Shown here in pieces: positions 1 through 64,000 of a stretch of 64,000 bases of DNA. Source of the stretch: Labilithrix sp. (GTDB lineage Bacteria; Myxococcota_A; Polyangia; Polyangiales; Polyangiaceae); NCBI GenBank assembly GCA_019637155.1, contig JAHBWE010000003.1:124001-188000 (forward strand). Reading direction: 5' to 3'. The notes beneath the pieces were generated by a model. It saw only the letters and a list, made by a program, of their open reading frames with translations, had not been told where the DNA came from and searched no databases. Made by a program: the position numbers and the translations under genes. Every line of letters begins with the position of its first letter. The stretch's first letter is position 1.

Positions 1-2
1 AG

Positions 3-650
3 GCCGGCGAGCCGTTGGATCTCGACATCCACGTGCTCCGCAACCCGACCGCGGCCGGGCACCCGGCGTACGGTGCGAAGGTGAGGGTCAAGGGCTTGGT
101 GGTGTCGGGCGTCAAGGTGGCCGGCCCGACCCACGGGTTCTTCGCTCAGCACGAAGAGAACGTCGCGTGGGGAGGCGTCTACGTCTACCTCGGCGCCGCC
201 GCCGTGTCCGTCGTACGGGGCGACATCGTCACCGTCACGGGCGAGTACGCGACGTACCGGTCGCAAGACCAGATCCACGCGACGCCCGAGGGTGTCCAGC
301 GGACGGCGTCCACGCCCAACGTGAAGAGCTTCAACGTGACGCTCGCGGACATCGCCGACAGCGGAAGCCGCGCGCTGGAGCTTCAGTCGGTCTTGCTCTC
401 GGTCAAGGACGTCGAGGTCGTCAGGGCGACGCAGGGGGTCGACTTCCGCGTACGCCCGATCGGCGGCGCGAGCACGGAGCTCGCCGTCACGAGCTTCGTC
501 GCGAACGACGTCGGCCCGTCCCCCTTCCAACCGAACGTGGGCGATCAGTACGGCTCGATCCAAGGCGTCGGCTACCGCAGCGGCGTGACCGAAGTGACGG
601 CCACGAACAAGCTGGCGCCGTTCGGTCCCGGGGACTTGAGCCCGAAGTAG
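3..650 (+). CDS. C-terminal part of an OB-fold extracellular protein (5' end outside window)
   Basis: The reading frame is open from the first complete codon of the window and ends at 650, so the true start lies upstream. The 215 visible residues are beta-rich and hydrophilic. The repeated pattern of a short strand, a VxG or VRGD turn and another strand (for example KVRVKGLVVSGV and VVRGDIVTVTGEY) resembles the OB-fold modules found in secreted nucleases and lamin-tail proteins of Myxococcota. No catalytic motif is visible in this piece. The family call rests on pattern only. The upstream part could carry a signal peptide, lamin-tail or nuclease domains, which would settle the role. Confidence 0.55.
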   Translation, partial: AGEPLDLDIHVLRNPTAAGHPAYGAKVRVKGLVVSGVKVAGPTHGFFAQHEENVAWGGVYVYLGAAAVSVVRGDIVTVTGEYATYRSQDQIHATPEGVQRTASTPNVKSFNVTLADIADSGSRALELQSVLLSVKDVEVVRATQGVDFRVRPIGGASTELAVTSFVANDVGPSPFQPNVGDQYGSIQGVGYRSGVTEVTATNKLAPFGPGDLSPK

Positions 651-806
651 AGACGCTCGCGCAGCGGCTTGCGCGATGCGCGAGCGCGGGCGGAACAGGG
701 GCGATCCACCCGGCGTCTCTCGCTCGGGGACAGGTTGCGCACGGCGCTGCGTGCGATTTCAACGGGTTGCGCGCGGCATTGGGGGTGCATGTGGGTGGAT
801 ATCCGC

Positions 807-2240
807 ATGTCACGCTCCTTCCTTCTTCTTGGTGCCTGCCTCCTCCTCGTCGTCGGGTGTGCCGACGACGCGGAGGGCGTGCTTGCTTCGGCGGACGAGC
901 TCAGCGCCGAGGGCGACGGCGCGGATCCCGCGGGCGCGAGCGGCGGCGGACGCGTCGCGGCGTCGTCGTCGGTCTGGGGGCGGCGCGTGGCGCTCCATCT
1001 CAGCGACGCCGACGGCGCCGGGTGGGCCAGCATCGAGGACGGCGAGCCCGGCGACGAAGCGTGGCTCGATCGATCGTTCGACGGCGGCAAGTCGTGGTCC
1101 GGCGGCTCGAAGCTCGGCAAGACCAAGGTCCCGAACGGGCAGCGCGCGTGGCGCACGCTCATGTACGAGATCGACGTGCCGTCGAAGCGCCTCGTCGGCG
1201 CGCTGCGCGCGTGCGGCAAGGCCGGGAACCGGCGCGAGATCACGTGCACGCCGTGGCTCCGCGCGCGCACGAACACGAAGACGCCGGTCGACGCCGCCGC
1301 GACCGCGCTCATGGCGCAGTACGACGCGGGCTCCGGGAAGTGGCCGTCGACGGGGTGGTGGAACTCCGCCAACGCGCTCACCGCGATCGTCGACTACCGC
1401 GCGGCGACGGGGAACACGACCTGGGACTACGCGATCGGCGTCACGTTCGATCGGAACAAGAGCAAGAGCTTCACGAACGACTACATGGACGACACCGCGT
1501 GGTGGGGCCTCGCCTGGGTCCGCGCCTACGACGTCACGCGCGACGCGCGCTACCTCGACATGGCGAAGAAGGACGCCGACTACCTCTGGCGCTTCAAGGA
1601 CGACAAGTGCGGGGGCGGCGTGTGGTGGTCCGACGCGAAGAGCTACAAGAACGCGATCACCAACGAGCTGTTCATCAAGCTCGCCGCCGCGATCCACAAC
1701 CGGACGCCGGGGGACACGAGGTACCTCGCGCAAGCCGACGAGGTGTGGCGCTGGTTCCAGGCGAGCGGGATGATCAACGGACAGAAGCTGATCAACGACG
1801 GCCTCGACGGGCAGTGCCGCAACAACGACGGCGTCGCGTGGAGCTACAACCAGGGCGTCATCCTCGGCGCCCTCGTCGAGCTCGCGAAGGCGCACGACGA
1901 CGACGGCTACCTCGCGAAGGCGCGTGAGCTCGCGGACGCGTCGACGAACGATCGTGGGCTCCACCCGAACGGCGTCCTCCGCGAGCCGTGCGAAGGCTCC
2001 GCCGATCGCTGCGGCCGCGACGGCCCCTCCTTCAAGGGCATTTACGCGCGCAACCTCGGCGAGCTCGATCGCGCCCTCCCCGGCCGCCCCTACCGCGCGT
2101 ACCTCCAGCGCCAGGCCGCGTCGCTCGCGAGCGCCCACGACTCGCTCGATCAGTACGGCCTCAGCTGGACCGGCCCCGTCGATCAGGTCGACGCCGCGCG
2201 CCAGCACAGCGCCCTCGAGGCCCTCATCGCCGCGCAGTGA
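807..2240 (+). CDS. GH76-type alpha-1,6-mannanase-like lipoprotein
   Basis: A 477-residue secreted lipoprotein. I chose the ATG at 807 because it gives a clean leader, MSRSFLLLGACLLLVVGC; an ATG at 789 would add six residues. After a Gly/Asp-rich spacer there is a beta-rich module at about residues 55-155, then an alpha/alpha-barrel domain to the end. The barrel carries the paired acidic residues typical of GH76 (YMDDTAWWGLAW, Asp228-Asp229) and many Trp residues. GH76 enzymes cut alpha-1,6-mannan such as fungal cell-wall mannan. The gene's 3' end overlaps the convergent phosphatase gene by 17 bases. The substrate is inferred from the family; related GH76 members also act on bacterial mannose glycans. 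Confidence 0.85.
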   Translation: MSRSFLLLGACLLLVVGCADDAEGVLASADELSAEGDGADPAGASGGGRVAASSSVWGRRVALHLSDADGAGWASIEDGEPGDEAWLDRSFDGGKSWSGGSKLGKTKVPNGQRAWRTLMYEIDVPSKRLVGALRACGKAGNRREITCTPWLRARTNTKTPVDAAATALMAQYDAGSGKWPSTGWWNSANALTAIVDYRAATGNTTWDYAIGVTFDRNKSKSFTNDYMDDTAWWGLAWVRAYDVTRDARYLDMAKKDADYLWRFKDDKCGGGVWWSDAKSYKNAITNELFIKLAAAIHNRTPGDTRYLAQADEVWRWFQASGMINGQKLINDGLDGQCRNNDGVAWSYNQGVILGALVELAKAHDDDGYLAKARELADASTNDRGLHPNGVLREPCEGSADRCGRDGPSFKGIYARNLGELDRALPGRPYRAYLQRQAASLASAHDSLDQYGLSWTGPVDQVDAARQHSALEALIAAQ

Positions 2241-3948
2241 GCTCGCTCAGGATCGCGGACGGCGCGCGCGCGTCGATGCCGAGGAGCGACGCCTCGAGCG
2301 CCGCGTACGCGGTGAAGTCGACCGGATCGGTGATGACGGCCCCGGCCTGCACGCCGGGGCCGCGCACGAAGAGCGGCACCGTGCGGTCATAGAGGTACGG
2401 CGTGCCGTGGCTCGTCCCCTTCCCCGGGACGATCTCGCCGTCCCAGAACGAGCCGTGCGACGGGAGCACGTAGTAGTCGCCCGCGCCTGCGTTCGGCGCC
2501 CACGAGCGACACACGAGGACGAGCACGTCCTCGCCCGGCTTCGCGCGCTCGGGGACGCCGCGGCCCGCGGCGAGCGCGGCGGGGCACCTCGCGGTGAAGT
2601 CGCGCACGTCGTAGACCTCCGCCACGTCGGCCTTGTGCCTCTCGAGCAGCACGCGCCGCACGGCCGCGTCGGCGAGCGTGCGCTGCGCGACGTCGAGGCC
2701 GCGGCCCGCCGCGGTGAGGAACACATAGCCGTCCGAGACGCCGGCGACGACGTCGCTCCGTCCCGTCGCGGCCGCCACCTCCGCGATCAGCTCGAGGCGG
2801 AGGCCGTCCGGCGAGAGGCGACCGCCGCCGCCGCACGGCCGCTCGTACGGATCGCCCTCGTCGCGCTCGACGCAGCCCGGGCGCGCCTCCGGCATCACGA
2901 CGCTCCCGTGATCGGCCGAGACGAGCACGCTCGCGGGACCCGTCATCGCCTCGAGCGCGTCGAGGAAACGCGCGAGCGCGACGTCGAGGCGGCGCAGGTG
3001 ATCCCACGCCTCCCACGACGACGGACCGAACGTGTGACCCACGACGTCCGACGTCGAGAGGCTCACGAGGAGGAGGAGCGGCTCCTTCGGATCGCGCTCC
3101 GCCTTCACGCCCGCGAGCGCGAGATCGAGCACCATGCGATCCGCCATCGGCGTCGCCCGGAACGCCCACGCGTTCGACGCGCGATGCGGGAACGTGGTCC
3201 CGAGCCCCTGGAGGTCGCCTTCTCCCGGCGCCGCGTCCTTCGTCGCGCCGACGTTCTCTGCGACGAAGCTCGCGTCGAAGAGCGTCCACGTCTCCGCCCT
3301 CGCGCGCTCGATCGCTCGTTTGTCCGCGATCGGCGCGGCCCACGCCGGGAACGCCGGCGCGATCGCGGTCGACGTCGCGAACGTGTCCTTCGACGGCTCG
3401 TACCAGAGCGCGTGCGTCGGCCGCTTCCCGGCCGGCAAGAGCGCCGCGCGATCCTTGAGCGAGAAGCTCAGGACCTTCGCGCCCGGCCGCTCCGCGCGCA
3501 GCCGATCCGCGACCGTCTCCACCGCGAGCACCTTCGCCGACGAGCCGTGGGCGTCGAGCACGCCGCCCGGAGTCACGAGCTTCGTCGCCGCGTCGCGAAA
3601 GAACGACGTGCGCGCGCCCGTCTTGTCGTCGGGGATCGAGTTCACGAGGATGTGCGACTCGGACGGCACCTTGCCGGTGTGGAGCGAGGCGTGCCCGGGC
3701 GCGGTGTCGGTGAGCGCGTAGGGGTAGCGCATCGTCTTCGCCCACGTCCCCTCGCGCCGCATGCGCGCGAAGAACCCATCTTTGGGCAGCTTCCCGACGC
3801 GCTCCTCCGCGATCCACGCGGGGAACTGATCGATCACCAGCGCGACGACGACCGGCGACGACGACGGCGTGGACGGCGGCGCCTTCGGGCCCTCGCCTCC
3901 ACCGCAGCCGGAGACGAGCGCGAAGACGAGCGGGAACACGCGACGCAT
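2224..3948 (-). CDS. PafA-like alkaline phosphatase / type I phosphodiesterase lipoprotein
   Basis: A 574-residue member of the alkaline phosphatase superfamily. The start at 3948 gives a lipoprotein leader (MRRVFPLVFALVSGCGGG). Metal-site and nucleophile motifs appear in the expected order: VIDQF near residue 40 (metal Asp), LTDTAPGHASLHTG with Thr82 as probable nucleophile, a DVVGH segment, SADHG, and SHGT near the C-terminus. A Thr nucleophile in a TxPGHAS setting matches PafA-type phosphomonoesterases, which release phosphate from many organic phosphates in the periplasm or at the surface. It sits among secreted glycan hydrolases and overlaps the GH76 gene tail to tail. Whether it prefers monoesters or diesters cannot be told from the sequence. 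Confidence 0.82.
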   Translation of the reverse strand: MRRVFPLVFALVSGCGGGEGPKAPPSTPSSSPVVVALVIDQFPAWIAEERVGKLPKDGFFARMRREGTWAKTMRYPYALTDTAPGHASLHTGKVPSESHILVNSIPDDKTGARTSFFRDAATKLVTPGGVLDAHGSSAKVLAVETVADRLRAERPGAKVLSFSLKDRAALLPAGKRPTHALWYEPSKDTFATSTAIAPAFPAWAAPIADKRAIERARAETWTLFDASFVAENVGATKDAAPGEGDLQGLGTTFPHRASNAWAFRATPMADRMVLDLALAGVKAERDPKEPLLLLVSLSTSDVVGHTFGPSSWEAWDHLRRLDVALARFLDALEAMTGPASVLVSADHGSVVMPEARPGCVERDEGDPYERPCGGGGRLSPDGLRLELIAEVAAATGRSDVVAGVSDGYVFLTAAGRGLDVAQRTLADAAVRRVLLERHKADVAEVYDVRDFTARCPAALAAGRGVPERAKPGEDVLVLVCRSWAPNAGAGDYYVLPSHGSFWDGEIVPGKGTSHGTPYLYDRTVPLFVRGPGVQAGAVITDPVDFTAYAALEASLLGIDARAPSAILSELTARR

Positions 3949-3987
3949 GGGCCGCGCATCGTACGCGATCCGGAGTAGTCTCGCGGG

Positions 3988-4680
3988 ATGGGACGCGGCG
4001 TGACGTGCCGGCAGTGCGGGGCGAGCACGCCGCTGCCGGACGATCTCCGCGTGCCGTCGTTCGCTTGCCAGTACTGCCGCGCCCAGCTCGTGACCGCGGC
4101 GTACGCAGGAGCCGCCGCCGTCTCCGCCGACGCGCTCCTCGGTCACGTCGGCGCCGCGATGCGCGGCGAACGCACGGACGCGGCGCCGCGCTTCGAAGGC
4201 AGCCGCAGCGCCGCGACGCGCGCGGCCGAGTGCCGGCACTGTCGCGCGCCGGTCGCGGTGCCGCTCGACGTCACGGTCCACACCTTTCGCTGCGCGCCGT
4301 GCGGACGTGAGCAGCGCGTGAACGAATACGTCTCGGACGGCGAGCGGCTCGCGATCGACCTGGGGCGTCAGGTCGCGGGCAACGATGCGTTGGCGCGCCT
4401 TCGCGCGGAGGGGGTCGAGTGCTCGCGCTGCGGAGGGAAGAACGCGGTGCCGGACGACGGCTCGGTGCAGATCGTCTGCCAGTTCTGCAAGGCGGCTGTC
4501 CTCCTCTCCGACCACGTCGACGCGAGCGCCGTCGCGCGCGCGCGGCTCAAACACGGCATCCACGCGGCGCGCGGCGAGATCGTCCACAAGCGAACGGCGC
4601 GCGACAAGCTCATCATCATCGGCGCCGTCATCGCCGCCGCCGTCATCGGCGTGCTCGCGTTCGTGATGCAGACCCGCTGA
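3988..4680 (+). CDS. Zinc-ribbon protein with C-terminal membrane anchor
   Basis: 230 residues with three CxxC...CxxC modules: CRQC/CQYC near residues 7-30, CRHC/CAPC near 77-102 and CSRC/CQFC near 142-165. Each repeats the order CxxC, PLPDD or VPDDG, then CxxC. A hydrophobic segment (LIIIGAVIAAAVIGVLAFV) at about 208-226 ends the protein. It is probably an inner-membrane protein with cytoplasmic zinc ribbons. No enzymatic motif is visible and I assign no function. Its 5' end is 39 bases from the divergent phosphatase gene, so the two share a very short promoter region. Its 3' end is 6 bases from the convergent 4687-7203 gene. Confidence 0.75.
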   Translation: MGRGVTCRQCGASTPLPDDLRVPSFACQYCRAQLVTAAYAGAAAVSADALLGHVGAAMRGERTDAAPRFEGSRSAATRAAECRHCRAPVAVPLDVTVHTFRCAPCGREQRVNEYVSDGERLAIDLGRQVAGNDALARLRAEGVECSRCGGKNAVPDDGSVQIVCQFCKAAVLLSDHVDASAVARARLKHGIHAARGEIVHKRTARDKLIIIGAVIAAAVIGVLAFVMQTR

Positions 4681-4686
4681 GCGATC

Positions 4687-7203
4687 TCAGGGCCGCGGCC
4701 GCGAGCGGAGGTTGTCCTGCGGGAAGGTCGGCTCGGTCGCGGGCTCGGCGAGGCACGGGGTGATGCCGCCCAGGATGTCGTTCGCTTCGAACACCTTGCG
4801 CACGACGCGGAGCGCGTCGACGACGCCGCCTTCGCCGAGCGCGACGTCGGCCGGGTTCACGATGTTCAGGTAGCAGGGCGTCGCCGGCGCATCGACCGCC
4901 TTGCCCTCGTCGCGCCACCAGTAGAGGAGCGAGTGCACCGTCCAGAGGTAGCCGTACTCGTACGCGGTCGGGTTGTTGCCCCAGCTCGCGATGCGCGCGG
5001 CCGGCACGCGGTAACGCGCCTCGCGCCGCGTGACGATCGGCTGCGCCTCGTCGAGCGCGAGCCGCGCCTGCTTGAGGCGCTCCTTGCGCCACGCGCCCGC
5101 GCTCGAGAACGGCACCATCATGTCCCAGTACTTGTCGACGTAGTCGTAGAGGCCGTGCACCTGCTTCGCGCGGAGCGCGGTGATGCGCGCGGCGTCGATC
5201 ATCTCGTCGGCGAGGTCCTTCACCACCGGCGTCGCGGGCGCGAGCGCGGCGGCGAGCTCGTTCGCGCGCTGGGCGAAGACGCGCTCCATCGCGGCGAGGA
5301 GCGGCTCGATCTCGCGCGAGTAGCCGGGGCCGCCGTGGCCGGGGATGCGCATCTCGACGAGGCCGAGGTGATCCGGCTGCGTCTTCGGCGCCTTCACGCC
5401 CGGGATCTTCCCCGCCAGGATCGAGACGTCGTCCCAGACCTCCCAGCCCTGCATGTACGCCTGGCCGTTCCGGAGCTCGACCTTCGACGGCGCGTGACTC
5501 CCGTCGCGGCCGTATATAAGGAGCTCGCGCTCGTCGTGCATCCAGTCGAGGAGCGCGTCGACGACCTGCTTCTTCGCCGCGCCGAACGCGTTGAAGGCGT
5601 CGTCGAGGATCGCGCGCGTCGCCTCGAGATCGGTCGCCGCCTCCTCGTGCGGGTTCCACACCGCGCGCGCGGCGACGACGTCGTTCAGCCAGTACGACCA
5701 CTCCCAGCCGCTCGAGAAGATCATCTGGCCGTCCATGTCCTTGCCCGCGTGCTCGCCGCGGCCCATCCGGCCCGCCTTCGCGTCGCCGGCGAGGAGGCGC
5801 AGGTCGTGCACGCGCCGCTCGGCGTAGATCGGGAGGAAGAGCGGGACGTCGACGTCGAAGCTGACCCAGTACGCGGTCTCGGGGTGCCACACGACCTCGC
5901 GCCGGCCGACCTCCTCCTGGAGGAACTTCCGCATGTACTCGAAGTTCTGGTTGCCGTACGTCGGCGCCGCGTCGTCGATGCCGTAGTGCTGCACCGAGTG
6001 CGGGAGCACGCCCATCTTCGCGTCGGCGTAGTGCGGGAGGAAGTTCACGTTGAGCGGTCCGCCGGTGGTGGGGTCGGTGAAGCCGTCCGCGTTCTGCCCG
6101 GTGGAGCAGTGGACCTTGATGTTCGCGTGCCGGCCGTCGTGCTCGTCGTGCATGTACCTGACGATCTCGTTCATCCAGGCGAGCATCCGCGCCGGGTCCG
6201 CGTGCGTGAACTCGGTCGTGCCGTTCTCGGTCGCGAGGAAGTCGTAGCCCGCCTTCATCAGCCAATCGACGCGCTTGTGGATGCTCGCGAGCTCGGTCGC
6301 GAGCTCACCTTGCTCCTCGACGAGCTTGAACGAGTGCTGCTGCTGGAGCGCCATCGGCGTGTCGGCGCCGGCGTCGATGCCCCACTCGTGCGCGCGGGTG
6401 ACGATCGCGGTGAGGCGCGCGAGCCGCTCGTCGCTGAGCGCGAAGGACTGCCACGACTTCGCCTCGAGCAGCACCCACTCGACCTGGTTCTGGCGGTTCG
6501 CGATCATCCACTCGAGGAAGCGGTCCCACTCCGGGAGCTGCGCCTCCCAGCCCGCGCGGTCCTCCGGCGTCGTGCCCCAGCCGTTGAGGAAGTTCGTGAG
6601 CTCGAGCGGGTGCATCGTGTGGAGGTGGATCCCGCGCACGTGCCAGCGCGGGCTCTCCGTCTTCGTGATGGAGCGCGCGGGGACCTCGAAGCGCGCCGGC
6701 TTCGTCGGCGCGAGCGGATGGAGGAAGCCGAAGCCGATCGCCTCGAGCGCGGCGTACGCGCCGTAGAGCGTGCCGCGGTTCGGACGCGCGTAGTGGCTCT
6801 TCTCGGCGGCGTCCTTGCCGCGCGCGGCGAGGATGCGCGCGCCGCTCGCCGTCGTCGTCGAGCGAACGACGAAGCCCTCCGGCGAGAGCGCCGCCGCCTC
6901 GCCGTCCTCGATGACGAGCCGCGCCGCCGCGACGTCGCCGATCGCGAGGACGTGGTCGCCCGCCGCGAACCGATCGAGCTCCGGCGTCACGCGCAGCACG
7001 CGCGCGCCGTCGGCGGTCTCGCGCACGAGCGCCTCGATCCGATCGCCCACGCTCCGCGGGAGCGCCGGATCGATCTGGACGACGATGAGCGACGGCGCTT
7101 CCCCGAGCTCCGACTCGGAGGTCCCGCTCGCCTCGTCGCCGGCCCCGCAGGCCGCGATGCACGCGAGGACGATCAAGAGGAGGGCGTATGCAGATGTACG
7201 CAT
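4687..7203 (-). CDS. Large secreted glycoside-hydrolase-like lipoprotein (GH67/GH20-like architecture)
   Basis: 838 residues. The start at 7203 gives the leader MRTSAYALLLIVLACIAAC with a lipobox; an ATG six codons upstream would obscure it. Residues about 30-170 form an alpha/beta domain of the sort that precedes TIM barrels in GH20, GH67 and GH84 enzymes (it includes GTLYGAYAALEAIGFGFLHP). It is followed by a probable barrel (WHVRGIHLHTMHP, FLEWMIANRQNQVEW) and a helical C-terminal region. The GTLYGAYxxLExxGxxFLHP motif is what I rely on for the superfamily. Catalytic acids cannot be assigned confidently. It is divergent from the GH1 gene across a 158-base AT-rich spacer, which suggests joint control. 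The exact substrate is unknown. Confidence 0.6.
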   Translation of the reverse strand: MRTSAYALLLIVLACIAACGAGDEASGTSESELGEAPSLIVVQIDPALPRSVGDRIEALVRETADGARVLRVTPELDRFAAGDHVLAIGDVAAARLVIEDGEAAALSPEGFVVRSTTTASGARILAARGKDAAEKSHYARPNRGTLYGAYAALEAIGFGFLHPLAPTKPARFEVPARSITKTESPRWHVRGIHLHTMHPLELTNFLNGWGTTPEDRAGWEAQLPEWDRFLEWMIANRQNQVEWVLLEAKSWQSFALSDERLARLTAIVTRAHEWGIDAGADTPMALQQQHSFKLVEEQGELATELASIHKRVDWLMKAGYDFLATENGTTEFTHADPARMLAWMNEIVRYMHDEHDGRHANIKVHCSTGQNADGFTDPTTGGPLNVNFLPHYADAKMGVLPHSVQHYGIDDAAPTYGNQNFEYMRKFLQEEVGRREVVWHPETAYWVSFDVDVPLFLPIYAERRVHDLRLLAGDAKAGRMGRGEHAGKDMDGQMIFSSGWEWSYWLNDVVAARAVWNPHEEAATDLEATRAILDDAFNAFGAAKKQVVDALLDWMHDERELLIYGRDGSHAPSKVELRNGQAYMQGWEVWDDVSILAGKIPGVKAPKTQPDHLGLVEMRIPGHGGPGYSREIEPLLAAMERVFAQRANELAAALAPATPVVKDLADEMIDAARITALRAKQVHGLYDYVDKYWDMMVPFSSAGAWRKERLKQARLALDEAQPIVTRREARYRVPAARIASWGNNPTAYEYGYLWTVHSLLYWWRDEGKAVDAPATPCYLNIVNPADVALGEGGVVDALRVVRKVFEANDILGGITPCLAEPATEPTFPQDNLRSRPRP

Positions 7204-7361
7204 AGTGCGCACATCGAGCAAGGAGCCTGCCGATTTCAGATTGACGTAATTTCAACTATTTACATCGAAGAAGATGGTTCAAGAACACAGGTAGACTGGA
7301 AAAGAATACCTCCAGTCGCGATATCACCCGACATGTATGCAAACGTATGCTATCCCCTTGT
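7204..7361. promoter_or_regulatory. AT-rich divergent promoter region with a LacI-type operator candidate
   Basis: These 158 bases separate two divergent secreted-glycosidase genes and are far richer in A/T than the surroundings. At 7339-7350 lies GCAAACGTATGC, an imperfect palindrome centred on CG with five of six arm positions complementary, the layout of LacI/GalR-family operators. It ends 12 bases before the GH1 ATG, a position suited to blocking transcription. No -35/-10 pair could be fixed with confidence and no LacI-family gene lies in the window. Confidence 0.4.
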
Positions 7362-8927
7362 ATGACTTTCCTTCGCTCCGCTGCGCTCTGTCTCGGGATC
7401 GGTGCCCTCGCTGCCTGCAGCGGCGCGGGCGAAGACGTCGCCTCCGACGAGTCGATGGCGACGGCGAGCGCGTTCCCGAAGGACTTCAAGTTCGGCGCCG
7501 CGATCGCGGGCTTCCAGGTCGACATGGGCTGCCCCAACGTCCCAGCCGCGGAGTGCGAGGACCGCAGCAGCGACTGGTACCAGTGGATCACGACGCCGCG
7601 CATCGTCCACAACCCCATCCTCTTCATGTCGAAGGATCCGCCGTCGTCGGGTCCGGGCTTCTTCGAGACCTACGAAGAGGACCTCGATCGCGCGGCGAAC
7701 GAGCTCGGCTCGAACAGCGTGCGCCTCTCGATCGAGTGGAGCCGCATCTTCCCGCAGGCGACGTGGGGCATCACCGATCACGCCGAGCTCCGCGCGATCG
7801 CGAGCCCGGCCGGCCTCGCGTTCTACCACTCGCTCTTCCGCGCGATGAAGGCGCGCGGCCTCGAGCCGTTCGTCACCGTGAACCACTACTCGCTCCCGCT
7901 GTGGGTCCACGACGGGAACATGTGCAACCAGTCGCTCGACGACTGCATCCGCGCGAAGAAGGCGGGCTGGGCCGATCCCGATCGCTCCCGCATCACGAAC
8001 GAGATCGCGAAGTACGCCGGCTTCGTCGCGCACGAGTTCGGGAGCGAGGTCGATCGCTGGGCGACGCTGAACGAGCCGTTCTCCGCCGTCGTCCTCCCCG
8101 GCTACCTCATCGCGACGCCGATGCGCTCGAACCCGCCGGGGCTCTCCGCCTTCTGGGCCCGCCTCGACGGCGCGAAGACCGCGGCCGCGGCGATGATCGA
8201 AGCGCACGCGAAGATGTACGACGCGATCAAGGCGAACGATCCGGGCTCCGAGGTCGGCATCGTCTACGCGTTCTCGGACATCGTCCCGAACACGGCGTCG
8301 GCGGAGGACAAGCGCGCGGCCGAGCACGCGCAGTACGTGTTCCACGACATGTTCATGGACGGCGTCGTGAACGGCCGCCTCGACGAGGAGTGGAACGCGG
8401 GCCCGGGCAAGGCGCCGGTCCGCGCCGACATCGCCGGCCGCGTCGACTTCATCGGCGTGAACTACTACTTCCGCTTCCGCGCGAAGCCGGGTTGGTTCGG
8501 CTGGCTCACCGGCGGCATCTCGCCGTACATGGACTTCGATCCGCTCGCCGGCTTCGACGGCGATCCGAAGGGCCTCGAGGCCACCCTCCGCCGCGTGTAC
8601 GAGCGCTACAAGCTCCCGCTCTACGTGAGCGAGACCGGCGCCGACATGGCGAACCCGCAGGCCGGCGCGGCGTGGATGGTGCAGACGATGGGTCAGGTGA
8701 AGAGCGCGATCGCGTCCGGCATCGACGTGCGCGGCTTCTACGCCTGGACGCTGATGGACAACTACGAGTGGAACCACGGCATGCAGATGCGGATGGGCCT
8801 CTACGCGGTGGACCCGCGGACGAAGGCGCGCACGCAGCGCCCCGCCGCCGCCGCGCTCGGCGAGATGAGCCGCGCGCGCGACGTGCCGGCCGCGCTCGAG
8901 CAGAAGTACGCGTCGTTCTTCCCGTGA
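7362..8927 (+). CDS. GH1 beta-glucosidase-like lipoprotein
   Basis: 521 residues, with the start at 7362 giving the leader MTFLRSAALCLGIGALAAC. The mature part is a GH1 TIM barrel: FPKDFKFGAAIAGFQVD at the N-terminus, VRLSIEWSRIFPQ, the acid/base motif TLNEP with Glu238, FIGVNYY, the nucleophile motif YVSETGAD with Glu424, and GFYAWTLMDNYEW. GH1 enzymes release beta-linked glucose, galactose or related sugars. The nucleophile motif is SETG rather than the common TENG, and the usual QxEG near the start is AGFQVD, so its specificity may differ from textbook beta-glucosidases. A surface-anchored GH1 is less common than cytoplasmic ones and fits the secreted hydrolase set here. Confidence 0.88.
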   Translation: MTFLRSAALCLGIGALAACSGAGEDVASDESMATASAFPKDFKFGAAIAGFQVDMGCPNVPAAECEDRSSDWYQWITTPRIVHNPILFMSKDPPSSGPGFFETYEEDLDRAANELGSNSVRLSIEWSRIFPQATWGITDHAELRAIASPAGLAFYHSLFRAMKARGLEPFVTVNHYSLPLWVHDGNMCNQSLDDCIRAKKAGWADPDRSRITNEIAKYAGFVAHEFGSEVDRWATLNEPFSAVVLPGYLIATPMRSNPPGLSAFWARLDGAKTAAAAMIEAHAKMYDAIKANDPGSEVGIVYAFSDIVPNTASAEDKRAAEHAQYVFHDMFMDGVVNGRLDEEWNAGPGKAPVRADIAGRVDFIGVNYYFRFRAKPGWFGWLTGGISPYMDFDPLAGFDGDPKGLEATLRRVYERYKLPLYVSETGADMANPQAGAAWMVQTMGQVKSAIASGIDVRGFYAWTLMDNYEWNHGMQMRMGLYAVDPRTKARTQRPAAAALGEMSRARDVPAALEQKYASFFP

Positions 8928-8948
8928 TCGACTAACGTTCGCGGCCGC

Positions 8949-10928
8949 ATGCGAGCCGCGCGCGCCGGGATCCTGCTCAGCCTCGTCGTGCTCGCGACCG
9001 GGGCGACCGGCACGACGGAGGCGAAGGACGGCGAGCCCGCGCGGAGCGAGAGCGCGACGACGCCGATGCTCGAGCACGCGGATCCGATCGCGAGCTACAC
9101 GCTCCACGCGAAGCTCGATCCCTCCGCGCACACGCTCCATGGCAGCGGCACGATCGCGTGGAAGAACGCGAGCAAGCAGCCGGTGAAGGAGCTGTGGCTC
9201 CACCTCTACTTGAACGCGTTCAAGAACCAGTCGTCGGTCTTCATGCGCGCGCCGATCGGCGGCTTCCGCGGGAGCACGGTCCCGTCCGACTGGGGCGCGA
9301 TCGACGTGAAGAAGCTCACGCTCGTGGACGGCGCGGCGCGCGCCGATCTCCTCGGCCAGCTCGAGACGAAGCGAGGCGGCGACGACGACGAGACCGACGC
9401 GCGTCTCCCCCTCCCCGACGCGGTGGAGCCGGGCGCGTCGATCACGCTCGAGATCGAGTGGGACGACAAGCTGCCCACGATCGTCGAGCGCACGGGCTAC
9501 TTCGGCTCGTTCCACATGCTCGGGCAGTGGTTCCCGAAGATCGCGAAGCTCGAGGCGGACGGGACGTTCGCGCATTTTCCGTTCCACCACCTCGGCGAGT
9601 TCTACGCCGACTTCGGGACCTACGACGTCACGCTCGACGTGCCGGCCGGCTTCGTCATCGGCGCGACCGGCCCCGCGATCGAGGAGAAGGACGAGGGCGG
9701 CCGCCACGTCGAGCGCCACGTGCAGGGCGACGTCCACGACTTCGCGTGGACGGCGTGGGACGAGTGGCAAGTACGGAAGGAGCGGATCGCGGACGTCGAC
9801 GTGACGGTCCTCACGCCGCCGCACTACGACGACCACGCCGCGCGCGAGCTCGAGACGGTCCGCTTCGCGCTCCCGCACTACGGCGCGCGCTACGGGAAGT
9901 ACCCGTACCCCGTCCTCACGGTGGTGCATCCGCCGGCGGGCGCGCCCGAAGCGGGCGGGATGGAGTACCCGACGCTCATCACGACGGGGTGGCCGTCGTG
10001 GTTGCCGCGCGGCATCCATCAGGTCGAGGCGGTCACGATCCACGAGCTCGGGCACCAGTGGTTCTACGGCCTCGTCGCGACGAACGAGGACGCGTGGCCG
10101 TTCCTCGACGAGGGCGTCAACTCGTACGCCGAGAACGACGGCATGCGCGCGTTCAAGGGCGCGGGCTCCGGCATCGATTTCCTCGGTATCCAGGCGGGTG
10201 ACGTCGAGGCGCAGTCGGAGCGCGCGCGCCACTTCGGCCACGACGAGCGCGTCGCGCAAGGCGCCGGCGCGTTCATGACCGGCGCGTCGTACGGGGCGCT
10301 GATCTACAGCCGCACCGCCGCGATCCTCGAGACGATCGCGCGCGCGTACGGGCGGGAGAAGATGGAGGCGGCGCTCGGGACCTACGCGCGCGCCCACCGC
10401 TTCCGCCACCCCACGCCCGACGATCTCCTCCGCGCGATCGGCGAGCACGTCTCGCCGCGAGCGGAGGAGAACCTCCGCGTCGCGCTCTTCGAGAAGGGCT
10501 GGGTCGACTACGCGATCACGCAGATCAGCTCGCACCCGTCGCGCAGCGCGGCCGGCATGTTCGATCGCGACGGCAAGCGCGAGACGCTCACGCTCGAGAA
10601 GGCGAAGCGCAAGAACCTCTACGACGGTTGGGTCCTCGTCGTCCGCCGCGGCACGCTGAAGTTTCCGGTCGACGTCACGCTCATCGCGGACGACGGCACG
10701 ACCACGGTGGTCCCGTGGGACGGCCAGTCGGAGGCGATCCGCGTCCCCTACTCCGGCGCGCGCCCCCTCCGCGCGGCCGTCGTCGATCGCTGGGAGAACA
10801 TCCTCCTCGACGGAAACCGCGAGAACGACTTCGCGACCGCGCCAAGCCAGCCCCGCGCCGGCGCCCCGAAGACGCTGGCGCGCGCGACGTGGTGGGCCGC
10901 CACCTTGCTCGGAGGCCTCGGCCCATGA
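8949..10928 (+). CDS. Secreted M1-family zinc metallopeptidase
   Basis: 659 residues with an N-terminal signal sequence (about 1-25). The N-terminal beta domain leads to the GGMEY exopeptidase-type motif at 336-340, then the gluzincin zinc site HELGH at 365-369 with the third ligand Glu388 in FLDEG, 18 residues beyond the second His. A helical region with a Tyr-rich segment (TGASYGALIYSR) follows, as in M1 aminopeptidases. Expected role: removing N-terminal residues from peptides outside the cytoplasm. The stop codon overlaps the ATG of the next gene (ATGA at 10925), so the two are probably translationally coupled. Confidence 0.88.
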   Translation: MRAARAGILLSLVVLATGATGTTEAKDGEPARSESATTPMLEHADPIASYTLHAKLDPSAHTLHGSGTIAWKNASKQPVKELWLHLYLNAFKNQSSVFMRAPIGGFRGSTVPSDWGAIDVKKLTLVDGAARADLLGQLETKRGGDDDETDARLPLPDAVEPGASITLEIEWDDKLPTIVERTGYFGSFHMLGQWFPKIAKLEADGTFAHFPFHHLGEFYADFGTYDVTLDVPAGFVIGATGPAIEEKDEGGRHVERHVQGDVHDFAWTAWDEWQVRKERIADVDVTVLTPPHYDDHAARELETVRFALPHYGARYGKYPYPVLTVVHPPAGAPEAGGMEYPTLITTGWPSWLPRGIHQVEAVTIHELGHQWFYGLVATNEDAWPFLDEGVNSYAENDGMRAFKGAGSGIDFLGIQAGDVEAQSERARHFGHDERVAQGAGAFMTGASYGALIYSRTAAILETIARAYGREKMEAALGTYARAHRFRHPTPDDLLRAIGEHVSPRAEENLRVALFEKGWVDYAITQISSHPSRSAAGMFDRDGKRETLTLEKAKRKNLYDGWVLVVRRGTLKFPVDVTLIADDGTTTVVPWDGQSEAIRVPYSGARPLRAAVVDRWENILLDGNRENDFATAPSQPRAGAPKTLARATWWAATLLGGLGP

Positions 10929-11851
10929 GCAAGAGCACGCCACCGGACGATGGGGCGGCAGCATCGCGCGATGGCGGGGCGGCGGCGGCCGTGCGTGGTG
11001 TGGGGGTGCGGGCGCGGCGGCGGCCGGGCACGATCGTGGGGGTGTGGCTCTTCGAGCTCGGGTGCGCGTACGTGCTCGCGACGCCTGTGTATGCGTGGGC
11101 GCGCGCGGTGTGGGGGGGGCATCCGGACGGCGATGCGGTGCTCTTTCGGCCGGGCGCGCTCGCGCTCATGGAGTGGCTGAACGCGGATGGGCCGACGCTC
11201 GCGATCGTGCTGAGGACCACGCTCGTGCTGTTCGTCGTGTTCGGGCTCGCGTCGCAGGTGGTGTTCGGCGCTGTCGTCGCGTCGCTCGTCTCCGCGAAGC
11301 CGAGGCCGGGGGCCGCGCTCCGGGTCGGGCTCTCGGCGTTCTTCCCGCTCCTCGCCGTCGCGCTCCTCGCCGCGTTGCTCGAGGGCTTCTTCCTCGGCGT
11401 CGGCTACTACCTCTCGTCGTCGCTCGACCACGCGATGCAGCGCACCTACGGCGATCAACGCGCGTTCGTCGCGCGGCTCGTCGTGTTCGGCTCCTTCTTC
11501 GTGCTCGTGCTCGCCGCCGGCGTCCTCGGCGATCTCGCGAAGGTCGCCCTCGCGCGCGACGTCGCGCTCGGCGAGACGAAGCGACCGATCACGAACGCGA
11601 TCCTCTCCGCGCTGCGCGTCGCGCGCACGCGCCCCGCCGCCGCCGGCCTCGGCTGGGCCTGGCGCGCCGGCGTCGCGCTCTGGCTCGTCGGCACCGGCGC
11701 GACGCTCAACGACTGGGAGGCATCACGCAGCGGCAACGTGATCTGGCTCCTCTTCGCCGCGCACCAAACGCTGCTCCTCGGCCGCGCGGCGCTCCGCACG
11801 TCATGGCTCGCCCACGCGACGCGCCTGACCGCCGACGCACCTCGGAGCTGA
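10925..11851 (+). CDS. Polytopic membrane protein coupled to the M1 peptidase
   Basis: 308 residues starting inside the stop of the peptidase gene. After a charged cytoplasmic tail (about 1-35) there are about six hydrophobic segments: roughly 36-57, 93-120, 133-160, 183-205, 243-260 and 272-288. No known transporter or enzyme signature is evident. The coupling suggests it works with, anchors or exports products of the peptidase, but that is inference from arrangement only. The gene is followed by about 130 bases of GC-rich spacer before the convergent 11979-13040 gene. Confidence 0.65.
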   Translation: MSKSTPPDDGAAASRDGGAAAAVRGVGVRARRRPGTIVGVWLFELGCAYVLATPVYAWARAVWGGHPDGDAVLFRPGALALMEWLNADGPTLAIVLRTTLVLFVVFGLASQVVFGAVVASLVSAKPRPGAALRVGLSAFFPLLAVALLAALLEGFFLGVGYYLSSSLDHAMQRTYGDQRAFVARLVVFGSFFVLVLAAGVLGDLAKVALARDVALGETKRPITNAILSALRVARTRPAAAGLGWAWRAGVALWLVGTGATLNDWEASRSGNVIWLLFAAHQTLLLGRAALRTSWLAHATRLTADAPRS

Positions 11852-11978
11852 AGATCGGACGCCGCGGTAGCCCTCTCGGGGGTCCGGGGCGGCGGAACGC
11901 GCCCCGCGCGCGGAGAGACCCCGGCGGGGAGAGCTCGAGAGGGGCAGACCCTGCCGGCCCCGCTCGAACAAGAAAGCC

Positions 11979-13040
11979 TCAGGGCTGGAGCGCGCGTTCG
12001 GCCCAGAGGTCGCCGCGTTCGGCGAGGGCGCCCTCGACCGTGAAGCGGAAGGTGTTCGCGCCGGGGAGGAGCTCGTTCGCGAGCGCGGGCGTCTCCTCGT
12101 TCATGCCGTACGAGCCGTCGCCGTTCCTGACGAACAGCGCCTCGACGCCGACGGTGGAGTTGGTCGCGCGGAGGACCGTGCCCGCGAGGTCGAGGTACGA
12201 CGCCCACGCGGCGTTGACCTTGCCCTGCAGCTCGGCGCGGCCCGCGCTCGCGCCGTAGACGTTCGCGAAGGGACGGATCTCCCGATCGACGAGCTCCGCG
12301 AAGGCGGTCATCTTCGACGCGACCTCGGGGCCGACCTTGGTGAGGTTGTCGCGGTAGCGATCGCCGCTCTTGATCGCGTTCGCGGTGGCGAGGAACTGAT
12401 CGAGCGCGCGGAGGTCGTTGCCGGCCTGGAACAACTTGGCCTTCGTCGCCTCGAAGGTCGGCGCGCCCGCGCCGGTCTCGAGCGTGATCGGGATCTGCCC
12501 GCCGCCGCACGCCGCCGTCGCGTTGACGCGCGCGCTCCGGAGGAACGACCGGCGGTAGGCCGCGTTCATCACCGGCGAGGCGCCGTCGGTCGGGTCGACG
12601 AGATCGGCCACGACGTTCTCGCCTTCGGCGCTGAAGCGCGTCGACGCCGGCCGCATCGTCGTGTCGACCGCGCCGGTCGAGGTGTTGATCGTGATCGGCG
12701 CCGCCGGGAACTGCTCGCCGAGCATGTTCCCGATCTTCATCAGCGACTCCTCCGTCACACGCGGAGCGAGGACGTACTCGACGTGCGAGTCCCAGAACCG
12801 CGTCCCCTCGAGCGCGCTCGCCGTCCGCTGCGACGGCGTCATCCGCACGTCGACGACGTGAAGGCGCTTCGAGGCGATGAGCCGCTCGCCCTCGGGCGTG
12901 CGAAACAGCACCATGTCCTCGTCCTCGAACATCACGCGGCACGCGCCGGTCGCCGCCTGATCCGCGCTCCCCACCGACTCCGAGCCGCCCGCGCAGCCCG
13001 CAGCCAAGACACACGTCAAGACACCAGCGACGAAGCGCAT
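11979..13040 (-). CDS. Lipoprotein of unknown function
   Basis: 353 residues; the start at 13040 gives MRFVAGVLTCVLAAGC, a standard lipobox leader. The mature protein has a beta-rich first half (CRVMFEDEDMVLFRTPEGERL) and a helical second half (FQAGNDLRALDQFLATANAIKSG, KVNAAWASYLDLAGTVLRA). I do not recognise a family. It stands alone, with convergent transcription downstream and the 13.2-kb structured repeats upstream of its start. A surface or periplasmic location is likely. Confidence 0.6.
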   Translation of the reverse strand: MRFVAGVLTCVLAAGCAGGSESVGSADQAATGACRVMFEDEDMVLFRTPEGERLIASKRLHVVDVRMTPSQRTASALEGTRFWDSHVEYVLAPRVTEESLMKIGNMLGEQFPAAPITINTSTGAVDTTMRPASTRFSAEGENVVADLVDPTDGASPVMNAAYRRSFLRSARVNATAACGGGQIPITLETGAGAPTFEATKAKLFQAGNDLRALDQFLATANAIKSGDRYRDNLTKVGPEVASKMTAFAELVDREIRPFANVYGASAGRAELQGKVNAAWASYLDLAGTVLRATNSTVGVEALFVRNGDGSYGMNEETPALANELLPGANTFRFTVEGALAERGDLWAERALQP

Positions 13041-13173
13041 ACCGCCATGGACGCACACTGTGTGCCCTCCACCCCCTGGTAAAAACCCCAGTGATTTGAG
13101 GCCCACCAGCCGCGGATCCTGGATCCCTGGTGAACGAAAGATCCACCAGCAGCGACCTCGGACCGAAGCTCCG

Positions 13174-13297
13174 GGGGCCCCAGACGCGGCCGCCACAGCG
13201 GGCGCGTAGCGCCCCGAGCGCGAAGCGCGAGGGCCGTGTCGGCGTGTCGGGGGTGGGGGTGTCGGGGGCGAAGCCCCCGACGTTGGGTGATGGACTC
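13174..13297 (+). repeat. Structured intergenic repeat, copy R1 (tandem with R2)
   Basis: First of two tandem copies. It has the 5' stem arm CCCCAGACGCGGCC at 13178-13191, a small hairpin CCGC-CACA-GCGG, a hairpin GGGCGC-GTA-GCGCCC, a GCGC-GAA-GCGC hairpin, then the 3' arm region. In this copy the 3' arm is interrupted by a duplicated GGCGTGTC. It ends with the GAA-loop hairpin (arms GTCGGGGGC and GCCCCCGAC), followed by a unit boundary shared with R2 (GTTGGGTGATGGACTC). It lies upstream of the 11979-13040 gene. Confidence 0.85.
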
Positions 13298-13418
13298 GGG
13301 GCCCCAGACGCGGCCGCCACAGCGGGCGCGTAGCGCCCCGAGCGCGCAGCGCGAGGGCCGTGTCTGGGGTGGGGGTGTCGGGGGCGAAGCCCCCGACGTT
13401 GGGTGATGGACTCGGGGA
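13298..13418 (+). repeat. Structured intergenic repeat, copy R2 (intact closing stem)
   Basis: The closing stem pairs CCCCAGACGCGGCC at 13302-13315 with GGCCGTGTCTGGGG at 13356-13369. All 14 positions pair, one as a G-T wobble. Between the arms lie two or three short hairpins. The GAA-loop hairpin with 9-base perfect arms follows at 13377-13397. Compared with R1 it lacks the GGCGTGTC insertion. The rest of the 13041-13541 spacer shows no gene. Confidence 0.88.
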
Positions 13419-13541
13419 TGGAGGGCCGGCTCGAGTGTGGGCGTGATGGGGAGCGGAAAGGCTGATCCTCGCGACGCCGCATACCGAAGGCGTAGCGGTG
13501 GACTGGAGAGTCGTGCGCGCCTAAGTGAAGAGACTCGGAGC

Positions 13542-14981
13542 TCAGGAGAGCGGCTTTAGGCTCTTGTACGTCTGCTCGTACTGGCGGGCGGCGCGTTCCC
13601 AGCCGCGGTCGAGGCGCATCACGCGGCGGCGGAGGGCGGACCAGCGCGGGGACGTGTACGCGGCGAGCGCGCGCTGCACCGCGCCGTAGAGCGCGTCGGC
13701 GGTGTCGGCCTCGTAGAGGAAGCCGGTGCCCGTCTCGAGCTTCGCGTCGCAGTCGATGACGGTGTCGACGAGCCCGCCCGTCGCGCGCGCGACCGGGAGC
13801 GCGCCGTAGCGCTGCGCGTAGAGCTGCACGAGCCCGCAGGGCTCGAAGCGCGATGGCACGAGCACGACGTCGGCGCCGGCGAAGATGCGATGCACCTGCG
13901 CCTCGGGCACCTCACGGAGGTACACCGCGTTGCCGTGCGACCTCTGCGCGGCGGCGTCGAGCTTCGCCATCAGGCCCTCGTCGCCCGCGCCGGCGATGAC
14001 GACCTTGCAGTCGCTCCCGCGGAGGACGCGCGGCACGACCTCGGCGAGGAGATCGCTCCCCTTCTGGTGCACGACGCGGCCGACCGACGCGACGATCGGG
14101 ACGTCCGGCTCCTGCGCGAAGCCGAGCTCCTTCTTCAGCGCGCCCTTGCAGCGCGCCTTGTTCGAGGCGTCCTCCGCGTCGAAGCGCGCGGCGATGTTCG
14201 AGTCGGTCGCGGGGTTCCAGACGCCGTAGTCGACGCCGTTGACGATGCCGACGATCCGGCCCTTCGCGCGCAGCACGCCGTCGAGGCGATGCCCCAGCTC
14301 CGCGGTCTGGATCTCGCGCGCGTACGTCGTCGACACGGTGGTGACGACGTCGGCGGAGAGGATCCCCTGCTTGAGCAGGTTGATGCCGCCGTAGAACTCG
14401 ATGCCGCCGACGGTGAAGTCGCTCGCGCCGAGGCCGACCTGCGCGAGCGCCTCCTTCGGGAAGACGCCCTGGTGCGCGACGTTGTGGATCGTGAGGACCA
14501 CCGGCGTCGGGACGTCGAGGTCTTTCATGTACTTTGCAACGAGCGCGGTGGCCCAGTCGTTCGCGTGGACGGCGTCGAACGGGGCGCCGTCGGCCGCGCG
14601 CTGCTTCGCGAGCTCCGCGGCGGCGCGGGAGAGGACCGCGAAGCGCGCGGCGTTGTCGGGGTAGTCCTCGCCGCGCTCGCCGTAGACGCCGGCGCGATCG
14701 AAGAGGCCGGGGACCTCGAGGAGCGTGAGCTCGACCTGCGACGAGAGACGCGTGTCGTAGACGGTGACGGGGTACGTCTTGTCGCCGAGCGTGAGCGACA
14801 GCGGGGTGAGGCGGCGCGCGAGGAGGAGCCCCGCGTCCTCGAAGGCGGCGTAGCGCGGCATGACCACCGTGACGCGATGGCCGAGCGCCTTCAGCGTCTT
14901 CGGAAGCGCCGAGCTCACGTCGGCGAGGCCGCCGACCTTCACGTAGGGAGCCAGCTCGGTCGTAACGAAGAGGATTTCCAT
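13542..14981 (-). CDS. glgA: Glycogen synthase
   Basis: 479 residues, close to the usual size of bacterial GlgA (GT5). It starts MEILFVTTELAPYVKVGGLADV, where Lys15 in KVGGLADV is the ADP-glucose-binding Lys of the KxGGL motif. GWE-type and C-terminal GT-B elements follow (VGRVVHQKGSDLL, PSRFEPCGLVQLYAQRYG, ATGGLVDTV). It transfers glucose from ADP-glucose to the growing alpha-1,4-glucan in the cytoplasm. No other glg gene is adjacent. It is divergent from the pseudouridine synthase across 45 bases, and its 3' end faces the R1/R2 repeats. Confidence 0.95.
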   Translation of the reverse strand: MEILFVTTELAPYVKVGGLADVSSALPKTLKALGHRVTVVMPRYAAFEDAGLLLARRLTPLSLTLGDKTYPVTVYDTRLSSQVELTLLEVPGLFDRAGVYGERGEDYPDNAARFAVLSRAAAELAKQRAADGAPFDAVHANDWATALVAKYMKDLDVPTPVVLTIHNVAHQGVFPKEALAQVGLGASDFTVGGIEFYGGINLLKQGILSADVVTTVSTTYAREIQTAELGHRLDGVLRAKGRIVGIVNGVDYGVWNPATDSNIAARFDAEDASNKARCKGALKKELGFAQEPDVPIVASVGRVVHQKGSDLLAEVVPRVLRGSDCKVVIAGAGDEGLMAKLDAAAQRSHGNAVYLREVPEAQVHRIFAGADVVLVPSRFEPCGLVQLYAQRYGALPVARATGGLVDTVIDCDAKLETGTGFLYEADTADALYGAVQRALAAYTSPRWSALRRRVMRLDRGWERAARQYEQTYKSLKPLS

Positions 14982-15026
14982 GCGATTCGGTCGGCACGCT
15001 ACCACGGATCACGCTAAGAAAAAGCC

Positions 15027-16097
15027 GTGACGAGGCTGCGGATCAGCGACACGGACATCGACCGCCTCGCGCGCCCCGAGGGCGTCGCGGAGGGCGCCGT
15101 CGTCAGCGTGTTTCGCGTGCCCCCGGAGCAGGCCGGGCAGCGGCTCGACGTGTTCCTCCAGGGCGAGCTGAAACGCACGAGCCGCACCCGCACCCAGTTC
15201 ATCGTCCGGAACAGCGCCTTCGATCCGAAGGGCAAGCGGCTCCGCCCGAACCACCGCGTCCAGGCCGACGAGCACTTCCTCTTGTGGCGCCCGCCGTGGG
15301 ACGAAGATCCGGTCCCGACCGACGTGCCGATCGTCTTCGAGGACGAGCACCTCTTCGCGGTGAACAAGCCGGCCCTTTTGCCCGTGCATCCGACCGCGCG
15401 GTACCACAAGAACACGCTCATCAAGATCCTGAAGGACGCGCGGCCGGGGCAGTTCGTGTCGCTCGGGCATCGCCTCGATCGCGAGACGAGCGGCGTGCTC
15501 GTATGCGGCAAGAGCGCGGCGGCGGACCGCGCGTTGAAGATGAAGATCGAGGCGCGCGCCGGCGTGCAGAAGTCGTATCGCGCGATCACGTGGGGCGTTC
15601 CGGAGCCCGAGCGCGCGGCGGAGCTCGGCGCCAACGTGACGCCCGCGGACGACGCGCCGGGGGCCTTCCGCTTCGAGCGCTCGCTCGAGCTCGACACCGC
15701 CGGCCGCTACCGCGTGAAGATGCGCCTCGGCGTCACGAGCGACGCGCTCCACGCGGCGACGCGCTTCCACGTCGAGGCGACGAAGACGGCGAAGAACGGC
15801 CGCGCGTACGCGCTCGTCCGCTGCGAGCTCGAGACGGGGCGGCAGCACCAGATCCGCGTCCACCTCGCGAGCCTCGGCGCGCCGATCGTGGGCGACAAGC
15901 TCTACGGCCCGGACGAGGACTGCTTCGCGCGCGGCGCCGACGGCGAGCTGACGGAGGAGGACCTCGTCATGCTCGAGCTCCCGCGCCACGCGCTCCACGC
16001 CGCGCGGATGGCGATGGAGCACCCCGTCCTCGGCGGGCCGCTCGTGATGGAAGCGCCGCTCCCGCCCGACCTCTCGGCTTTTTGGGAGGGCTTGTGA
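15027..16097 (+). CDS. RluA-family 23S rRNA/tRNA pseudouridine synthase
   Basis: 356 residues with a GTG start at 15027. An N-terminal S4-like segment (QRLDVFLQGELKRTSRTRTQFIVRN) precedes the catalytic domain. The family signature HRLDRETSG gives the catalytic Asp151, and the later motifs RQHQIRVHLASLGAPIVGDKLYG and HALHA are in place. These enzymes isomerise uridine to pseudouridine at defined positions in rRNA or tRNA. Which position (RluC, RluD or RluA type) cannot be decided from the sequence. An acidic insertion (DCFARGADGELTEEDLV) sits before the C-terminal HALHA motif. Confidence 0.9.
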   Translation: MTRLRISDTDIDRLARPEGVAEGAVVSVFRVPPEQAGQRLDVFLQGELKRTSRTRTQFIVRNSAFDPKGKRLRPNHRVQADEHFLLWRPPWDEDPVPTDVPIVFEDEHLFAVNKPALLPVHPTARYHKNTLIKILKDARPGQFVSLGHRLDRETSGVLVCGKSAAADRALKMKIEARAGVQKSYRAITWGVPEPERAAELGANVTPADDAPGAFRFERSLELDTAGRYRVKMRLGVTSDALHAATRFHVEATKTAKNGRAYALVRCELETGRQHQIRVHLASLGAPIVGDKLYGPDEDCFARGADGELTEEDLVMLELPRHALHAARMAMEHPVLGGPLVMEAPLPPDLSAFWEGL

Positions 16098-16131
16098 TCG
16101 CTTTCGCGGGCGGGCGACACCAGAGCGGGCG

Positions 16132-16998
16132 ATGCGCAAATCTCAGCCAATGATCAGCCGCCGCCAGGCCGCCGAGGGCGTTCTCGCCTCGCTCGGCGGG
16201 TTCCTCCTCTTTCGCTCCGTGAGCGCGTGCTCCGGCGGCGGAGGTGTCATCGACGACGAGGGCACGTCATCATCGTCGTCATCGTCCTCGACCTCGAGCA
16301 GCAGCTCGACCTCGAGCGGGTCGACGACCGGCTCCGACACCGAGTGGGCGACGGGCGGCACGAAGAACATGACCGCGAAGGCGTCCTACCCGGATCCGTT
16401 CTCGGTCCCCGCGCTCACGTGCGTGCTCCTGACGCGGGTGACGGAGGGCCCCTGCACCGAGGCGGCGGATCAAGTGCGCGAGGACATCAGCGAGGGCTAC
16501 ACCGGCCTCCCGATGCGGCTCGCCTTCCGCGTCGTCGACACCGCGTGCAACCCGATCGCGAACGCGAAGGTGAAGGTGTGGCACACGCAGATCAACGGCA
16601 GCTACTCGGGCGACACGCCGAACAACGGCATGTGCTTGAAGGACCAAGCCGACAGCGCGAAGCACTACTTCCGCGGCGTGCAGACGACGGACGACGACGG
16701 CGTCGTGTCCTTCGACTCGTGTTTCCCCGGCTGGTACCGAGGGCGCACCCCGCACATCCACTACTCGGTCACGGTGAACGGGCAGACCTTCACCTCGCAG
16801 GTCGTCTTCGAGCAGACGCTCGTGCAGGAGATCTTCGAATCTCATGCAGAATACAAGCAATACGGTCAACCCGACACGCAGAACGCGAGCGACAACGTCG
16901 TCGGCAACGCCGCGCTCTCGACCTTCATCCTCACGACCGAGCGCATGAGCGACGGCGCGATGCTCGCTTACAAGCAGCTCGTCGTGTTCGCGGCGTAG
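16132..16998 (+). CDS. Intradiol ring-cleavage dioxygenase-like exported protein
   Basis: 288 residues. The N-terminus has SRRQ before a hydrophobic stretch and a lipobox-like SAC, so export by Tat or as a lipoprotein is likely; an internal ATG at 16150 is an alternative start. A Ser-rich low-complexity linker (about residues 45-66) precedes a beta-sandwich domain with the non-haem iron ligands of intradiol dioxygenases: Tyr158 (NGSYSG), Tyr202 and His208/His210 in GWYRGRTPHIHY. Family members open catechol-type rings, but many exported versions have unproven substrates. The 3' end overlaps the convergent lamin-tail gene by 31 bases. Confidence 0.8.
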   Translation: MRKSQPMISRRQAAEGVLASLGGFLLFRSVSACSGGGGVIDDEGTSSSSSSSSTSSSSSTSSGSTTGSDTEWATGGTKNMTAKASYPDPFSVPALTCVLLTRVTEGPCTEAADQVREDISEGYTGLPMRLAFRVVDTACNPIANAKVKVWHTQINGSYSGDTPNNGMCLKDQADSAKHYFRGVQTTDDDGVVSFDSCFPGWYRGRTPHIHYSVTVNGQTFTSQVVFEQTLVQEIFESHAEYKQYGQPDTQNASDNVVGNAALSTFILTTERMSDGAMLAYKQLVVFAA

Positions 16999-17720
16999 CC
17001 CGGCGTCGGGTCCGCGCTGCACCACGTGCCGGCGTCGTCGCCCGTGGCTTGCGCCGATCGGCCGCTCGCGGCGGCGAACCCGAGCGCGCCGTACTCGACG
17101 CGCGCGATCTCGGTCGCGCCGTCCGCGATCGCGATCGCGCCGGTCGCGCCGTTCGCGAGGAGGATGCCCTGACCGTCCTTCGCCTCCGCGCCGTACACGT
17201 AGACGATCGCGTCCGCCGGCACGCCGTCCGCGATCGCGGCGTCGCGATCGCGCGCGAGGACCGCGTACGCGCCCGGCGCCACGACGGGCTCGCCCGCGAT
17301 CGTGTGGGTGCGGTCCGCGCCGTCGTGGAGCGTGAGGCCGGCGAGGGAGCGCGGCGTGTCGGCGGCGTTGTAGACCTCGAACCACTCGCTCGCGGGCTCG
17401 GGGCCGAGCGGGTCGTACATCACCTCGGTGAGGAACAGCTCACCGGCCGCGGCGCGCAGCGGCGGCGCGGAGGCGGGGGCGGCGTCGGGCTCGTCGCGCT
17501 CATCGCGCTCGTCGTGCGGCTCTTCGCGCGGAGGCGGCGACGGCGGGGCGGCGGCGTCGACGGGGGACGGCGCCGCGGGCGACGGCGACCACGAGGCGTC
17601 GATGGTGGGGATCGACGGATCGATCGCGGCGACCACCTCGGGCGGCGGCTCGGTCGCGCAGCTCCACACGAGCACGATGCTCGGCGCGAAGGCGGCGGCC
17701 GCGAATCCCCGGAGGCGCAT
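16968..17720 (-). CDS. Lamin-tail-domain (LTD) lipoprotein-like protein
   Basis: 250 residues. The leader MRLRGFAAAAFAPSIVLVWSC resembles a lipoprotein signal. A Pro/Ala/Asp-rich linker (about 22-90) leads to an LTD beta-sandwich: GELFLTEVMYDPLGPEPASEWFEVYNAADTPRSL is the classic opening, followed by LTLHDGADRTHTI, GAYAVLARD and a C-terminal CSADPTPGYAN signature. Bacterial LTDs occur on secreted or surface proteins and often accompany nucleases. No enzyme domain is attached here, so it is likely a binding or adhesion protein. Confidence 0.8.
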   Translation of the reverse strand: MRLRGFAAAAFAPSIVLVWSCATEPPPEVVAAIDPSIPTIDASWSPSPAAPSPVDAAAPPSPPPREEPHDERDERDEPDAAPASAPPLRAAAGELFLTEVMYDPLGPEPASEWFEVYNAADTPRSLAGLTLHDGADRTHTIAGEPVVAPGAYAVLARDRDAAIADGVPADAIVYVYGAEAKDGQGILLANGATGAIAIADGATEIARVEYGALGFAAASGRSAQATGDDAGTWCSADPTPGYAANTTSCL

Positions 17721-17774
17721 GGCACGCCTCTCATGCCAAACGTCCGCGCCGCGCGCAAGCGGCGCGGGTGGGGA

Positions 17775-18083
17775 TCAGAGGCCGCGCGGGACCTTGTCGA
17801 GATCGAGCTGCTCGAGCGCCACGCGGATGAGCGCGCTGCGGTTCGCCTTCGTGATGCCGCGGATCTTGAGCTGCTCCACGATCTGGTCGAGGCGCTCGAG
17901 GTCCTTCGTGTACATCGAGATGCAGATCACCTTGTAGTGCGTCGGCTTCTCGGCCTTGAGCTGCCGCTCCGACGCCGGCGCGGCGGGGGCCGGGTTGTAG
18001 AACGCGCCCGAGAGCACCCCCTCCACCTCGTCGCCGTCGAGCACTCGTGCCGTTCCAAGCCCTGCTTCGTCTCGCGCTGCCAT
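17775..18083 (-). CDS. Ribbon-helix-helix protein, partner of the ParA-like ATPase
   Basis: 102 residues. The first half is disordered. The second half ([29 protein letters not shown], then a helix [15 protein letters not shown]) fits a ribbon-helix-helix DNA-binding fold, with the strand VICISMYT followed by two helices. It lies 42 bases downstream of the ParA-like gene on the same strand, so it could be the DNA-binding partner in a ParA/RHH segregation or positioning pair. A role in chromosome partitioning is less likely because canonical parB is absent nearby. Confidence 0.65.
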
Positions 18084-18125
18084 CGTCGTTTCCTTTCGGT
18101 GAAATCCCTGGTGCCGCCGCCGGGC

Positions 18126-19439
18126 TCAGCCCGTCATCGCCTCGTCGACCTCGAGGTCGGCGTCGCCCCCCGCTTCGGCGGCGTGGCCCGTGATGAGCCG
18201 CTCGACGACGCGCTGATAGTCCGTGGCCGCGTCCGATTTGGGCGCGTGCTCGAAGATGGTCTTGCCCTGCGCCGGCGCTTCCTTGATGCGCGTCGTGGAG
18301 CGGATCGGCTGGAAGCACCGCTCGCCGAAGTGCTCCTTCATCGTCCCCCACGCGTCGCGGCAGATGCGCGCGCGCCCGTCGTAGAAGGTCGGGAGCACGC
18401 CGTGGATCTGGACCGGGTGGTGGAGGAGCGAGTTGACGTTCTTCACCGTCTTGATGACCTGCCGCACGCCGACGAGCGAGAGGAAGTCGCACGCGACGGG
18501 GACGATGATGCCCTCCGCGAACACGAGCGCGTTCTGGTTGAGGAGCGAGAGCGACGGCGAGCAGTCGAGGATGATGACGTCGTACGCCTGGCTCGCGGCG
18601 GCGAGGCGGTCCTTGAGGATGCGGTCGCGGTTCTGGCGGCCGGCGAGGTAGAGCTCCGCGGCGGCGAGGGTCTCGTTCGAGGGGAGGACGTCGAAGTTCT
18701 CGCGGACCTTCACCGCGACGTCCTGCACGCGGAGGCCCATCACGAGCGAGTGGTAGAGCGTCTTGTCGGACTTCACGCCGAGCGAGACGCCGACGTTGCC
18801 CTGCGAGTCGGTGTCGACGAGCAGCACCTTGTAGCCGCGGAGCGCGAGGCCCGCCGCGATGCTCACGCTCGTCGTCGTCTTCCCGGTGCCGCCCTTGTGG
18901 TTGAAGATCGCCATCTTCCGCGGGCCGGCCATCGTCGGCCGCATCGCCGTCACGCGCGCGGTCGACTCGGGCGGCGCGGCGGCGGCCGCCGCGACGTTCG
19001 TGACCGAGGGGGGATCGCAGCCGAGCATGACGCTGGAGTCGGGCGCGGCCGCGATCGCGACGGGGGTGGACGGTACGGTGGGCGGAGGCGCGGAGAGCGG
19101 CTGCATCACCGCGGGCTGCGGCGTCGGCTTCGCGAGCGGCATCGTGGCGCCGAGGCGCACGCCGCCGGCCTCGGCGAGGAGCTGCGAGCGGCAGCCTTCG
19201 GAGCACGCGTAGCGCGCCTCGCCCTTGATGCGGACGACCTGCGAGACGAGGTCGACCACGAAGCGTTTGTTGCAGCAGTCGCAGACGACGCCGCTCGTCG
19301 TCTCGCCGCGCAGGCTCTTGCCGTGGCACGCCTGCGAGCAGAAGAAGGAGAACGCGTTGTCGCGCTCCTCCATCTGGTAGCGAAACTGAACCTCGAACCC
19401 CCGCCCGCACACCGTGCAGGTCTCGTTCATCCCGGCCAT
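18126..19439 (-). CDS. ParA/MinD-family ATPase with N-terminal Cys-rich zinc-finger region
   Basis: 437 residues. Residues 8-85 contain four Cys pairs (CTVCG, CSQAC, CDCC, CSEGC), probably two zinc-binding modules. A long Pro/Ala linker (about 100-170) leads to the ATPase: deviant Walker A HKGGTGKTT with Lys182 and Lys187, switch-I region DTDSQGN, Walker B VIILDCSPSLS. The family forms dynamic ATP-dependent dimers on DNA and positions cargo such as plasmids, clusters or chromosomes. The extra Cys modules could recruit a protein or nucleic acid cargo. The start at 19439 or an ATG three codons later (19430) are both possible. With the downstream ribbon-helix-helix gene it forms an orphan par-like pair. 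Confidence 0.82.
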   Translation of the reverse strand: MAGMNETCTVCGRGFEVQFRYQMEERDNAFSFFCSQACHGKSLRGETTSGVVCDCCNKRFVVDLVSQVVRIKGEARYACSEGCRSQLLAEAGGVRLGATMPLAKPTPQPAVMQPLSAPPPTVPSTPVAIAAAPDSSVMLGCDPPSVTNVAAAAAAPPESTARVTAMRPTMAGPRKMAIFNHKGGTGKTTTSVSIAAGLALRGYKVLLVDTDSQGNVGVSLGVKSDKTLYHSLVMGLRVQDVAVKVRENFDVLPSNETLAAAELYLAGRQNRDRILKDRLAAASQAYDVIILDCSPSLSLLNQNALVFAEGIIVPVACDFLSLVGVRQVIKTVKNVNSLLHHPVQIHGVLPTFYDGRARICRDAWGTMKEHFGERCFQPIRSTTRIKEAPAQGKTIFEHAPKSDAATDYQRVVERLITGHAAEAGGDADLEVDEAMTG

Positions 19440-19602
19440 GGTTCACCGGTCGCACGGCCGGGAGCGATGGGCCAAAAAAGAGGCGGCGTGCCTTCGATCC
19501 ACTGAGGCTCGCAGGCCGACGATCGAGGCCTCTTGCCCGCAGCGCTCTCGCCGAAAAGCTCAATGAATCCGGATTGGCCCGATTTTGGCTCCAATGTAGG
19601 AC

Positions 19603-20319
19603 ATGAAGCTTTCCTCCACCCTTGGCCTTTCCGTTTTCACCCTCTTCGTCGGTTCGCTCGCCGCGTGCGCGTCCCCCACGGACGACACGACCGCGCAGGA
19701 GAGCGACCTCACCGCGCCGCGCGCCTGCGGCGGGTTCCTGGGCCTGCAATGCGGCGGCGACGAGTTCTGCGATTACGACGTCCGGCACATGTGCGGCGCG
19801 GCCGATCACCTCGGCTCGTGCAAGAAGCGCCCGGAGATCTGCGCGGAGATCTACGCGCCGGTCTGCGGCTGCGACGGCGAGACGTACGAGAACCGTTGCG
19901 CGGCGGAGCGCGCAGGCGCCGGCGTCTTCGCCGAGGCGCCGTGCGCGTTGCCCGAGCCGATCATCTGCACGGCGGAGTGGGATCCCGTCTGCGCCGCCGG
20001 CAAGACGTACTCGAACGCGTGCGGCGCGCGCGCGGCGGGTCATACGCAGTTCACGCCGGGCGAGTGCGCACCGCCGCCGCCGGCCGAGCGCGCGTGCGGC
20101 GGTCGCCTCGGCGACACGTGCGGCGAGCGCGAGTACTGCGCGTACGAGCCCGGCGCGTACTGCGGGATGGCCGACGCGGTCGCCGTCTGCCGCCTCCGCC
20201 CCGAGGTCTGCACGGCGGAGTACGATCCGGTCTGCGCTTGCGACGGCAAGACCTACTCGAACGCGTGCGGCGCCGCCGCCGCGGGCGCCGGCGTCTTCCG
20301 CAAGGGCACCTGCAACTGA
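19603..20319 (+). CDS. Triple Kazal-type protease-inhibitor lipoprotein
   Basis: 238 residues, leader MKLSSTLGLSVFTLFVGSLAAC with lipobox. The mature part contains three Kazal-like modules with the spacing C..Y/W-PVC-C/A-GKTY-N-C: near residues 79-113 (CAEIYAPVCGCDGETYENRC), 122-155 (CTAEWDPVCAAGKTYSNAC) and 202-238 (CTAEYDPVCACDGKTYSNAC). Between them are Cys-rich CGGxLGxxCG segments. Kazal domains block serine proteases. On the surface of a predatory bacterium this may protect against its own or prey proteases. The second module lacks one Cys of the pattern. Confidence 0.88.
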   Translation: MKLSSTLGLSVFTLFVGSLAACASPTDDTTAQESDLTAPRACGGFLGLQCGGDEFCDYDVRHMCGAADHLGSCKKRPEICAEIYAPVCGCDGETYENRCAAERAGAGVFAEAPCALPEPIICTAEWDPVCAAGKTYSNACGARAAGHTQFTPGECAPPPPAERACGGRLGDTCGEREYCAYEPGAYCGMADAVAVCRLRPEVCTAEYDPVCACDGKTYSNACGAAAAGAGVFRKGTCN

Positions 20320-20426
20320 CGCGCTGACGCGCTGACCTGGGGCACGGCTGCGACGGCGACCGCGACGGCGGCGAATCGTCGGCGTGTCGTGTCCCCGCGC
20401 GGTCGGCGGGCGTCAGTCGGCGGGCG

Positions 20427-20834
20427 TCACTCCGGCTTGTGCGTCACGGCCTCGATGTTGTGGCCGTCGAGGTCGAGGACGAACGCGCCGTAGTAGGCCG
20501 GGTGGTAGTGCGCGCGGACGCCGGGCGGTCCGTTGTCCTTGCCGCCCGCGTCCAGCGCGGCCTTGTAGAATGCATCCACTTCCGCACGGCTCGCCGCGAC
20601 GAACGCGAAATGACACGCGTTCCCGGCCGGCTTCTTCCCGCCGCCGGCCCCGATCCAGAAGTCGGGTTTTCCCTTCTCGTTGCCGAACCCGGCCCCTTCG
20701 TACTGCCCGCCGGTCAGCTCCTTCCCGATCTTCATCACGACCTTGATCCCGAGCGGCGCCAGCGCCTTCTCGTAGAACGCGAGCCCCTTCTCGAAATCCG
20801 TAACAGTCACGCCAAAATGGTCAACGATGCTCAT
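20427..20834 (-). CDS. VOC-family (glyoxalase/bleomycin-resistance) protein
   Basis: 135 residues, the usual size of a single-chain vicinal-oxygen-chelate protein with two beta-alpha-beta-beta-beta modules. Probable metal ligands are His6 (DHFGVTV), His75 (CHFAFVA) and Glu128 (DLDGHNIEAV). The DLDGHNIEAV ending is typical of glyoxalase-like proteins of unknown substrate. It is a cytoplasmic enzyme or binding protein. The 5' end faces the 21-kb repeat array. Confidence 0.85.
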   Translation of the reverse strand: MSIVDHFGVTVTDFEKGLAFYEKALAPLGIKVVMKIGKELTGGQYEGAGFGNEKGKPDFWIGAGGGKKPAGNACHFAFVAASRAEVDAFYKAALDAGGKDNGPPGVRAHYHPAYYGAFVLDLDGHNIEAVTHKPE

Positions 20835-20865
20835 CCAACTTCTCCTAGTTGAAAGGGTATCAGCA

Positions 20866-20943
20866 GTAGCCTTAAGCCGGGCCTGACCATGAAAGCTAGC
20901 GACAGTAGCCTTAAGCCGGGCCTGACCGTGAAAGCTAACGACC
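20866..20943 (+). repeat. Two tandem 39-base units (empty form of the 21-kb array)
   Basis: Two consecutive 39-base units at 20866-20904 and 20905-20943 begin GTAGCCTTAAGCCG and continue GGCCTGACC then TGAAAGCTA. They differ at only a few positions. The same flanks surround the longer units that follow, so these look like copies lacking the structured insert. Confidence 0.85.
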
Positions 20944-21086
20944 GTAGCCTTAAGCCGTCAGGTGGAAGGGCCCGCGAACGCGACCGCCACAGCGGTTGCG
21001 AAGCAACCCGGCGCCTCGCGCCGGGTCGTGTTCGCGGGCGCGGGGGGTGTCGGGGGCGAAGCCCCTGACCGTGAAAGCCAACGACC
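20944..21086 (+). repeat. Structured repeat R3 inside a 143-base filled unit
   Basis: The unit starts GTAGCCTTAAGCCG like its short neighbours, but then holds about 104 extra net bases bounded by TCAGG (20958-20962) and CCTGA (21064-21068), which are inverted repeats. Inside, CCCGCGAACGCGACC at 20971-20985 pairs with GGTCGTGTTCGCGGG at 21024-21038 at all 15 positions, with one G-T wobble. Between them are CCGC-CACA-GCGG, GGTTGC-GAA-GCAACC and CCCGGCGC-CTC-GCGCCGGG hairpins. Confidence 0.88.
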
Positions 21087-21222
21087 GTAGCCTTAAGCCG
21101 TCAGGTGGAAGGGCCCGCGAACGCGACCGCCACAGCGGTTGCGAAGCAACCCGGCGCCTCGCGCCGGGTCGTGTTCGCGGGCGCGGGGGGGTGTCGGGGG
21201 CGAAGCCCCTGACCGTGAAAGC
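21087..21222 (+). repeat. Structured repeat R4, near-identical tandem copy of R3
   Basis: The second filled unit has the same closing stem (21114-21128 with 21167-21181) and the same internal hairpins, offset by 143 bases from R3. It ends at the GTGAAAGC flank and is directly followed by the truncated copy. Confidence 0.87.
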
Positions 21223-21269
21223 GTTCGCGGGCGCGGGGGTGTCGGGAGCGAAGCCCCTGACCGTGAAAT
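21223..21269 (+). repeat. Truncated 3' end of the structured repeat (R5)
   Basis: Only the 3' part is present: half of the closing stem (GTTCGCGGGCGCGGGGG), the GAA-loop hairpin with one arm change (GGGAGC instead of GGGGGC), then CCTGACCGTGAAA. It abuts the stop codon of purH. Confidence 0.8.
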
Positions 21270-22835
21270 CTAGTGCCGGAAGTGGCGGAAGCCTGTCGTC
21301 ACCATCGCGAGGCCGAGGCGGTCGGCGGTGGCGATGACGTCGGGGTCCTTTACGCTGCCGCCCGGCTGCGCGACGGCGGTGATGCCGTGCTTCGCGGCGG
21401 CCTCGATGCCGTCGGGGAACGGGAAGAACGCGTCGGACGCGAGGACGGAGCCCTTCGCCTCGTCCCCTGCTTTTTCACATGCGATCTGCACCGAAATCAC
21501 GCGCGACATCTGGCCTGCGCCGACGCCGACGGTGCGCTGTCCCTTCGCGAGGACGATCGCGTTCGACTTCACGTGCTTGCACACGCGCCACGCGAACTCG
21601 AGGGCGGTGAGCTCCTCCGCGGTGGGGGCCCGCTTCGTGACGACCTTGCCGCCGGAGGCCTCGAGCGCCGCGGTCGCGTCCGCGCTCTGCACCACGAGGC
21701 CGCCCGAGACGCGCTTGTACTGGAGCGCGGCGTGGTTCGGATCGGGGCTCCCCGTCGCGATGAGGCGGAGGTTCTTCTTCGCGCGCAGCGCCTCGAGCGC
21801 GGCGGCCGCGAACGACGGCGCGACGACGCACTCGAGGAACGTCTCCGCGAGGAGCGCCGCCGTCGCCGCGTCGACCTCGCGGTTCAGCGCGACGATGCCG
21901 CCGAAGGCCGAGAGCGCGTCGGCGTCGCGCGCGGTTCGATAAGCGTCCGCGAGCGTCTTCGCGGTCGCGACGCCGCACGGGTTCGTGTGCTTCACCACCA
22001 CCGCCGTCGGCTCGGTGTGCTCGCGCACCGCCTCGAGCGCGGCGTCGACGTCGACGAGGTTGTTGAAGGAGAGCTCCTTGCCGCCGGCGCCGAGGCTCTC
22101 CGCGCGCGCGAGGCTCCCCGCCGGCGCGTTGCGCTCGACGTAGAACGCGCCCGTCTGGTGCGGGTTCTCTCCATATCGAAGCGCATACGCACGCTCGAAC
22201 GGCAGCGTGAGGTAGCGCGGGTACGTCGTCTTGTCGGCGCTCTCGTCGGCCGCGGCGCGCGAGCCCGAGAGGACGCCGCTGATCGCCGCGTCGTACGCCG
22301 CGGTGTGGGCGTAGGCCTTCGCCGCGAGCTCGCGCCGCGTCGCGGCCGACACCTCGCCGCCCTTCTCGACCTCGGCGAGGACGCGATCGTAGTCGGCCGG
22401 GTCGCAGACGATCGCGACGCGCGCGTGGTTCTTCGCCGCGGAGCGCACCATCGACGGCCCGCCGATGTCGATGTTCTCGATGATCTCCTCGAGCGTCGAG
22501 GCGGGGTTCGCCGCGACCTTCTCGAACGGATAGAGGTTCACGACGACGAGGTCGATCGGCTTCGCGCCGAGGCGGCCGAGGTCGGCGTCGTCGGTCCCCT
22601 CCCGCGCGAGGATGCCGCCGTGGACGCGCGGGTGCAGCGTCTTCACGCGCCCCCCCATCACCTCGGGCGAGCCGGTGTAGTCCTCGACCGTCTGCACCGC
22701 GATCCCCTCCGCCGCGAGCGCCTTCGCGGTCCCGCCCGACGAGAGGAGCGTCACCCCGCGGTTCGCGAGCGCACGCGCGAACGCGATGAGACCAGTCTTG
22801 TCGGAGACGGAGAGGAGCGCGGTCCGGATGGGCAT
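21270..22835 (-). CDS. purH: Bifunctional AICAR formyltransferase / IMP cyclohydrolase
   Basis: 521 residues, full length for PurH. The N-terminal IMP cyclohydrolase domain shows SVSDKTGL, LLSSGGTAKAL, GGRVKTLHPRVHGGILA and NLYPF. The C-terminal transformylase domain shows YGENPHQ, FNNLVDVDAA, KHTNPCG with the catalytic Lys282-His283, AFGGIVALNREVD and the terminal DKTG-like fold ending in FRHFRH. It carries out the last two steps of de novo IMP synthesis. It is a single gene here with no other pur genes. The structured repeats begin immediately after its stop. Confidence 0.97.
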   Translation of the reverse strand: MPIRTALLSVSDKTGLIAFARALANRGVTLLSSGGTAKALAAEGIAVQTVEDYTGSPEVMGGRVKTLHPRVHGGILAREGTDDADLGRLGAKPIDLVVVNLYPFEKVAANPASTLEEIIENIDIGGPSMVRSAAKNHARVAIVCDPADYDRVLAEVEKGGEVSAATRRELAAKAYAHTAAYDAAISGVLSGSRAAADESADKTTYPRYLTLPFERAYALRYGENPHQTGAFYVERNAPAGSLARAESLGAGGKELSFNNLVDVDAALEAVREHTEPTAVVVKHTNPCGVATAKTLADAYRTARDADALSAFGGIVALNREVDAATAALLAETFLECVVAPSFAAAALEALRAKKNLRLIATGSPDPNHAALQYKRVSGGLVVQSADATAALEASGGKVVTKRAPTAEELTALEFAWRVCKHVKSNAIVLAKGQRTVGVGAGQMSRVISVQIACEKAGDEAKGSVLASDAFFPFPDGIEAAAKHGITAVAQPGGSVKDPDVIATADRLGLAMVTTGFRHFRH

Positions 22836-22880
22836 GCGCGCGAGATAGCGACCGCGACCGGCGCGGTCAATGCACGGAGC

Positions 22881-24047
22881 TCAGGCCACCGCGCTCACGC
22901 CCGGAGCGTCCGAGCCCGAAGCACCCGCAGCGCCCGAGACGTCCGGCGCGATCGCGGGCGCGACGCACCAGCGGTTGCGGCCCGCGCGCTTCGACGCGTA
23001 GAGCGCGCGATCGGCGCGGACCACGAGCTCGCTCGCGGTCTCGTTCGGGAGCGCGATCGCGGCGCCGGCGGAGACGGTGACGGCGAGCGTGCGCTCGGAC
23101 GGGAGCCTCACGCGGAGCGCGCGGATCGCGTGGAGGAGGCGATCGGCGAGGACGGTGACCTCGGCGTCGCCCGAGTCGGGGAGGACGATCGCGAACTCCT
23201 CGCCGCCGTAGCGCGCGACGAGGTCGGAGCGGCGCGGGAAGGAGCGCGCGAGCGTGTCGGCGATCGCCTTGAGGACGGCGTCGCCGCCGGGGTGCCCGTG
23301 CTGATCGTTGATCGACTTGAAGCGATCGACGTCGACCATGATGAGGGTGACGGGGCGCTTCACGACGCTCGCGATCGTCAGCGCGCGCTCGAGCGCGAGG
23401 TCGAAGGCCCTGCGGTTCGCGACGCGCGTGAGGCCGTCGGTGTCACCCTCGCGCCGCGTCTGCTCGAGCTGCTCGCCGAGGCTCTCGAGCCGCGCCTTGA
23501 GATCGGCGTTCTGCTGCTCCGCCGTCCTCCGCGCCTCCTCGATCGCCTTGTTGACCGCGTCCGCGACGAGCGCCGCCTCGCGCTTCAGGAGCTCGACCGA
23601 GCCCGACTCGACCGCGGCGCCGAGGGCGCTCACGCGGCGCCGCAGCAACGCGTCGTTCTTGCCCTGCGTCCCCGACGTCTTCGAGATCGAGTCGACGAGC
23701 GCGAAGATCGCGTTCCGCATGTCGCGCATCGAGTTGCTGACGTACTCGTTCTCGCGGCGCGCGCGCTTGGCGACGAAGTCGACGAGCCCGCGCCAGTCGC
23801 GATGCTCCACGATCGCCTCGCCCGCGGGCGAGGTCGGCGCCGCGGAGCGGACGAGGATGTGCTTGGCCCACTGCTCGTAGACCTCGACCTCGGGCGCGCT
23901 CTCGCCGTCGAGCGGAAACGCGTGCCGCGCCCGCGCGCGCAGGATCTCGCCCACCGCGTCCAGCGCGGCGTTCAGCTCGACGTCATCGTCCAGGGACGCC
24001 CGAGCCGGGATCCCGGTCGAGCTCTCCTTGCGGCGCCAGAACATCAC
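22881..24047 (-). CDS. GGDEF diguanylate cyclase with coiled-coil sensor region
   Basis: 388 residues, cytoplasmic. The N-terminal 160 residues are helical and unfamiliar. A probable coiled coil (about 160-200: NKAIEEARRTAEQQNADLKARLESLGEQLEQTRRE) precedes the GGDEF domain, which begins DTDGLTRVANRRAFD. The active site is GGEEF at 281-285. An allosteric I-site RxxD (Arg272 to Asp275) sits five residues before it, so product inhibition by cyclic di-GMP is expected. Both catalytic and inhibitory residues are intact, so it should make c-di-GMP. Its gene lies 127 bases downstream of the sigma region-4-like gene, separated by a terminator. Confidence 0.92.
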   Translation of the reverse strand: MMFWRRKESSTGIPARASLDDDVELNAALDAVGEILRARARHAFPLDGESAPEVEVYEQWAKHILVRSAAPTSPAGEAIVEHRDWRGLVDFVAKRARRENEYVSNSMRDMRNAIFALVDSISKTSGTQGKNDALLRRRVSALGAAVESGSVELLKREAALVADAVNKAIEEARRTAEQQNADLKARLESLGEQLEQTRREGDTDGLTRVANRRAFDLALERALTIASVVKRPVTLIMVDVDRFKSINDQHGHPGGDAVLKAIADTLARSFPRRSDLVARYGGEEFAIVLPDSGDAEVTVLADRLLHAIRALRVRLPSERTLAVTVSAGAAIALPNETASELVVRADRALYASKRAGRNRWCVAPAIAPDVSGAAGASGSDAPGVSAVA

Positions 24048-24099
24048 TCCTGGGAACGACGGCCCGCGGCGGACGTTAAGTGCCGGAGCTGCAAAAAGC

Positions 24100-24130
24100 G
24101 ACGGCCCGGAGGGCTGGTCTCCGGGCCGTC
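24100..24130 (-). terminator. Rho-independent terminator of the sigma region-4-like gene
   Basis: On the minus strand a perfect 12-base stem (GACGGCCCGGAG with CTCCGGGCCGTC) with a 7-base loop is followed by GC and five T residues. It lies 44 bases after the stop of the 24174-24953 gene and before the GGDEF gene, so the GGDEF gene needs its own promoter. Confidence 0.9.
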
Positions 24131-24173
24131 TTGCAGGGGGGACGAAGAAGCTACGGAAGAATCGGACAGCTCG

Positions 24174-24953
24174 TCACTCGCCGAGGGCGTCGCTCGCGAA
24201 CTCCTCGACGTCGAAGTCGGCGTCGCCGTTGTCGGTGCCGTCGGCCTTGGTGTCGTTGTCGTTGTCGGCGTCCTCCGACTCCGACTCGTCCTCGTCCTCG
24301 TCCTCATCCTCGTTCTTGGTGAGGATCGGGAGGCGGCGCTTGCCGATCGGGCCCTCGTCGACGTAGTCGCGGAGGGCGTTCATGTCCTTGAGCGCCTGGA
24401 GCTTGGCGAGGCCCTTCACCTCGACCTGGCGGATGCGCTCGCGGGTCAGGTTCATGATCGCGCCGACCTCTTCGAGGGTCGTGCCGCCGCGGTCGGCGAC
24501 GTCGAGCGCGCACGTCTCGTTCATCTCCCAGACCTCGAGGTCGGGGAAGTTCAACTTGATCGCGCCGGTGCGGGCGGACACGTCGAGGTAGAGGTGGTGC
24601 TTGCAGGAGACGAACGGGCACGGGCGCTCCGCGTCCTGGCACTCCGAGCGCGTCTTCGGGCGGACGATGTCGTCGACCTCCGGGTAGAGGAGGCGGCCCA
24701 TCTCGAGCTCGCGCTTCGTCATGCGCTTCACGCTGATCGTGCGCGCGCGGATGTCCCGCTTGCGGCGCGAGCGGCGCTGCTCCCGCGTGACCTTCTCTTC
24801 CTCGGTCGGCTGGGGAGCGAGGGCGAGCGCACCGTCGGTCGCGAGGGCCGGACCCTCGTCGCCGGTGATCGTCTCCGTCGTACCGCTGTCGATCGAGTCC
24901 ATCGATTCGACGACCGAGACCACTTCCCCAGCTTCGAGATGATTCGACTCCAT
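24174..24953 (-). CDS. Sigma-70 region-4-like DNA-binding regulator
   Basis: 259 residues. The start at 24953 is supported by a strong ribosome-binding site, GGAGGAAGC, six to eight bases upstream. Residues about 155-190 form a helix-turn-helix of the sigma region 4.2 kind: [29 protein letters not shown]. Upstream is a Cys/His segment ([14 protein letters not shown]) seen in sigma-like DNA-binding proteins of deltaproteobacteria and planctomycetes. The C-terminal 55 residues are almost all Glu, Asp, Ser and Asn. Core-binding region 2 is absent, so it is more likely a regulator or an anti/co-factor than a full sigma factor. A long leader (to 25381) and a strong terminator suggest tight control of a monocistronic gene. 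Confidence 0.8.
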
Positions 24954-25381
24954 TTGCTTCCTCCGTTGCTGCCGGCGCAACGCACCAGCCCTTGAGACGC
25001 ACGTCCCCCGGAGCGCCGCTCGAGGACCGATGTCCTACAGCGCGGCACCTTTTCTCCATCGAGCCCCCCGACCCGAACCAAGGCGCACGTCACCCCGCGC
25101 GAGCTCGCTCGCGATCAGTGAGAGGCTTGGGTACTGCACCTCGGCGATGCTTCCACCGAGGTCGCCTGGCGCGTCTCCATCGACTGGAGGAAGGCCGGCA
25201 TAGCTCCGACGCGAGCGACAATATTCCGAGCCACAGACGAGGGTCAACGTCGTGATCTGCTTTTTTTTAGACGTTTTCCATAATGGAGCAGCTACGCGCA
25301 CTTATCCATCACGCTAGGACATAAAATGTCCGATCGCCGCTCATCCATGTCACGCCTCGCGCACGAATTCGGAGTGGGTGT
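24954..25381. other. Regulatory spacer between divergent genes
   Basis: 428 bases with no convincing gene. It carries the ribosome-binding site and leader of the minus-strand sigma-like gene, an AT-rich stretch at about 25257-25335 that includes eight consecutive T residues at 25261-25268, and the palindrome listed separately at 25317-25331. The T-run has no strong hairpin before it, so I do not call it a terminator. Confidence 0.5.
25317..25331. promoter_or_regulatory. Perfect palindrome, candidate operator of the 25382-29791 operon
   Basis: GGACAT-AAA-ATGTCC is a perfect 6-base inverted repeat with a 3-base spacer, 51 bases before the start of the first operon gene and in the only AT-rich patch of this area. 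Such sites are typical of dimeric repressors. No matching regulator family can be named from the sequence. Confidence 0.45.
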
Positions 25382-26287
25382 ATGTTGCCCACCGTGCTCG
25401 TCCCGAAGGACATCGCCGCTCGTGGAGCGCGGATTCGCTTCGTCGAGGCGGGCGAAGGCGCGAGGAAGACGCCGCTCCTGCTCCTCCACGACTTCTGCTC
25501 GTCGCGCGACGTGTGGTCCGCGTCGATCGAGAAGCTCGCGGAAAGGTTCCATGTTCTGGCGCCGGACCTCCCCGGCTTCGGGGCGAGCGAGAAGCCCGAT
25601 CCGCAGCGCTACGCGTACGGCTGGGACGCCTTCGCGAGCTCGCTCTTCGATCTCGTCGCCGCGCTCGGCCTCGGCCGCGTCCACGTCTGCGGCCACGGGA
25701 TGGGCGGCGGCGTCGCGCTCACGCTGGCGGCGCAGCACCCCGCGAGCGTGAACAAGCTCGTGCTCTCCTCCGCGCTCGTCTACCCGCCGCAGGAGCACGC
25801 CCTCGAGCGCGCGGGCCGCCTCCCGCTCGTCGGCGCCCTCGTCTGGCGGCAGGCGATGGGCCGCGCGCTCTTCCGCTCCTACGTGCAGTCCACCGTCTAC
25901 GCCGGCGCGCCGAAGGTGCCGGCCGGCCGCGCCGACGAGCTCTACGACGTCTTCAACACGCCGGGCGCGCGCCAGGCCGCGCACGCGACGCTGGTCGCGA
26001 AGGCGGACACGCGCCCGCTCGTCGCGCACCTCCCGCGCGTGACCGCGGACACGCTCGTGGTGTGGGGCCGCGACGACGCGATCGCGCCGATCGAGCACGG
26101 ACGCCGCCTCGCGCGCGAGCTCCACGCGCGGTTCGAGGTGCTGGAGTGCGGTCGCTGCCCGCCCGACGAGCAGCCGCAGGCCTTCGCCCTCACGCTCGCG
26201 TCGTTCCTCGAGGTGCCGAAGGAGCCCGAGCCGCGCGAGAAGAAGCAGACGAAGAAGAAGGCCGCCGCACGCGCCAGCGATCGCTGA
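25382..26287 (+). CDS. Alpha/beta-hydrolase-fold protein lacking the catalytic Ser and His
   Basis: 301 residues with a complete alpha/beta-hydrolase fold: LLLLHDF (oxyanion region), DLPGFGASEKP, LGLGRVHVCGHGMGGGVAL (nucleophile elbow), VVWGRDDAIAP and the final FEVLECGRCPPDEQP. The elbow reads GHGMG, so Gly106 replaces the nucleophile Ser. The usual GHxP His is Arg258. Only the acid Asp232 remains. It is therefore probably not a serine hydrolase and may bind a ligand or protein. A Lys-rich tail (KKQTKKK) ends it. It starts a compact operon with the ABC importer (3-base gap), so a role connected with imported peptide-like substrates is plausible. Confidence 0.82.
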   Translation: MLPTVLVPKDIAARGARIRFVEAGEGARKTPLLLLHDFCSSRDVWSASIEKLAERFHVLAPDLPGFGASEKPDPQRYAYGWDAFASSLFDLVAALGLGRVHVCGHGMGGGVALTLAAQHPASVNKLVLSSALVYPPQEHALERAGRLPLVGALVWRQAMGRALFRSYVQSTVYAGAPKVPAGRADELYDVFNTPGARQAAHATLVAKADTRPLVAHLPRVTADTLVVWGRDDAIAPIEHGRRLARELHARFEVLECGRCPPDEQPQAFALTLASFLEVPKEPEPREKKQTKKKAAARASDR

Positions 26288-26290
26288 CCG

Positions 26291-27130
26291 ATGGGACGCG
26301 TGCGGATCCGAGGCAACGTCCGCGTCGGGCTCGTGCTCGTCGGCGTCCTCGTCGCCCTCGCGATCGTCGGTCCATTCCTTGCAAGGCACGACCCGTACAC
26401 GAGCGACTTCGCGCGCGGCGTCACGCCCGAGCTGCTCCCGGTCGGTCCGAGCGGCGAGTACTGGCTCGGCACCGACCGCCTCTTCCGCGACGTGTTCGCG
26501 CGCCTCGCGACCGGCGCGCGCGTCTCGCTCCTCATCGGCGTGTGCGCGACCGCGATCGCGATCGCGATCGGGAGCGTCGTCGGCGTCGTCGCGGGCTGGT
26601 ACGAGGGCACGCTCCTCGACACGGTCGCGATGCGCGTCGTCGACGTCGGTCTCGCCTTCCCTTTCCTCCTCATCGTCATGGCGCTCGGCGCCGCGCTCGA
26701 GCGCACGACCGCGTCGACGATCTTCCTCACGCTCGGGCTCACGGGGTGGCTCGGCATCGCGCGCATCGTGCGATCGAAGACGCTCCAGCTCCGTCACCTC
26801 GACTTCGTCGTCGCCGCGCGCGCGCTCGGCCAGTCGACGCCGCGCATCCTCACGCGCCACGTCCTCCCCAACATCGCGGGGCCGCTCGTCGTCCTCGCGA
26901 CGATCCTCGTCGCGCAGATGATCCTCGCCGAGAGCGTGCTCTCGTACCTCGGCGCCGGCATCGCGCCGCCGACCCCGACCTGGGGCCACATGTTGTTCGA
27001 GGGGCAGGACTACCTCTCCGCCGCGCCGTGGATCACGGGCGCGCCCGGCGTCGCGATCCTCACCGCCGTCCTCGGCTTCAACCTCCTCGGAGAAGGCCTG
27101 CGCGATGCGCTCGATCCACGCCGCGATTAG
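26291..27130 (+). CDS. Peptide/nickel-type ABC transporter permease (DppC/OppC family)
   Basis: 279 residues. An N-terminal membrane helix (about 11-31) is followed by HDPYTSDF and a periplasmic segment with EYWLGTDRLFRDVFARLATGARVSL, the hallmark of OppC/DppC permeases. About five more helices follow. The EAA-type loop that contacts the ATPase is around VAARALGQSTPRILTRHVLPNIAGPL. It should pair with the 28790-29791 permease to form the transmembrane channel. The 3' end overlaps the binding-protein gene by 26 bases. Most family members carry the ATPase genes in the same operon; here they are missing. Confidence 0.92.
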   Translation: MGRVRIRGNVRVGLVLVGVLVALAIVGPFLARHDPYTSDFARGVTPELLPVGPSGEYWLGTDRLFRDVFARLATGARVSLLIGVCATAIAIAIGSVVGVVAGWYEGTLLDTVAMRVVDVGLAFPFLLIVMALGAALERTTASTIFLTLGLTGWLGIARIVRSKTLQLRHLDFVVAARALGQSTPRILTRHVLPNIAGPLVVLATILVAQMILAESVLSYLGAGIAPPTPTWGHMLFEGQDYLSAAPWITGAPGVAILTAVLGFNLLGEGLRDALDPRRD

Positions 27131-28793
27131 CGTCCTCGCGCTGTGCGGCTGCGCGAGCGAGGTCCCGACGCCGCTGCCTTCGGCGGGGAGCAGCGAGCCG
27201 AAGCGCGGCGGGACGGTGAACCTCGCGACGTTCGGCGACATCCGCGCGATCGATCCCGCGAACGTCGCCGACGGGCTCGCGCCGCAGATCGTCGAGCAGG
27301 TCTTCGCCGGCCTCGTCGACTTCGATCACGACGGCAACATCGTCCCCGATCTCGCGGAGCGGTGGGAGCTCGCCGACGAAGGCAAGACGTACCGCTTCTT
27401 CCTCCGCGAAGGCGTGCGCTTCCATGACGGCGAAGAGGTGACCGCCGCCGACGTGAAGCGGAGCGTCGAGCGCTCGCTCCACGGCAGCGCGCCGAACCCG
27501 TACGCGTCGTACTTCACGATGCTCGACGGCTTCGACGAGCTGAACGCGAAGAAGGCGGAGACGATGCCCGGCGTCGACGTCGAAGGGAGGTACGTCGTCG
27601 CGTTCCACCTGAAGGAGCCCGACGCGACGTTCCTCTCCCTCGCCGCGATGTTGGTCCTGCGACCGGTGTGCAAGAGCGGCGGCGCGCGCTACGTGGACAC
27701 GTGGCATCCGTGCGGAGCGGGGCCGTTCAAGCTGCCGCCGAACGGCTGGGAGCACGGGCAGTCGCTGACGCTCGTGCGCCACGACGGCTACTTCAAGCCG
27801 GGGCTCCCCTACCTCGACTCCGTGCGCTGGACCTTCCATCAGAACCAGTACACGCAGCTCTTCCGCTTCGTGCGCGGCGACCTCGACGTGCTGCGCGACT
27901 TCATCCCGCCGGAGCAGCTCCGCTTCCAGGCCGACGCGCGCTGGAAACCGTTCGGCGACTACGACGGCGACAACCAGATCATCGGCGAGGCGATGAACGT
28001 CGAGATGAAGCCGTTCGACAACGTCGAGATCCGGCGCGCGGTGTCGGCCGCGATCGATCGCGCCGCGATCCAGCGCGTGCGCGCGACGAACCTGCGCGCG
28101 ACGAACCAGCTCATCCCCCCCGGCGTCCCCGGCTACGAGCCGGACATCGAGGGCCAGAAGACCGATCTCTCCGCCGCGCTCGAGCACATGCGGAGGGCGG
28201 GCTACCCCTACGATCCGGTGACGAAGAAGGGCGGCTACCCCGAGGTCGTCCCGTACCTCGTCTACAAGCAGGGCCTGCAGGAGTACACCGGCCAGCTCCT
28301 CATGCAGATGCTCGAGCGGATCGGCATCCGCCTCGAGCTCCGCGTCGTCAACTACCCCACGTTCCTCGCGCTCCGCGGCCGCCGCCACGGCTCCGCGATC
28401 GGGCCCGGCTTCTGGATCCAGGACTACCCCGACGCGCTCGCGTTCCTCGAGCCGATGTTCCACACGAAGGCGATCGCGGAGGAGTCCTCCAACAACTGGT
28501 CGTTCTACGCGAACCCGCGCTTCGACGACCTCGTCGAGCGCGCGCACCGCGAGCTCGATCCGGCGCGGCGCAAGGTGCTCCTCCACGACGCGCAGGGGAT
28601 CCTCCTCGACGACGCGCCGTGGGCCTTCACGCAGACGTTCCGCTTCTACACCCAGCGCCAGCCCTACCTCCGCGATCACCGCACGCACCCGGTCTGGGTC
28701 CACGACTTCGGCAAGGTCTGGCTCGATCGCGCGGCGGGCTCGGTCGGCGCGCGGATCTTCACGCCGAACGCGCTGGGGGCGCTCGCGCGGTGA
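27105..28793 (+). CDS. Peptide-type ABC transporter substrate-binding lipoprotein (SBP family 5)
   Basis: 562 residues. Start at 27105 with GGAGAAGG upstream, inside the end of the permease gene. Leader MRSIHAAISVLALCGC with lipobox. Family-5 signatures follow in order: GGTVNLATFGDIRAIDPAN, VFAGLVDFDHDGNIVPDLAERWE, TYRFFLREGVRFHDGEEVTAADVKRSVER, GAGPFKL, EIRRAVSAAIDRAAI and YPYDP. It binds a peptide or similar ligand at the membrane and delivers it to the permeases. The ligand cannot be predicted. The stop overlaps the start of the next permease (GTGA). Confidence 0.93.
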   Translation: MRSIHAAISVLALCGCASEVPTPLPSAGSSEPKRGGTVNLATFGDIRAIDPANVADGLAPQIVEQVFAGLVDFDHDGNIVPDLAERWELADEGKTYRFFLREGVRFHDGEEVTAADVKRSVERSLHGSAPNPYASYFTMLDGFDELNAKKAETMPGVDVEGRYVVAFHLKEPDATFLSLAAMLVLRPVCKSGGARYVDTWHPCGAGPFKLPPNGWEHGQSLTLVRHDGYFKPGLPYLDSVRWTFHQNQYTQLFRFVRGDLDVLRDFIPPEQLRFQADARWKPFGDYDGDNQIIGEAMNVEMKPFDNVEIRRAVSAAIDRAAIQRVRATNLRATNQLIPPGVPGYEPDIEGQKTDLSAALEHMRRAGYPYDPVTKKGGYPEVVPYLVYKQGLQEYTGQLLMQMLERIGIRLELRVVNYPTFLALRGRRHGSAIGPGFWIQDYPDALAFLEPMFHTKAIAEESSNNWSFYANPRFDDLVERAHRELDPARRKVLLHDAQGILLDDAPWAFTQTFRFYTQRQPYLRDHRTHPVWVHDFGKVWLDRAAGSVGARIFTPNALGALAR

Positions 28794-29791
28794 AGCGCCT
28801 CCTTCGCCGCGCGGCCTGGTCCGTCTTCGTCGTGTGGGCGACGATCACGCTCGCGTTCCTCGTGAACAACGCGCTGCCGAGCGATCCGGCGCGGATGATC
28901 GCGGGGCAGCAGGCGCCGCCGGCGGCGGTCGCGCGCATCCGCAAGGACCTCGGGCTCGACCGACCGCTCTACGTGCAATACGGGCTCTTCGTGACGCGGC
29001 TCGTCCACTTCGGTCCGAGCGCAGACGAGGACCCCGCGCACGCGACGTGCGGGACGCTCGGGCCGCTCCACCTCGATCTCGGGAAGAGCTACCAGCAGCG
29101 GCGCCCCGTCACGACCATCCTCGCCGAGCGCGCGCCGCGCACGCTGCTCCTCGCGTTCGGCGCCGCGATGGTGCAGGCGATCATCGGCGTCAGCGCGGGC
29201 GTCGTCGCGGCGGCGAACAAGCGGCGCACCGCGGATCGGATCGCGGTCGGCGCGAGCCTCCTCGGCGTGAGCGCCCCGACCTTCGTGATCGGCCTCCTCT
29301 TGCAGTACGTGTTCGCGGTGAAGCTGCGCCTCTTCCCGATCGACGGCTACGGCGAGACGGCGGGCGAGCACCTCGCGAGCGTCGTCCTCCCCGCGATCAC
29401 GCTCGGCGTGTTCGGCGCGGCGTATTACACGCGCATCGTGCGCGACGAGATGATCGGGGAGCTCGCGCAGGACTACGTCCGCACCGCGCGCGCGAAGGGC
29501 CTCTCGCGCCGCGCGGTGCTCGTGCGCCACGCGCTCCGGAACGCGCTCGTCCCGATCGTCACCATCTTCGGCCTCGAGGTCGGCACCCTCGTCGGCGGCG
29601 CGATCGTCACCGAGAGCGTCTTCCGCTGGCCCGGCATCGGCTCCCTCTCCGTCAACGCGATGCTCGACCGCGACGGCCCCCTCATCATGGGCTGCGTCAT
29701 CGTCACGAGCAGCGTCGTCGTCCTCTCCACCCTCTTCGTCGACCTCGCCTACCAGCTGCTCGACCCGCGGATGCGCGTCGCCTCGCGGTAG
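28790..29791 (+). CDS. Peptide/nickel-type ABC transporter permease (DppB/OppB family)
   Basis: 333 residues with a GTG start in the stop codon of the binding-protein gene. The N-terminal helix and LPSDPARMIAG are typical of DppB. RPLYVQYGLFVTRLVHF, five further helices and the coupling loop DYVRTARAKGLSRRAVLVRHALRNALVPIVT complete the family pattern. It ends with the usual DLAYQLLDPRMR. Operon order is hydrolase-fold protein, C permease, binding protein, B permease, with each joint overlapping or a few bases apart, which differs from the common A-B-C-D-F order. Confidence 0.93.
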   Translation: MKRLLRRAAWSVFVVWATITLAFLVNNALPSDPARMIAGQQAPPAAVARIRKDLGLDRPLYVQYGLFVTRLVHFGPSADEDPAHATCGTLGPLHLDLGKSYQQRRPVTTILAERAPRTLLLAFGAAMVQAIIGVSAGVVAAANKRRTADRIAVGASLLGVSAPTFVIGLLLQYVFAVKLRLFPIDGYGETAGEHLASVVLPAITLGVFGAAYYTRIVRDEMIGELAQDYVRTARAKGLSRRAVLVRHALRNALVPIVTIFGLEVGTLVGGAIVTESVFRWPGIGSLSVNAMLDRDGPLIMGCVIVTSSVVVLSTLFVDLAYQLLDPRMRVASR

Positions 29792-29842
29792 GCCCACCGA
29801 GGGTGGACGGCTCCTCCGCACGGTGCGACGCTCGGCGAGAAC

Positions 29843-30265
29843 ATGATGACGCGATGGATGAAGGCATGTTTCGTTCTGACGGCGATCCTGACCGCGTGCT
29901 CGAGCGACGACGCCCAGCCACCGAGTCAGGCCGCGGGGCCGGAGTACCTCGTCTCGTGCGATGGGGCGGTCACGAAGGCCTCCGTCCGAATCGACGTCGG
30001 CCTCGCTCCCCGTTGCATCGGTGGAGACGGCTCGACGTTCGGGTGCTCCGACGACGGGTGCGCCGCTCCCGAGGCTGCGATCCGCTACGAGCTCCCAGCG
30101 CCACGCTGTCCGGCCTCGAACGTGTATGTGTGGGACGGCACCTCGTGCCGGACGCACCCGACCGCGACCGAGCAAGGTTCGATGCGCTGCCGCGGCGCCG
30201 GATGCGAGAAGCTGTTCAAGACCGAAGCGGAGTGCACGGCGGCGTACGCGTCGTGCGGTCGCTGA
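29843..30265 (+). CDS. Small Cys-rich lipoprotein
   Basis: 140 residues. Leader MMTRWMKACFVLTAILTAC with lipobox. The mature part has ten or more Cys residues in close pairs (SCDG, APRCIGG, GCSDDGCAAP, RCPASN, CRTHP, RCRGAGCEKLF, ECTAAYASC), suggesting a disulphide-rich secreted fold. The family is unknown. Only three bases separate its stop from the convergent 30269 gene. Confidence 0.65.
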   Translation: MMTRWMKACFVLTAILTACSSDDAQPPSQAAGPEYLVSCDGAVTKASVRIDVGLAPRCIGGDGSTFGCSDDGCAAPEAAIRYELPAPRCPASNVYVWDGTSCRTHPTATEQGSMRCRGAGCEKLFKTEAECTAAYASCGR

Positions 30266-30268
30266 GGC

Positions 30269-32428
30269 CTATTCGCTCCGAGGGAGATCGACGCCCGCGC
30301 CGAAGACGTTGGGCGCCGCCGATTGCGCGGTCCAGTTGCAGCCGGCGCAGGTCTGGCCGGGCGGGGTCGTGGGGCGGGTGTAGCGGTCCGTGCCCTGGCC
30401 GTCGACGAAGATGCCGGCGCCGAGCAGCCGGAAGCGTGGATGGCTGGGGCGGTTCCAGTCCGCCGGATCGTCGAACGATCCGAAGCCGCCCTTGCGGCTG
30501 CTCGTGTATTCGTCGTCGCCGGATACGTCGAGGAAGATCCCGACGCCGCGCTCGGTCCCGCTGCCGAAGCTGTAGCGGCCGCCCTCGTAGCGATCGTCGC
30601 CGCCGAGGTCCTCGAACCACGCGAGGCTCAGGTCGTCGCCGGCGCCGAGCGTCAGGCCCTCCGGGCGCGCGCCGATGTTGTAGCGATCGTCGCCGCCGTC
30701 GTCGTGGTAGACGCCGAGGCCGAAGTGCACGCCCGAGGCGGCGGCGAAGACGCGCGCGTACGTCTCGTCGTTGCCCTTGCCGTCGTCCCAGAGGATGCCG
30801 GTGCCGAACCAGTAGCCGGTGCCCTGGCAGAACGCGCCGCACGTGTACTTGTCCGCGCCGCCGAGATCGAAGAGCGCGCCGACGCCGCCCGACGCGTGGC
30901 CGTCGCCGGCGATCCCGTCGATCGGGTAATCGCCGCGCCGCCCCCACGCCGCGCCCTGCGCGATGCCGTAATCATAAAAGTAGTCGTGGCCCGCGATCCG
31001 GTTCTCGTCGGCGATGTACGTGTTGCCCGGGTTTGCCCAGTAGACGTCGTCGCCGCCGTGATCGACGAGCATGCCGACACCTTTCACGTAGGCGCCGCCC
31101 TGGACTACCGAATAGGCGTGGTATTCGTCATTGCCTTTTCCGTCGACGAGGAGGCCAATTCCGAAATGGGCCGCCCCTTGCGCGACGCTCTCGGCGGCGT
31201 AGCGATCGTTGCCGCCCTCGTCGTAGAGGACACCCACTCCGAGGACGCCGCTGCCCTGCGAGAGGCGGAGGCTCTCGTAGAGATCGTCGTCGTTCCCGAA
31301 ATCGAACTGCATCCCGATCCCGAGCCGGCCGGAGCCTTGGCGTCCGATCTCGGAGAGGCTGTGACGAGGCACCGCCGGCCGGCGCCCCGCGGCGTCGGGA
31401 TCGGGCCGCTCGTTCACGCCCTGCACCGTCTTGACGTACGTGTACGTGTCCTTACCGCCGAGGTCGATCGCGACCGAGACCGGGTTCGACGGCGACTGCG
31501 TCGCGCCGGTCGGGATCTCGTAACGATCGTCGCCGCCGGCGTCGACGAGGAGGAGGAGCTCGCCCGCGAGGCTGGGATCGTCCGCGAGGTACGTGTCCGC
31601 GTCGGTGCCGCGGACCACGATCCGGCCGAACGGCGTCGCGTGGCTGAACGCGTAGCTCCCTGGATACGTCCGCGCTCGGTCGCGGAGCCCCTCGACCGCC
31701 TCGCTGACGACGAACGCCGCGCGCGCTAGCAGGTCGTAGCGGACCTGCTCGACGAGGAACGCGCGATCGGCCGGGCGGCGCAGATCGATCTTCTGCGCGG
31801 TCGGCACGACCTCCCTCATCTGAACGAACATGCCGAGCGGCGCGCGAAACCAACGCGCGAGGTCCGCGTCCGTCGGGATCGCCTCGTTTCGAAGGTCGAT
31901 CGCGGCGCGGAGGGCGCGGAGGACCGGCCGCAGATCGTCCTTGAGCGCGGCCGGGATCGCGCTCGTGTCCGGCGCGTCTGCGCCGCCGAACGCAGCGAGC
32001 GCTCCTTCGAACGTCGTCGCGGCCGCCGCCGGCGGGACGTCGTCGGCGATCGGCGCGTCCCAGAGCGCGGCGGCTTCGCGCAGCGCGCGCCCCACCGGAT
32101 GCGGGCCGGCGAGCGAGCCGGCGATCTTCTTTCCCGTCCCCGGGATCGCGAGCGGCTGCTGCGAGAGGCGCTCGTAGATCGAGGCGCGGAAGGGATCGTG
32201 CGCGATGGACGCGGGGTAGATCGCGTCGAGGGCGTCGTTCGGGCGGCCGAGATCGCACGGCGTCTTGCCGTCCGGCAGCGCCGCCGCGATCAGCGCGCGC
32301 GCCTCGTCCGAAGCGGCGTCGCCGGTGCACGTCGAGGAGAGGTGGCTCTCCGTCGAGGAGTCCGGCGTCGTTCCACCGGCGGTGCACGCCAAGAGGACGG
32401 TGGAGAAGAAAGCGATGGTGGAGCGCAT
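30269..32428 (-). CDS. Lipoprotein with about 12 DxGGxDxY repeats
   Basis: 719 residues. The start at 32428 (MRSTIAFFSTVLLAC) gives a lipobox leader and follows GAGGCGGC. A helical N-terminal half (to about 290) is followed by roughly a dozen repeats of the form D-x-G-G-x-D-x-Y, each with a preceding G-G-I/V-L or GIGM strand: for example DAGGDDRYE, DLGGKDTYT, EGGNDRYAA, GKGNDEYHA, HGGDDVYWA, DDGGDDRYN, VSGDDEYTS. The spacing is 25-40 residues. The acidic, Gly-rich turns suggest a calcium-stabilised beta-solenoid, in the manner of RTX repeats but with a different spacing. I do not recognise a named family. A surface adhesin or scaffold is a guess. Confidence 0.7.
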   Translation of the reverse strand: MRSTIAFFSTVLLACTAGGTTPDSSTESHLSSTCTGDAASDEARALIAAALPDGKTPCDLGRPNDALDAIYPASIAHDPFRASIYERLSQQPLAIPGTGKKIAGSLAGPHPVGRALREAAALWDAPIADDVPPAAAATTFEGALAAFGGADAPDTSAIPAALKDDLRPVLRALRAAIDLRNEAIPTDADLARWFRAPLGMFVQMREVVPTAQKIDLRRPADRAFLVEQVRYDLLARAAFVVSEAVEGLRDRARTYPGSYAFSHATPFGRIVVRGTDADTYLADDPSLAGELLLLVDAGGDDRYEIPTGATQSPSNPVSVAIDLGGKDTYTYVKTVQGVNERPDPDAAGRRPAVPRHSLSEIGRQGSGRLGIGMQFDFGNDDDLYESLRLSQGSGVLGVGVLYDEGGNDRYAAESVAQGAAHFGIGLLVDGKGNDEYHAYSVVQGGAYVKGVGMLVDHGGDDVYWANPGNTYIADENRIAGHDYFYDYGIAQGAAWGRRGDYPIDGIAGDGHASGGVGALFDLGGADKYTCGAFCQGTGYWFGTGILWDDGKGNDETYARVFAAASGVHFGLGVYHDDGGDDRYNIGARPEGLTLGAGDDLSLAWFEDLGGDDRYEGGRYSFGSGTERGVGIFLDVSGDDEYTSSRKGGFGSFDDPADWNRPSHPRFRLLGAGIFVDGQGTDRYTRPTTPPGQTCAGCNWTAQSAAPNVFGAGVDLPRSE

Positions 32429-32573
32429 GGCGATGCCGCCTCGATGCAACCGGTGCACCCGCTCCTCCCGAGCGTACACCGCAGCGAAGTCCAGCAGTTA
32501 CGACCACCCGCCCACCGGATCGAGGACGGTCCGCGGCTCGCGCACGAGCCAGTCGGCGCGACCGCACGAGGCG

Positions 32574-33044
32574 TCAATCGCCGCGCAGGGCGCGATGGAG
32601 GTCGACCACGAACGCCGCTTGCGCCTCGGTCTCGGGGCCGCCCGAAACCTCACGCGCCGCCGCGAGCGCGACCTCCGGCGCCTCCTCTTCGAGCAACATC
32701 CGGATGCAGGCGAGGGCGAGGCCGGTGCGTCCGCGGCCGCCGTAGCAGCTCACGTGCACGCGGCCGGAGCAGCCGAGGAGGGTGACGACGCGATCGAGCT
32801 GCTCGGCGAACGCAGGCACGTCGCTCGGCACGCCGAAGTCCGCGATCCTGCCGTCGAGCACCTCGGCGGCGTGCTCGCGCATCCTCGGCGCAAGATCGCC
32901 GAGCTCGATCGCGAGGTTCCACCAGACGTCGAGCTCGTCGAGCCCGCGCTGGCGGACGCGGCGAGGGTCGTGCTCAAAGGGGTCCCGAACGACGACCGCA
33001 CGTGGCTCAAAGCCCTCAGCGCCGTCGCCCGACGCGTTCCTCAT
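32574..33044 (-). CDS. Dual-specificity/tyrosine-phosphatase-like protein
   Basis: 156 residues. The phosphatase signature HVSCYGGRGRTGLALACI is present: Cys followed by five residues and Arg, then Thr-Gly. A conserved WNLAIELGDL and an Asp in ADFGVPSD (possible general acid) are upstream. It should remove phosphate from Tyr or Ser/Thr, or from small molecules. The ATG used is not ideal. In-frame coding-like sequence runs 28 codons farther upstream to the stop of the 33129 gene without any start codon, so the N-terminus could be longer through a non-standard start, or the gene could have been trimmed. Confidence 0.7.
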   Translation of the reverse strand: MRNASGDGAEGFEPRAVVVRDPFEHDPRRVRQRGLDELDVWWNLAIELGDLAPRMREHAAEVLDGRIADFGVPSDVPAFAEQLDRVVTLLGCSGRVHVSCYGGRGRTGLALACIRMLLEEEAPEVALAAAREVSGGPETEAQAAFVVDLHRALRGD

Positions 33045-33128
33045 CCAGGCTGCGCCGAGCGCCTCGCCGGCCGCTACGTCCCCGAGCCGGAGGACGACGA
33101 GGTGCCGGGCCCCTTTCGGTAGGGCGGA

Positions 33129-33710
33129 TCACTTCGGGACGCCGGTTCCCCACGTCGCTCGTCCGCCGTACGTGCCCTGACCGTCGGTGTACGTGCCCGA
33201 CTGGCCGTTGCCGAGCACCGTCGAGCGATTGACGTATCCCTGATCGCCCGTCGGCGCCGGAGCCGGCGCCGGCGTTGCGGTCGGCGGCGGCGTCGGCGCC
33301 ACGACCTCGGCCTGGGTGATCGTCGTGACGCCGACCGGCTCCTCTGCGTCGCGCGCGTCGCGGACGTCCTCGGTGTCGTCGGTGGTCTTCGTCTGCGCCG
33401 CGCGCGTCTCGGGTCCCTTGGCCTTCTTGCCCGTCTTGCCCGCCGTCAGCGGCGTCGCGGTCTTGTCGTCCACCGCGCGCTCGATCTCGTCGCTCGCGAC
33501 GCCGGCGGCACGGCCCACGTCGTCGGCCGCCATCTTCGCGCTACGGTCGATCTGGTCGGCCGTCTTCTCGGGCTCGTCGTACCGCGCTTCGGTGCCGGCA
33601 GGCGTCTCGCTCGAGGTCGTGGTCGTGGTGCTGGTCTTGTCTCTCCCGCACGCCGTCGCGCCGACGACCAAGCCCAGGATGATGGGTAGTGCTCCGCTCG
33701 TAACTCGCAT
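33129..33710 (-). CDS. Secreted lipoprotein with acidic low-complexity linker
   Basis: 193 residues. The start at 33710 follows AGAGGAG, an excellent ribosome-binding site, and gives MRVTSGALPIILGLVVGATAC. The mature protein is disordered: Thr/Ser-rich, then Glu/Asp/Lys-rich, then a Pro/Ala/Thr stretch, and ends in Gly-rich GNGQSGTYTDGQGTYGGRATWG. The family is unknown; a structural surface role is possible. Its stop is in frame with the phosphatase gene downstream. Confidence 0.65.
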   Translation of the reverse strand: MRVTSGALPIILGLVVGATACGRDKTSTTTTTSSETPAGTEARYDEPEKTADQIDRSAKMAADDVGRAAGVASDEIERAVDDKTATPLTAGKTGKKAKGPETRAAQTKTTDDTEDVRDARDAEEPVGVTTITQAEVVAPTPPPTATPAPAPAPTGDQGYVNRSTVLGNGQSGTYTDGQGTYGGRATWGTGVPK

Positions 33711-34111
33711 CTCGAACTCCTCTGTTGCTCCATTTCCACGAGCAAGACGTGCAGGCTCCGTACCGCGGCACACTCGAGCTCCTTCCGCGAGCAGAGCTGG
33801 TCGCTCACGCGAGACGTACGAGCACGCGCTCCGACGACGCTGTCGTCTACCGCTACCGCCAGGTTTCCTCACCTCGCCTCGCTCGTGGCGTTCGTGCGAC
33901 CGATTCACGAGGGACGATGTCGGATCGACGCTTCAGGTGACCGGCGCGCCGACGAACGAGCTCAGACGGCGTCGTGTTGTCGTGTTCGAGCGTCGGGGGC
34001 TACGCCAAATTGGCGCGATCGGCTCATCCGCGCGCCCGGCCCGCGCCGGCGTGCCGGACATGCGCGCAAATCTGCTCGGTATCGACCTTGCTGTGGGGGC
34101 GATCAGCAACG
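33711..34111. other. Spacer without recognisable gene
   Basis: About 400 bases between divergent genes. It carries the leader of the minus-strand lipoprotein gene and the upstream region of the pentapeptide-repeat gene. I see no repeats, RNA gene or convincing small CDS here. Confidence 0.4.
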
Positions 34112-34480
34112 ATGGAAAGTGCGTCCTCGCCCAATGGCACGTTCGAACGCGTCTACAGCCAGGAGGAGAAGGCCGCGCTGCGCGGCGAAGTCTTCACGCA
34201 TCGAGAGCTCGTCGGCGTCGACTTCGCGGGCGCCGATCTCCGCGGGTCTCGGTTCCAAGGGACGTCGCTCGTGCGATGCAACTTCAAGGACGCGGACCTC
34301 CGCGGCGCACGCTTCGTCCTCTGCGACTTCACTGGCGTCGTCCTGACGGACGCGATCTTGGGGGACAACCGGTTCGACGGCAGCACGTTCGCCGACATGA
34401 TCGGGGTGGAGGCTCCCACCCAGACCCTGATCGAGAAGAACGGCGGGACGTTCCTCCCTCCGCACGCCAGCTCGAGGTGA
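34112..34480 (+). CDS. Pentapeptide-repeat protein
   Basis: 122 residues from the ATG at 34112. Residues about 25-95 contain A(D/N)LxG-type pentapeptides (VDFAGADLRGSRFQGTSL, NFKDADLRGARF, CDFTGVVL, NRFDGSTFADM), enough for roughly ten to twelve repeats of a right-handed beta-helix. Such proteins may mimic DNA or bind protein partners; no specific role is evident. It is followed after 6 bases by the small 34487 gene, so the two form an operon. Confidence 0.8.
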   Translation: MESASSPNGTFERVYSQEEKAALRGEVFTHRELVGVDFAGADLRGSRFQGTSLVRCNFKDADLRGARFVLCDFTGVVLTDAILGDNRFDGSTFADMIGVEAPTQTLIEKNGGTFLPPHASSR

Positions 34481-34486
34481 CGTTCG

Positions 34487-34723
34487 ATGCCGAAGGAGAG
34501 GCGTTTCCCCGCGATCACGAAGGCCATCCGGACGGCCAGCGAGCAGCTCGCGAAGATGCCACCTTCGACCGAGGTCGAGACCCTGCGGAGCGACGTCCGC
34601 TCGATCGAGGCGGAGGTCGACGGTTGGACCGTCACGCCGCCCGAAGCCCCTCAGCGCGAAGGAATGATGCAGCGGATCCTCGCGATCCATCTCACGATCA
34701 CGAGGCTCGTTCGTAGAACGTGA
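34487..34723 (+). CDS. Small hypothetical protein
   Basis: 78 residues, basic at the start and end, with a central acidic segment. No family is recognised. It sits 6 bases after the pentapeptide gene and 51 bases before the kinase gene, all on one strand, so it may be co-expressed with them. Confidence 0.5.
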   Translation: MPKERRFPAITKAIRTASEQLAKMPPSTEVETLRSDVRSIEAEVDGWTVTPPEAPQREGMMQRILAIHLTITRLVRRT

Positions 34724-34774
34724 GCGCATCGCCGAGGCACGTCGCCGCTTCGCGGGTATCATCGGCAGGCACCG

Positions 34775-36274
34775 ATGGCGAGCGAGGAGCTGATCAACAC
34801 GCCGCCGCCGGGGACGGTCCTCGCGGGCAAGTACCGCGTCGATCGCGTCCTCGGTCATGGCGGGATGGGCTACGTCCTCGCGGCGACGCATCTGCACCTC
34901 GACGAGCCGGTCGCGATCAAGTTCCTCCACGCCGCGCACGCGGGCGACTCGGAGCGCATCGCGCGCTTCGTCCGCGAGGCGAAGGCCGTCCGCAAGATCC
35001 GGAGCGAGCACGTCGTCCGCGTCCTCGACGTCGGGGTCCTGGACCACGGCGTGCCGTACATCGTGATGGAGTTCCTCGAGGGCTCCGACCTCGACGGGAT
35101 CCTCCGCCGGTCCGGTCGGCAAGCCATCGCGACCGCGGTCGACTTCATCCTTCAAACGTCGGAGGCGCTCGCGGAGGCGCACTGCCAGGGGATGGTCCAT
35201 CGCGACCTCAAGCCCGCGAACCTCTTCGTCACGAAGCGCGCCGACGGTCACGACCTCGTGAAGGTCCTCGACTTCGGGATCTCGAAGGTGATCGACGCGG
35301 GGGGCGAGAGCGCGCTGACGAAGGCGGGCACGATGCTCGGCTCCCCGCTCTACATGGCGCCGGAGCAGATCCGCTCGTTCAGCGCCGTCGACGGACGCAC
35401 CGACATCTGGTCGCTCGCGATCGTCCTTCACGAGTGCCTCGTCGGCCGGCCGCCCTTCGACGGCGACTCGCTCCCGGAGCTGTGCGGGCGGATCCTCGAC
35501 GAGCCCGCGCCGCCCATCCGTGCGAAGCGGCCGGACATCCCCGAGGCGCTCGAGCAGGTCATCCTCCGATGCCTCGCGAAGGACCCCGCCGCCAGGTTCG
35601 CCAACGTCGCCGAGCTCGCGAACGCGCTCGCGCCGTTTGCATCGGACTTCGGACGCCAGTCCGTCGCCACGATCGCCGGTGTCTTCGCGACGGCGGGGAT
35701 CGAGGTCCCGCGCTCCTCGACCGCGCCCGCGCCGATCGCCCCGGTCGCGGCGCCGACACCGACACCGAAGACGAGAGACCGCACGCTCTTCGATCCGACC
35801 TTGGCGTCGCAACGGACGCCGCCCTCCGCGACCGGTCCCTTCTCGCCCGTCGGCGCCAGCACGACCGGCAAAGCGTGGGGGCCGCCGCGCGCTTCGAGCC
35901 CGCCGCCGATCACGGCCAAGAAGACGGACGACAACACCGCCGCGATCGCGATCGGCGCCGTCGTCGCCGGCCTGGCCGTGCTCGGGCTCGTCGGCGTCCT
36001 GGTCGCCCCCGCGATCCGGGCACGACGAGCCGAACCGACGGCGAGCCCGGAGAGCGCGCCTCCGCCCGTGACCGTGACCGTCACCGTGACCGCCAGCGCG
36101 CCGCCGCCGCCGCCGGTCGTCGACGCCGCCGTCGCGGACGTCCCGGTCCCGGACGCCGCTCCGCCCGCGATCGCGCCAGCGCCGGCGCCGGCGCCGGTGA
36201 AGGTCGACTGCACGGAGCCGTACGTCTTCGATGCGACGGGGAGGAAGCGTTGGAAGCCCGAATGCGTTCACTGA
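34775..36274 (+). CDS. Ser/Thr protein kinase with C-terminal membrane segment
   Basis: 499 residues. Kinase domain at about 20-290: glycine loop VLGHGGMGYV, ATP-anchoring Lys49 (VAIKF), catalytic loop VHRDLKPANLF with Asp144, DFG at 167-169, activation segment and APEQ. A Pro/Thr-rich juxtamembrane region precedes one membrane helix at about 389-413. The extracytoplasmic tail is Pro/Ala/Val-rich and ends in CTEPYVFDATGRKRWKPEC, a Cys pair likely forming a disulphide. It belongs to the Hanks-type kinases abundant in myxobacteria. It overlaps the next gene by 13 bases, so a joint signalling unit is likely. Confidence 0.92.
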   Translation: MASEELINTPPPGTVLAGKYRVDRVLGHGGMGYVLAATHLHLDEPVAIKFLHAAHAGDSERIARFVREAKAVRKIRSEHVVRVLDVGVLDHGVPYIVMEFLEGSDLDGILRRSGRQAIATAVDFILQTSEALAEAHCQGMVHRDLKPANLFVTKRADGHDLVKVLDFGISKVIDAGGESALTKAGTMLGSPLYMAPEQIRSFSAVDGRTDIWSLAIVLHECLVGRPPFDGDSLPELCGRILDEPAPPIRAKRPDIPEALEQVILRCLAKDPAARFANVAELANALAPFASDFGRQSVATIAGVFATAGIEVPRSSTAPAPIAPVAAPTPTPKTRDRTLFDPTLASQRTPPSATGPFSPVGASTTGKAWGPPRASSPPPITAKKTDDNTAAIAIGAVVAGLAVLGLVGVLVAPAIRARRAEPTASPESAPPPVTVTVTVTASAPPPPPVVDAAVADVPVPDAAPPAIAPAPAPAPVKVDCTEPYVFDATGRKRWKPECVH

Positions 36275-37116
36275 GGCGCGCGCTCGTCGTCCTGGTCACC
36301 GCCGTCGCGCTCTTCGCCCTCGCGCGGCCCGCGGTCGCGGCGCCCTCGAAGGAAGGATGCATCTCCGCGAACGAGGACGCGGACGTCCTTCGCCGACGCG
36401 GCGCGCTTCGAGCCGCGCGCGTCTCGCTCCTCGCGTGCAGCGCGCCGGAGTGCCCGCAGATCGTCCGCGACGACTGCGTCGCGCACCTGGAGGAGGTCGA
36501 CGCCGCGATGCCGACGGTGCTCTTCACCGCGCTCGAGAACGGCGTCGCCGTCACCGACGTGGAGATCGGCGTCGATCACAAACCGTTCGCCGGCCACCTC
36601 TACGCGGAGCCGCTCCCGATCGATCCCGGCGAGCACACGCTCACCTTCGAGAAGAAGGGCTACCCGATCCAGACGCGGCGGATCGCGATCAAGGAAGGAG
36701 AGAAGGGGCGCCGCGAGACGATCGTCTTCGGGAGCGCGACGGTCTCCGCACCGGAGGGGCGTCTCGTCGTGACGGCCGAAGCGGGGGCGCGGATCACGAT
36801 CGACGATCTCTCGCCGGTGAGCGATCGCTTCGACGGGACGGTCGCGACGGGCAAGCACGAGGTGCGCGTCAGGAAGACGGGGAAGCGGCCGTACTCGAAG
36901 AGCGTCGACGTGAAGGCCGCGGAGACGCAAACGCTCCACGTGGTGCTCGAAGACGAGGCGCGCTCGCTCACGCCGTGGCTCATCGGCGGCGCGATCGTCG
37001 TCGCGGTGGCGGCGATCGTCGTGGGCGGGGTCCTGATCGCCGGCTCCTCCTCCGGCAACGACGCGACGGCGAGGCCGGGCAGCACGTCGACCGGCTTGTC
37101 GCTCGCCAGCTTCTGA
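36262..37116 (+). CDS. Secreted PEGA-like protein with C-terminal anchor
   Basis: 284 residues, start at 36262 inside the kinase gene end. Signal peptide MRSLRRALVVLVTAVALFAL. After an N-terminal Cys-rich helical repeat (GALRAARVSLLACSAPECPQIVRDDC) there are PEGA-type beta modules (PIDPGEHTLTFEKKGYPIQ and TVATGKHEVRVRKTGKRPYSKSV). A final helix (LTPWLIGGAIVVAVAAIVVGG) anchors it. PEGA proteins in myxobacteria are often paired with kinases, and the 13-base overlap with the kinase gene supports a sensor/partner role. Confidence 0.78.
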   Translation: MRSLRRALVVLVTAVALFALARPAVAAPSKEGCISANEDADVLRRRGALRAARVSLLACSAPECPQIVRDDCVAHLEEVDAAMPTVLFTALENGVAVTDVEIGVDHKPFAGHLYAEPLPIDPGEHTLTFEKKGYPIQTRRIAIKEGEKGRRETIVFGSATVSAPEGRLVVTAEAGARITIDDLSPVSDRFDGTVATGKHEVRVRKTGKRPYSKSVDVKAAETQTLHVVLEDEARSLTPWLIGGAIVVAVAAIVVGGVLIAGSSSGNDATARPGSTSTGLSLASF

Positions 37117-37122
37117 CGGCTC

Positions 37123-37518
37123 TCAGCGCGCGCGGACGGCGCGGACGACGGTCGTGTCGAGCGTGCTCCGGACGCTGCGCCGCGGGAGCCGGCTGAGGCC
37201 GTACGCGAGAGCGAGGACGGGGAGCGCGTAGGCGACGTTGCCGAAGGCCTGCGCGAGCATGTGCGGCACGACCACGCCGGCGAGGCCGAGGAAGAAGAGC
37301 ATGCCCTCGCCGAGCCGGGGTCCGCGGCCGGTGAGGACGGTCGTCGCCGATCGGGCGGCTCGCTCGAGGTGCTCGATCGGGACGACGTGACCGGCGCAGT
37401 GGCGGCACTGCACGGCGGTCGCGAGGTACGGAGCGGGCGTGCCGTACTGGAGGCGGTGCGGGCAGTGCGCGTTCGGGCAAGCCTTCATGCGACGAGCATG
37501 AAGCAGCGAGCGTTCCAT
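37123..37518 (-). CDS. Small zinc-ribbon membrane protein
   Basis: 131 residues when started at 37518, the only ATG with a purine-rich site upstream; an ATG at 37488 gives MKACPNAHCPH. An N-terminal CPNAHCPH and CRHC pair form a zinc ribbon. Two hydrophobic stretches (about 75-90 and 93-110) follow. Its function is unknown. It is convergent with the PEGA-like gene (6-base gap). Confidence 0.6.
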   Translation of the reverse strand: MERSLLHARRMKACPNAHCPHRLQYGTPAPYLATAVQCRHCAGHVVPIEHLERAARSATTVLTGRGPRLGEGMLFFLGLAGVVVPHMLAQAFGNVAYALPVLALAYGLSRLPRRSVRSTLDTTVVRAVRAR

Positions 37519-37597
37519 GGTCACACCCCGCGAAAACACGAGGTTTTCACGACGCCCCTGGGGCCGCGATCCCACCGGATGTAACGACGCGCTTACG

Positions 37598-38458
37598 TCA
37601 GCCTCGGGGCACGAGCCGCGCGACGAGCTTGCCGCCGCGGACCGCGAGCCTCTTCTCGACACGCCCACGTGACGTCAGCGCGCACGCGTACAGCTCCGCG
37701 CTCGCCGCGTCGGGCGCGCACGACTCGTCCGTCCACGTGTCCGTCACGACGAGCTCGTCGCCGCTCACGACGTACGTCGACGCGATCGTTCGCACCGCGC
37801 CGTCCCGCGGAAGCCCTTCCTGCCCCGAGCCCTCGAACGAGCCGGCGCCGACGAGGCCGTCGGCGGTCGGCGTCAGGACATGGAAGAGCTGGCGACCGCC
37901 GTGCTCGCTGCCGGATCCGTCCTCGACGAGGAGGAGCTCGGTGGAGCCGAGCTCGATGAGCTCGAAGCGCTTGGGGACCTCCACGCACGACAGCCGAAGC
38001 GGCGTCGTCCGCGCGGCGATCGCGTTCGACCGCCGCGTCAGGAGCGCCACGAATCCGAGCTTGGGAGCACAGAAGCCGCCGTCTTGACCGGTGACGATCC
38101 ACACCGCGAGGCGGTCCTTGCTCAGGACCGTCCGCGTCGAGACGGCGACGGGCGTGCGCGACGACGGAGCTTCGTCCACGGGTCGGACGGCGGGATGGAC
38201 GCGCCCCGCGCAGTCCCGAACGCCGGGGGCGGAGGAGAGCCCTTGGCGGATCTCACCGCCGTCCTCGACGCTCCATGGCGTCACCGGCGCCGTGTGCGTC
38301 GTCGAATCGTATCCGGGCAAGAGGACGGCCAGGACCTCCGCGTCGCTCACGGCGTCCCACGACCGCCCGCCCTCGAGACGGCGCGCGCCCGACGACGCCG
38401 CGGCGTGACAACCGAGCGCGGAGGCGACGACGGCGACGACGGCGACACGAAGAAGCAT
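37598..38458 (-). CDS. Lipoprotein of unknown function
   Basis: 286 residues; start at 38458 gives MLLRVAVVAVVASALGC with lipobox. The mature part is mostly beta, with strands such as LVVTDTWTDESC and KLVARLVPRG at the C-terminus. No family is recognised. It is divergent from the 38688 gene with 229 bases between starts. Confidence 0.6.
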   Translation of the reverse strand: MLLRVAVVAVVASALGCHAAASSGARRLEGGRSWDAVSDAEVLAVLLPGYDSTTHTAPVTPWSVEDGGEIRQGLSSAPGVRDCAGRVHPAVRPVDEAPSSRTPVAVSTRTVLSKDRLAVWIVTGQDGGFCAPKLGFVALLTRRSNAIAARTTPLRLSCVEVPKRFELIELGSTELLLVEDGSGSEHGGRQLFHVLTPTADGLVGAGSFEGSGQEGLPRDGAVRTIASTYVVSGDELVVTDTWTDESCAPDAASAELYACALTSRGRVEKRLAVRGGKLVARLVPRG

Positions 38459-38687
38459 GCGCACCAAACGCGACGCGACCACCACGCATTCCACCGCGCC
38501 GTGGATGTGAGCCACGCGCTCGACCCATGACGCCGGCGCCATAGGCTGACACAGCGGATCGCGAACGGACCTCGCCCGATCGAGCGGCGCATCGCGCACG
38601 TCGGGCAGGGCGGCGCGCGAGATCGGATCGCCCGCGAGCCGTCTTGGTGAGCGCGCGTGCCGGCGCGCGATCTGCTTCGTGGCGAGC

Positions 38688-40985
38688 ATGTCCTTCCCTT
38701 CCTTGCGCGCCGCCGCCGTCACGATCGCTTCGATGGCTCTCCTCGCTTGCTCCGGCGACGGACACGACGCGCGCGAGGAGCGCGGCGAGAGATCGACCGC
38801 GCTCGGCGCCCCGGCCGCCGCGACGTTCGCGAAGCACGAGCTCGCGATCATGCGCGCCATCGCGCCGAGCTACGTCGATCGCAGCGCGTCGTACACCGCG
38901 CCGCTGTCGACCGGGCTCTCCGCGCGCGTGTGGCGGAGCCGGATGAACACGTACTACCGCGCGCTGTGCTCGCAGGCGCTCTTCAGCGCCGTCGAGCGCC
39001 GCGAGCGCAATGAGACGATCGCGCGCGGCGACCTCGAGGTCGCGTGGGTCACCGCCGCCGCCTCCGACTTCGACGTCGCGACCGACACGAACCCGGACAC
39101 GAACGACGCGTGGTGGCTCGCGCCGGCGCCCGGCCTCGACTGCCTCCTCGCCGCGAGCGCGATCGCCGGCGCGCTCGACGAGGGCACGAAGACCTCGCTC
39201 CGCGCGGCGGCCGAGTCGCTCGCGAACCGCGTCCACGACGGGGAGCGCTTCACGCTCTCCGGGTACCGCGAGCGCCAGCGCGATCCCGGCAACAGCCAGG
39301 CGGAGGAGATCGGCCTCACCGCGAGCTACCTCGTCGCGGCGCATCACCTCCTGCCGAACGCCGCGCGGCGCGGCGAGTGGCTCGCGCGCGCGGAGGAGCT
39401 CCTCGACTACTCGCACCAGAACGGCGGCGCGGAGGGCGAGCCGCGGCCGTTCGCCGACGGCGCGGACCTCGTCGCGAACCACGGGATCACGCCGCACCCC
39501 GTCTACACGCAGTCGCTCCTCACCTCTTACGCCGAGATCTGGGCGGTGGAGAAGCAGCTCGGGCGGGAGGCGCGGGAGGCGCGGGAGGCGCCGGCGCAGC
39601 TCCCTCCGGCGGAGCGGACGTCGCGCATCGGAGAGGCGATCGCGCGCTACACGGACGCGTCGTTCGGGCTGACGGGAGACTTCGCGCGCGTCGGCGCGGA
39701 CGGCAGCTTGCCGGCGAGCGGCCGCTTCCAGGACCAGACGTACACGCTCGTGCACCAGCCCGCGGGGATGCAGCTCCTCATGCCGACGACCGACGTCGGG
39801 ACGATGTCGATCTACTACGAGGCCGCGAGCGGCCTGGTCCACGCCTATCAGCTCCGCGACGGGGACATCTGGAAGTACACCTGCGATCGAGGCACCGCGG
39901 TCCACGACTGCCGCGCCACCTTCGTACAGCCGCTCGCGAAGCAGTTCGAGGCGCTGAACGAAGCGCCCGTGCTCGCGGCGCATCCGCTCCCCGCGCGCGA
40001 CGTCGACGCGCTCTCGCAGTTCGACATGAACGGCGTCATCAAGTCGTACGTCTTCAAGGGCGATCGCCTCTGGCACTACACCTGTCAGTCCGGCTCCTGC
40101 ACCGCGCGGTACACGAAGACCCTCGAGGACCTCGCGCGCGAGGTGAAGGGCCGCGAGGTGTGGACCGAGCCGCTGCCGAAGCGCGACCTCGACGCCGTGA
40201 GCATCATCTATGACCCGATCGCCGACATGACGCGCGCGTACTTCGTGCAGGGCGAGCGCATCTGGCACTACCGCTGCAAACCGGAGTGCACCGCGACGTA
40301 CGACATGACGCTGTCCGCGCTCTTCGGCTCGGTCGTCGACGACGAGAGGAGCGGGCGCCGTCCGTTCGCGGGCGCGCCGCTCCCGCCGTCGGGTCTCCGC
40401 GCGCTCACGCAGTTCTTCAACGCCGACCGAGCGCTCGAGACGTACGTGTGGACCTCCGACTACGTGTGGCTCTACGTCTGCAAGGACGGGACGTGCCGCT
40501 CCGAGCGCGTCGCGACGATCGCCGACCACACGCGGCGCATCCGTCATCAGCACGCGTGGGGCGAGCGCTTCGAGCCGCGGGCGCCGGCGAGCGACTGGAC
40601 GTGGGGGCGGCGCGTCTCCGAGTGGGGCTTCGACGCCACGATCCAGGACAGCGCGTACGCGTACCTCGCGCTACGATCTCCGGCCGACTTCCGCGACCGC
40701 TACGCGGCGCTCCAGGCCGCGCAGGTGAAACGCCACCTGACGATCGTGGACGGCGAAGGCGGACCCTACTTCCCGCCGCGCAACGTCGACGGCAGGTGGA
40801 GCTGGGGCACGTTCGTCGAGAACAAACCCGCCGCCGCGTCGTCCGCGTACGTCGCCGACTTCGTCGACACGCCGACGCTCGACGAGCGCGTCAACACGCA
40901 CTGGTTCCTCAACACGCTCGCCGGCTTCAACGCCGCCGTGGCTTACCTGCTGCTGACCGAGCGGAGCTATCTCACGGCGCTCTGA
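38688..40985 (+). CDS. Lipoprotein with alpha/alpha-toroid-like ends and four internal WHY-type repeats
   Basis: 765 residues. Start at 38688 (MSFPSLRAAAVTIASMALLAC, lipobox); a GTG nine bases upstream is the alternative. The N-terminal half and the last 130 residues are helical and recall heparinase/lyase-type alpha/alpha toroids (GLTASYLVAAHHLL, VNTHWFLNTLAGFNAAVAYLLL). Between them lie four repeats of 65-80 residues with a shared core: YQLRDGDIWKYTCD, YVFKGDRLWHYTCQ, YFVQGERIWHYRCK and YVWTSDYVWLYVCK, each followed by a CTA or CRA segment. The repeats look like blades of a small beta-propeller, possibly binding sugar. Polysaccharide processing is a reasonable guess, but no catalytic motif is certain. 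Confidence 0.62.
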   Translation: MSFPSLRAAAVTIASMALLACSGDGHDAREERGERSTALGAPAAATFAKHELAIMRAIAPSYVDRSASYTAPLSTGLSARVWRSRMNTYYRALCSQALFSAVERRERNETIARGDLEVAWVTAAASDFDVATDTNPDTNDAWWLAPAPGLDCLLAASAIAGALDEGTKTSLRAAAESLANRVHDGERFTLSGYRERQRDPGNSQAEEIGLTASYLVAAHHLLPNAARRGEWLARAEELLDYSHQNGGAEGEPRPFADGADLVANHGITPHPVYTQSLLTSYAEIWAVEKQLGREAREAREAPAQLPPAERTSRIGEAIARYTDASFGLTGDFARVGADGSLPASGRFQDQTYTLVHQPAGMQLLMPTTDVGTMSIYYEAASGLVHAYQLRDGDIWKYTCDRGTAVHDCRATFVQPLAKQFEALNEAPVLAAHPLPARDVDALSQFDMNGVIKSYVFKGDRLWHYTCQSGSCTARYTKTLEDLAREVKGREVWTEPLPKRDLDAVSIIYDPIADMTRAYFVQGERIWHYRCKPECTATYDMTLSALFGSVVDDERSGRRPFAGAPLPPSGLRALTQFFNADRALETYVWTSDYVWLYVCKDGTCRSERVATIADHTRRIRHQHAWGERFEPRAPASDWTWGRRVSEWGFDATIQDSAYAYLALRSPADFRDRYAALQAAQVKRHLTIVDGEGGPYFPPRNVDGRWSWGTFVENKPAAASSAYVADFVDTPTLDERVNTHWFLNTLAGFNAAVAYLLLTERSYLTAL

Positions 40986-41072
40986 CCGTCTCCGTACGGT
41001 GACGGTCGTCTCGCGCGCGCGACACCGATTTCGCCGCCGGATCCGTCGCTGCGATCTCCGGGATCAGTCCAT

Positions 41073-41092
41073 GAACGATCCGATCATCGTTC
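41073..41092. promoter_or_regulatory. Perfect 7-base inverted repeat, candidate operator
   Basis: GAACGAT and ATCGTTC flank six bases (CCGATC), followed at once by an AT-richer stretch. It lies 62 bases before the start of the 41154 gene, a common operator position. No regulator is identified. Confidence 0.4.
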
Positions 41093-41153
41093 GAATTTCG
41101 AGCACTTGCGACCGCACCTACATTGGCACCATGGCTGCTGTTGGGGGCGCTCG

Positions 41154-42401
41154 ATGAAGACCCCTCTCCTCCTCCTCTCTCTCGGCGCGCTGCTCGTCGG
41201 CTGCGCCGCCTCTTCCTCCGACGACGACGCGACGACGACGGCCGCGTCCGAGGACGAGCTCACGGAGCTCAACGAAGCACAGCTCGTCGAGCTCGACGCC
41301 GACCACGTCATCTACCCTGCGCGCCTCGCGAAGAGCGCGCGCGTGAGCGACCTCGTCGCGCGGACGACGAAGAACGCCGAGCCCGTCTACCTCGTCGGCG
41401 ATCGGCGCGCGGACGCGGTCGGCGCCGATCGCGTCCTCCGTCACGACGCGACGAACCGGAACGGGTACCTCCGTCGCGTCCTCGGCGTCGAGACCGCGAC
41501 GAACGGCGACGTCGTCTTCACGACGCGGAAGGCGAGCCTCACCGAGGCCGAGGCCGAGCTCGCGCGGAAGGGTTTCCGCACGCTCGCGGCCGGCGGCTGC
41601 TCGCCGAACACGGTGAACCCGTTCGACCTCTACGACGTGGACCTGTCGCGCGTCCTCTACGAGCGCACGATCGGATCGCTCGGCAAGATGTCGATCCGCC
41701 TCAAGGACTCACACCTCACGGTCGACGGCAGTCTCGAGACGCAGGTCGACGGCTCGTGCCTCAACCCCGACGCGGCGAAGGGGATCCTCACGCTCGACAT
41801 GAAGGGTCAGATCGTCCTCGAGGGCGCCTTCGACGGCGCGTTCGGCGCGGCGACGGGAGAGGTCCCGCTCTTCCACGAGCAGATCGCGATCACGAGCGTG
41901 CTCGGTTACCCGCTCGCGCTCGACTTCCGCGTGACCGGCGACTGCGAGTTCTCGTCCACCGGCAAGGTACGCGCGGAGGTCGGGGCGGCGGTGAAGGGCT
42001 CGGTCAAGACCGGCGCGACGTGGGGCCGTGGCGACGGGTTCGACACGTCGTTCACGCCGTCGTGGAGCGGCGCCACGCCGATCGGCCCGCGCTTCTCGGC
42101 GAACGCGAGCGTGACCGCGTCATGCACCGTCCGCGCGAAGGCGCTCGCGCTCGTCTTCGACAGCAACGAGGGACCGTACGCCGAGGTAGCGACGAAGCTC
42201 GGCCTCGACGCGACCGGCACCGGCACCGGCACCACGAGCACCGCCGGCGGCTCCGTCCGCGCGAAGGGCACCGTCGGCCTCGACGTGGGCATCGGCGGCT
42301 CTCTGAAGCCGTTCCACGTCACGCTGATCGATCGAATCGAGGCCCCCCGCTACCGCAAGGAGTGGACGCTCTTCGACCGCCCCTACGCCGTGCAAAACTG
42401 A
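41154..42401 (+). CDS. Lipoprotein of unknown function with beta-rich C-terminal domain
   Basis: 415 residues; start at 41154 (MKTPLLLLSLGALLVGC). A Ser/Asp/Thr spacer and helical segment precede a long beta-rich region with alternating hydrophobic strands (KMSIRLKDSHLTVDGSLETQ, FSANASVTASCTVRAKALALVF, VRAKGTVGLDVGIGG). The strands could form a barrel-like or lipocalin-type fold. No family is recognised. Its last codons and stop lie in the first 55-base repeat unit described separately. Confidence 0.55.
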   Translation: MKTPLLLLSLGALLVGCAASSSDDDATTTAASEDELTELNEAQLVELDADHVIYPARLAKSARVSDLVARTTKNAEPVYLVGDRRADAVGADRVLRHDATNRNGYLRRVLGVETATNGDVVFTTRKASLTEAEAELARKGFRTLAAGGCSPNTVNPFDLYDVDLSRVLYERTIGSLGKMSIRLKDSHLTVDGSLETQVDGSCLNPDAAKGILTLDMKGQIVLEGAFDGAFGAATGEVPLFHEQIAITSVLGYPLALDFRVTGDCEFSSTGKVRAEVGAAVKGSVKTGATWGRGDGFDTSFTPSWSGATPIGPRFSANASVTASCTVRAKALALVFDSNEGPYAEVATKLGLDATGTGTGTTSTAGGSVRAKGTVGLDVGIGGSLKPFHVTLIDRIEAPRYRKEWTLFDRPYAVQN

Positions 42402-42520
42402 GCAACGCTCGAGGAGGGGGCGCTCTTCGTGCGTTCGCTACGCGGTGCAAAGCTGGACGGCGCTCGAGGAGGGGGCGCTCTTCGTGCGTTCGTTACGCCG
42501 CGCAGGACTGAGCGGCGCTC
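42384..42520 (+). repeat. 55-base tandem repeat at the end of the 41154 gene
   Basis: Units begin at 42384, 42439 and 42494, the last truncated to about 27 bases. They share CGCTCGAGGAGGGGGCGCTC and TCGTGCGTTCG. The first copy includes the stop codon of the gene, so the repeat looks like duplication of the gene's 3' end. The third copy runs up to the convergent 42519-45536 gene. Confidence 0.75.
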
Positions 42521-45500
42521 AGTCGGTGATGCCTGCGCGCTGTTTGCACTCGCCGACGCGCGGGTGGTTTGGGGCGCGGCGGACGCAGGTCACGTAGGCT
42601 TGGATCGCCTGTCTCGCGTTGCCGGTCGCGAGATAGGCGGCGCCGAGCGTGAGCCATGCGTCGGCGTTGGTCGGATCCTCCTGCGTCGCGAGGAACGCGA
42701 GCTGCACCGCGCGCGTGGCCTGCTTCTCGTCGTCGAGCGCGCGCTGCGCGGACTCCGCGATCGACGACGACGCTGCGTCCGCCTCCGGCTGGACCGGGGG
42801 CGTGAACGGCGGCGTCGGGTTCGGATTCAGGATCGGATTCGGATTCGCGTTCGGATCGAGGAGCGTGTTGGGGCGCGGCGGTTCGGGCGGCGTCACGGCG
42901 AGGGTCGCCGCGTCGACGTCGGTGACGACGTTCGCGTCCGCGTCGGCGGTCGGCGAGGGAGGCGGCTCCGACGTGGGCGCGGAGTCCGACGGCGGCGGCG
43001 GCACGTTCGCCGGCGTCTCACTCGGGGCCGCATCGGGCGGCATCGCGAGCTCGAGGCCCTCCTTCGTGTCGTGCTCGCCGCGATAGAGGTAGCGCGCATA
43101 AAGCAGCGCCACGACGCCCGCCGCGATGATGAGCGAGAGCGCCCACGCGACGCTGCGACCGCTCGTCCGCTGCGGCTCGACCTGCGCCCTCGCCGACACG
43201 ACCGGCCTCGCGTCGTCCTTCCTCGCCTTCGCCCCCTCGGCCTTCGCGCCCCCCGCCTTCGCACCCTCCGCCGACGCCGCATCCCCCTTCGACGCCCCCG
43301 CCTTCGCGCCCTCGGACTTCGCGGCCCCCGTCTTCGCGCCCTCCGCCGACGCCACATCGCCCTTCGATGCCCCCACCTTCGCGCCCTCGGACGCCGCCCC
43401 CGCCTTCGATGCCCCCGCCTTCGCATCGGCCGCCGCATCCGCCTTCGACGCACCCGACTTCGCGGCCCCCGACGTCGCCGACCTCGCCCCCTCGGTCGAC
43501 GCCGAATCCGCACCCGCCTTCGCCGCATCGACCGACGCCGCACCCGCCTTCGACGCCCCCGCCTTCGCCGCCTTCGACGCACCCGCCCCCGCCGCACCAG
43601 CCGACGTCGCGGCGCCCGCACCCGCCCGCGCCGCATCGGCCGACGCCGCATCCTTCGACGCGCCCGACGCCCCCGCCGCCGGAATCACCTCCGTCTTTCC
43701 GCCGGGCTTCCCCGCGGGCGGTGGGACGCTCTTCGCGGCAATCGCCTCCGTCTTTCCGCCGGGTTTCGAGGCGGAGGGCTCGCGGATGGTGGCGGGAGGC
43801 GCCTCCTTCGCCGCCTTCGCGGCGGCGTCGGTCGCGGCGGCGGCCTTCGCCACGTCGTCGCGCGCGGCGGCGGCGGCTTCGCGCGCGGCGGCCGCCTCCC
43901 GCTGCGAAGCCGGGTCCTTCTTCACCGCAATCGCCGTCTTCGTCGAGCTCGCCGGCTCCGGCGCTTTCGACGGTCCCGACGGATCGGCGGGGGCCCGCGA
44001 CGCGGCCGGCGGGAGGCGCTGCACCTCGGTCGGCGCCTCCGCCTCCGCCGAGAGCGGGTCGAGCTTCGTGATCTTGGTCGGGATCTCCGTCGGCTCGAAC
44101 TTCTCGGCCGGCGGGGGCAGCGGCGGCGGCGCGGCCGGCATGACCGCGGTCGTGATGCCCGCGAGCGTGTGCGAGCCGTTGGTCGCCGGCGCGGCCGCCT
44201 TCGTCTGGCCGCTCGGAGGACGCGGGGTCGGGAGACCGAGGAAGATCTCGCTCGACTTCACGTCCATCGCCTCGTCGTCGTCGTCGTCGTCCGCCGCCGC
44301 CGCCGGCGCGTGCGCCTTGATGACGGGGACCGCCGCGTTCGAGGCGCCCTCGAGCGGCGGGAACGGCCGCGTCGTGCTGAAGTCGTCGCGCGGCGGCACC
44401 GCCTCCGCCGGCAGCGCGGCGGGCATGAACGGCACCGTCGCCGGGAGATCGCGCGGCGTGGCCGGCGCGGCCGGCACCACCGCCGGCACGCTCGCCGCCG
44501 CGGGCACGAGGAGGCTCTCGAAGTACAGCTTCGAGAGCGTCTGCAACGTCGAGAGATCGTCGAACGGCGAGTCGTCGATGACGTCGGCGAGCGATCGCTT
44601 GCCGTCGAGGAGGCGCAGGATGCCGTTCAGCTCGTCGGGGATCTCGCTGAGCCGCTCGAGGAGCGCGCCGTGATCGACCTCGTAGACGTTGTGGAGCGGC
44701 GGCAGCTGCTCGACGAGGCGCCCCCACTCGTCCGCGCGACGCATCCCCTCCATCACGAGCACGGAGGTGGAGCCCTCGATCACGTCCTCGCGATCGGGCA
44801 TCCGGAAGTCGACCTCGAAGTCGGCCTCGTTCCAGACGAGGAGGCGATACACGGCCTCCTCGCCGCGGAGGATCCCCGCGTATTCGCCAGGTCGAGACGA
44901 GCTCGAGCCGATCTCGGCGTCGATGACCTTGCCGTCGCGGAACCAGACCCAGCCCGTCGCGTGACCGTGCCGGAACGTGATCGCCCCGCTCTTCCGCGCG
45001 ACCTCGAAGGTCTGCAGGAGATCGATGACGGTCATGTCCTGGATCGAGCCGGCGAAGCGCGTGCGGTGCTCGAGCGTGCGGTCCTTCGCGATCGACTCCT
45101 GCGCCCGGCGCGCGAGGACGAGGTTCACGCGCGCGAGGAGCTCGCGGACGAAGATCGGCTTCGTGAGGTAGTCGTCGACCCCGAGCTCGAGGCCGCGGAT
45201 CTTGTCCTCCACCGAGCGATGGGTGGCGAGGAAGATGACGGGGATGTTCGCGAGGTCGCGCCGCTCCTTCATCTTCCGCACGAGGCCGTAGCCGTCGAGG
45301 CTGAGCGGCGACGCCATCACGAGCGTGGTCGTGAGCGAGTGCTCGCCCGACCCCGCGGGGCGGAGGAGCCGCGTATCGCAGATGACGAGGTCCGGCTGCT
45401 GGTGATCGATGACGTCGAGCGCGGCGTGCGCGTCTTCGAAACAGGCGACGTTGTAGCCCGCCTTGCGGAGACTGACCTCGACGACCCGCAGGCTCCGCGG

Positions 45501-45536
45501 ATCCGCATCGACGAGCAGGATCTTCTTCTTCGCCAC
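42519..45536 (-). CDS. Large REC-DUF4388-TPR protein with low-complexity linker
   Basis: 1005 residues. A receiver domain (about 1-140) has Asp10/Asp12, phosphoacceptor Asp54 (VICDTRL) and Lys126 (YLTKP), but with about 20 extra residues between the phosphoacceptor strand and the following helix. A DUF4388/PatA-type domain follows ([33 protein letters not shown], 155-340). Residues 500-790 are Ala/Ser/Gly/Lys-rich with repeats such as [16 protein letters not shown]. One membrane helix (about 803-820) separates these from a Pro/Asn-rich stretch and a TPR-like C-terminus ([26 protein letters not shown]). Phosphorylation presumably controls a protein-binding function. In DUF4388 proteins the signalling partner is often a polarity or motility component, which cannot be confirmed here. 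Confidence 0.85.
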
Positions 45537-45566
45537 GCGCCGGCCTCGTCCGGTCAGTCTATCGGC

Positions 45567-45785
45567 TTAACCGTCGCTTGCGTCGGGGATCGGCGGCGCG
45601 GGCGAGCCGGCGTCGATCTCGCGGCAGACCCCCTCCGAACAGACGAGGTCGCCGCCGCAGTCGGAGCTGCGCGTGCACGGCGCGTTCGGTCCGCCGTCGG
45701 GATCGTCGACGCCGCCGCACCCACCCGGCGCGCGGGCGAGCCCGAGCATCGTCACGATCGCCGTCGCGAGCCCGCGGTTCAGCAC
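45567..45785 (-). CDS. Small Cys-rich exported protein
   Basis: 72 residues with a GTG start at 45785. After a hydrophobic leader, a GGCGG site suits a lipobox or signal cleavage. CTRSSDCGGDLVCSEGVC follows the C-x5-C-x5-C-x4-C pattern of short disulphide-rich domains in myxobacterial surface proteins. Its function is unknown. It is sandwiched between two same-strand genes. Confidence 0.45.
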   Translation of the reverse strand: MLNRGLATAIVTMLGLARAPGGCGGVDDPDGGPNAPCTRSSDCGGDLVCSEGVCREIDAGSPAPPIPDASDG

Positions 45786-45799
45786 CCTTCGATGCTACA

Positions 45800-46996
45800 T
45801 CAAGGCGCGCTCGGCGGCGGAGCGTTCGCGGGGGTCCCGCAGTTGGCGCAGAACTTCTGCGCGGCCATGAGCTCCTGCCCGCAGCCGGTGCAGAACTTCT
45901 TCGCCTGCGCGAGGACGCTCCCGCACTCCTGGCAGAACTTCCCGCCCGGCTGGCGCGTGTTGCAGCTCGCGCACGTCACCGTCGCGCCGCCCGGCGAGAA
46001 CTGCGGCTGCGGCGCGACTTGCGCCTGCGGCTGCATCGCGCCCGCCATCTGGTTCGCCATGTTGACGCCCATCGCCATCTGGATGCCCGCGCCCGCGACG
46101 CCGCCCTCGACGCCGTGCGTGGCCATGCCCTGCCCCGCGCCGATCATCGCCTGGCCGGCGGCGTAGTTCTGGTAGTTGCCGGCGAGGTTCTGCACGTAGC
46201 GCGCGTCCTGGCTGTACTTCTGATCGAGCTCGAACTGCTTCGCCTTGGCCTGCGCCTCCGCGATCTTGATCCCGCGGTTCGCCTTCGCGACCTCCGCGTT
46301 CGCGGCGACGAGGCGCGCGCGGTCCTCCTCCGAGAAGTTCAGGTTGAACTGCCCCATCTGGAGGATGCGCACGCCGATCTCGTTGAGGTCGGGCGCGTTC
46401 GAGACGAAGGCCTGCGAGAGCTTGCTCGTGAGCGAGACCGCCTGGAGGACGCTCTTGCCCTCCACCTCGCAGAGCTCGCCGAGGGTCGTCTTCACGCCGT
46501 TCATGAAGAGACCCTTGATCCAGTGGAGGATCTGGTCGTTGTCGCCCTGCGCCGCCTGGCCGGTGTAGCCGACGATGAAGCGGACCGGGTCCGTCACCAC
46601 GAGCGAGAACTCGCCGAAGATGCGCGGGATGACCTGCTCCTGCGTGAGCGGGTCGATCATGTCCCCGATCGGGCCGCCGAACGGGACGCTCCGGACCGGC
46701 GCGGTCTTCACGAAGAAGATCTCGCTGATGAACACGTCACCGCCGGTGAACTTGTTCACGATGTTGTTGAGGAACGGGATGTTCTGCGTCGAGAGCGTGT
46801 GCCGCCCCGGCGGGAGCACGCCGACGACCTTGCCGTCCTTGAAGAACACCGCGCACTCGTCGCTGTCGACGGTGAGCTGGGACCAGAACGGGAAGTTTTG
46901 ATCAGGGTGTTTGTAGACGATGAGGTGCTTGAAGTGGTCCGGTCGCGCGATCATCATTTCGCGCACGCCGTTCTTCACGAAGTCCATCACGCCCAT
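45800..46996 (-). CDS. SPFH-domain protein with C-terminal zinc ribbons (YdjI-like)
   Basis: 398 residues. Start at 46996 after AGGGAGAG. An SPFH/virion-core-like domain covers about 20-260 (LTVDSDECAVFFKDGKVVGVLPPGRHTLST, PFGGPIGDMIDPLTQ), ending in an Ala/Lys/Glu coiled coil. A Gly/Ala/Met-rich linker leads to two zinc ribbons at the C-terminus (CASCN...CQECG and CTGCG...CANCG). Bacillus YdjI-like members associate with the membrane and help recruit stress proteins such as PspA. No PspA gene is adjacent. Confidence 0.85.
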   Translation of the reverse strand: MGVMDFVKNGVREMMIARPDHFKHLIVYKHPDQNFPFWSQLTVDSDECAVFFKDGKVVGVLPPGRHTLSTQNIPFLNNIVNKFTGGDVFISEIFFVKTAPVRSVPFGGPIGDMIDPLTQEQVIPRIFGEFSLVVTDPVRFIVGYTGQAAQGDNDQILHWIKGLFMNGVKTTLGELCEVEGKSVLQAVSLTSKLSQAFVSNAPDLNEIGVRILQMGQFNLNFSEEDRARLVAANAEVAKANRGIKIAEAQAKAKQFELDQKYSQDARYVQNLAGNYQNYAAGQAMIGAGQGMATHGVEGGVAGAGIQMAMGVNMANQMAGAMQPQAQVAPQPQFSPGGATVTCASCNTRQPGGKFCQECGSVLAQAKKFCTGCGQELMAAQKFCANCGTPANAPPPSAP

Positions 46997-47096
46997 CTTC
47001 GTTCTCTCCCTGCTGAGTTCGCCCATGGAAACATCAGCGGGACCGAAGGTAAATCCGGATGGGCGCCGCCGCTAGACCCGCTATTCTGAGGACGTC

Positions 47097-48275
47097 GTGA
47101 GCGTCCCCGCCATCGATCCGTCGACCCTCCCGGGTCCTGCGCAGAAGATCCTCGATCCGTCGGGGCCCGCGCCGCTCAAGGCGATGGCCGCGAAGGGCCT
47201 GATGCCCGGTCTCGGGCCCGGCGCCATCCTCGCCGTCATCGTCGCGCTGTCGCTGAACAACGACGCGAACGCCGATCAGGCGAAGAAGACGCTCGAGAAG
47301 CTCCCGCCGCCGCTCCTCAACGGCGCGCTCGCCCTTCCTGATCTCCACCCCGCCGTCCTCGACGCGCTCGGCCCGCTCTACGCGCGCGACGCCGCGGTCT
47401 CGGAGAAGATCCTCTTCCACCCGCAGCTCCTTCCCGACACCGTCATCGGGATGGCGGCGGTGGGCACCGAGGGTGTCTGCGAGCTCATCGCCACGAACGA
47501 GGAGCGCCTCCTCGCGCACCCCGCGATCATCGAGAAGCTCTACACGAACAAGAACTGCCGCATGTCGACGGCGGACCGCCTCCTCGAGCTCGCGGTCCGC
47601 AACGAGATCGAGCTCAACATCCCGGCGTTCGCGCAGGCGAAGGCGGCGATCCAGGGCGAGCTCATCGCGGAGCCGACCGAGGAGGCGAGCTTCGACGACA
47701 CGCAGTTCTCGGACGGCATGACCAAGGCCGCCGACCTCCACCTCGGCGACGACGAGGACACGCATCGCATCAACGAGGAGACGGGGCAGGAGGAGGTCGT
47801 CGCGAAGGCGCGTCCGCTCCACGCGATCTGGGCGGAGCTACGGCCGCCGGCGAAGATCCGCCTCCTCACGATCGGCACGATGCGCGAATACGACGAGAAC
47901 GGCCGCGAGATCGGCGAGCAGCGCTTCGACGCGAAGGCGCTCCGCATGCTCGGCGTCCGCGACGCGAACCCGCTCGTCGCGGTCGCGGCGATGAACACGC
48001 CGGGCGTGAGCGACGCCGAGGTCGTCCGCATCGCCGGCATGCGCAACGTCGCCGAGGACGTGCTCCGCGACATCGCGTTCAACAAGGATTGGACGCGCCA
48101 CTACATGGTCAAATACAACCTCGTCGCCAACCCCCGCACCCCGTTCGGGCAGGCCTCGAAGTTCGTGCTCCACCTGCGCGAGAGCGACATCAAGAACCTC
48201 GCGAAGAGCAAGGAAGTCAGCGGCGCGATCCAGGCCGCCGCCAAGCAGCAGCTCCAGCGCAAGGGAAAATCCTAG
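47097..48275 (+). CDS. Hypothetical helical repeat protein
   Basis: 392 residues with a GTG start at 47097 preceded by GAGG. It is almost entirely helical: short repeating helices of the HEAT or leucine-rich-variant kind (VAAMNTPGVSDAEVVRIAGMRN, LLAHPAIIEKLYTN). An acidic stretch (DDEDTHRINEETG) sits near the middle. No enzyme motif is visible. It is likely a cytoplasmic scaffold. Its 3' end overlaps the convergent SDR gene by 4 bases. Confidence 0.6.
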   Translation: MSVPAIDPSTLPGPAQKILDPSGPAPLKAMAAKGLMPGLGPGAILAVIVALSLNNDANADQAKKTLEKLPPPLLNGALALPDLHPAVLDALGPLYARDAAVSEKILFHPQLLPDTVIGMAAVGTEGVCELIATNEERLLAHPAIIEKLYTNKNCRMSTADRLLELAVRNEIELNIPAFAQAKAAIQGELIAEPTEEASFDDTQFSDGMTKAADLHLGDDEDTHRINEETGQEEVVAKARPLHAIWAELRPPAKIRLLTIGTMREYDENGREIGEQRFDAKALRMLGVRDANPLVAVAAMNTPGVSDAEVVRIAGMRNVAEDVLRDIAFNKDWTRHYMVKYNLVANPRTPFGQASKFVLHLRESDIKNLAKSKEVSGAIQAAAKQQLQRKGKS

Positions 48276-49009
48276 CGGCCGATGCCCCAGATTTCGCCGG
48301 TCGCCCACTTGGCGTCGAGCTGCGACAGGACGACGTGGACGACGTCGTCGGGCGTGCCCATGCGTCCGAGCTGGGAGCGGGTCGCGAGCCGGTGGCCGCG
48401 GAGCGGGTCCGCGTCGGCCTCCGGATCCGCGACGATTCCGAGCTCGACGATGTTCACGCGGACGTCGGGCGCGAGCTCCACCGCGAGCGCGCGGAGGCCG
48501 GTCTTCACCGCCCCCTTCGCCGTGAGGTAGGCGACGTGGTGCTCGTACGGACGTGTGGTGCCGGAGTCGCCGAGCGCGACCACGGCGCCGCGCGCCTTCG
48601 CGAGGTCCCCGGCGAGGCCATGGACGAGGAGGAGGGGCGCGAAGCAGTGCACGGTCATCGTGCGCTCGAGGTCCTCGCGGCGGAGCTCGTCGAACGGGGT
48701 CCGCGGGAAGGGCCCGCAGGCGAGGACGATGTCGTCGACGCTCCCGCGCGACTCGGTCGGCGGGACCGCCGCGCGGAGGCCCTCGACGATCTGCTGGACC
48801 GCGTCACGATGGGTGAGATCGGCGCAGACGAACGCGGCGCGGCCACGGCCGCGGTCGAGCGAGGCCGACATCTGTTCGAGCTTGTTCGGATCGCGGGCGG
48901 TGAGGACGACGTCGTCGCCGCGGTCGGCGAGCGCCTCCGCGATCGCGACGCCGAGGCGCCCGGTCGCGCCGACGACGAGAACCCTGCGCGGCTTCCGGCC
49001 TTCGCTCAT
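48272..49009 (-). CDS. Short-chain dehydrogenase/reductase
   Basis: 245 residues, start at 49009. Rossmann motif GATGRLG at 14-20 fits NAD(P) binding, with Asp64 in CADLTHRD near the adenine. The catalytic set is Ser149 (GDSGTT), Tyr161 and Lys165 (YLTAK). Typical SDR length. The substrate is unknown; the enzyme acts in the cytoplasm. Confidence 0.9.
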   Translation of the reverse strand: MSEGRKPRRVLVVGATGRLGVAIAEALADRGDDVVLTARDPNKLEQMSASLDRGRGRAAFVCADLTHRDAVQQIVEGLRAAVPPTESRGSVDDIVLACGPFPRTPFDELRREDLERTMTVHCFAPLLLVHGLAGDLAKARGAVVALGDSGTTRPYEHHVAYLTAKGAVKTGLRALAVELAPDVRVNIVELGIVADPEADADPLRGHRLATRSQLGRMGTPDDVVHVVLSQLDAKWATGEIWGIGR

Positions 49010-49067
49010 ACGCCCGGTATAGCTTAGAAGTGTCGCGCGTTGCGAAAAGCAGGTAGAAAGGTGGGGC

Positions 49068-49337
49068 ATGAGCGAAAAGGGCGGCGGAGGCACGCCGGAG
49101 TCACCGCACCTGTCGCACGCGGAGATCACCCAGCTCTGGGCGAAGTTCCGCGCGGGCGAGGTCGTGCCGTGCCCGCGCGACGCCGCCGGCATCGCGCTCG
49201 CGGTCGACGGCGCGGCGAAGGCGTACCGCCTCGTATGCACGCAGTGCGGCCTCGCGAGCCCGTGGTTCGGCACGACCCCGAACGGCCTCGTGTTCCGCAG
49301 CCCGCCGCCGACCGTCAGCCCGCTCCACGACGAGTAG
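49068..49337 (+). CDS. Small hypothetical protein
   Basis: 89 residues after a G-rich site (AGGTGGGG). One CTQC pair and a PCPRDA segment could bind a metal, but no family is recognised. It precedes the region with a decayed minus-strand gene. Confidence 0.55.
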   Translation: MSEKGGGGTPESPHLSHAEITQLWAKFRAGEVVPCPRDAAGIALAVDGAAKAYRLVCTQCGLASPWFGTTPNGLVFRSPPPTVSPLHDE

Positions 49338-49505
49338 CGCTGCGCAGGAACGCATCGAGCGCCTCACGCCCGCCGGCGATCTCGCGATGTACGACGCGCT
49401 TCGAGGGCCCGCGTCAGCATCTCGCCCAGCCAGGCATAGCGCTCCGCCGGAAGGAGCGCGCGAATCGCTCGATCTGCTCACCGCGACGGCGCGATTCGTC
49501 GGGCT
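49338..49505 (-). pseudogene. Remnant of a small gene with two frameshifts
   Basis: Reading the minus strand and switching frame twice gives a continuous helical sequence: ESRRRGEQIERFARSF, then PAERYAWLGEMLTRALEA, then KRVVHREIAGGREALDAFLRS. In no single frame is it open over this length. The pieces resemble small antitoxin-like or hypothetical proteins. The identity is uncertain, but the in-order meaningful frames support a decayed gene. Confidence 0.4.
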
Positions 49506-49518
49506 CATGCAGGGGGCG

Positions 49519-49549
49519 TTGACAAAGAGTAATTTGGACTCAATATAGG
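49519..49549 (+). promoter_or_regulatory. Candidate sigma-70-type promoter, probably giving a leaderless mRNA
   Basis: TTGACA at 49519-49524 and TATAGG at 49544-49549, with 19 bases between them, stand in an AT-rich patch directly before the ATG at 49555. If the start point is the usual 6-8 bases after the -10 hexamer, transcription begins at or next to the start codon. The long spacer weakens the call. Confidence 0.5.
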
Positions 49550-49554
49550 TCCCG

Positions 49555-51387
49555 ATGACTCTTTCATGCCGTGTCCAGCTCGGTGGACGGCGGGTCCAGC
49601 TCGACGCGCGCGACCTGCTCGGGGAGGGCGGAGAGGGTCGCGTCTACCGGCGCGGCGACGTCGCGGTGAAGGTGTTCACGCAGCCGAACGCCGCGCGTGC
49701 GGCGAAGCTGCGCGCGTTCCCGCGGACGCTGCCGGCGGAGGTCGTCGCGCCGATCGAGCTGTGCACGGACGACGGCGGCGACGTGGTCGGCTACTCGATG
49801 CGTCTCGTCGAAGGCGCGACCGACCTCGCGCGCTTCGCCCAGCGCAAGTGGCGCGCGGGCCGCGCGACGAACAGCGACGTGCTCGCGGTCCTGCGCGCGC
49901 TCGCCGACGTGGTCGACCGCCTCCACGCCGCGGGCGTCGTCGTCGGCGACCTGAACGACGGCAACGTCGTCGTCACCACACCCGCGACCGCGCCCCGAGA
50001 CACCGGCGCCGCCGCCGCGCCCCCCGCCGCCGCCGCGGCCGCGCTCGTTCCTTGGCTCATCGATGCCGACTCGATGCATCTTCCCGCGCATCCTTGCGTG
50101 GTCGCGCACGAGCGGTTCCTCGATCCGCGCTTCTACGGCCGTGACCTCGCGCGCGGTGGCGTCTTCGCGCGCGAGACCGATTGGTACGCGCTCGCGGTGA
50201 TGGCGTTCACCTCGCTCCTCTTCGTGCATCCGTACGGCGGCGCGCATCCGTCGCAGCCGACGCTCCTCCGCCGCGCCGAGGCCCGCCTCTCCGCGCTCCG
50301 CCCCGACGTCAAGCTCCCCTCCTCCGCGGCGCGCCCCGACGTGCTCCCCGACGACGCGCTCGGCTGGTTCGAGCGCGTCTTCGAGCGCGACCTGCGCGCG
50401 CCGCTCCCGCCGGCGCTCTTCGACGCGCGCTTCACCGCGTGCTCGTGCGGGACCGAGCACGCGCGCACGCGATGCCCGGCGTGCGCGGTGCGCGCGAACG
50501 TCGCGCCGGTCGTGCGCACGTGCGGGAAGCTCCGCGTTTCACGTGTATTCTACAAGCTTGGCGCGCGCGTCGTCGCGGCCGCGTTCGACGGCTCGATCCG
50601 CTGGGTGAGCGAGGAGGACGGCGTGCTCCGCCGCGAGGACGAGAGCGTCGTCGCCCCCGCGGGCGCGCACGAGCTCGTGCGCATCGCCGCCAACGCGACG
50701 TGGCTCGCCGCCGGCGGAGCGATGAAGAAGCTCGTCGCGGGGAAGGTCGTCGCGGAGCATCCGGTCGGCGTCGTGCACGGCGAGGTCGCGGCCGACGCTT
50801 CGGCGCTCGGCCTCGTCCACGTGCAGGGCGACGTGCTCGTGCGCGCGGAGGAGGGCACGCGCGTCGGTCAGGTGCTCGAACGCCAGACCCACGTGCGCAC
50901 GAGCGCGACGCTGGGCTTCGCGTTCTACCGCGCGGGCGGCCTCACCGTCGCGTTCGTGTTCGATCCGCGGCGCGGTCCGCTCCGTCAGATCGAGGGCTTC
51001 CCTCCCCTCGCCGGTCGCCTCCGAGGTTGGTCCGCGGTGTTCGGTCCGGAGCACGTGCTCGTCACGTTCGCGACGGAGGTGAGCGGCGACGTCACGCACC
51101 ACGCCCACCTCGTCGACGCCGCCGCGCGCATCGTCGCGAGCGACGACGGCGCCGTCCTCCCTCCTTCGCTCGCGGGCCGCGCGGTCGGCCCCGGCGGGAG
51201 CGTCCTCGTCGCGACGGACGCGGGCCTCCTCCTCACTCGCGCCGACGCCGGCGCGTTCACGTCGGGGCGTCTCTTCCCCGAAGCCAAGGACTTCGCCCGC
51301 CCGGACGACGACCTCCTCGTCGGCACGGGCGGCACCCTCTACGCCGTCACCGACGACGAAGTCACGCACCTCTGCTTCACTGGATGA
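49555..51387 (+). CDS. Kinase-like protein with zinc ribbon and C-terminal beta domain
   Basis: 610 residues. Kinase-like fold at about 15-290: LLGEGGEGRVY glycine loop, Lys39 (VAVKVF), catalytic loop GDLNDGN with Asp132 and Asn137, and DAD (170-172) in place of DFG. The usual HRD is GDL and APE is not evident, so activity is uncertain, as in the TerY-associated kinases. A zinc knuckle (Cys296, Cys298, Cys307, Cys310: CSCGTEHARTRCPAC) is followed by a beta-rich region of propeller-like repeats (about 320-610). A nicotinamidase-like gene follows 15 bases after its stop, then a vWA gene. Such kinase/vWA pairs occur in bacterial stress modules. Confidence 0.75.
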   Translation: MTLSCRVQLGGRRVQLDARDLLGEGGEGRVYRRGDVAVKVFTQPNAARAAKLRAFPRTLPAEVVAPIELCTDDGGDVVGYSMRLVEGATDLARFAQRKWRAGRATNSDVLAVLRALADVVDRLHAAGVVVGDLNDGNVVVTTPATAPRDTGAAAAPPAAAAAALVPWLIDADSMHLPAHPCVVAHERFLDPRFYGRDLARGGVFARETDWYALAVMAFTSLLFVHPYGGAHPSQPTLLRRAEARLSALRPDVKLPSSAARPDVLPDDALGWFERVFERDLRAPLPPALFDARFTACSCGTEHARTRCPACAVRANVAPVVRTCGKLRVSRVFYKLGARVVAAAFDGSIRWVSEEDGVLRREDESVVAPAGAHELVRIAANATWLAAGGAMKKLVAGKVVAEHPVGVVHGEVAADASALGLVHVQGDVLVRAEEGTRVGQVLERQTHVRTSATLGFAFYRAGGLTVAFVFDPRRGPLRQIEGFPPLAGRLRGWSAVFGPEHVLVTFATEVSGDVTHHAHLVDAAARIVASDDGAVLPPSLAGRAVGPGGSVLVATDAGLLLTRADAGAFTSGRLFPEAKDFARPDDDLLVGTGGTLYAVTDDEVTHLCFTG

Positions 51388-51401
51388 AAGGAAAAGCCGC
51401 C

Positions 51402-52370
51402 ATGCTGCCCGCGCCCCTGTTCCACGACGCCGCCAAGGTCCCCACCGTTCACGTCGAGCGCGCGTCGCTCGTCGCCGAGATCGCGGAGGAGTACCGGAAG
51501 AAGCACAAGGTCCCGTCCGCCGCGCAGGACAAGGTCCGGATCGCCGCGTTCGGCATCGACGCGCAGATCGGCTTCTGCACGCCGGGCGCGTCGCTCTTCG
51601 TGCCGGGCGCGGTCGAGGACACGCAGCGCACGATCGACTGGCTCTACAAGAACCTCGACAAGATCACGCAGCTCGCGTTCTCGCTCGACACGCACCGCGT
51701 CTTCCAGATCTTCCACCCGGCCTGGTGGATCGACGACGACGGCAAGCACCCCGGCCCCTTCACGCCCATCGCGACGAAGGACGTGAAGGACGGCCGCTGG
51801 AAGCCGGTCATGCACCCCGCGGAGTGCCTCGAGTACGTGAAGAAGCTCGAGGCGAGCGGCAAGTACACGCTCACGATCTGGCCGTACCACACGCTCCTCG
51901 GCGGCGTGAGCCACGCGCTCGTGCCGGCGCTGATGGAAGCGGCGATGTTCCACTCGCTCGTCCGCAACTCGCAGACGCACTTCGAGACGAAGGGCACCCA
52001 CGCGATGACGGAGAACTACTCCGTGATGTCGCCGGAGGTCCGCGAGCTCGGCGGGCAGAGCGTCGGCACCTTCAACGCCGCGTTCTTCAAGCTGCTGATG
52101 GACTTCGATCGCGTGTACGTCTTCGGCCAGGCGAAGTCGCACTGCGTGCTCTCCACCCTGCGTGACATGCAGGAGCACATCGCGAAGGTCGATCCGAAGC
52201 TGATGAGCAAGATCTGGGTGCTCGAGGACGCGACGAGCCCGGTCCCCGCGCCCGCGCTCGATCCGCTCCCGCCCGCGCTCGACTTCCCGAAGATCGCCGA
52301 CGCCGCGTTCGCCGAGCTCCGCGCGGCGGGGATGAACCTCGTGAAGACGACCGACCCGATCCAGCTCTGA
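51402..52370 (+). CDS. Nicotinamidase-like cysteine hydrolase (isochorismatase fold)
   Basis: 322 residues; start at 51402 after GGAAAAG, with an ATG at 51384 as a longer alternative. Triad Asp53 (FGIDAQIGFC), Lys197 (FETKGTHAMTENYS, matching the KGT motif of PncA) and Cys248 (QAKSHCV). Metal ligands Asp96, His98 and His163 (WPYHTLLGG, matching WPxHC). These agree with nicotinamidases, which convert nicotinamide to nicotinate in NAD salvage. It is about 100 residues longer than PncA, mainly through N- and C-terminal extensions, so the substrate could be another amide. Confidence 0.82.
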   Translation: MLPAPLFHDAAKVPTVHVERASLVAEIAEEYRKKHKVPSAAQDKVRIAAFGIDAQIGFCTPGASLFVPGAVEDTQRTIDWLYKNLDKITQLAFSLDTHRVFQIFHPAWWIDDDGKHPGPFTPIATKDVKDGRWKPVMHPAECLEYVKKLEASGKYTLTIWPYHTLLGGVSHALVPALMEAAMFHSLVRNSQTHFETKGTHAMTENYSVMSPEVRELGGQSVGTFNAAFFKLLMDFDRVYVFGQAKSHCVLSTLRDMQEHIAKVDPKLMSKIWVLEDATSPVPAPALDPLPPALDFPKIADAAFAELRAAGMNLVKTTDPIQL

Positions 52371-52427
52371 CCGATCGCGCCACCACCAAATTTTCGCGGC
52401 CGCGCGCGCGCGGCACAGGAGACCTCC

Positions 52428-53231
52428 ATGTCGAATTCGAAGATCGATCCGAACACCGTCCTCGGCCTCGCCAACCTCTTCGCGAGCGCGAACGCGAGCG
52501 GCACGCTCTCGAACCAGAGCCGCCGCATCATCACCGGCAACCTCGGCGCGGTCGTCATCGCCGGCGCGGCGGGCAAGGACAACGAGGACATCCTCACGTC
52601 CGACGTCACGCTCGTGACGCTGCTCGTCGACGCCTCGTCGAGCATCCATCAGCGCGGGCTCGAGGACGCGGTGCGAGCGGGCCAGAACCTGCTCGTCGAC
52701 GCGCTCGCGTGCTCGACCGCGTCCGAGTCGGTGCTGATGGCGCTCTGGACCTTCAACGAGGACGTCCGCGTCGTGCACTCGTACGTCGGGGTCGGCGACG
52801 CGACGCGGCTCGACAAGAAGACGTACAACGCGGCGGGCAGCACGCGGCTCTACGACACGTGGTGCGACGCGCTCGCGGCGAACGTCGCGTACGCGCAGCA
52901 GCTCCGCGACGGAGGGACGCCGTGCCGGAGCGTCGTCGTCGTCATCACCGACGGCGAGGACTGCGGCTCGAAGCGGCGCGCGAGCGACTGCGCGACGCTG
53001 AGCCGCGACCTCCTCGCCTCGGAGCAGTTCATCCTCGCCTTCGTCGGGGTCGGCACCGACGTCGACTTCCGCGCCGTCGCCAAGGCGATGGGCGTCCCCG
53101 ACGGCTGCGTCACCGTGCAAGCGCAAGCCACGCCGCAAGGCATGCGAAAGGTCTTCGGCCTCGTGAAGCAATCGACCATCCGCGCGAGCCAGGGCGTCAT
53201 CAAGCCGGGCCCGAACACCGGGTTCTTCTGA
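52428..53231 (+). CDS. von Willebrand factor A domain protein
   Basis: 267 residues, start at 52428 with ACAGGAGAC upstream. MIDAS motif Asp68-x-Ser70-x-Ser72 (VDASSSIHQ), Thr in AGSTRLYD, and Asp in VVVVITDGEDCG give a complete metal site. The fold continues to LAFVGVGTDVDF. Small stand-alone vWA proteins often partner kinases in tellurite-type or stress modules. Here it lies in the same-strand set after the nicotinamidase-like gene. Confidence 0.88.
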   Translation: MSNSKIDPNTVLGLANLFASANASGTLSNQSRRIITGNLGAVVIAGAAGKDNEDILTSDVTLVTLLVDASSSIHQRGLEDAVRAGQNLLVDALACSTASESVLMALWTFNEDVRVVHSYVGVGDATRLDKKTYNAAGSTRLYDTWCDALAANVAYAQQLRDGGTPCRSVVVVITDGEDCGSKRRASDCATLSRDLLASEQFILAFVGVGTDVDFRAVAKAMGVPDGCVTVQAQATPQGMRKVFGLVKQSTIRASQGVIKPGPNTGFF

Positions 53232-53235
53232 CTCT

Positions 53236-53341
53236 CGACGTCGGGCTTCGCCCCCGACACCCCCACCCCAGACACGGCCCTCGCGCGGAGCGCTCGGCTC
53301 GCTTCGCGACCGCTGTGGCGGCCGCTTCTGGGGCCCCGACG
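53236..53341 (-). repeat. Structured intergenic repeat on the minus strand (R7)
   Basis: The closing stem is CCCCAGAAGCGGCC (minus strand, 53333-53320) with GGCCGTGTCTGGGG (minus strand, 53279-53266): one mismatch and one G-T pair. The trailing GAA-loop hairpin (GTCGGGGGC...GCCCGAC) lies at about 53239-53258. It starts 5-10 bases after the vWA stop and ends just before the NrtR-like gene. Confidence 0.82.
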
Positions 53342-53358
53342 TAGTATGGTGCTCGGCC

Positions 53359-54102
53359 GTGAAGAGGCGTGCGATCAGCGATGAGGAGGCGCAGTTCCTC
53401 GAGCAGTATCGGCCGGGGGCGTTTCCGCGACCGTCGGTGACGGTGGACCTCGTCGTCTTCACCGTCATCGATCGCCTCCTCCACGTGTTGCTCGTGCGGC
53501 GCAACGAGCACCCGTTCAAGGGACGCTGGGCGCTGCCGGGCGGGTTCGTCCGCGTCACCGACGATCGCAAGGACCAGGGCGAGGACCTCGACGCCGCCGC
53601 GCATCGCGAGCTCCTCGAGGAGACCGGCCTCTCGCACACCGCGAGCGCGAGCGTCTTCCTCGAGCAGGTGCGCGCGTTCGGCAAGCCGGGGCGCGACCCG
53701 CGCATGCGCGTCATCTCGGTCGCGTACTACGCGCTCGTGCGGCCGACGCTCGTGCCGCTGATCCGCGCGGGCGGCGACGTCTCGCACGCGAAATGGATCG
53801 AGGTCAGCGAGCTCGCGAAGAGCGACCTCGCGTTCGACCACGACGAGATCGTCGACGCCGCGCTCTCGCGCATGCGCGCCGACCTCGATCGCACGAGCAT
53901 CGCCTACGAGCTGGTGCCGGAGACCTTCACGATCCAGGAGCTCCGCGCGGTCCACGAGGCGATCGGCGGCGCCGCCCTCGACCCGGGCAACTTCCGCAAG
54001 CGCGTCCTCCGCCAGCTCGAGGACGGCGTCATCGAGCACGCCCGCGGCAAGCGCGCGACGGCGTCGAAGCCCGCCAGCGTCTACCGCTTCGTGCGCCGCT
54101 GA
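53359..54102 (+). CDS. NrtR-family Nudix transcriptional regulator
   Basis: 247 residues, GTG start at 53359. The Nudix domain includes WALPGGFVRVTDDRKDQGEDLDAAAHRELLEETGL, where REL-LEETG is the Nudix box (the Gly-to-Glu interval is enlarged). The C-terminal 90 residues form a winged helix (FTIQELRAVHEAI, NFRKRVLRQLEDG). NrtR proteins sense ADP-ribose-type ligands and repress NAD biosynthesis and salvage genes. The nearby nicotinamidase-like gene supports this. Its upstream region is filled by the R7 repeat, so any operator would have to be there or upstream of 51402. Confidence 0.88.
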   Translation: MKRRAISDEEAQFLEQYRPGAFPRPSVTVDLVVFTVIDRLLHVLLVRRNEHPFKGRWALPGGFVRVTDDRKDQGEDLDAAAHRELLEETGLSHTASASVFLEQVRAFGKPGRDPRMRVISVAYYALVRPTLVPLIRAGGDVSHAKWIEVSELAKSDLAFDHDEIVDAALSRMRADLDRTSIAYELVPETFTIQELRAVHEAIGGAALDPGNFRKRVLRQLEDGVIEHARGKRATASKPASVYRFVRR

Positions 54103-54389
54103 CTGCGCCCCTGCACCCACTCGGCTTTCGACACGGCTGAGATGAATAGGCGCGCACGAATTTCGTCGCCGCCCCTGGCGCGCGGAAAAGCCCATGCGCA
54201 GGTTCACCTCCTCCCCGCTTGTCGGGGTGGAGGCCGTCTGTCATGGTGAGAGCGTGATGACGAAGCGAGTCGACATCTGCCCGCAGGGTCGCGATCGCTA
54301 GCGCCGTCACCGCCGTGGAACCCACGGAGCCCCGCCCTCGGTGACGGTAAAGTCGACCGAGTGGACGAGGGGCTCCGAGGGAGTGCAGC
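54103..54389. other. Spacer with a strong hairpin
   Basis: 287 bases between the NrtR-like and MATE genes. It holds an imperfect 11-base stem at about 54208-54235 (arms CCTCCTCCCCG and CGGGGTGGAGG, loop CTTGT, one mismatch), with no T-run on either side. No convincing CDS is seen. The MATE start (GTG 54390) has GGGAG upstream. Confidence 0.45.
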
Positions 54390-55886
54390 GTGCTTATTTC
54401 GGATGGCGGTGCCCAAACAGGGCAACGAGGCAGTGAACGTCCAAAACGATCGGTCGTCCACGACGCAGACGGGCTCGCGGCCCGCGTCGAGGGACGACCT
54501 TCCTCCGGGTTCTACGAGCGCAAGCAGCGCAAGGTGAGAGCCTACCTCCGCTACGTGACGCCGAGCGCGGGCGTGACGCGCGAGCTCTTCCAGCTCGCGT
54601 GGCCGATCGCGGCGGCGATGCTCGGCGAGACCGCGCTCTCGCTCATCGACACGAAGCTCGTCGGCGGGCTCGGGTCCGCGGCGCTCGGCGGCGTCGGGGT
54701 CGCGACCACGTTCATGTACCTCGCGTACGCGATGACGTACGGCGGGATGCGCGGGGTGAAGGTCCGCGTCGCGCACGCGGTCGGCGAGGGCAAGGCGCAA
54801 GACGGCCTCGCCTACGCGCGCGCGGGGATGATCGTCGGCCTCCTCTTCGGGACGCTGGTGCTCGTCGCGTGCCGTGACGTCGGCGGCGTCCTCTCGCGGC
54901 TCGGCGCCGATCCCGAGATCGTGCCGTACGCGAAGGACTTCCTCGCCGCCGTCACGCTCGGCGCGCCGGCGACGTGCGCGCTCGCGGCGCTCATCCAGCA
55001 CCGTCAGGGCATGGGTGACTCGCGGACGCCGATGATCGTCGGCATCGCGGGCAACGCGTTCAACGCGCTCTTCGCGTGGTCGCTCATCTACGGTCACTTC
55101 GGGCTCCCCGCCCTCGGCGTCCGTGGCGCGGGCTACTCCACCGCGACGACGGAGGTGCTCGAGCTCGGGATCATGTTCGCGCTCCTCCTCCGCGACGAGC
55201 GCCGCGCGACGACGAAGCCGACCATCACCGTTCGTAGAGCGGCGAAGGACATCCTCGATCTCGGTCTCCCGACCGGCATCCAGTTCACGGCGGAGACGCT
55301 CGCGTTCACGGTGTTCACCGTCCTCCTCGGCTCGATCAGCAAGGAGGAGATCGCGGCGCACCAGATCGCGCTCAACGTCATCCGCACGTCGTTCCTCCCC
55401 GGCGTGGCGATCGCGGAGGCGACGAGCGTGCTCGTCGGCCGCTCGCTCGGCCGCCGCCGTCTCTCCGAGGCGGACGGCGCGGTGAAGAGCGGCCTCGCGC
55501 TCGCGGTGGGCTTCATGTTCCTCTGCGGCGTGGCGTTCGCGCTCTTCGGCGGCCCGCTCGGCGCGTTCTTCTCGTCGGACCCCGCCGTCATCGCGAACGC
55601 GAAGCGCCTCCTCCTCGTCGCGGCCGTGTTCCAGGTGCTCGACGCGATCAACATCGTGCTCCGCGGCTCCCTCCGCGGCGCGAAGGACGTGCGCGTCGTC
55701 GCGGTCCTCGGCGTCCTCATCGTGTGGTCGTTCCTCCCGACCTCGGCGTACGTCCTCGGCAAGCACCTCGGCCTCGGCGCCCTCGGCGGCTGGCTCGGCT
55801 TCGTCGGCGAAACGGCGGTAGCCTCCATCCTCTTCTGGCGCCGCTGGAAAAAGGGCCCCTGGCGCCGCGACTACCAACGCCCCTGA
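54390..55886 (+). CDS. MATE-family multidrug/metabolite exporter
   Basis: 498 residues with a GTG start after GGGAG; a downstream GTG at 54534 would shorten it by 48 residues. Two six-helix halves are visible. The first begins ELFQLAWPIAAAMLGETALSLIDTKLVGGLG, a typical MATE entry, with GATGxC-like and AGNAFNALFAW motifs; the second half holds GLPTGIQFTAETLAFTVFTVLLG and AAHQIALNVI. MATE proteins use Na+ or H+ gradients to export cationic compounds. The short polar N-terminal 45 residues are unusual. Confidence 0.88.
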   Translation: MLISDGGAQTGQRGSERPKRSVVHDADGLAARVEGRPSSGFYERKQRKVRAYLRYVTPSAGVTRELFQLAWPIAAAMLGETALSLIDTKLVGGLGSAALGGVGVATTFMYLAYAMTYGGMRGVKVRVAHAVGEGKAQDGLAYARAGMIVGLLFGTLVLVACRDVGGVLSRLGADPEIVPYAKDFLAAVTLGAPATCALAALIQHRQGMGDSRTPMIVGIAGNAFNALFAWSLIYGHFGLPALGVRGAGYSTATTEVLELGIMFALLLRDERRATTKPTITVRRAAKDILDLGLPTGIQFTAETLAFTVFTVLLGSISKEEIAAHQIALNVIRTSFLPGVAIAEATSVLVGRSLGRRRLSEADGAVKSGLALAVGFMFLCGVAFALFGGPLGAFFSSDPAVIANAKRLLLVAAVFQVLDAINIVLRGSLRGAKDVRVVAVLGVLIVWSFLPTSAYVLGKHLGLGALGGWLGFVGETAVASILFWRRWKKGPWRRDYQRP

Positions 55887-55920
55887 CCCCTCTCCACCGA
55901 CGGAACCGACGCGGCGCCCC

Positions 55921-56031
55921 CCGGGGCCCCGCGACCGCGGCCGCGAAAGCGGTTGCGAAGCAACCCTCGCGCGCCAGCGCGAGGGCCGTGGTCGCGGGGC
56001 GGGGGTGTCGGGGGCAGAGCCCCCGACCAAG
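55921..56031 (+). repeat. Structured intergenic repeat, copy R6
   Basis: The closing stem is CCCCGCGACCGCGGCC (55927-55942) with GGCCGTGGTCGCGGGG (55984-55999): 16 positions, all paired, one G-T. Inside are CCGC-GAAA-GCGG, GGTTGC-GAA-GCAACC and CCTCGCGC-GCCA-GCGCGAGG hairpins. The usual trailing hairpin (GTCGGGGGC/GCCCCCGAC) follows, but with loop AGA, then the terminator of the 56156 gene. It lies between convergent genes. Confidence 0.87.
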
Positions 56032-56067
56032 AAAAAACCCGTTCCGGTTGGGGAGGACCGGAACGGG
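56032..56067 (-). terminator. Rho-independent terminator of the MYXO-CTERM protein gene
   Basis: On the minus strand a perfect 10-base stem (CCCGTTCCGG with CCGGAACGGG, 10-base loop) is followed by six T residues. It is 89 bases beyond the stop of the 56156-57598 gene and lies against repeat R6. Confidence 0.9.
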
Positions 56068-56155
56068 CTTGAATGCTCGGGCTGCTGCGCGGGAGTGGAG
56101 AGAGCGGGAAGGGTTCGGCTCCCGCGCCGCGGTCAGAGCATGTTTGGTCTGCGAA

Positions 56156-57598
56156 TCAGGCGGTGCGACGGCGGCGGACGAGGACCATCGCGCCGAGGCC
56201 GATGAGGCCGAGGCCGGCCCAGCCCGGGGTCGTCGAGTGGCCGGCCGCCTTGCAGCCGCAGCCGTCGCTGCCCTCGGCGCCGGCGCTCTTCGTCGAGCCG
56301 TCCGACTCCTCGTCGTCCTCGACGTCCGCGCCGTTCGCGCCGATCTTGAAGGTCTGGAGCGGAGAGTCCGCGTCGTTCGAGGCGATCGTGATGTCGGCCG
56401 AGGCCGCCGCCGCGCTCTCCGGCTCGAACTTCACCGAGAGCTCGTACTTGCTCTTCGCGGGGACGCTGACCGTGCCGCCCTCGACCTTGAACGCCGGGTT
56501 CGAGCTCGAGAAGCTCATCGTCGCGTCCTTCTCGCCCGTGTTCTCGATGATGACCTTCTTCGTCGCCGAGCCGCCGACCTTCACCGCGCCGAGGTCGACG
56601 TTCTTCGGAGCGCGGACGTTCGGCATCGGGATGTGGACGAGGACGGTCTGGAAGTTCACCGCCGTCGCCGGCGTGGTGAAGTCCTTCGTGTAGACGTCGT
56701 AGCCGACGTTGAGCTTCGCGTTGATGCTGGCGACCTTGTCGATGAAGACGAACGGCTGGACCGAGATGCCGCCGGTGACCTCCATGTTGCCTTCGACCGC
56801 GGTCATGACCTCGAGGTAGTCGCCGTCCGCCGCGTCGATGACGAGCTCGCTCGAGCCGTCCGCGATCTGGCCCGCCGCGCCCGAGATCGTCACCTTCGTC
56901 GTCTTGTACGTGAACGTCGGCTTCGAGACGGCGCGGACGCCGAACTCGCCGGTCACGTTGTTCGCGACGAAGTCCGGCATCTCGGACATCTGCATCGTGA
57001 AGAGCTCCGCCGCGGCGAGGTCCGGCGCGTTGAGCTTCGTCGAGACGGCGGTGAAGCCCCACGGCGCGAACGGCTGCTGCGCCTTCGAGTCGTAGCGGAA
57101 GTTCGCGCCCTTCATCTTGTTGAGGAGGTCGGTCGCGTCGTACGAGAACGTCGCGTTGAGGCCGAACGCGCTGAGCTTGAGGTCCATCGACGGCGTCAGC
57201 GTGTGACGAACCGAGACGAGGCCGTCGTTCGAGCCGCCGGTCTGCGCCTTCAGGATGATCTTCTTGTCGTCGCCCCAGCTCGCCTCGACGTTCGCGCCCT
57301 TCGGCATGTCGACGACGAAGAGCGGGCCGCCGTTGGTGACGGGATCGACCTTGATGCCGACGTTCGCCTGCACGATGCTCGGGCCGACCCAGCCGGTCTG
57401 GATCGAGCTCTCGAGACCCTTGCCGTGCTCGTACTTGAGCGACGCGGACCCGATCGACGAGTTCGGCGCCGACGCGCTCGGCCCCTCCGAGTCGACGTCG
57501 CCCTGGGCGCGGGCCTCGGACGTCGCGAGCGTGAGGCCGAGAACGGCCGCCGTCATCATCCCGAAACGAACCGCCGCCGAAATCGTGTGAGCGCGCAT
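56156..57598 (-). CDS. Surface protein with ASH/Hydin-like domain and MYXO-CTERM sorting signal
   Basis: 480 residues. Start at 57598 after GAGAGGGAGAC. The signal peptide contains a long hydrophobic core ending ATSEARA. The body is beta-rich. An ASH/Hydin-like module lies near residues 355-430 (NVDLGAVKVGGSATKKVIIENTG, SSSNPAFKVEGG), typical of proteins with immunoglobulin-like tandem strands. The C-terminus has the myxobacterial pattern: GCGCKAAG, a hydrophobic stretch (WAGLGLIGLGAMVLV) and RRRR. This marks it for anchoring or sorting to the cell surface. The role of the body is unknown. Confidence 0.85.
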   Translation of the reverse strand: MRAHTISAAVRFGMMTAAVLGLTLATSEARAQGDVDSEGPSASAPNSSIGSASLKYEHGKGLESSIQTGWVGPSIVQANVGIKVDPVTNGGPLFVVDMPKGANVEASWGDDKKIILKAQTGGSNDGLVSVRHTLTPSMDLKLSAFGLNATFSYDATDLLNKMKGANFRYDSKAQQPFAPWGFTAVSTKLNAPDLAAAELFTMQMSEMPDFVANNVTGEFGVRAVSKPTFTYKTTKVTISGAAGQIADGSSELVIDAADGDYLEVMTAVEGNMEVTGGISVQPFVFIDKVASINAKLNVGYDVYTKDFTTPATAVNFQTVLVHIPMPNVRAPKNVDLGAVKVGGSATKKVIIENTGEKDATMSFSSSNPAFKVEGGTVSVPAKSKYELSVKFEPESAAAASADITIASNDADSPLQTFKIGANGADVEDDEESDGSTKSAGAEGSDGCGCKAAGHSTTPGWAGLGLIGLGAMVLVRRRRTA

Positions 57599-58073
57599 GA
57601 TGGGTCTCCCTCTCTCTTGTCCCGTTGTCCCCGACGTGACGACATTCCCTACAGCACCCACCGTGCCGGAGATGTCCGAGATGTAGGATGTGCTCCCCAA
57701 GCAACAACGATCTGAAAGATCGCATACTTGGAAAATTGCACCAGTGTCGTTCCAGGTGGGCTGGAATATTCCTGTGGACTACACGATCCAGGCTTGGATC
57801 GGGATGGACCCACCTCGCAGATCGCTAAGTCCGCGACCCCACGTGAGCGGGCGGCCTAACTACGCCAGCCGACTCGATCGCCTCAACGCAGGGGCCTGCG
57901 GCCCCTGCACCCCGCTCGCAGCCGTAGGACGCGCGCGAAGACGCGCGCATCCTCCGCTGCTCGCCGATGTGCGCCCTTCCGGTCGGCCCATCTTCGAGAC
58001 GGATCGAGCGCGCGACGGTGCTCGCGAGACGCGCGCGGTCCGGACCGAATTGCGCAGCCGAGCGAGCTGTGGA
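57599..58073. other. Spacer of about 475 bases
   Basis: No convincing gene. It contains the leader of the minus-strand 56156 gene and, at 57888-57908, a perfect hairpin with arms GCAGGGGCC and GGCCCCTGC and loop TGC, without a T-run. The region from 57700 to 57780 is AT-richer than average. Confidence 0.45.
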
Positions 58074-60221
58074 TCAGCCGCCGTCGACGACTTCGAGCGC
58101 GCGGGCGCAGCGGATGCCGATGCCGTGGCTGCGGAAGGTCGGGGGCGCGGCGAAGCGGCGGTAGGTCGGGCGCACCCACGCCGGGTCGGCGCCGTTCCAC
58201 GAGCCGCCGCGGACACCTCTCAGCTCGCCCGTCGCCGGGCCCTTCGGATCGATCTGCGCGTCGGCGGTGTACGGCGCGTTCCAGTCGGCGACCCACTCCC
58301 AGACGTTGCCGACGACGTCCTTCAGCCCGAACTGCGACGTGCCCTTCGGGAAGCTCCCCACCGGCGCCGTCGTCTCGAAGCCGTCGTCCGCCTGGTACAT
58401 CGCCTCGAGCGCGTTGTTCGGGTCGGGGTGCAGCTTCGCCCACGCGACGCACTCGGTCCCGCACGCGTTCAGGAACTGCCCGTTCGACGGCGGGTCGTCG
58501 CCCCACGGATACTTGCGGCCGTCGGAGCCGCGCGTCGCGAACTCCCACTCCGCCTCGGTCGGGAGCCGCTTCCCGACCGCCTTGCAGTAAGCGTCGGCGA
58601 GCTCCCAGTCGACGCAGTTGATCGGGTGCTTCGCGCGCCCCTCCGGGTCGCGGATGTTGCAGAGCGGGTCGTAGATCTTGTGCGCCGTCGCGTCGATGCC
58701 GGGGTAGTCGTTGTCGCGCGGCGCGCGCTTGCACTCGCCGCGGTCGCTGCAAGCCTTGTACGCCTCTACCGTGACTTCCGTCACATCCATGCAATAAGAC
58801 GAAAGCGTGACTTGGTGCGCGGGCCGCTCCTCCTCGAGGTCGTCCTTGTCGTCCGAGCCCATGAAGAACTTCCCGCCCGGGATCTGCGCCATCCCTTCGG
58901 GGCAGGTCGGAGGAGGAGGCGGCGGCGCGGGCACGGCCGACACCGACGCGCTCGCCACCGGCGCCGGCTTCGCCGCGGTGCCGCGGTACACGATGAGCCC
59001 GGTGCCGATCGCCCCGAGCACGACGAACGCGCCGAGCGCGCCGAGGACGAGACCGAGGTTCCCGCCCCCGGGAGGCGCGACCGGGCCGCTCGCGCGCATC
59101 GTCGCGTTCGGCGCGCGCTGGCTCTCCGGCGCGCGCTGGCTCTCCGGCGCGGCGGTGGTGACGAAGCCGGGCGCGGTGGGGCCGGTGACGCCGGCGCCGG
59201 TGGGGACCGACGGCGCGAGGCTTGTCTGCTGCATCGAGGCGTACCCCGCCCCCGTGTTGCGCGACGAGTCGGTCGCGAGGCCGCGCAGCGCTTCCATGCC
59301 GAGCGCGCCGCGGACCGCCTCCCAGAACTCACCCATCGACTGGAAGCGCTCTTGGATGTCGACCGCGACCGCGCGGCGAAGGACGGCCTCGAGCGCGTCC
59401 GAGAGCTGCGCGCCGTAGGTCCGCGGGGTCGGACGGCGGCGCGGATCCATCGCGCAGAACGCGAGCTGCGTGAGGTCGTCGCCGAAGAGCGCGGGCCGGT
59501 TCGTCATGAGCTCGGTGAAGATGAGCCCGAGCGCGAACACGTCGGTCCACGGCCCCGTCGCGCCGTGCTGGCGGCTGAACTGCTCCGGCGCGCCGTACGC
59601 GGGGGTGAACGAAGACACCTGCCCCGTCGTCTTCTGGAACGATCCGGCGAGCCGCTGCACGTCCTGCACGACCTTCGCGATCCCGAAGTCGAGGATCTTC
59701 ACCGAGAGCTCACCGCGCGGATCGCCGAGCACGAAGATGTTCGCGGGCTTCACGTCGCGGTGCGCGATGCCCTTCCGATGCGCGAGCGCGAGCGCCTCCG
59801 CCGCGGGCTCGAGGATGCGGACGACCTGCTCCGCCGTGCGCGGCGGCAGCATCGCGGCGCGCTCGGCCTCGACGACCTCCTCGAGCGATTGGCCCTCGAG
59901 CCACTCGAGGACCATGTACGGCATCTCGCGACCGTCGGGCGTCTTGAGCTCCCCGACGTCGCGCGCCTGACAGATCGCGGCGGAGCGCTCGGAGAGATCG
60001 GCGAGGAGTCGCCCCTCCTGGATGAAGTCCTCGACGAGCCCGGCGCGTTTGTCGGGCGGGAGATCGCCGAGCGCGCGGAAGACCTTGAGCGCGACGGGCC
60101 GCTTCCACACGCGATGGTTCGCGCGATACACGAGCGCGAAGCCGCCCTCGCCGACGACGCGCTCGATCTCGTACTTGTCCGAGACCGTAGTACCGACGAG
60201 GGAGAGCGGGTCTGCGAGCAT
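58074..60221 (-). CDS. Ser/Thr kinase fused to a formylglycine-generating-enzyme-like domain
   Basis: 715 residues. Kinase domain (about 17-310): Lys46, catalytic Asp156 in AHRDVKPANIF, DFG at 178-180, APE-like APEQ. A proline/serine linker with duplicated ESQRAP leads to a membrane helix at about 389-413. A FGE-sulfatase (SUMF1)-type domain fills the C-terminal 270 residues: CPEGMAQIPGGKFFMGSDD, DVTEVTVEAYKAC, NCVDWELADAYCKAVGKRLPTEAEWEFATRG, DVVGNVWEWVADW, RGVRGGSW and FRSHGIGIRCA. This kinase-FGE layout is a myxobacterial hallmark; the periplasmic FGE part probably binds peptide or sugar rather than modifying sulfatases. Confidence 0.92.
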   Translation of the reverse strand: MLADPLSLVGTTVSDKYEIERVVGEGGFALVYRANHRVWKRPVALKVFRALGDLPPDKRAGLVEDFIQEGRLLADLSERSAAICQARDVGELKTPDGREMPYMVLEWLEGQSLEEVVEAERAAMLPPRTAEQVVRILEPAAEALALAHRKGIAHRDVKPANIFVLGDPRGELSVKILDFGIAKVVQDVQRLAGSFQKTTGQVSSFTPAYGAPEQFSRQHGATGPWTDVFALGLIFTELMTNRPALFGDDLTQLAFCAMDPRRRPTPRTYGAQLSDALEAVLRRAVAVDIQERFQSMGEFWEAVRGALGMEALRGLATDSSRNTGAGYASMQQTSLAPSVPTGAGVTGPTAPGFVTTAAPESQRAPESQRAPNATMRASGPVAPPGGGNLGLVLGALGAFVVLGAIGTGLIVYRGTAAKPAPVASASVSAVPAPPPPPPTCPEGMAQIPGGKFFMGSDDKDDLEEERPAHQVTLSSYCMDVTEVTVEAYKACSDRGECKRAPRDNDYPGIDATAHKIYDPLCNIRDPEGRAKHPINCVDWELADAYCKAVGKRLPTEAEWEFATRGSDGRKYPWGDDPPSNGQFLNACGTECVAWAKLHPDPNNALEAMYQADDGFETTAPVGSFPKGTSQFGLKDVVGNVWEWVADWNAPYTADAQIDPKGPATGELRGVRGGSWNGADPAWVRPTYRRFAAPPTFRSHGIGIRCARALEVVDGG

Positions 60222-60282
60222 CGCGGCGTCCGGAGCGTACCAAGGTCTCTACGCCGTGACCCAATCTCCGGTTTCACGCCAC

Positions 60283-60595
60283 TCACAGCGTCTTGGCGCA
60301 GCGAAATCCAACGCCATACGACCGCACCAACGCGGTCTTCGGCGCGGGGTGAGCCACTCGTCGTCGCACTCGCTCCTCGTCCGAGGAGGTCGCCGCATCC
60401 CGGCGCGATGATCTTCCCGCCGACGGTGCCGAAGCCGGCCTTCTGTGCATCCTGCACGACCTTCGCGATCCCGAAGTCGAGCAGCTTCACGACCACGCCC
60501 TCCGCGCGCACGCGCGGTCCGCCGAGCACGAAGACGTCGCGATGCGCGATCCCGATCTTGTGCGCCCCTTCCTGGATGAAGTCCGCGTCCCGCGC
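60283..60595 (-). pseudogene. Decayed second kinase-FGE gene
   Basis: Remnants in order on the minus strand: DFIQEG, then IAHRDVFVLGG (the KPANI of the kinase loop is missing), then KLLDFGIAKVVQDAQKAG. After a frame change come the last residues of an FGE domain, ALVRSYGVGFRCAKTL and a stop at 60283. Almost all of the kinase C-lobe, linker and FGE core are deleted. The pieces are near-identical in wording to the intact neighbour (for example DFGIAKVVQD), so it is probably a broken tandem duplicate. Confidence 0.75.
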
Positions 60596-60666
60596 CGCGT
60601 GGCAGACATAAAAACGCCGAAGTCTCTTTGCGGGAGCGCTTTGGCGATTTTCGCTGTAATTTCCAG

Positions 60667-60739
60667 TGCCTGGTCCCGGAATCGAACCAGGGACACGGGG
60701 ATTTTCAATCCCCTGCTCTACCAACTGAGCTAACCAGGC
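60667..60739 (-). tRNA. tRNA-Phe (anticodon GAA)
   Basis: 73 bases without encoded CCA. Acceptor stem GCCTGGT with ACCAGGC, D-arm AGCTCAGTTGGTAGAGC, anticodon stem GGGGA/TCCCC with loop TTGAAAA (GAA at the anticodon), T-arm CCTGG TTCGATT CCGGG. The cloverleaf is complete, and the length of 73 is right for tRNA-Phe. It lies between the decayed kinase gene and the endonuclease VII gene. Confidence 0.95.
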
Positions 60740-61226
60740 AGGCCCGTGAGGGACGCGAAACATCATCGGTCTCCGCGCCGATGTCAAGCGCCTTGCCGTG
60801 GTGCTCGAGGTAACGAATCGCCGCCCGCAGGAGCCGCGGATCGTCGCGGAACTGACCGAGCCCTGCGTTGCACTTGCGGCACAACATCCCGCGGACGCGC
60901 CGCGTGTCGTGGCAGTGATCGACGCAACCAGGATCGGGCGCACGACAGATCGCGCAGCGCCCGTCCTGCGCCGCGAGCATCGCCCGCACGTCTCTCGTCG
61001 TGACGCCGTAGCGACGCCTCCGGTCCTGCGCCTGGACCTTGAGCGGGTTCTCGGCGCGCCATGCCTTCGTGCGAAGGCGCGACGACTCTCGCTCGCCGAG
61101 CAGGTTCGCCGCCCACCTCTCGCGTGACGCGCGCGCGCGGCACGGCCGGCAGCGATTGCGCGTCCCGAGATCGGTCGACCCGCAGGTCGCGCAGACGCCG
61201 CCTTGGTTGATCGGCTTGCGAGGCAT
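60705..61226 (-). CDS. Endonuclease VII-type HNH nuclease
   Basis: 173 residues. Start at 61226 after GGGGGAG. Zinc-binding Cys pairs (CATCGS, CRPCR) precede the endonuclease VII core: DGRCAICRAPDPGCVDHCHDTRRVRGMLCRKCNAGLGQFRDDP, which matches recombination endonuclease VII (T4 gp49-like, resolves branched DNA) and the HNH fold. The reading frame continues into the tRNA-Phe gene on the same strand and stops in its anticodon loop, so the last 12 residues are encoded by the 5' half of the tRNA. Confidence 0.85.
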   Translation of the reverse strand: MPRKPINQGGVCATCGSTDLGTRNRCRPCRARASRERWAANLLGERESSRLRTKAWRAENPLKVQAQDRRRRYGVTTRDVRAMLAAQDGRCAICRAPDPGCVDHCHDTRRVRGMLCRKCNAGLGQFRDDPRLLRAAIRYLEHHGKALDIGAETDDVSRPSRACLVSSVGRAGD

Positions 61227-61290
61227 GACTCCCCCGTTGCTTTTTTCTTGCCACGTTTCGGAGGCGCGTCCAGCGCTATCCTCCGCGCGC

Positions 61291-61806
61291 ATGGCGGTGC
61301 TTCGTGGGGTGCGTGTGGCGTTGCGGGCGGTGGTGGAGGGGGACCTCGCGCGGCTGCGGGAGATCCTCGGCGAGCCTGGCGTGGCGCGGTGGGGGTTCGA
61401 GCTCGGGGACGAGGAGCTGCTCGGGATCGAGACGGACGACGACCTCGCGATGAGCGCCTTCGCGATCGAGCTCGCGGGGCGCGTCGTGGGGTGGATCGGA
61501 GGCTGGGAGAAGAACCACCCCGAGTACCGGCACGCCGGCATCGACCTGTTCCTCGCCGACGACGCGCAAGGCAAAGGCCTCAGGCCCGAAGCGATCCGGC
61601 TCGTCTGTCGCTACCTCTTCGACGAGCGCGGCCATCACCGCATCACGATCGATCCCGCCGCCGCGAACGAGCACGCGATCCGCGCCTACGAGAAGGTCGG
61701 CTTCCGCCGCGTCGGCGTCCTGCGGCAGTACGAGCGCGGCCCCGACGGCTCGTACCACGACGGCGTCCTCCTCGACATGCTCCGCGCGGACCTCCGCGAC
61801 GACTGA
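61291..61806 (+). CDS. GNAT acetyltransferase
   Basis: 171 residues. Start at 61291. RVALRAVVEGDLARLREIL and the acetyl-CoA loop region IDLFLADDAQGKGLRPEAIRLVCRYLF fit the GNAT fold, followed by HRITIDPAAANEHAIRAYEKVGFRRVG (typical of ribosomal-protein or aminoglycoside 6'-type acetyltransferases). It transfers acetyl groups from acetyl-CoA to an amine; the acceptor is unknown. Confidence 0.85.
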   Translation: MAVLRGVRVALRAVVEGDLARLREILGEPGVARWGFELGDEELLGIETDDDLAMSAFAIELAGRVVGWIGGWEKNHPEYRHAGIDLFLADDAQGKGLRPEAIRLVCRYLFDERGHHRITIDPAAANEHAIRAYEKVGFRRVGVLRQYERGPDGSYHDGVLLDMLRADLRDD

Positions 61807-61832
61807 AGATCGAAGACCGAAGACCGAGAGCG

Positions 61833-62513
61833 CTACCGGTCGGCGCGACGGAACAGGTCGATCGCGGCGGCGAGGTCGTCGCGCGCGGAGACGAGCAGGA
61901 CGTGCATGCCCGCCTCGAACGTCGAGCCGCCGCGCGGCGTCTCGAGCTTGCCGTCGTGGCTCATGCCCGCGACGACGCACGACGCCGGCAGCACGTTCGC
62001 CTGCGCGATCTCGCCGAGGGTCTTGCCGACGACCCAGGCCCCCTCCGGGATCGTCATCTCGAACGCGATCGTCTCGCCGGTGCCGGTGCCGAGCACCATC
62101 GAGTGCCTCACCGCGTCGAACTCGATCGCGATCCCGAGCGCGCCGACGAGGATCTCCGTCTCGGAGAGGATCTCGTGGATGCCGGCCGCGGTGTACACGC
62201 CGCGGTAGCCCGGGTCGCGCATGCGGACGAGGACCCGCTTGGCGCCGAGCGTGCGCGCGAGCAGCGCGCAGCCGAGGTTGTCGGCGTCGCGGTAGAGCAT
62301 CGCGAGCACGGCGTCCGCGCGATCCGGCTCCGCCTGCTTCAGCACCGTCGCGTCGGTCGCGTCGCCGGCGAGCATGACGATGCCGTGCGCCTCGGAGGCT
62401 TGCTTCACGACCTGCGCGTCGCGCTCGAGCACGACCACGCTGTGACCGCGCGTCTGGAGATAGACCGCGAGGTTCAGGCCGCCGCGGCCTGCGCCGGCGA
62501 TGACGATCTTCAC
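61833..62513 (-). CDS. TrkA-N/RCK-type regulatory subunit of a cation transporter
   Basis: 226 residues with a GTG start at 62513. The Rossmann motif GAGRGG at 7-12 marks an NAD-binding KTN/TrkA-N domain (about 1-130). A TrkA-C-like half follows (EFDAVRHSMVLGTGTGETIAFEMTIPEGAWVVGKTLGEI). It overlaps the antiporter gene (stop and start share bases 62510-62513), so the two are probably coupled. It likely controls antiporter activity in response to nucleotide or redox state. Confidence 0.88.
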   Translation of the reverse strand: MKIVIAGAGRGGLNLAVYLQTRGHSVVVLERDAQVVKQASEAHGIVMLAGDATDATVLKQAEPDRADAVLAMLYRDADNLGCALLARTLGAKRVLVRMRDPGYRGVYTAAGIHEILSETEILVGALGIAIEFDAVRHSMVLGTGTGETIAFEMTIPEGAWVVGKTLGEIAQANVLPASCVVAGMSHDGKLETPRGGSTFEAGMHVLLVSARDDLAAAIDLFRRADR

Positions 62514-64000
62514 TTGTGCTCTCCTGTCGGCGCCGGAGCGCCGTGAGTGGTCGCGAGGCGGAACCGCTCGCGGTCGATCCGCTCGACCTCCTTCTCCGCC
62601 GTCTCGATCGCGACGAGCCCGCGCCGCGCGGCGTCGAGGAGCGCCGCCTTCTGCGCCGCGAGCACGGCGCCGTCGATGATCGCGTCGTCGGCGGCGTCGG
62701 CCTCCGGCGTCCGGAGCGAGCCCTCCGCGTCGATGATGATGCGCTGGAACGCCGCGCGCCGCACCGCGTGCTCGGGCCGCGACATGATCCCGGTCGCGAG
62801 CATGCCGTCGAGCTCCACCTGCCCGCGCCGCGCCGCGATCAGCCGCGCGCGCGCGACGTCGAACACGTCGTCGGTGGCGGAGCCGATCCGGAGGAACTGG
62901 ATGAAGCGGCGGAACGGCAGCGCCTGCGTCATGAGCGTGATGAACGTGACGCCGAAGACGATCGTGACGAGGCGCTCGCGGTACGGGAGCCCCTGCGGCA
63001 GCGCGAGCACGGCCGCCATCGAGAGCGCGCCCTTCACGTTGCCGAAGACCATGACGTGCTGCCACTTGAGCGGGAGGTCCTCCTTCCTCAGCGCGCGGAG
63101 CACGAAGAAGGTGCAGTACACCGCGACCGCGCGGCCGGCGTGGAGCGCGACGACGGCGGCGAGGATCGCGAGCGCCTCGGTGATGAACATCCGCGCGTCG
63201 ATCTGCATCCCGACGAGCACGAAGAGCAGCACGTTGATGCCGAAGCCGATCGCCTCCCAGAAGCCCTGCAGCGCGAGGACGCGCGAGGGATCGAGCTCGC
63301 GCCGGGCCGCGCGCCCGACGACGAGCCCGACGATGACGACCGCGATCACCGGCGACGCGTGGATGTGCTCGGCGAGCAGCGACGTCGCGAAGACGAGGAC
63401 GCCGGAGGCGAGGATGCCGGTGAGGTGATCGGGCGTCCGCCGCAGCGCGGCCGAGCCGAGCGCGCCGAAGATCGCGCCCATGCCGAGGCCGCCGACGATG
63501 GCGAGCAGGAGCGCGCGCGTCGTCGACGCGACCTCGACCGTGCCGGTCTGGAGGATCCCCGCGGTGAGGCTCACGAGGACGAGCGCGGTCCCGTCGTTGA
63601 AGAGGCTCTCCCCTTCCATGATCGCGGCGAGGTGGTGGGGGACGCGCGTGCTCCGGAACGCGAGGAGCACGCTCACCGTGTCCGTGATCGAGAGCAGCGC
63701 GCCGAGGAGGAGCGCGGCGCTGAACGGCAGCCCGAGCGCGAAGGTCGCCACCGACGCGGTCGCGAAGAGCGAGATCGCGACGCCCGGCACCGCGAGCGCG
63801 AGGATCGGCCGCGCCGCGCTCTTCAAGCTGTCGGCGTCGGCGAAGAGCGCGCCCTCGAAGACGAGGACGGGCAGGAACGCGACGAGGACGACCTCCGGCT
63901 CCATCGGCGCGTGCGGCAGCACGTTCGCGAAGACGAGCAGGAGGCCGATGACGACGAGCGCCACGTTGTACGGCACGTTCGCGCGCTTGGCGCCGATCGC
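62510..64000 (-). CDS. CPA1-family Na+/H+ antiporter (5' end outside window)
   Basis: At least 496 residues; the reading frame continues beyond 64000, so the start is not visible. Multiple hydrophobic helices and the NhaP-type core ITDTVSVLLAFRSTRVPHHLAAIMEGESLFNDGTALVLVSL are present, which holds the ion-binding Asp/Glu. The C-terminal part is cytoplasmic and helical. It exchanges Na+ for H+ across the inner membrane. It is coupled to the TrkA-N subunit. Confidence 0.92.
   Translation of the reverse strand, partial: AIGAKRANVPYNVALVVIGLLLVFANVLPHAPMEPEVVLVAFLPVLVFEGALFADADSLKSAARPILALAVPGVAISLFATASVATFALGLPFSAALLLGALLSITDTVSVLLAFRSTRVPHHLAAIMEGESLFNDGTALVLVSLTAGILQTGTVEVASTTRALLLAIVGGLGMGAIFGALGSAALRRTPDHLTGILASGVLVFATSLLAEHIHASPVIAVVIVGLVVGRAARRELDPSRVLALQGFWEAIGFGINVLLFVLVGMQIDARMFITEALAILAAVVALHAGRAVAVYCTFFVLRALRKEDLPLKWQHVMVFGNVKGALSMAAVLALPQGLPYRERLVTIVFGVTFITLMTQALPFRRFIQFLRIGSATDDVFDVARARLIAARRGQVELDGMLATGIMSRPEHAVRRAAFQRIIIDAEGSLRTPEADAADDAIIDGAVLAAQKAALLDAARRGLVAIETAEKEVERIDRERFRLATTHGAPAPTGEHK

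Follow-up and report, generated by a model that had tools for sequence, protein, structure and literature searches.

Small structured repeats that carry no enzyme of their own raise an old open question: how they spread, and whether they shape the ends of messengers. It is raised again here by a set of folded sequences in a soil myxobacterium of the genus Labilithrix. A preliminary description of the window (the whole stretch of 64,000 nucleotides that was analysed) had proposed a dispersed structured element of one architecture at 13.2, 21.0 (two copies and a stump), 53.3 (minus strand) and 55.95 kb. All of these copies are located as given there, and the six window copies belong to one family, termed F1, with the following features.

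13174..13287, plus strand: F1 copy 1; extra bases interrupt the 3' arm of the closing stem; 88 bits with the covariance model
13298..13403, plus strand: F1 copy 2, intact, a tandem duplicate of copy 1 including the flank; 109.5 bits
13302..13315, plus strand: copy 2, 5' arm of the closing stem P1, CCCCAGACGCGGCC
13316..13323, plus strand: copy 2, hairpin H1, GC-CACA-GC
13324..13338, plus strand: copy 2, hairpin H2, GGGCGC-GTA-GCGCCC; the stem covaries (GC/TT/TC)
13340..13354, plus strand: copy 2, hairpin H3, with a tandem G.A mismatch
13356..13369, plus strand: copy 2, 3' arm of P1, GGCCGTGTCTGGGG, with the conserved G.T
13377..13397, plus strand: copy 2, terminal hairpin HT, GTCGGGGGC-GAA-GCCCCCGAC
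13398..13403, plus strand: copy 2, tail GTTGGG (consensus GTTGA plus A-rich bases)
20968..21075, plus strand: F1 copy; stem GCGAA/TTCGC, base CGACC/GGTCG
21111..21219, plus strand: F1 copy, a tandem duplicate of 20968..21075
21222..21267, plus strand: F1 stump, the end of the 3' arm and the terminal hairpin; 27 bits
53229..53231, plus strand: stop codon TGA of an opposite-strand gene; the 53 kb copy has its terminal hairpin 8 nt away
53234..53337, minus strand: F1 copy with the common A.G stem and a shortened terminal hairpin; 95.9 bits
55925..56033, plus strand: F1 copy; stem GCGAC/GTCGC

The six copies score 80–110 bits with the covariance model, and the next matches in the window are the stump and, at about 57.9 kb, a related type of copy (26 bits). 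The terminal hairpin pattern has six matches in the window against 0.00 expected from shuffles; it does not pick up the 53 kb copy, whose hairpin is shortened. Elsewhere in the window, positions 43206–43625 hold a long direct repeat with a 15-nt period that probably codes for a low-complexity Ala/Pro-rich protein stretch.

The F1 unit is about 105 nt long: a closing stem encloses three inner hairpins, and a linker leads from it to a terminal hairpin with a GTTGA tail. The consensus starts with GGGG and the 5' arm of P1 (common type CCCCAGAAGCGGCC), continues with H1 (GC-NNNN-GC), H2 (GGNNGC-GNA-GCNNCC), a single C and H3 (GA-GCGC-NNN-GCGC-GA), and ends with the 3' arm of P1, the linker TGGGGGT, the terminal hairpin and the tail, after which A-rich bases follow. 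The GAA hairpin had been described as lying just outside the element; it is present as a constant component of the unit. Closing stems that pair at every position, as had been stated for the intact copies, are found only among the rarer versions. The commonest P1 in the genome, CCCCAGAAGCGGCC, which is also the type of the 53 kb copy, carries a conserved A.G mismatch adjoining the G.T wobble, and the 3' arm of the copy at 13174 is broken. The wobble lies at position 6 of the 3' arm rather than three to five positions into it.

P1 and the terminal hairpin are found on the plus strand by both RNA and DNA energy models, and the folding of the copies tested beats at least 199 of 200 shuffles (z between −3.6 and −8.4). 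Both strands fold stably in these models; the plus strand is the more stable one, in line with its G.T wobble, tandem G.A mismatches and GNA loops.

A covariance-model search of the genome and of related Polyangia had been proposed in the preliminary description. Within the genome the copy number is indeed high, with at least 150 places in the model search and a total of at least about 230 copies from exact-arm counts. The two arms of the common stem have 196 and 164 matches and two other 3'-arm types 28 and 7, while the reversed control patterns have none. Copies are dispersed in both orientations; about 40 near-intact ones lie in 864 kb taken without bias, on contigs that are denser than others. 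A total of about 500, extrapolated from two copy-dense contigs, was discarded as too high in view of the exact-arm counts. Head-to-tail arrays carry shared variants and show local duplication. At one locus (L055) a satellite array of GGGGCCCCAAACGCGTAGCAGCAAAAC units lies upstream of F1, and GGGGCCCC is common to these units and the 5' end of F1.

The top candidates scored from 183 other genomes of the order contain no F1 match, F1 is absent from 37 relatives, 11 of them congeners, and a 400 kb congener sample holds no comparable hairpin family. An exact F1 pattern of 29 specified bases has no match in 84,980 species or in viral contigs, in a scan that possibly left the source genome outside. 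The statement that no named family has such a layout agrees with Rfam, where F1 reaches the gathering score of no family and, at E values up to 10, gives only hits of chance level.

Two further families occur in the same genome, each with a copy in the window.

11872..11976, plus strand: F2 copy with a decayed terminal hairpin; the minus-strand ORF 11979-13196 has its stop immediately beside it
57883..57968, minus strand: F3 copy, hairpin GCAGGGGC/GCCCCTGC and GTTGA tail

F2 is about 95 nt long, with a domain different from that of F1, a terminal hairpin TCGAGAGGGC-AGA-GCCCTCTCGA and the tail ACAAGAAAG. It has at least 109 matches in the genome and, elsewhere in the order, two isolated weak partial matches in two genomes, one of them a congener. 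One F2 copy (L269) shows a compensated change from CCGGGG to CCAGGGG together with CCCCGG to CCCCTGG. In F3, GGGGT, the hairpin and GTTGA stand behind differing hairpin domains; there are five copies in the loci read (the window copy and those at L120, L122, L074 and L135), and one of the domains has an unrelated stem of 12 bp. Judged by sequence, F1, F2 and F3 differ from each other and have the same layout, and this common layout suggests that one machinery may serve them all. That F2 and F3 share the layout goes beyond the earlier observation, as does the finding that the terminal hairpin, not the other end, adjoins opposite-strand stop codons.

We regard F1, F2 and F3 as probable non-autonomous mobile DNA repeats, the spread or survival of which depends on a folded single strand. 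For F1, two observations on sequence support mobility: a syntenic site that is empty in relatives, and a copy that lies in frame within a dnaE2-like gene. At the first, a DUF3516 gene is followed in this genome by an F1 copy and a satellite array ahead of the next gene; in four relatives (L211–L214) the same next gene follows after some 10–35 nt without the element, an empty site that is seen at the level of the gene gap, not of the base, with one genome per species. No transposition event between strains was seen. The copy in the dnaE2-like gene (L131:1514-1617) occupies a place where the aligned homologues lack about 37 codons. Further copies lie in frame in a Ser/Thr kinase, between DFG and an APE-like motif (L109, C6:193391), and in an ArsB/CitMHS transporter (L115, C6:318920), and another lies behind the kinase domain of a second kinase gene (L123, C10:65580). 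Coding signal flanks the in-gene copies on both sides, weakly after the last one. Eight copies overlap predicted ORFs, of which four were checked by coding score and Pfam and one also by homologue alignment; the claim that all copies are intergenic holds in the window, while genome-wide a few are in frame inside genes. The flanks of 89 copies show no excess of matching sequence that would indicate a target-site duplication and are weakly biased, the 5' flank towards A/C. The assembly, 97% complete, has no RVT_1 match to a reverse transcriptase, and among the matches listed there is no autonomous partner with matching, separated ends around a transposase gene.

The change of sequence with preserved pairing that had been noted in the window holds genome-wide, and the compensatory change is genuine. 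P1 occurs with the paired blocks AGA/TCT, GCGAC/GTCGC, GCGAA/TTCGC and GGGA/TCCC and with a further paired change from CGGCC/GGCCG to CGACC/GGTCG; H2 stems come in three paired versions (GC, TT and TC at the variable positions) and a longer TTT/AAA form. The P1 block pairs in 136 of 141 distinct copies, three of the five non-pairing stems being parsing errors, whereas 1000 permutations gave 91 on average and 102 at most. Of 35 copies picked solely by a non-standard 3' arm, 32 have a complete structured domain, and about 31 of these carry the matching 5' arm, with L191 as the mismatching exception and truncated or scrambled copies set aside. In alignment A1, 97.3% of the cells pair, compared with 38–51% when the partner is slid; the count of pairs with changes on both sides does not exceed that of shuffles because the rarer P1 versions are misaligned. 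The copies are related by descent and independent events are therefore far fewer than copies; by inspection there are at least 3–4 such compensatory events in P1, 2–3 in H2 and several in H3.

Selection for the fold is not the only process that could produce this pattern. A published study (PMC8794818) describes template switching that rewrites one arm of a hairpin from the other, and DNA template switching between arms, in an element perhaps still mobile, could have made the paired changes in place of selection, a possibility that carries weight while falling short of even. It agrees with the simultaneous change of whole P1 blocks and with H3, where GA has become TC in the 5' arm only, which perfects the stem and leaves the 3' arm as it was. 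However, nearly all copies retain the G.T wobble of P1, 113 of 141 retain the A.G mismatch, and most H3 stems have the tandem G.A, and repeated template switching should remove such mismatches; the narrow layout of loops and stem lengths is maintained as well. The conserved mismatches argue against template switching alone, which may explain part of the compensatory change and competes seriously as the source of the paired changes, not as an account of dispersal. For dispersal, REPIN-type elements moved by the genome's own RAYT-like transposases would be a possible model, as six RAYT-like Y1 transposase genes of two subfamilies are present (L049, L148-L152), the hairpins have 3-nt loops, and F1 resembles REP/REPIN sequences in being a short hairpin repeat with hundreds of copies, sometimes in frame in genes and often close to the ends of genes, a position also reported of REPs (PMC3733652). 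We nevertheless consider this identification unlikely. REP/REPIN sequences are palindromes of 20–40 nt in which the foot of the hairpin bears an unpaired tag, GTAG or similar, they form inverted dimers, and the RAYT gene is flanked by repeats, whereas F1 is a 105 nt unit with a multi-hairpin domain, has no GTAG in its consensus, occurs singly or in head-to-tail arrays without head-to-head dimers, and has no copies in the 1–2 kb flanks of the six RAYT-like genes. These genes share an A/T-rich upstream motif (TATGCTATGCT-like) instead of REP or inverted repeats, and they were rejected as the source of F1 for want of flanking copies and terminal inverted repeats. Congeners with RAYT-like genes also lack F1, although their best proteins are less than 50% identical.

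The position of the elements raises the possibility that they act mainly as mobile messenger 3' ends, as terminators or RNase barriers, and are kept for that role. With gene calls from a simple codon model, the F1 terminal hairpin lies within 20 nt of an opposite-strand stop codon in 31 of 108 copies, mostly at 8–20 nt, compared with two of 108 in which the other end has a same-strand stop within that distance. F2 adjoins opposite-strand stops even more strongly (19 of 31 within 13 nt of the terminal hairpin, three within 20 nt on the other side). Both strands fold stably, and only 25 of 724 genes have a perfect hairpin of at least 8 bp no more than 40 nt from their stop, roughly half of these hairpins belonging to F1 or F2. 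On the other hand, the hairpin read in the messenger sense is not followed by a U-run, the majority of F1 copies are not beside a stop, the G.U, G.A and GNA features favour the opposite strand, and part of the pattern is due to selection against insertions that would disrupt genes where the intergenic gaps are very short, so that a main role as messenger ends is conceivable but rather improbable. T makes up about 13% after ordinary stops in this genome and the F1 tail is A-rich on the element strand, for which reason the tail probably belongs to the element. A conserved, covarying fold with loops and wobbles that favour the plus strand could also describe a free small RNA or a cis-regulatory RNA such as a riboswitch-like family or a ribozyme. 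This is very unlikely for F1, which matches nothing in Rfam at gathering score, is not upstream of one gene class, forms tandem arrays, has in-frame copies inside genes and is missing from relatives; the comparison with F2 and the polarity towards stop codons point to a mobile element behind genes rather than a free small RNA.

Among mobile repeats, the CGTC-tagged REPs have an unpaired CGTC/TGTC tag, a stem of 8–9 bp starting with A/T and a loop of 4–5 (PMC3733652). F1 is similar in that TGTC, a reported variant tag, precedes the terminal hairpin, no transposase gene is attached and in-frame copies occur in replication or repair genes; it differs in that GTC is paired, the loop is 3, the stem starts with G/C, head-to-head dimers are lacking and a structured domain is added. 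Like MITEs, F1 is small, non-autonomous, intergenic, strongly folding and of high copy number, but its termini GGGGCCCCAG and GACGTTGA are not inverted repeats and no target-site duplication was found. ERIC, BOX, bcr and similar families of other bacteria are structured interspersed repeats of about 100–150 nt, each confined to a single lineage and with an uncertain mobiliser; F1 is like them in these respects and appears to be set apart by differences in sequence and layout. Subterminal hairpins, the absence of a target duplication and a TTGA-like 3' end recall IS200/IS605 ends, yet there is no conserved flanking target tetranucleotide, and no transposase gene bounded by F1 ends was found among the matches listed. 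A retron or other reverse-transcribed element would need a reverse transcriptase, and none was detected in this genome. As F1 fails on the defining features that were tested for each named family (PMC3733652, PMC8266576), it is best read as a structure-constrained mobile repeat of the broad REP/MITE kind, within no named family.

For such a mobile repeat, we propose that the folded strand would present the closed multi-hairpin domain followed by the terminal hairpin and the short A-rich tail, and that an enzyme supplied in trans would act on this strand and transfer it. The leading candidate would be a DNA strand-transfer enzyme, of the HUH type (for example a RAYT-like protein) or another one, since there is neither a target duplication nor a reverse transcriptase. 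Copies that persist are mostly intergenic, and in many the terminal hairpin directly follows an opposite-strand stop codon, where the transcript of such a gene would gain a very stable predicted 3' end. A putative effect of F1 on that messenger is plausible. More speculatively, and on balance improbably, one hidden transposition system might move several unrelated folded cassettes, recognizing the terminal hairpin and tail alone, tolerating any folding domain and placing them in a fixed orientation behind stops; if so, the cassettes would amount to a class of mobile 3' ends for messengers.

A single genome holds three analogous families, several matching versions of their stems and a clear polarity towards stop codons, and in F1 selection for structure can be weighed against the rewriting of arms by template switching within one natural family. 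With three families here and congeners essentially clean, both how such repeats spread and whether they shape messenger ends become testable by the comparison of strains.
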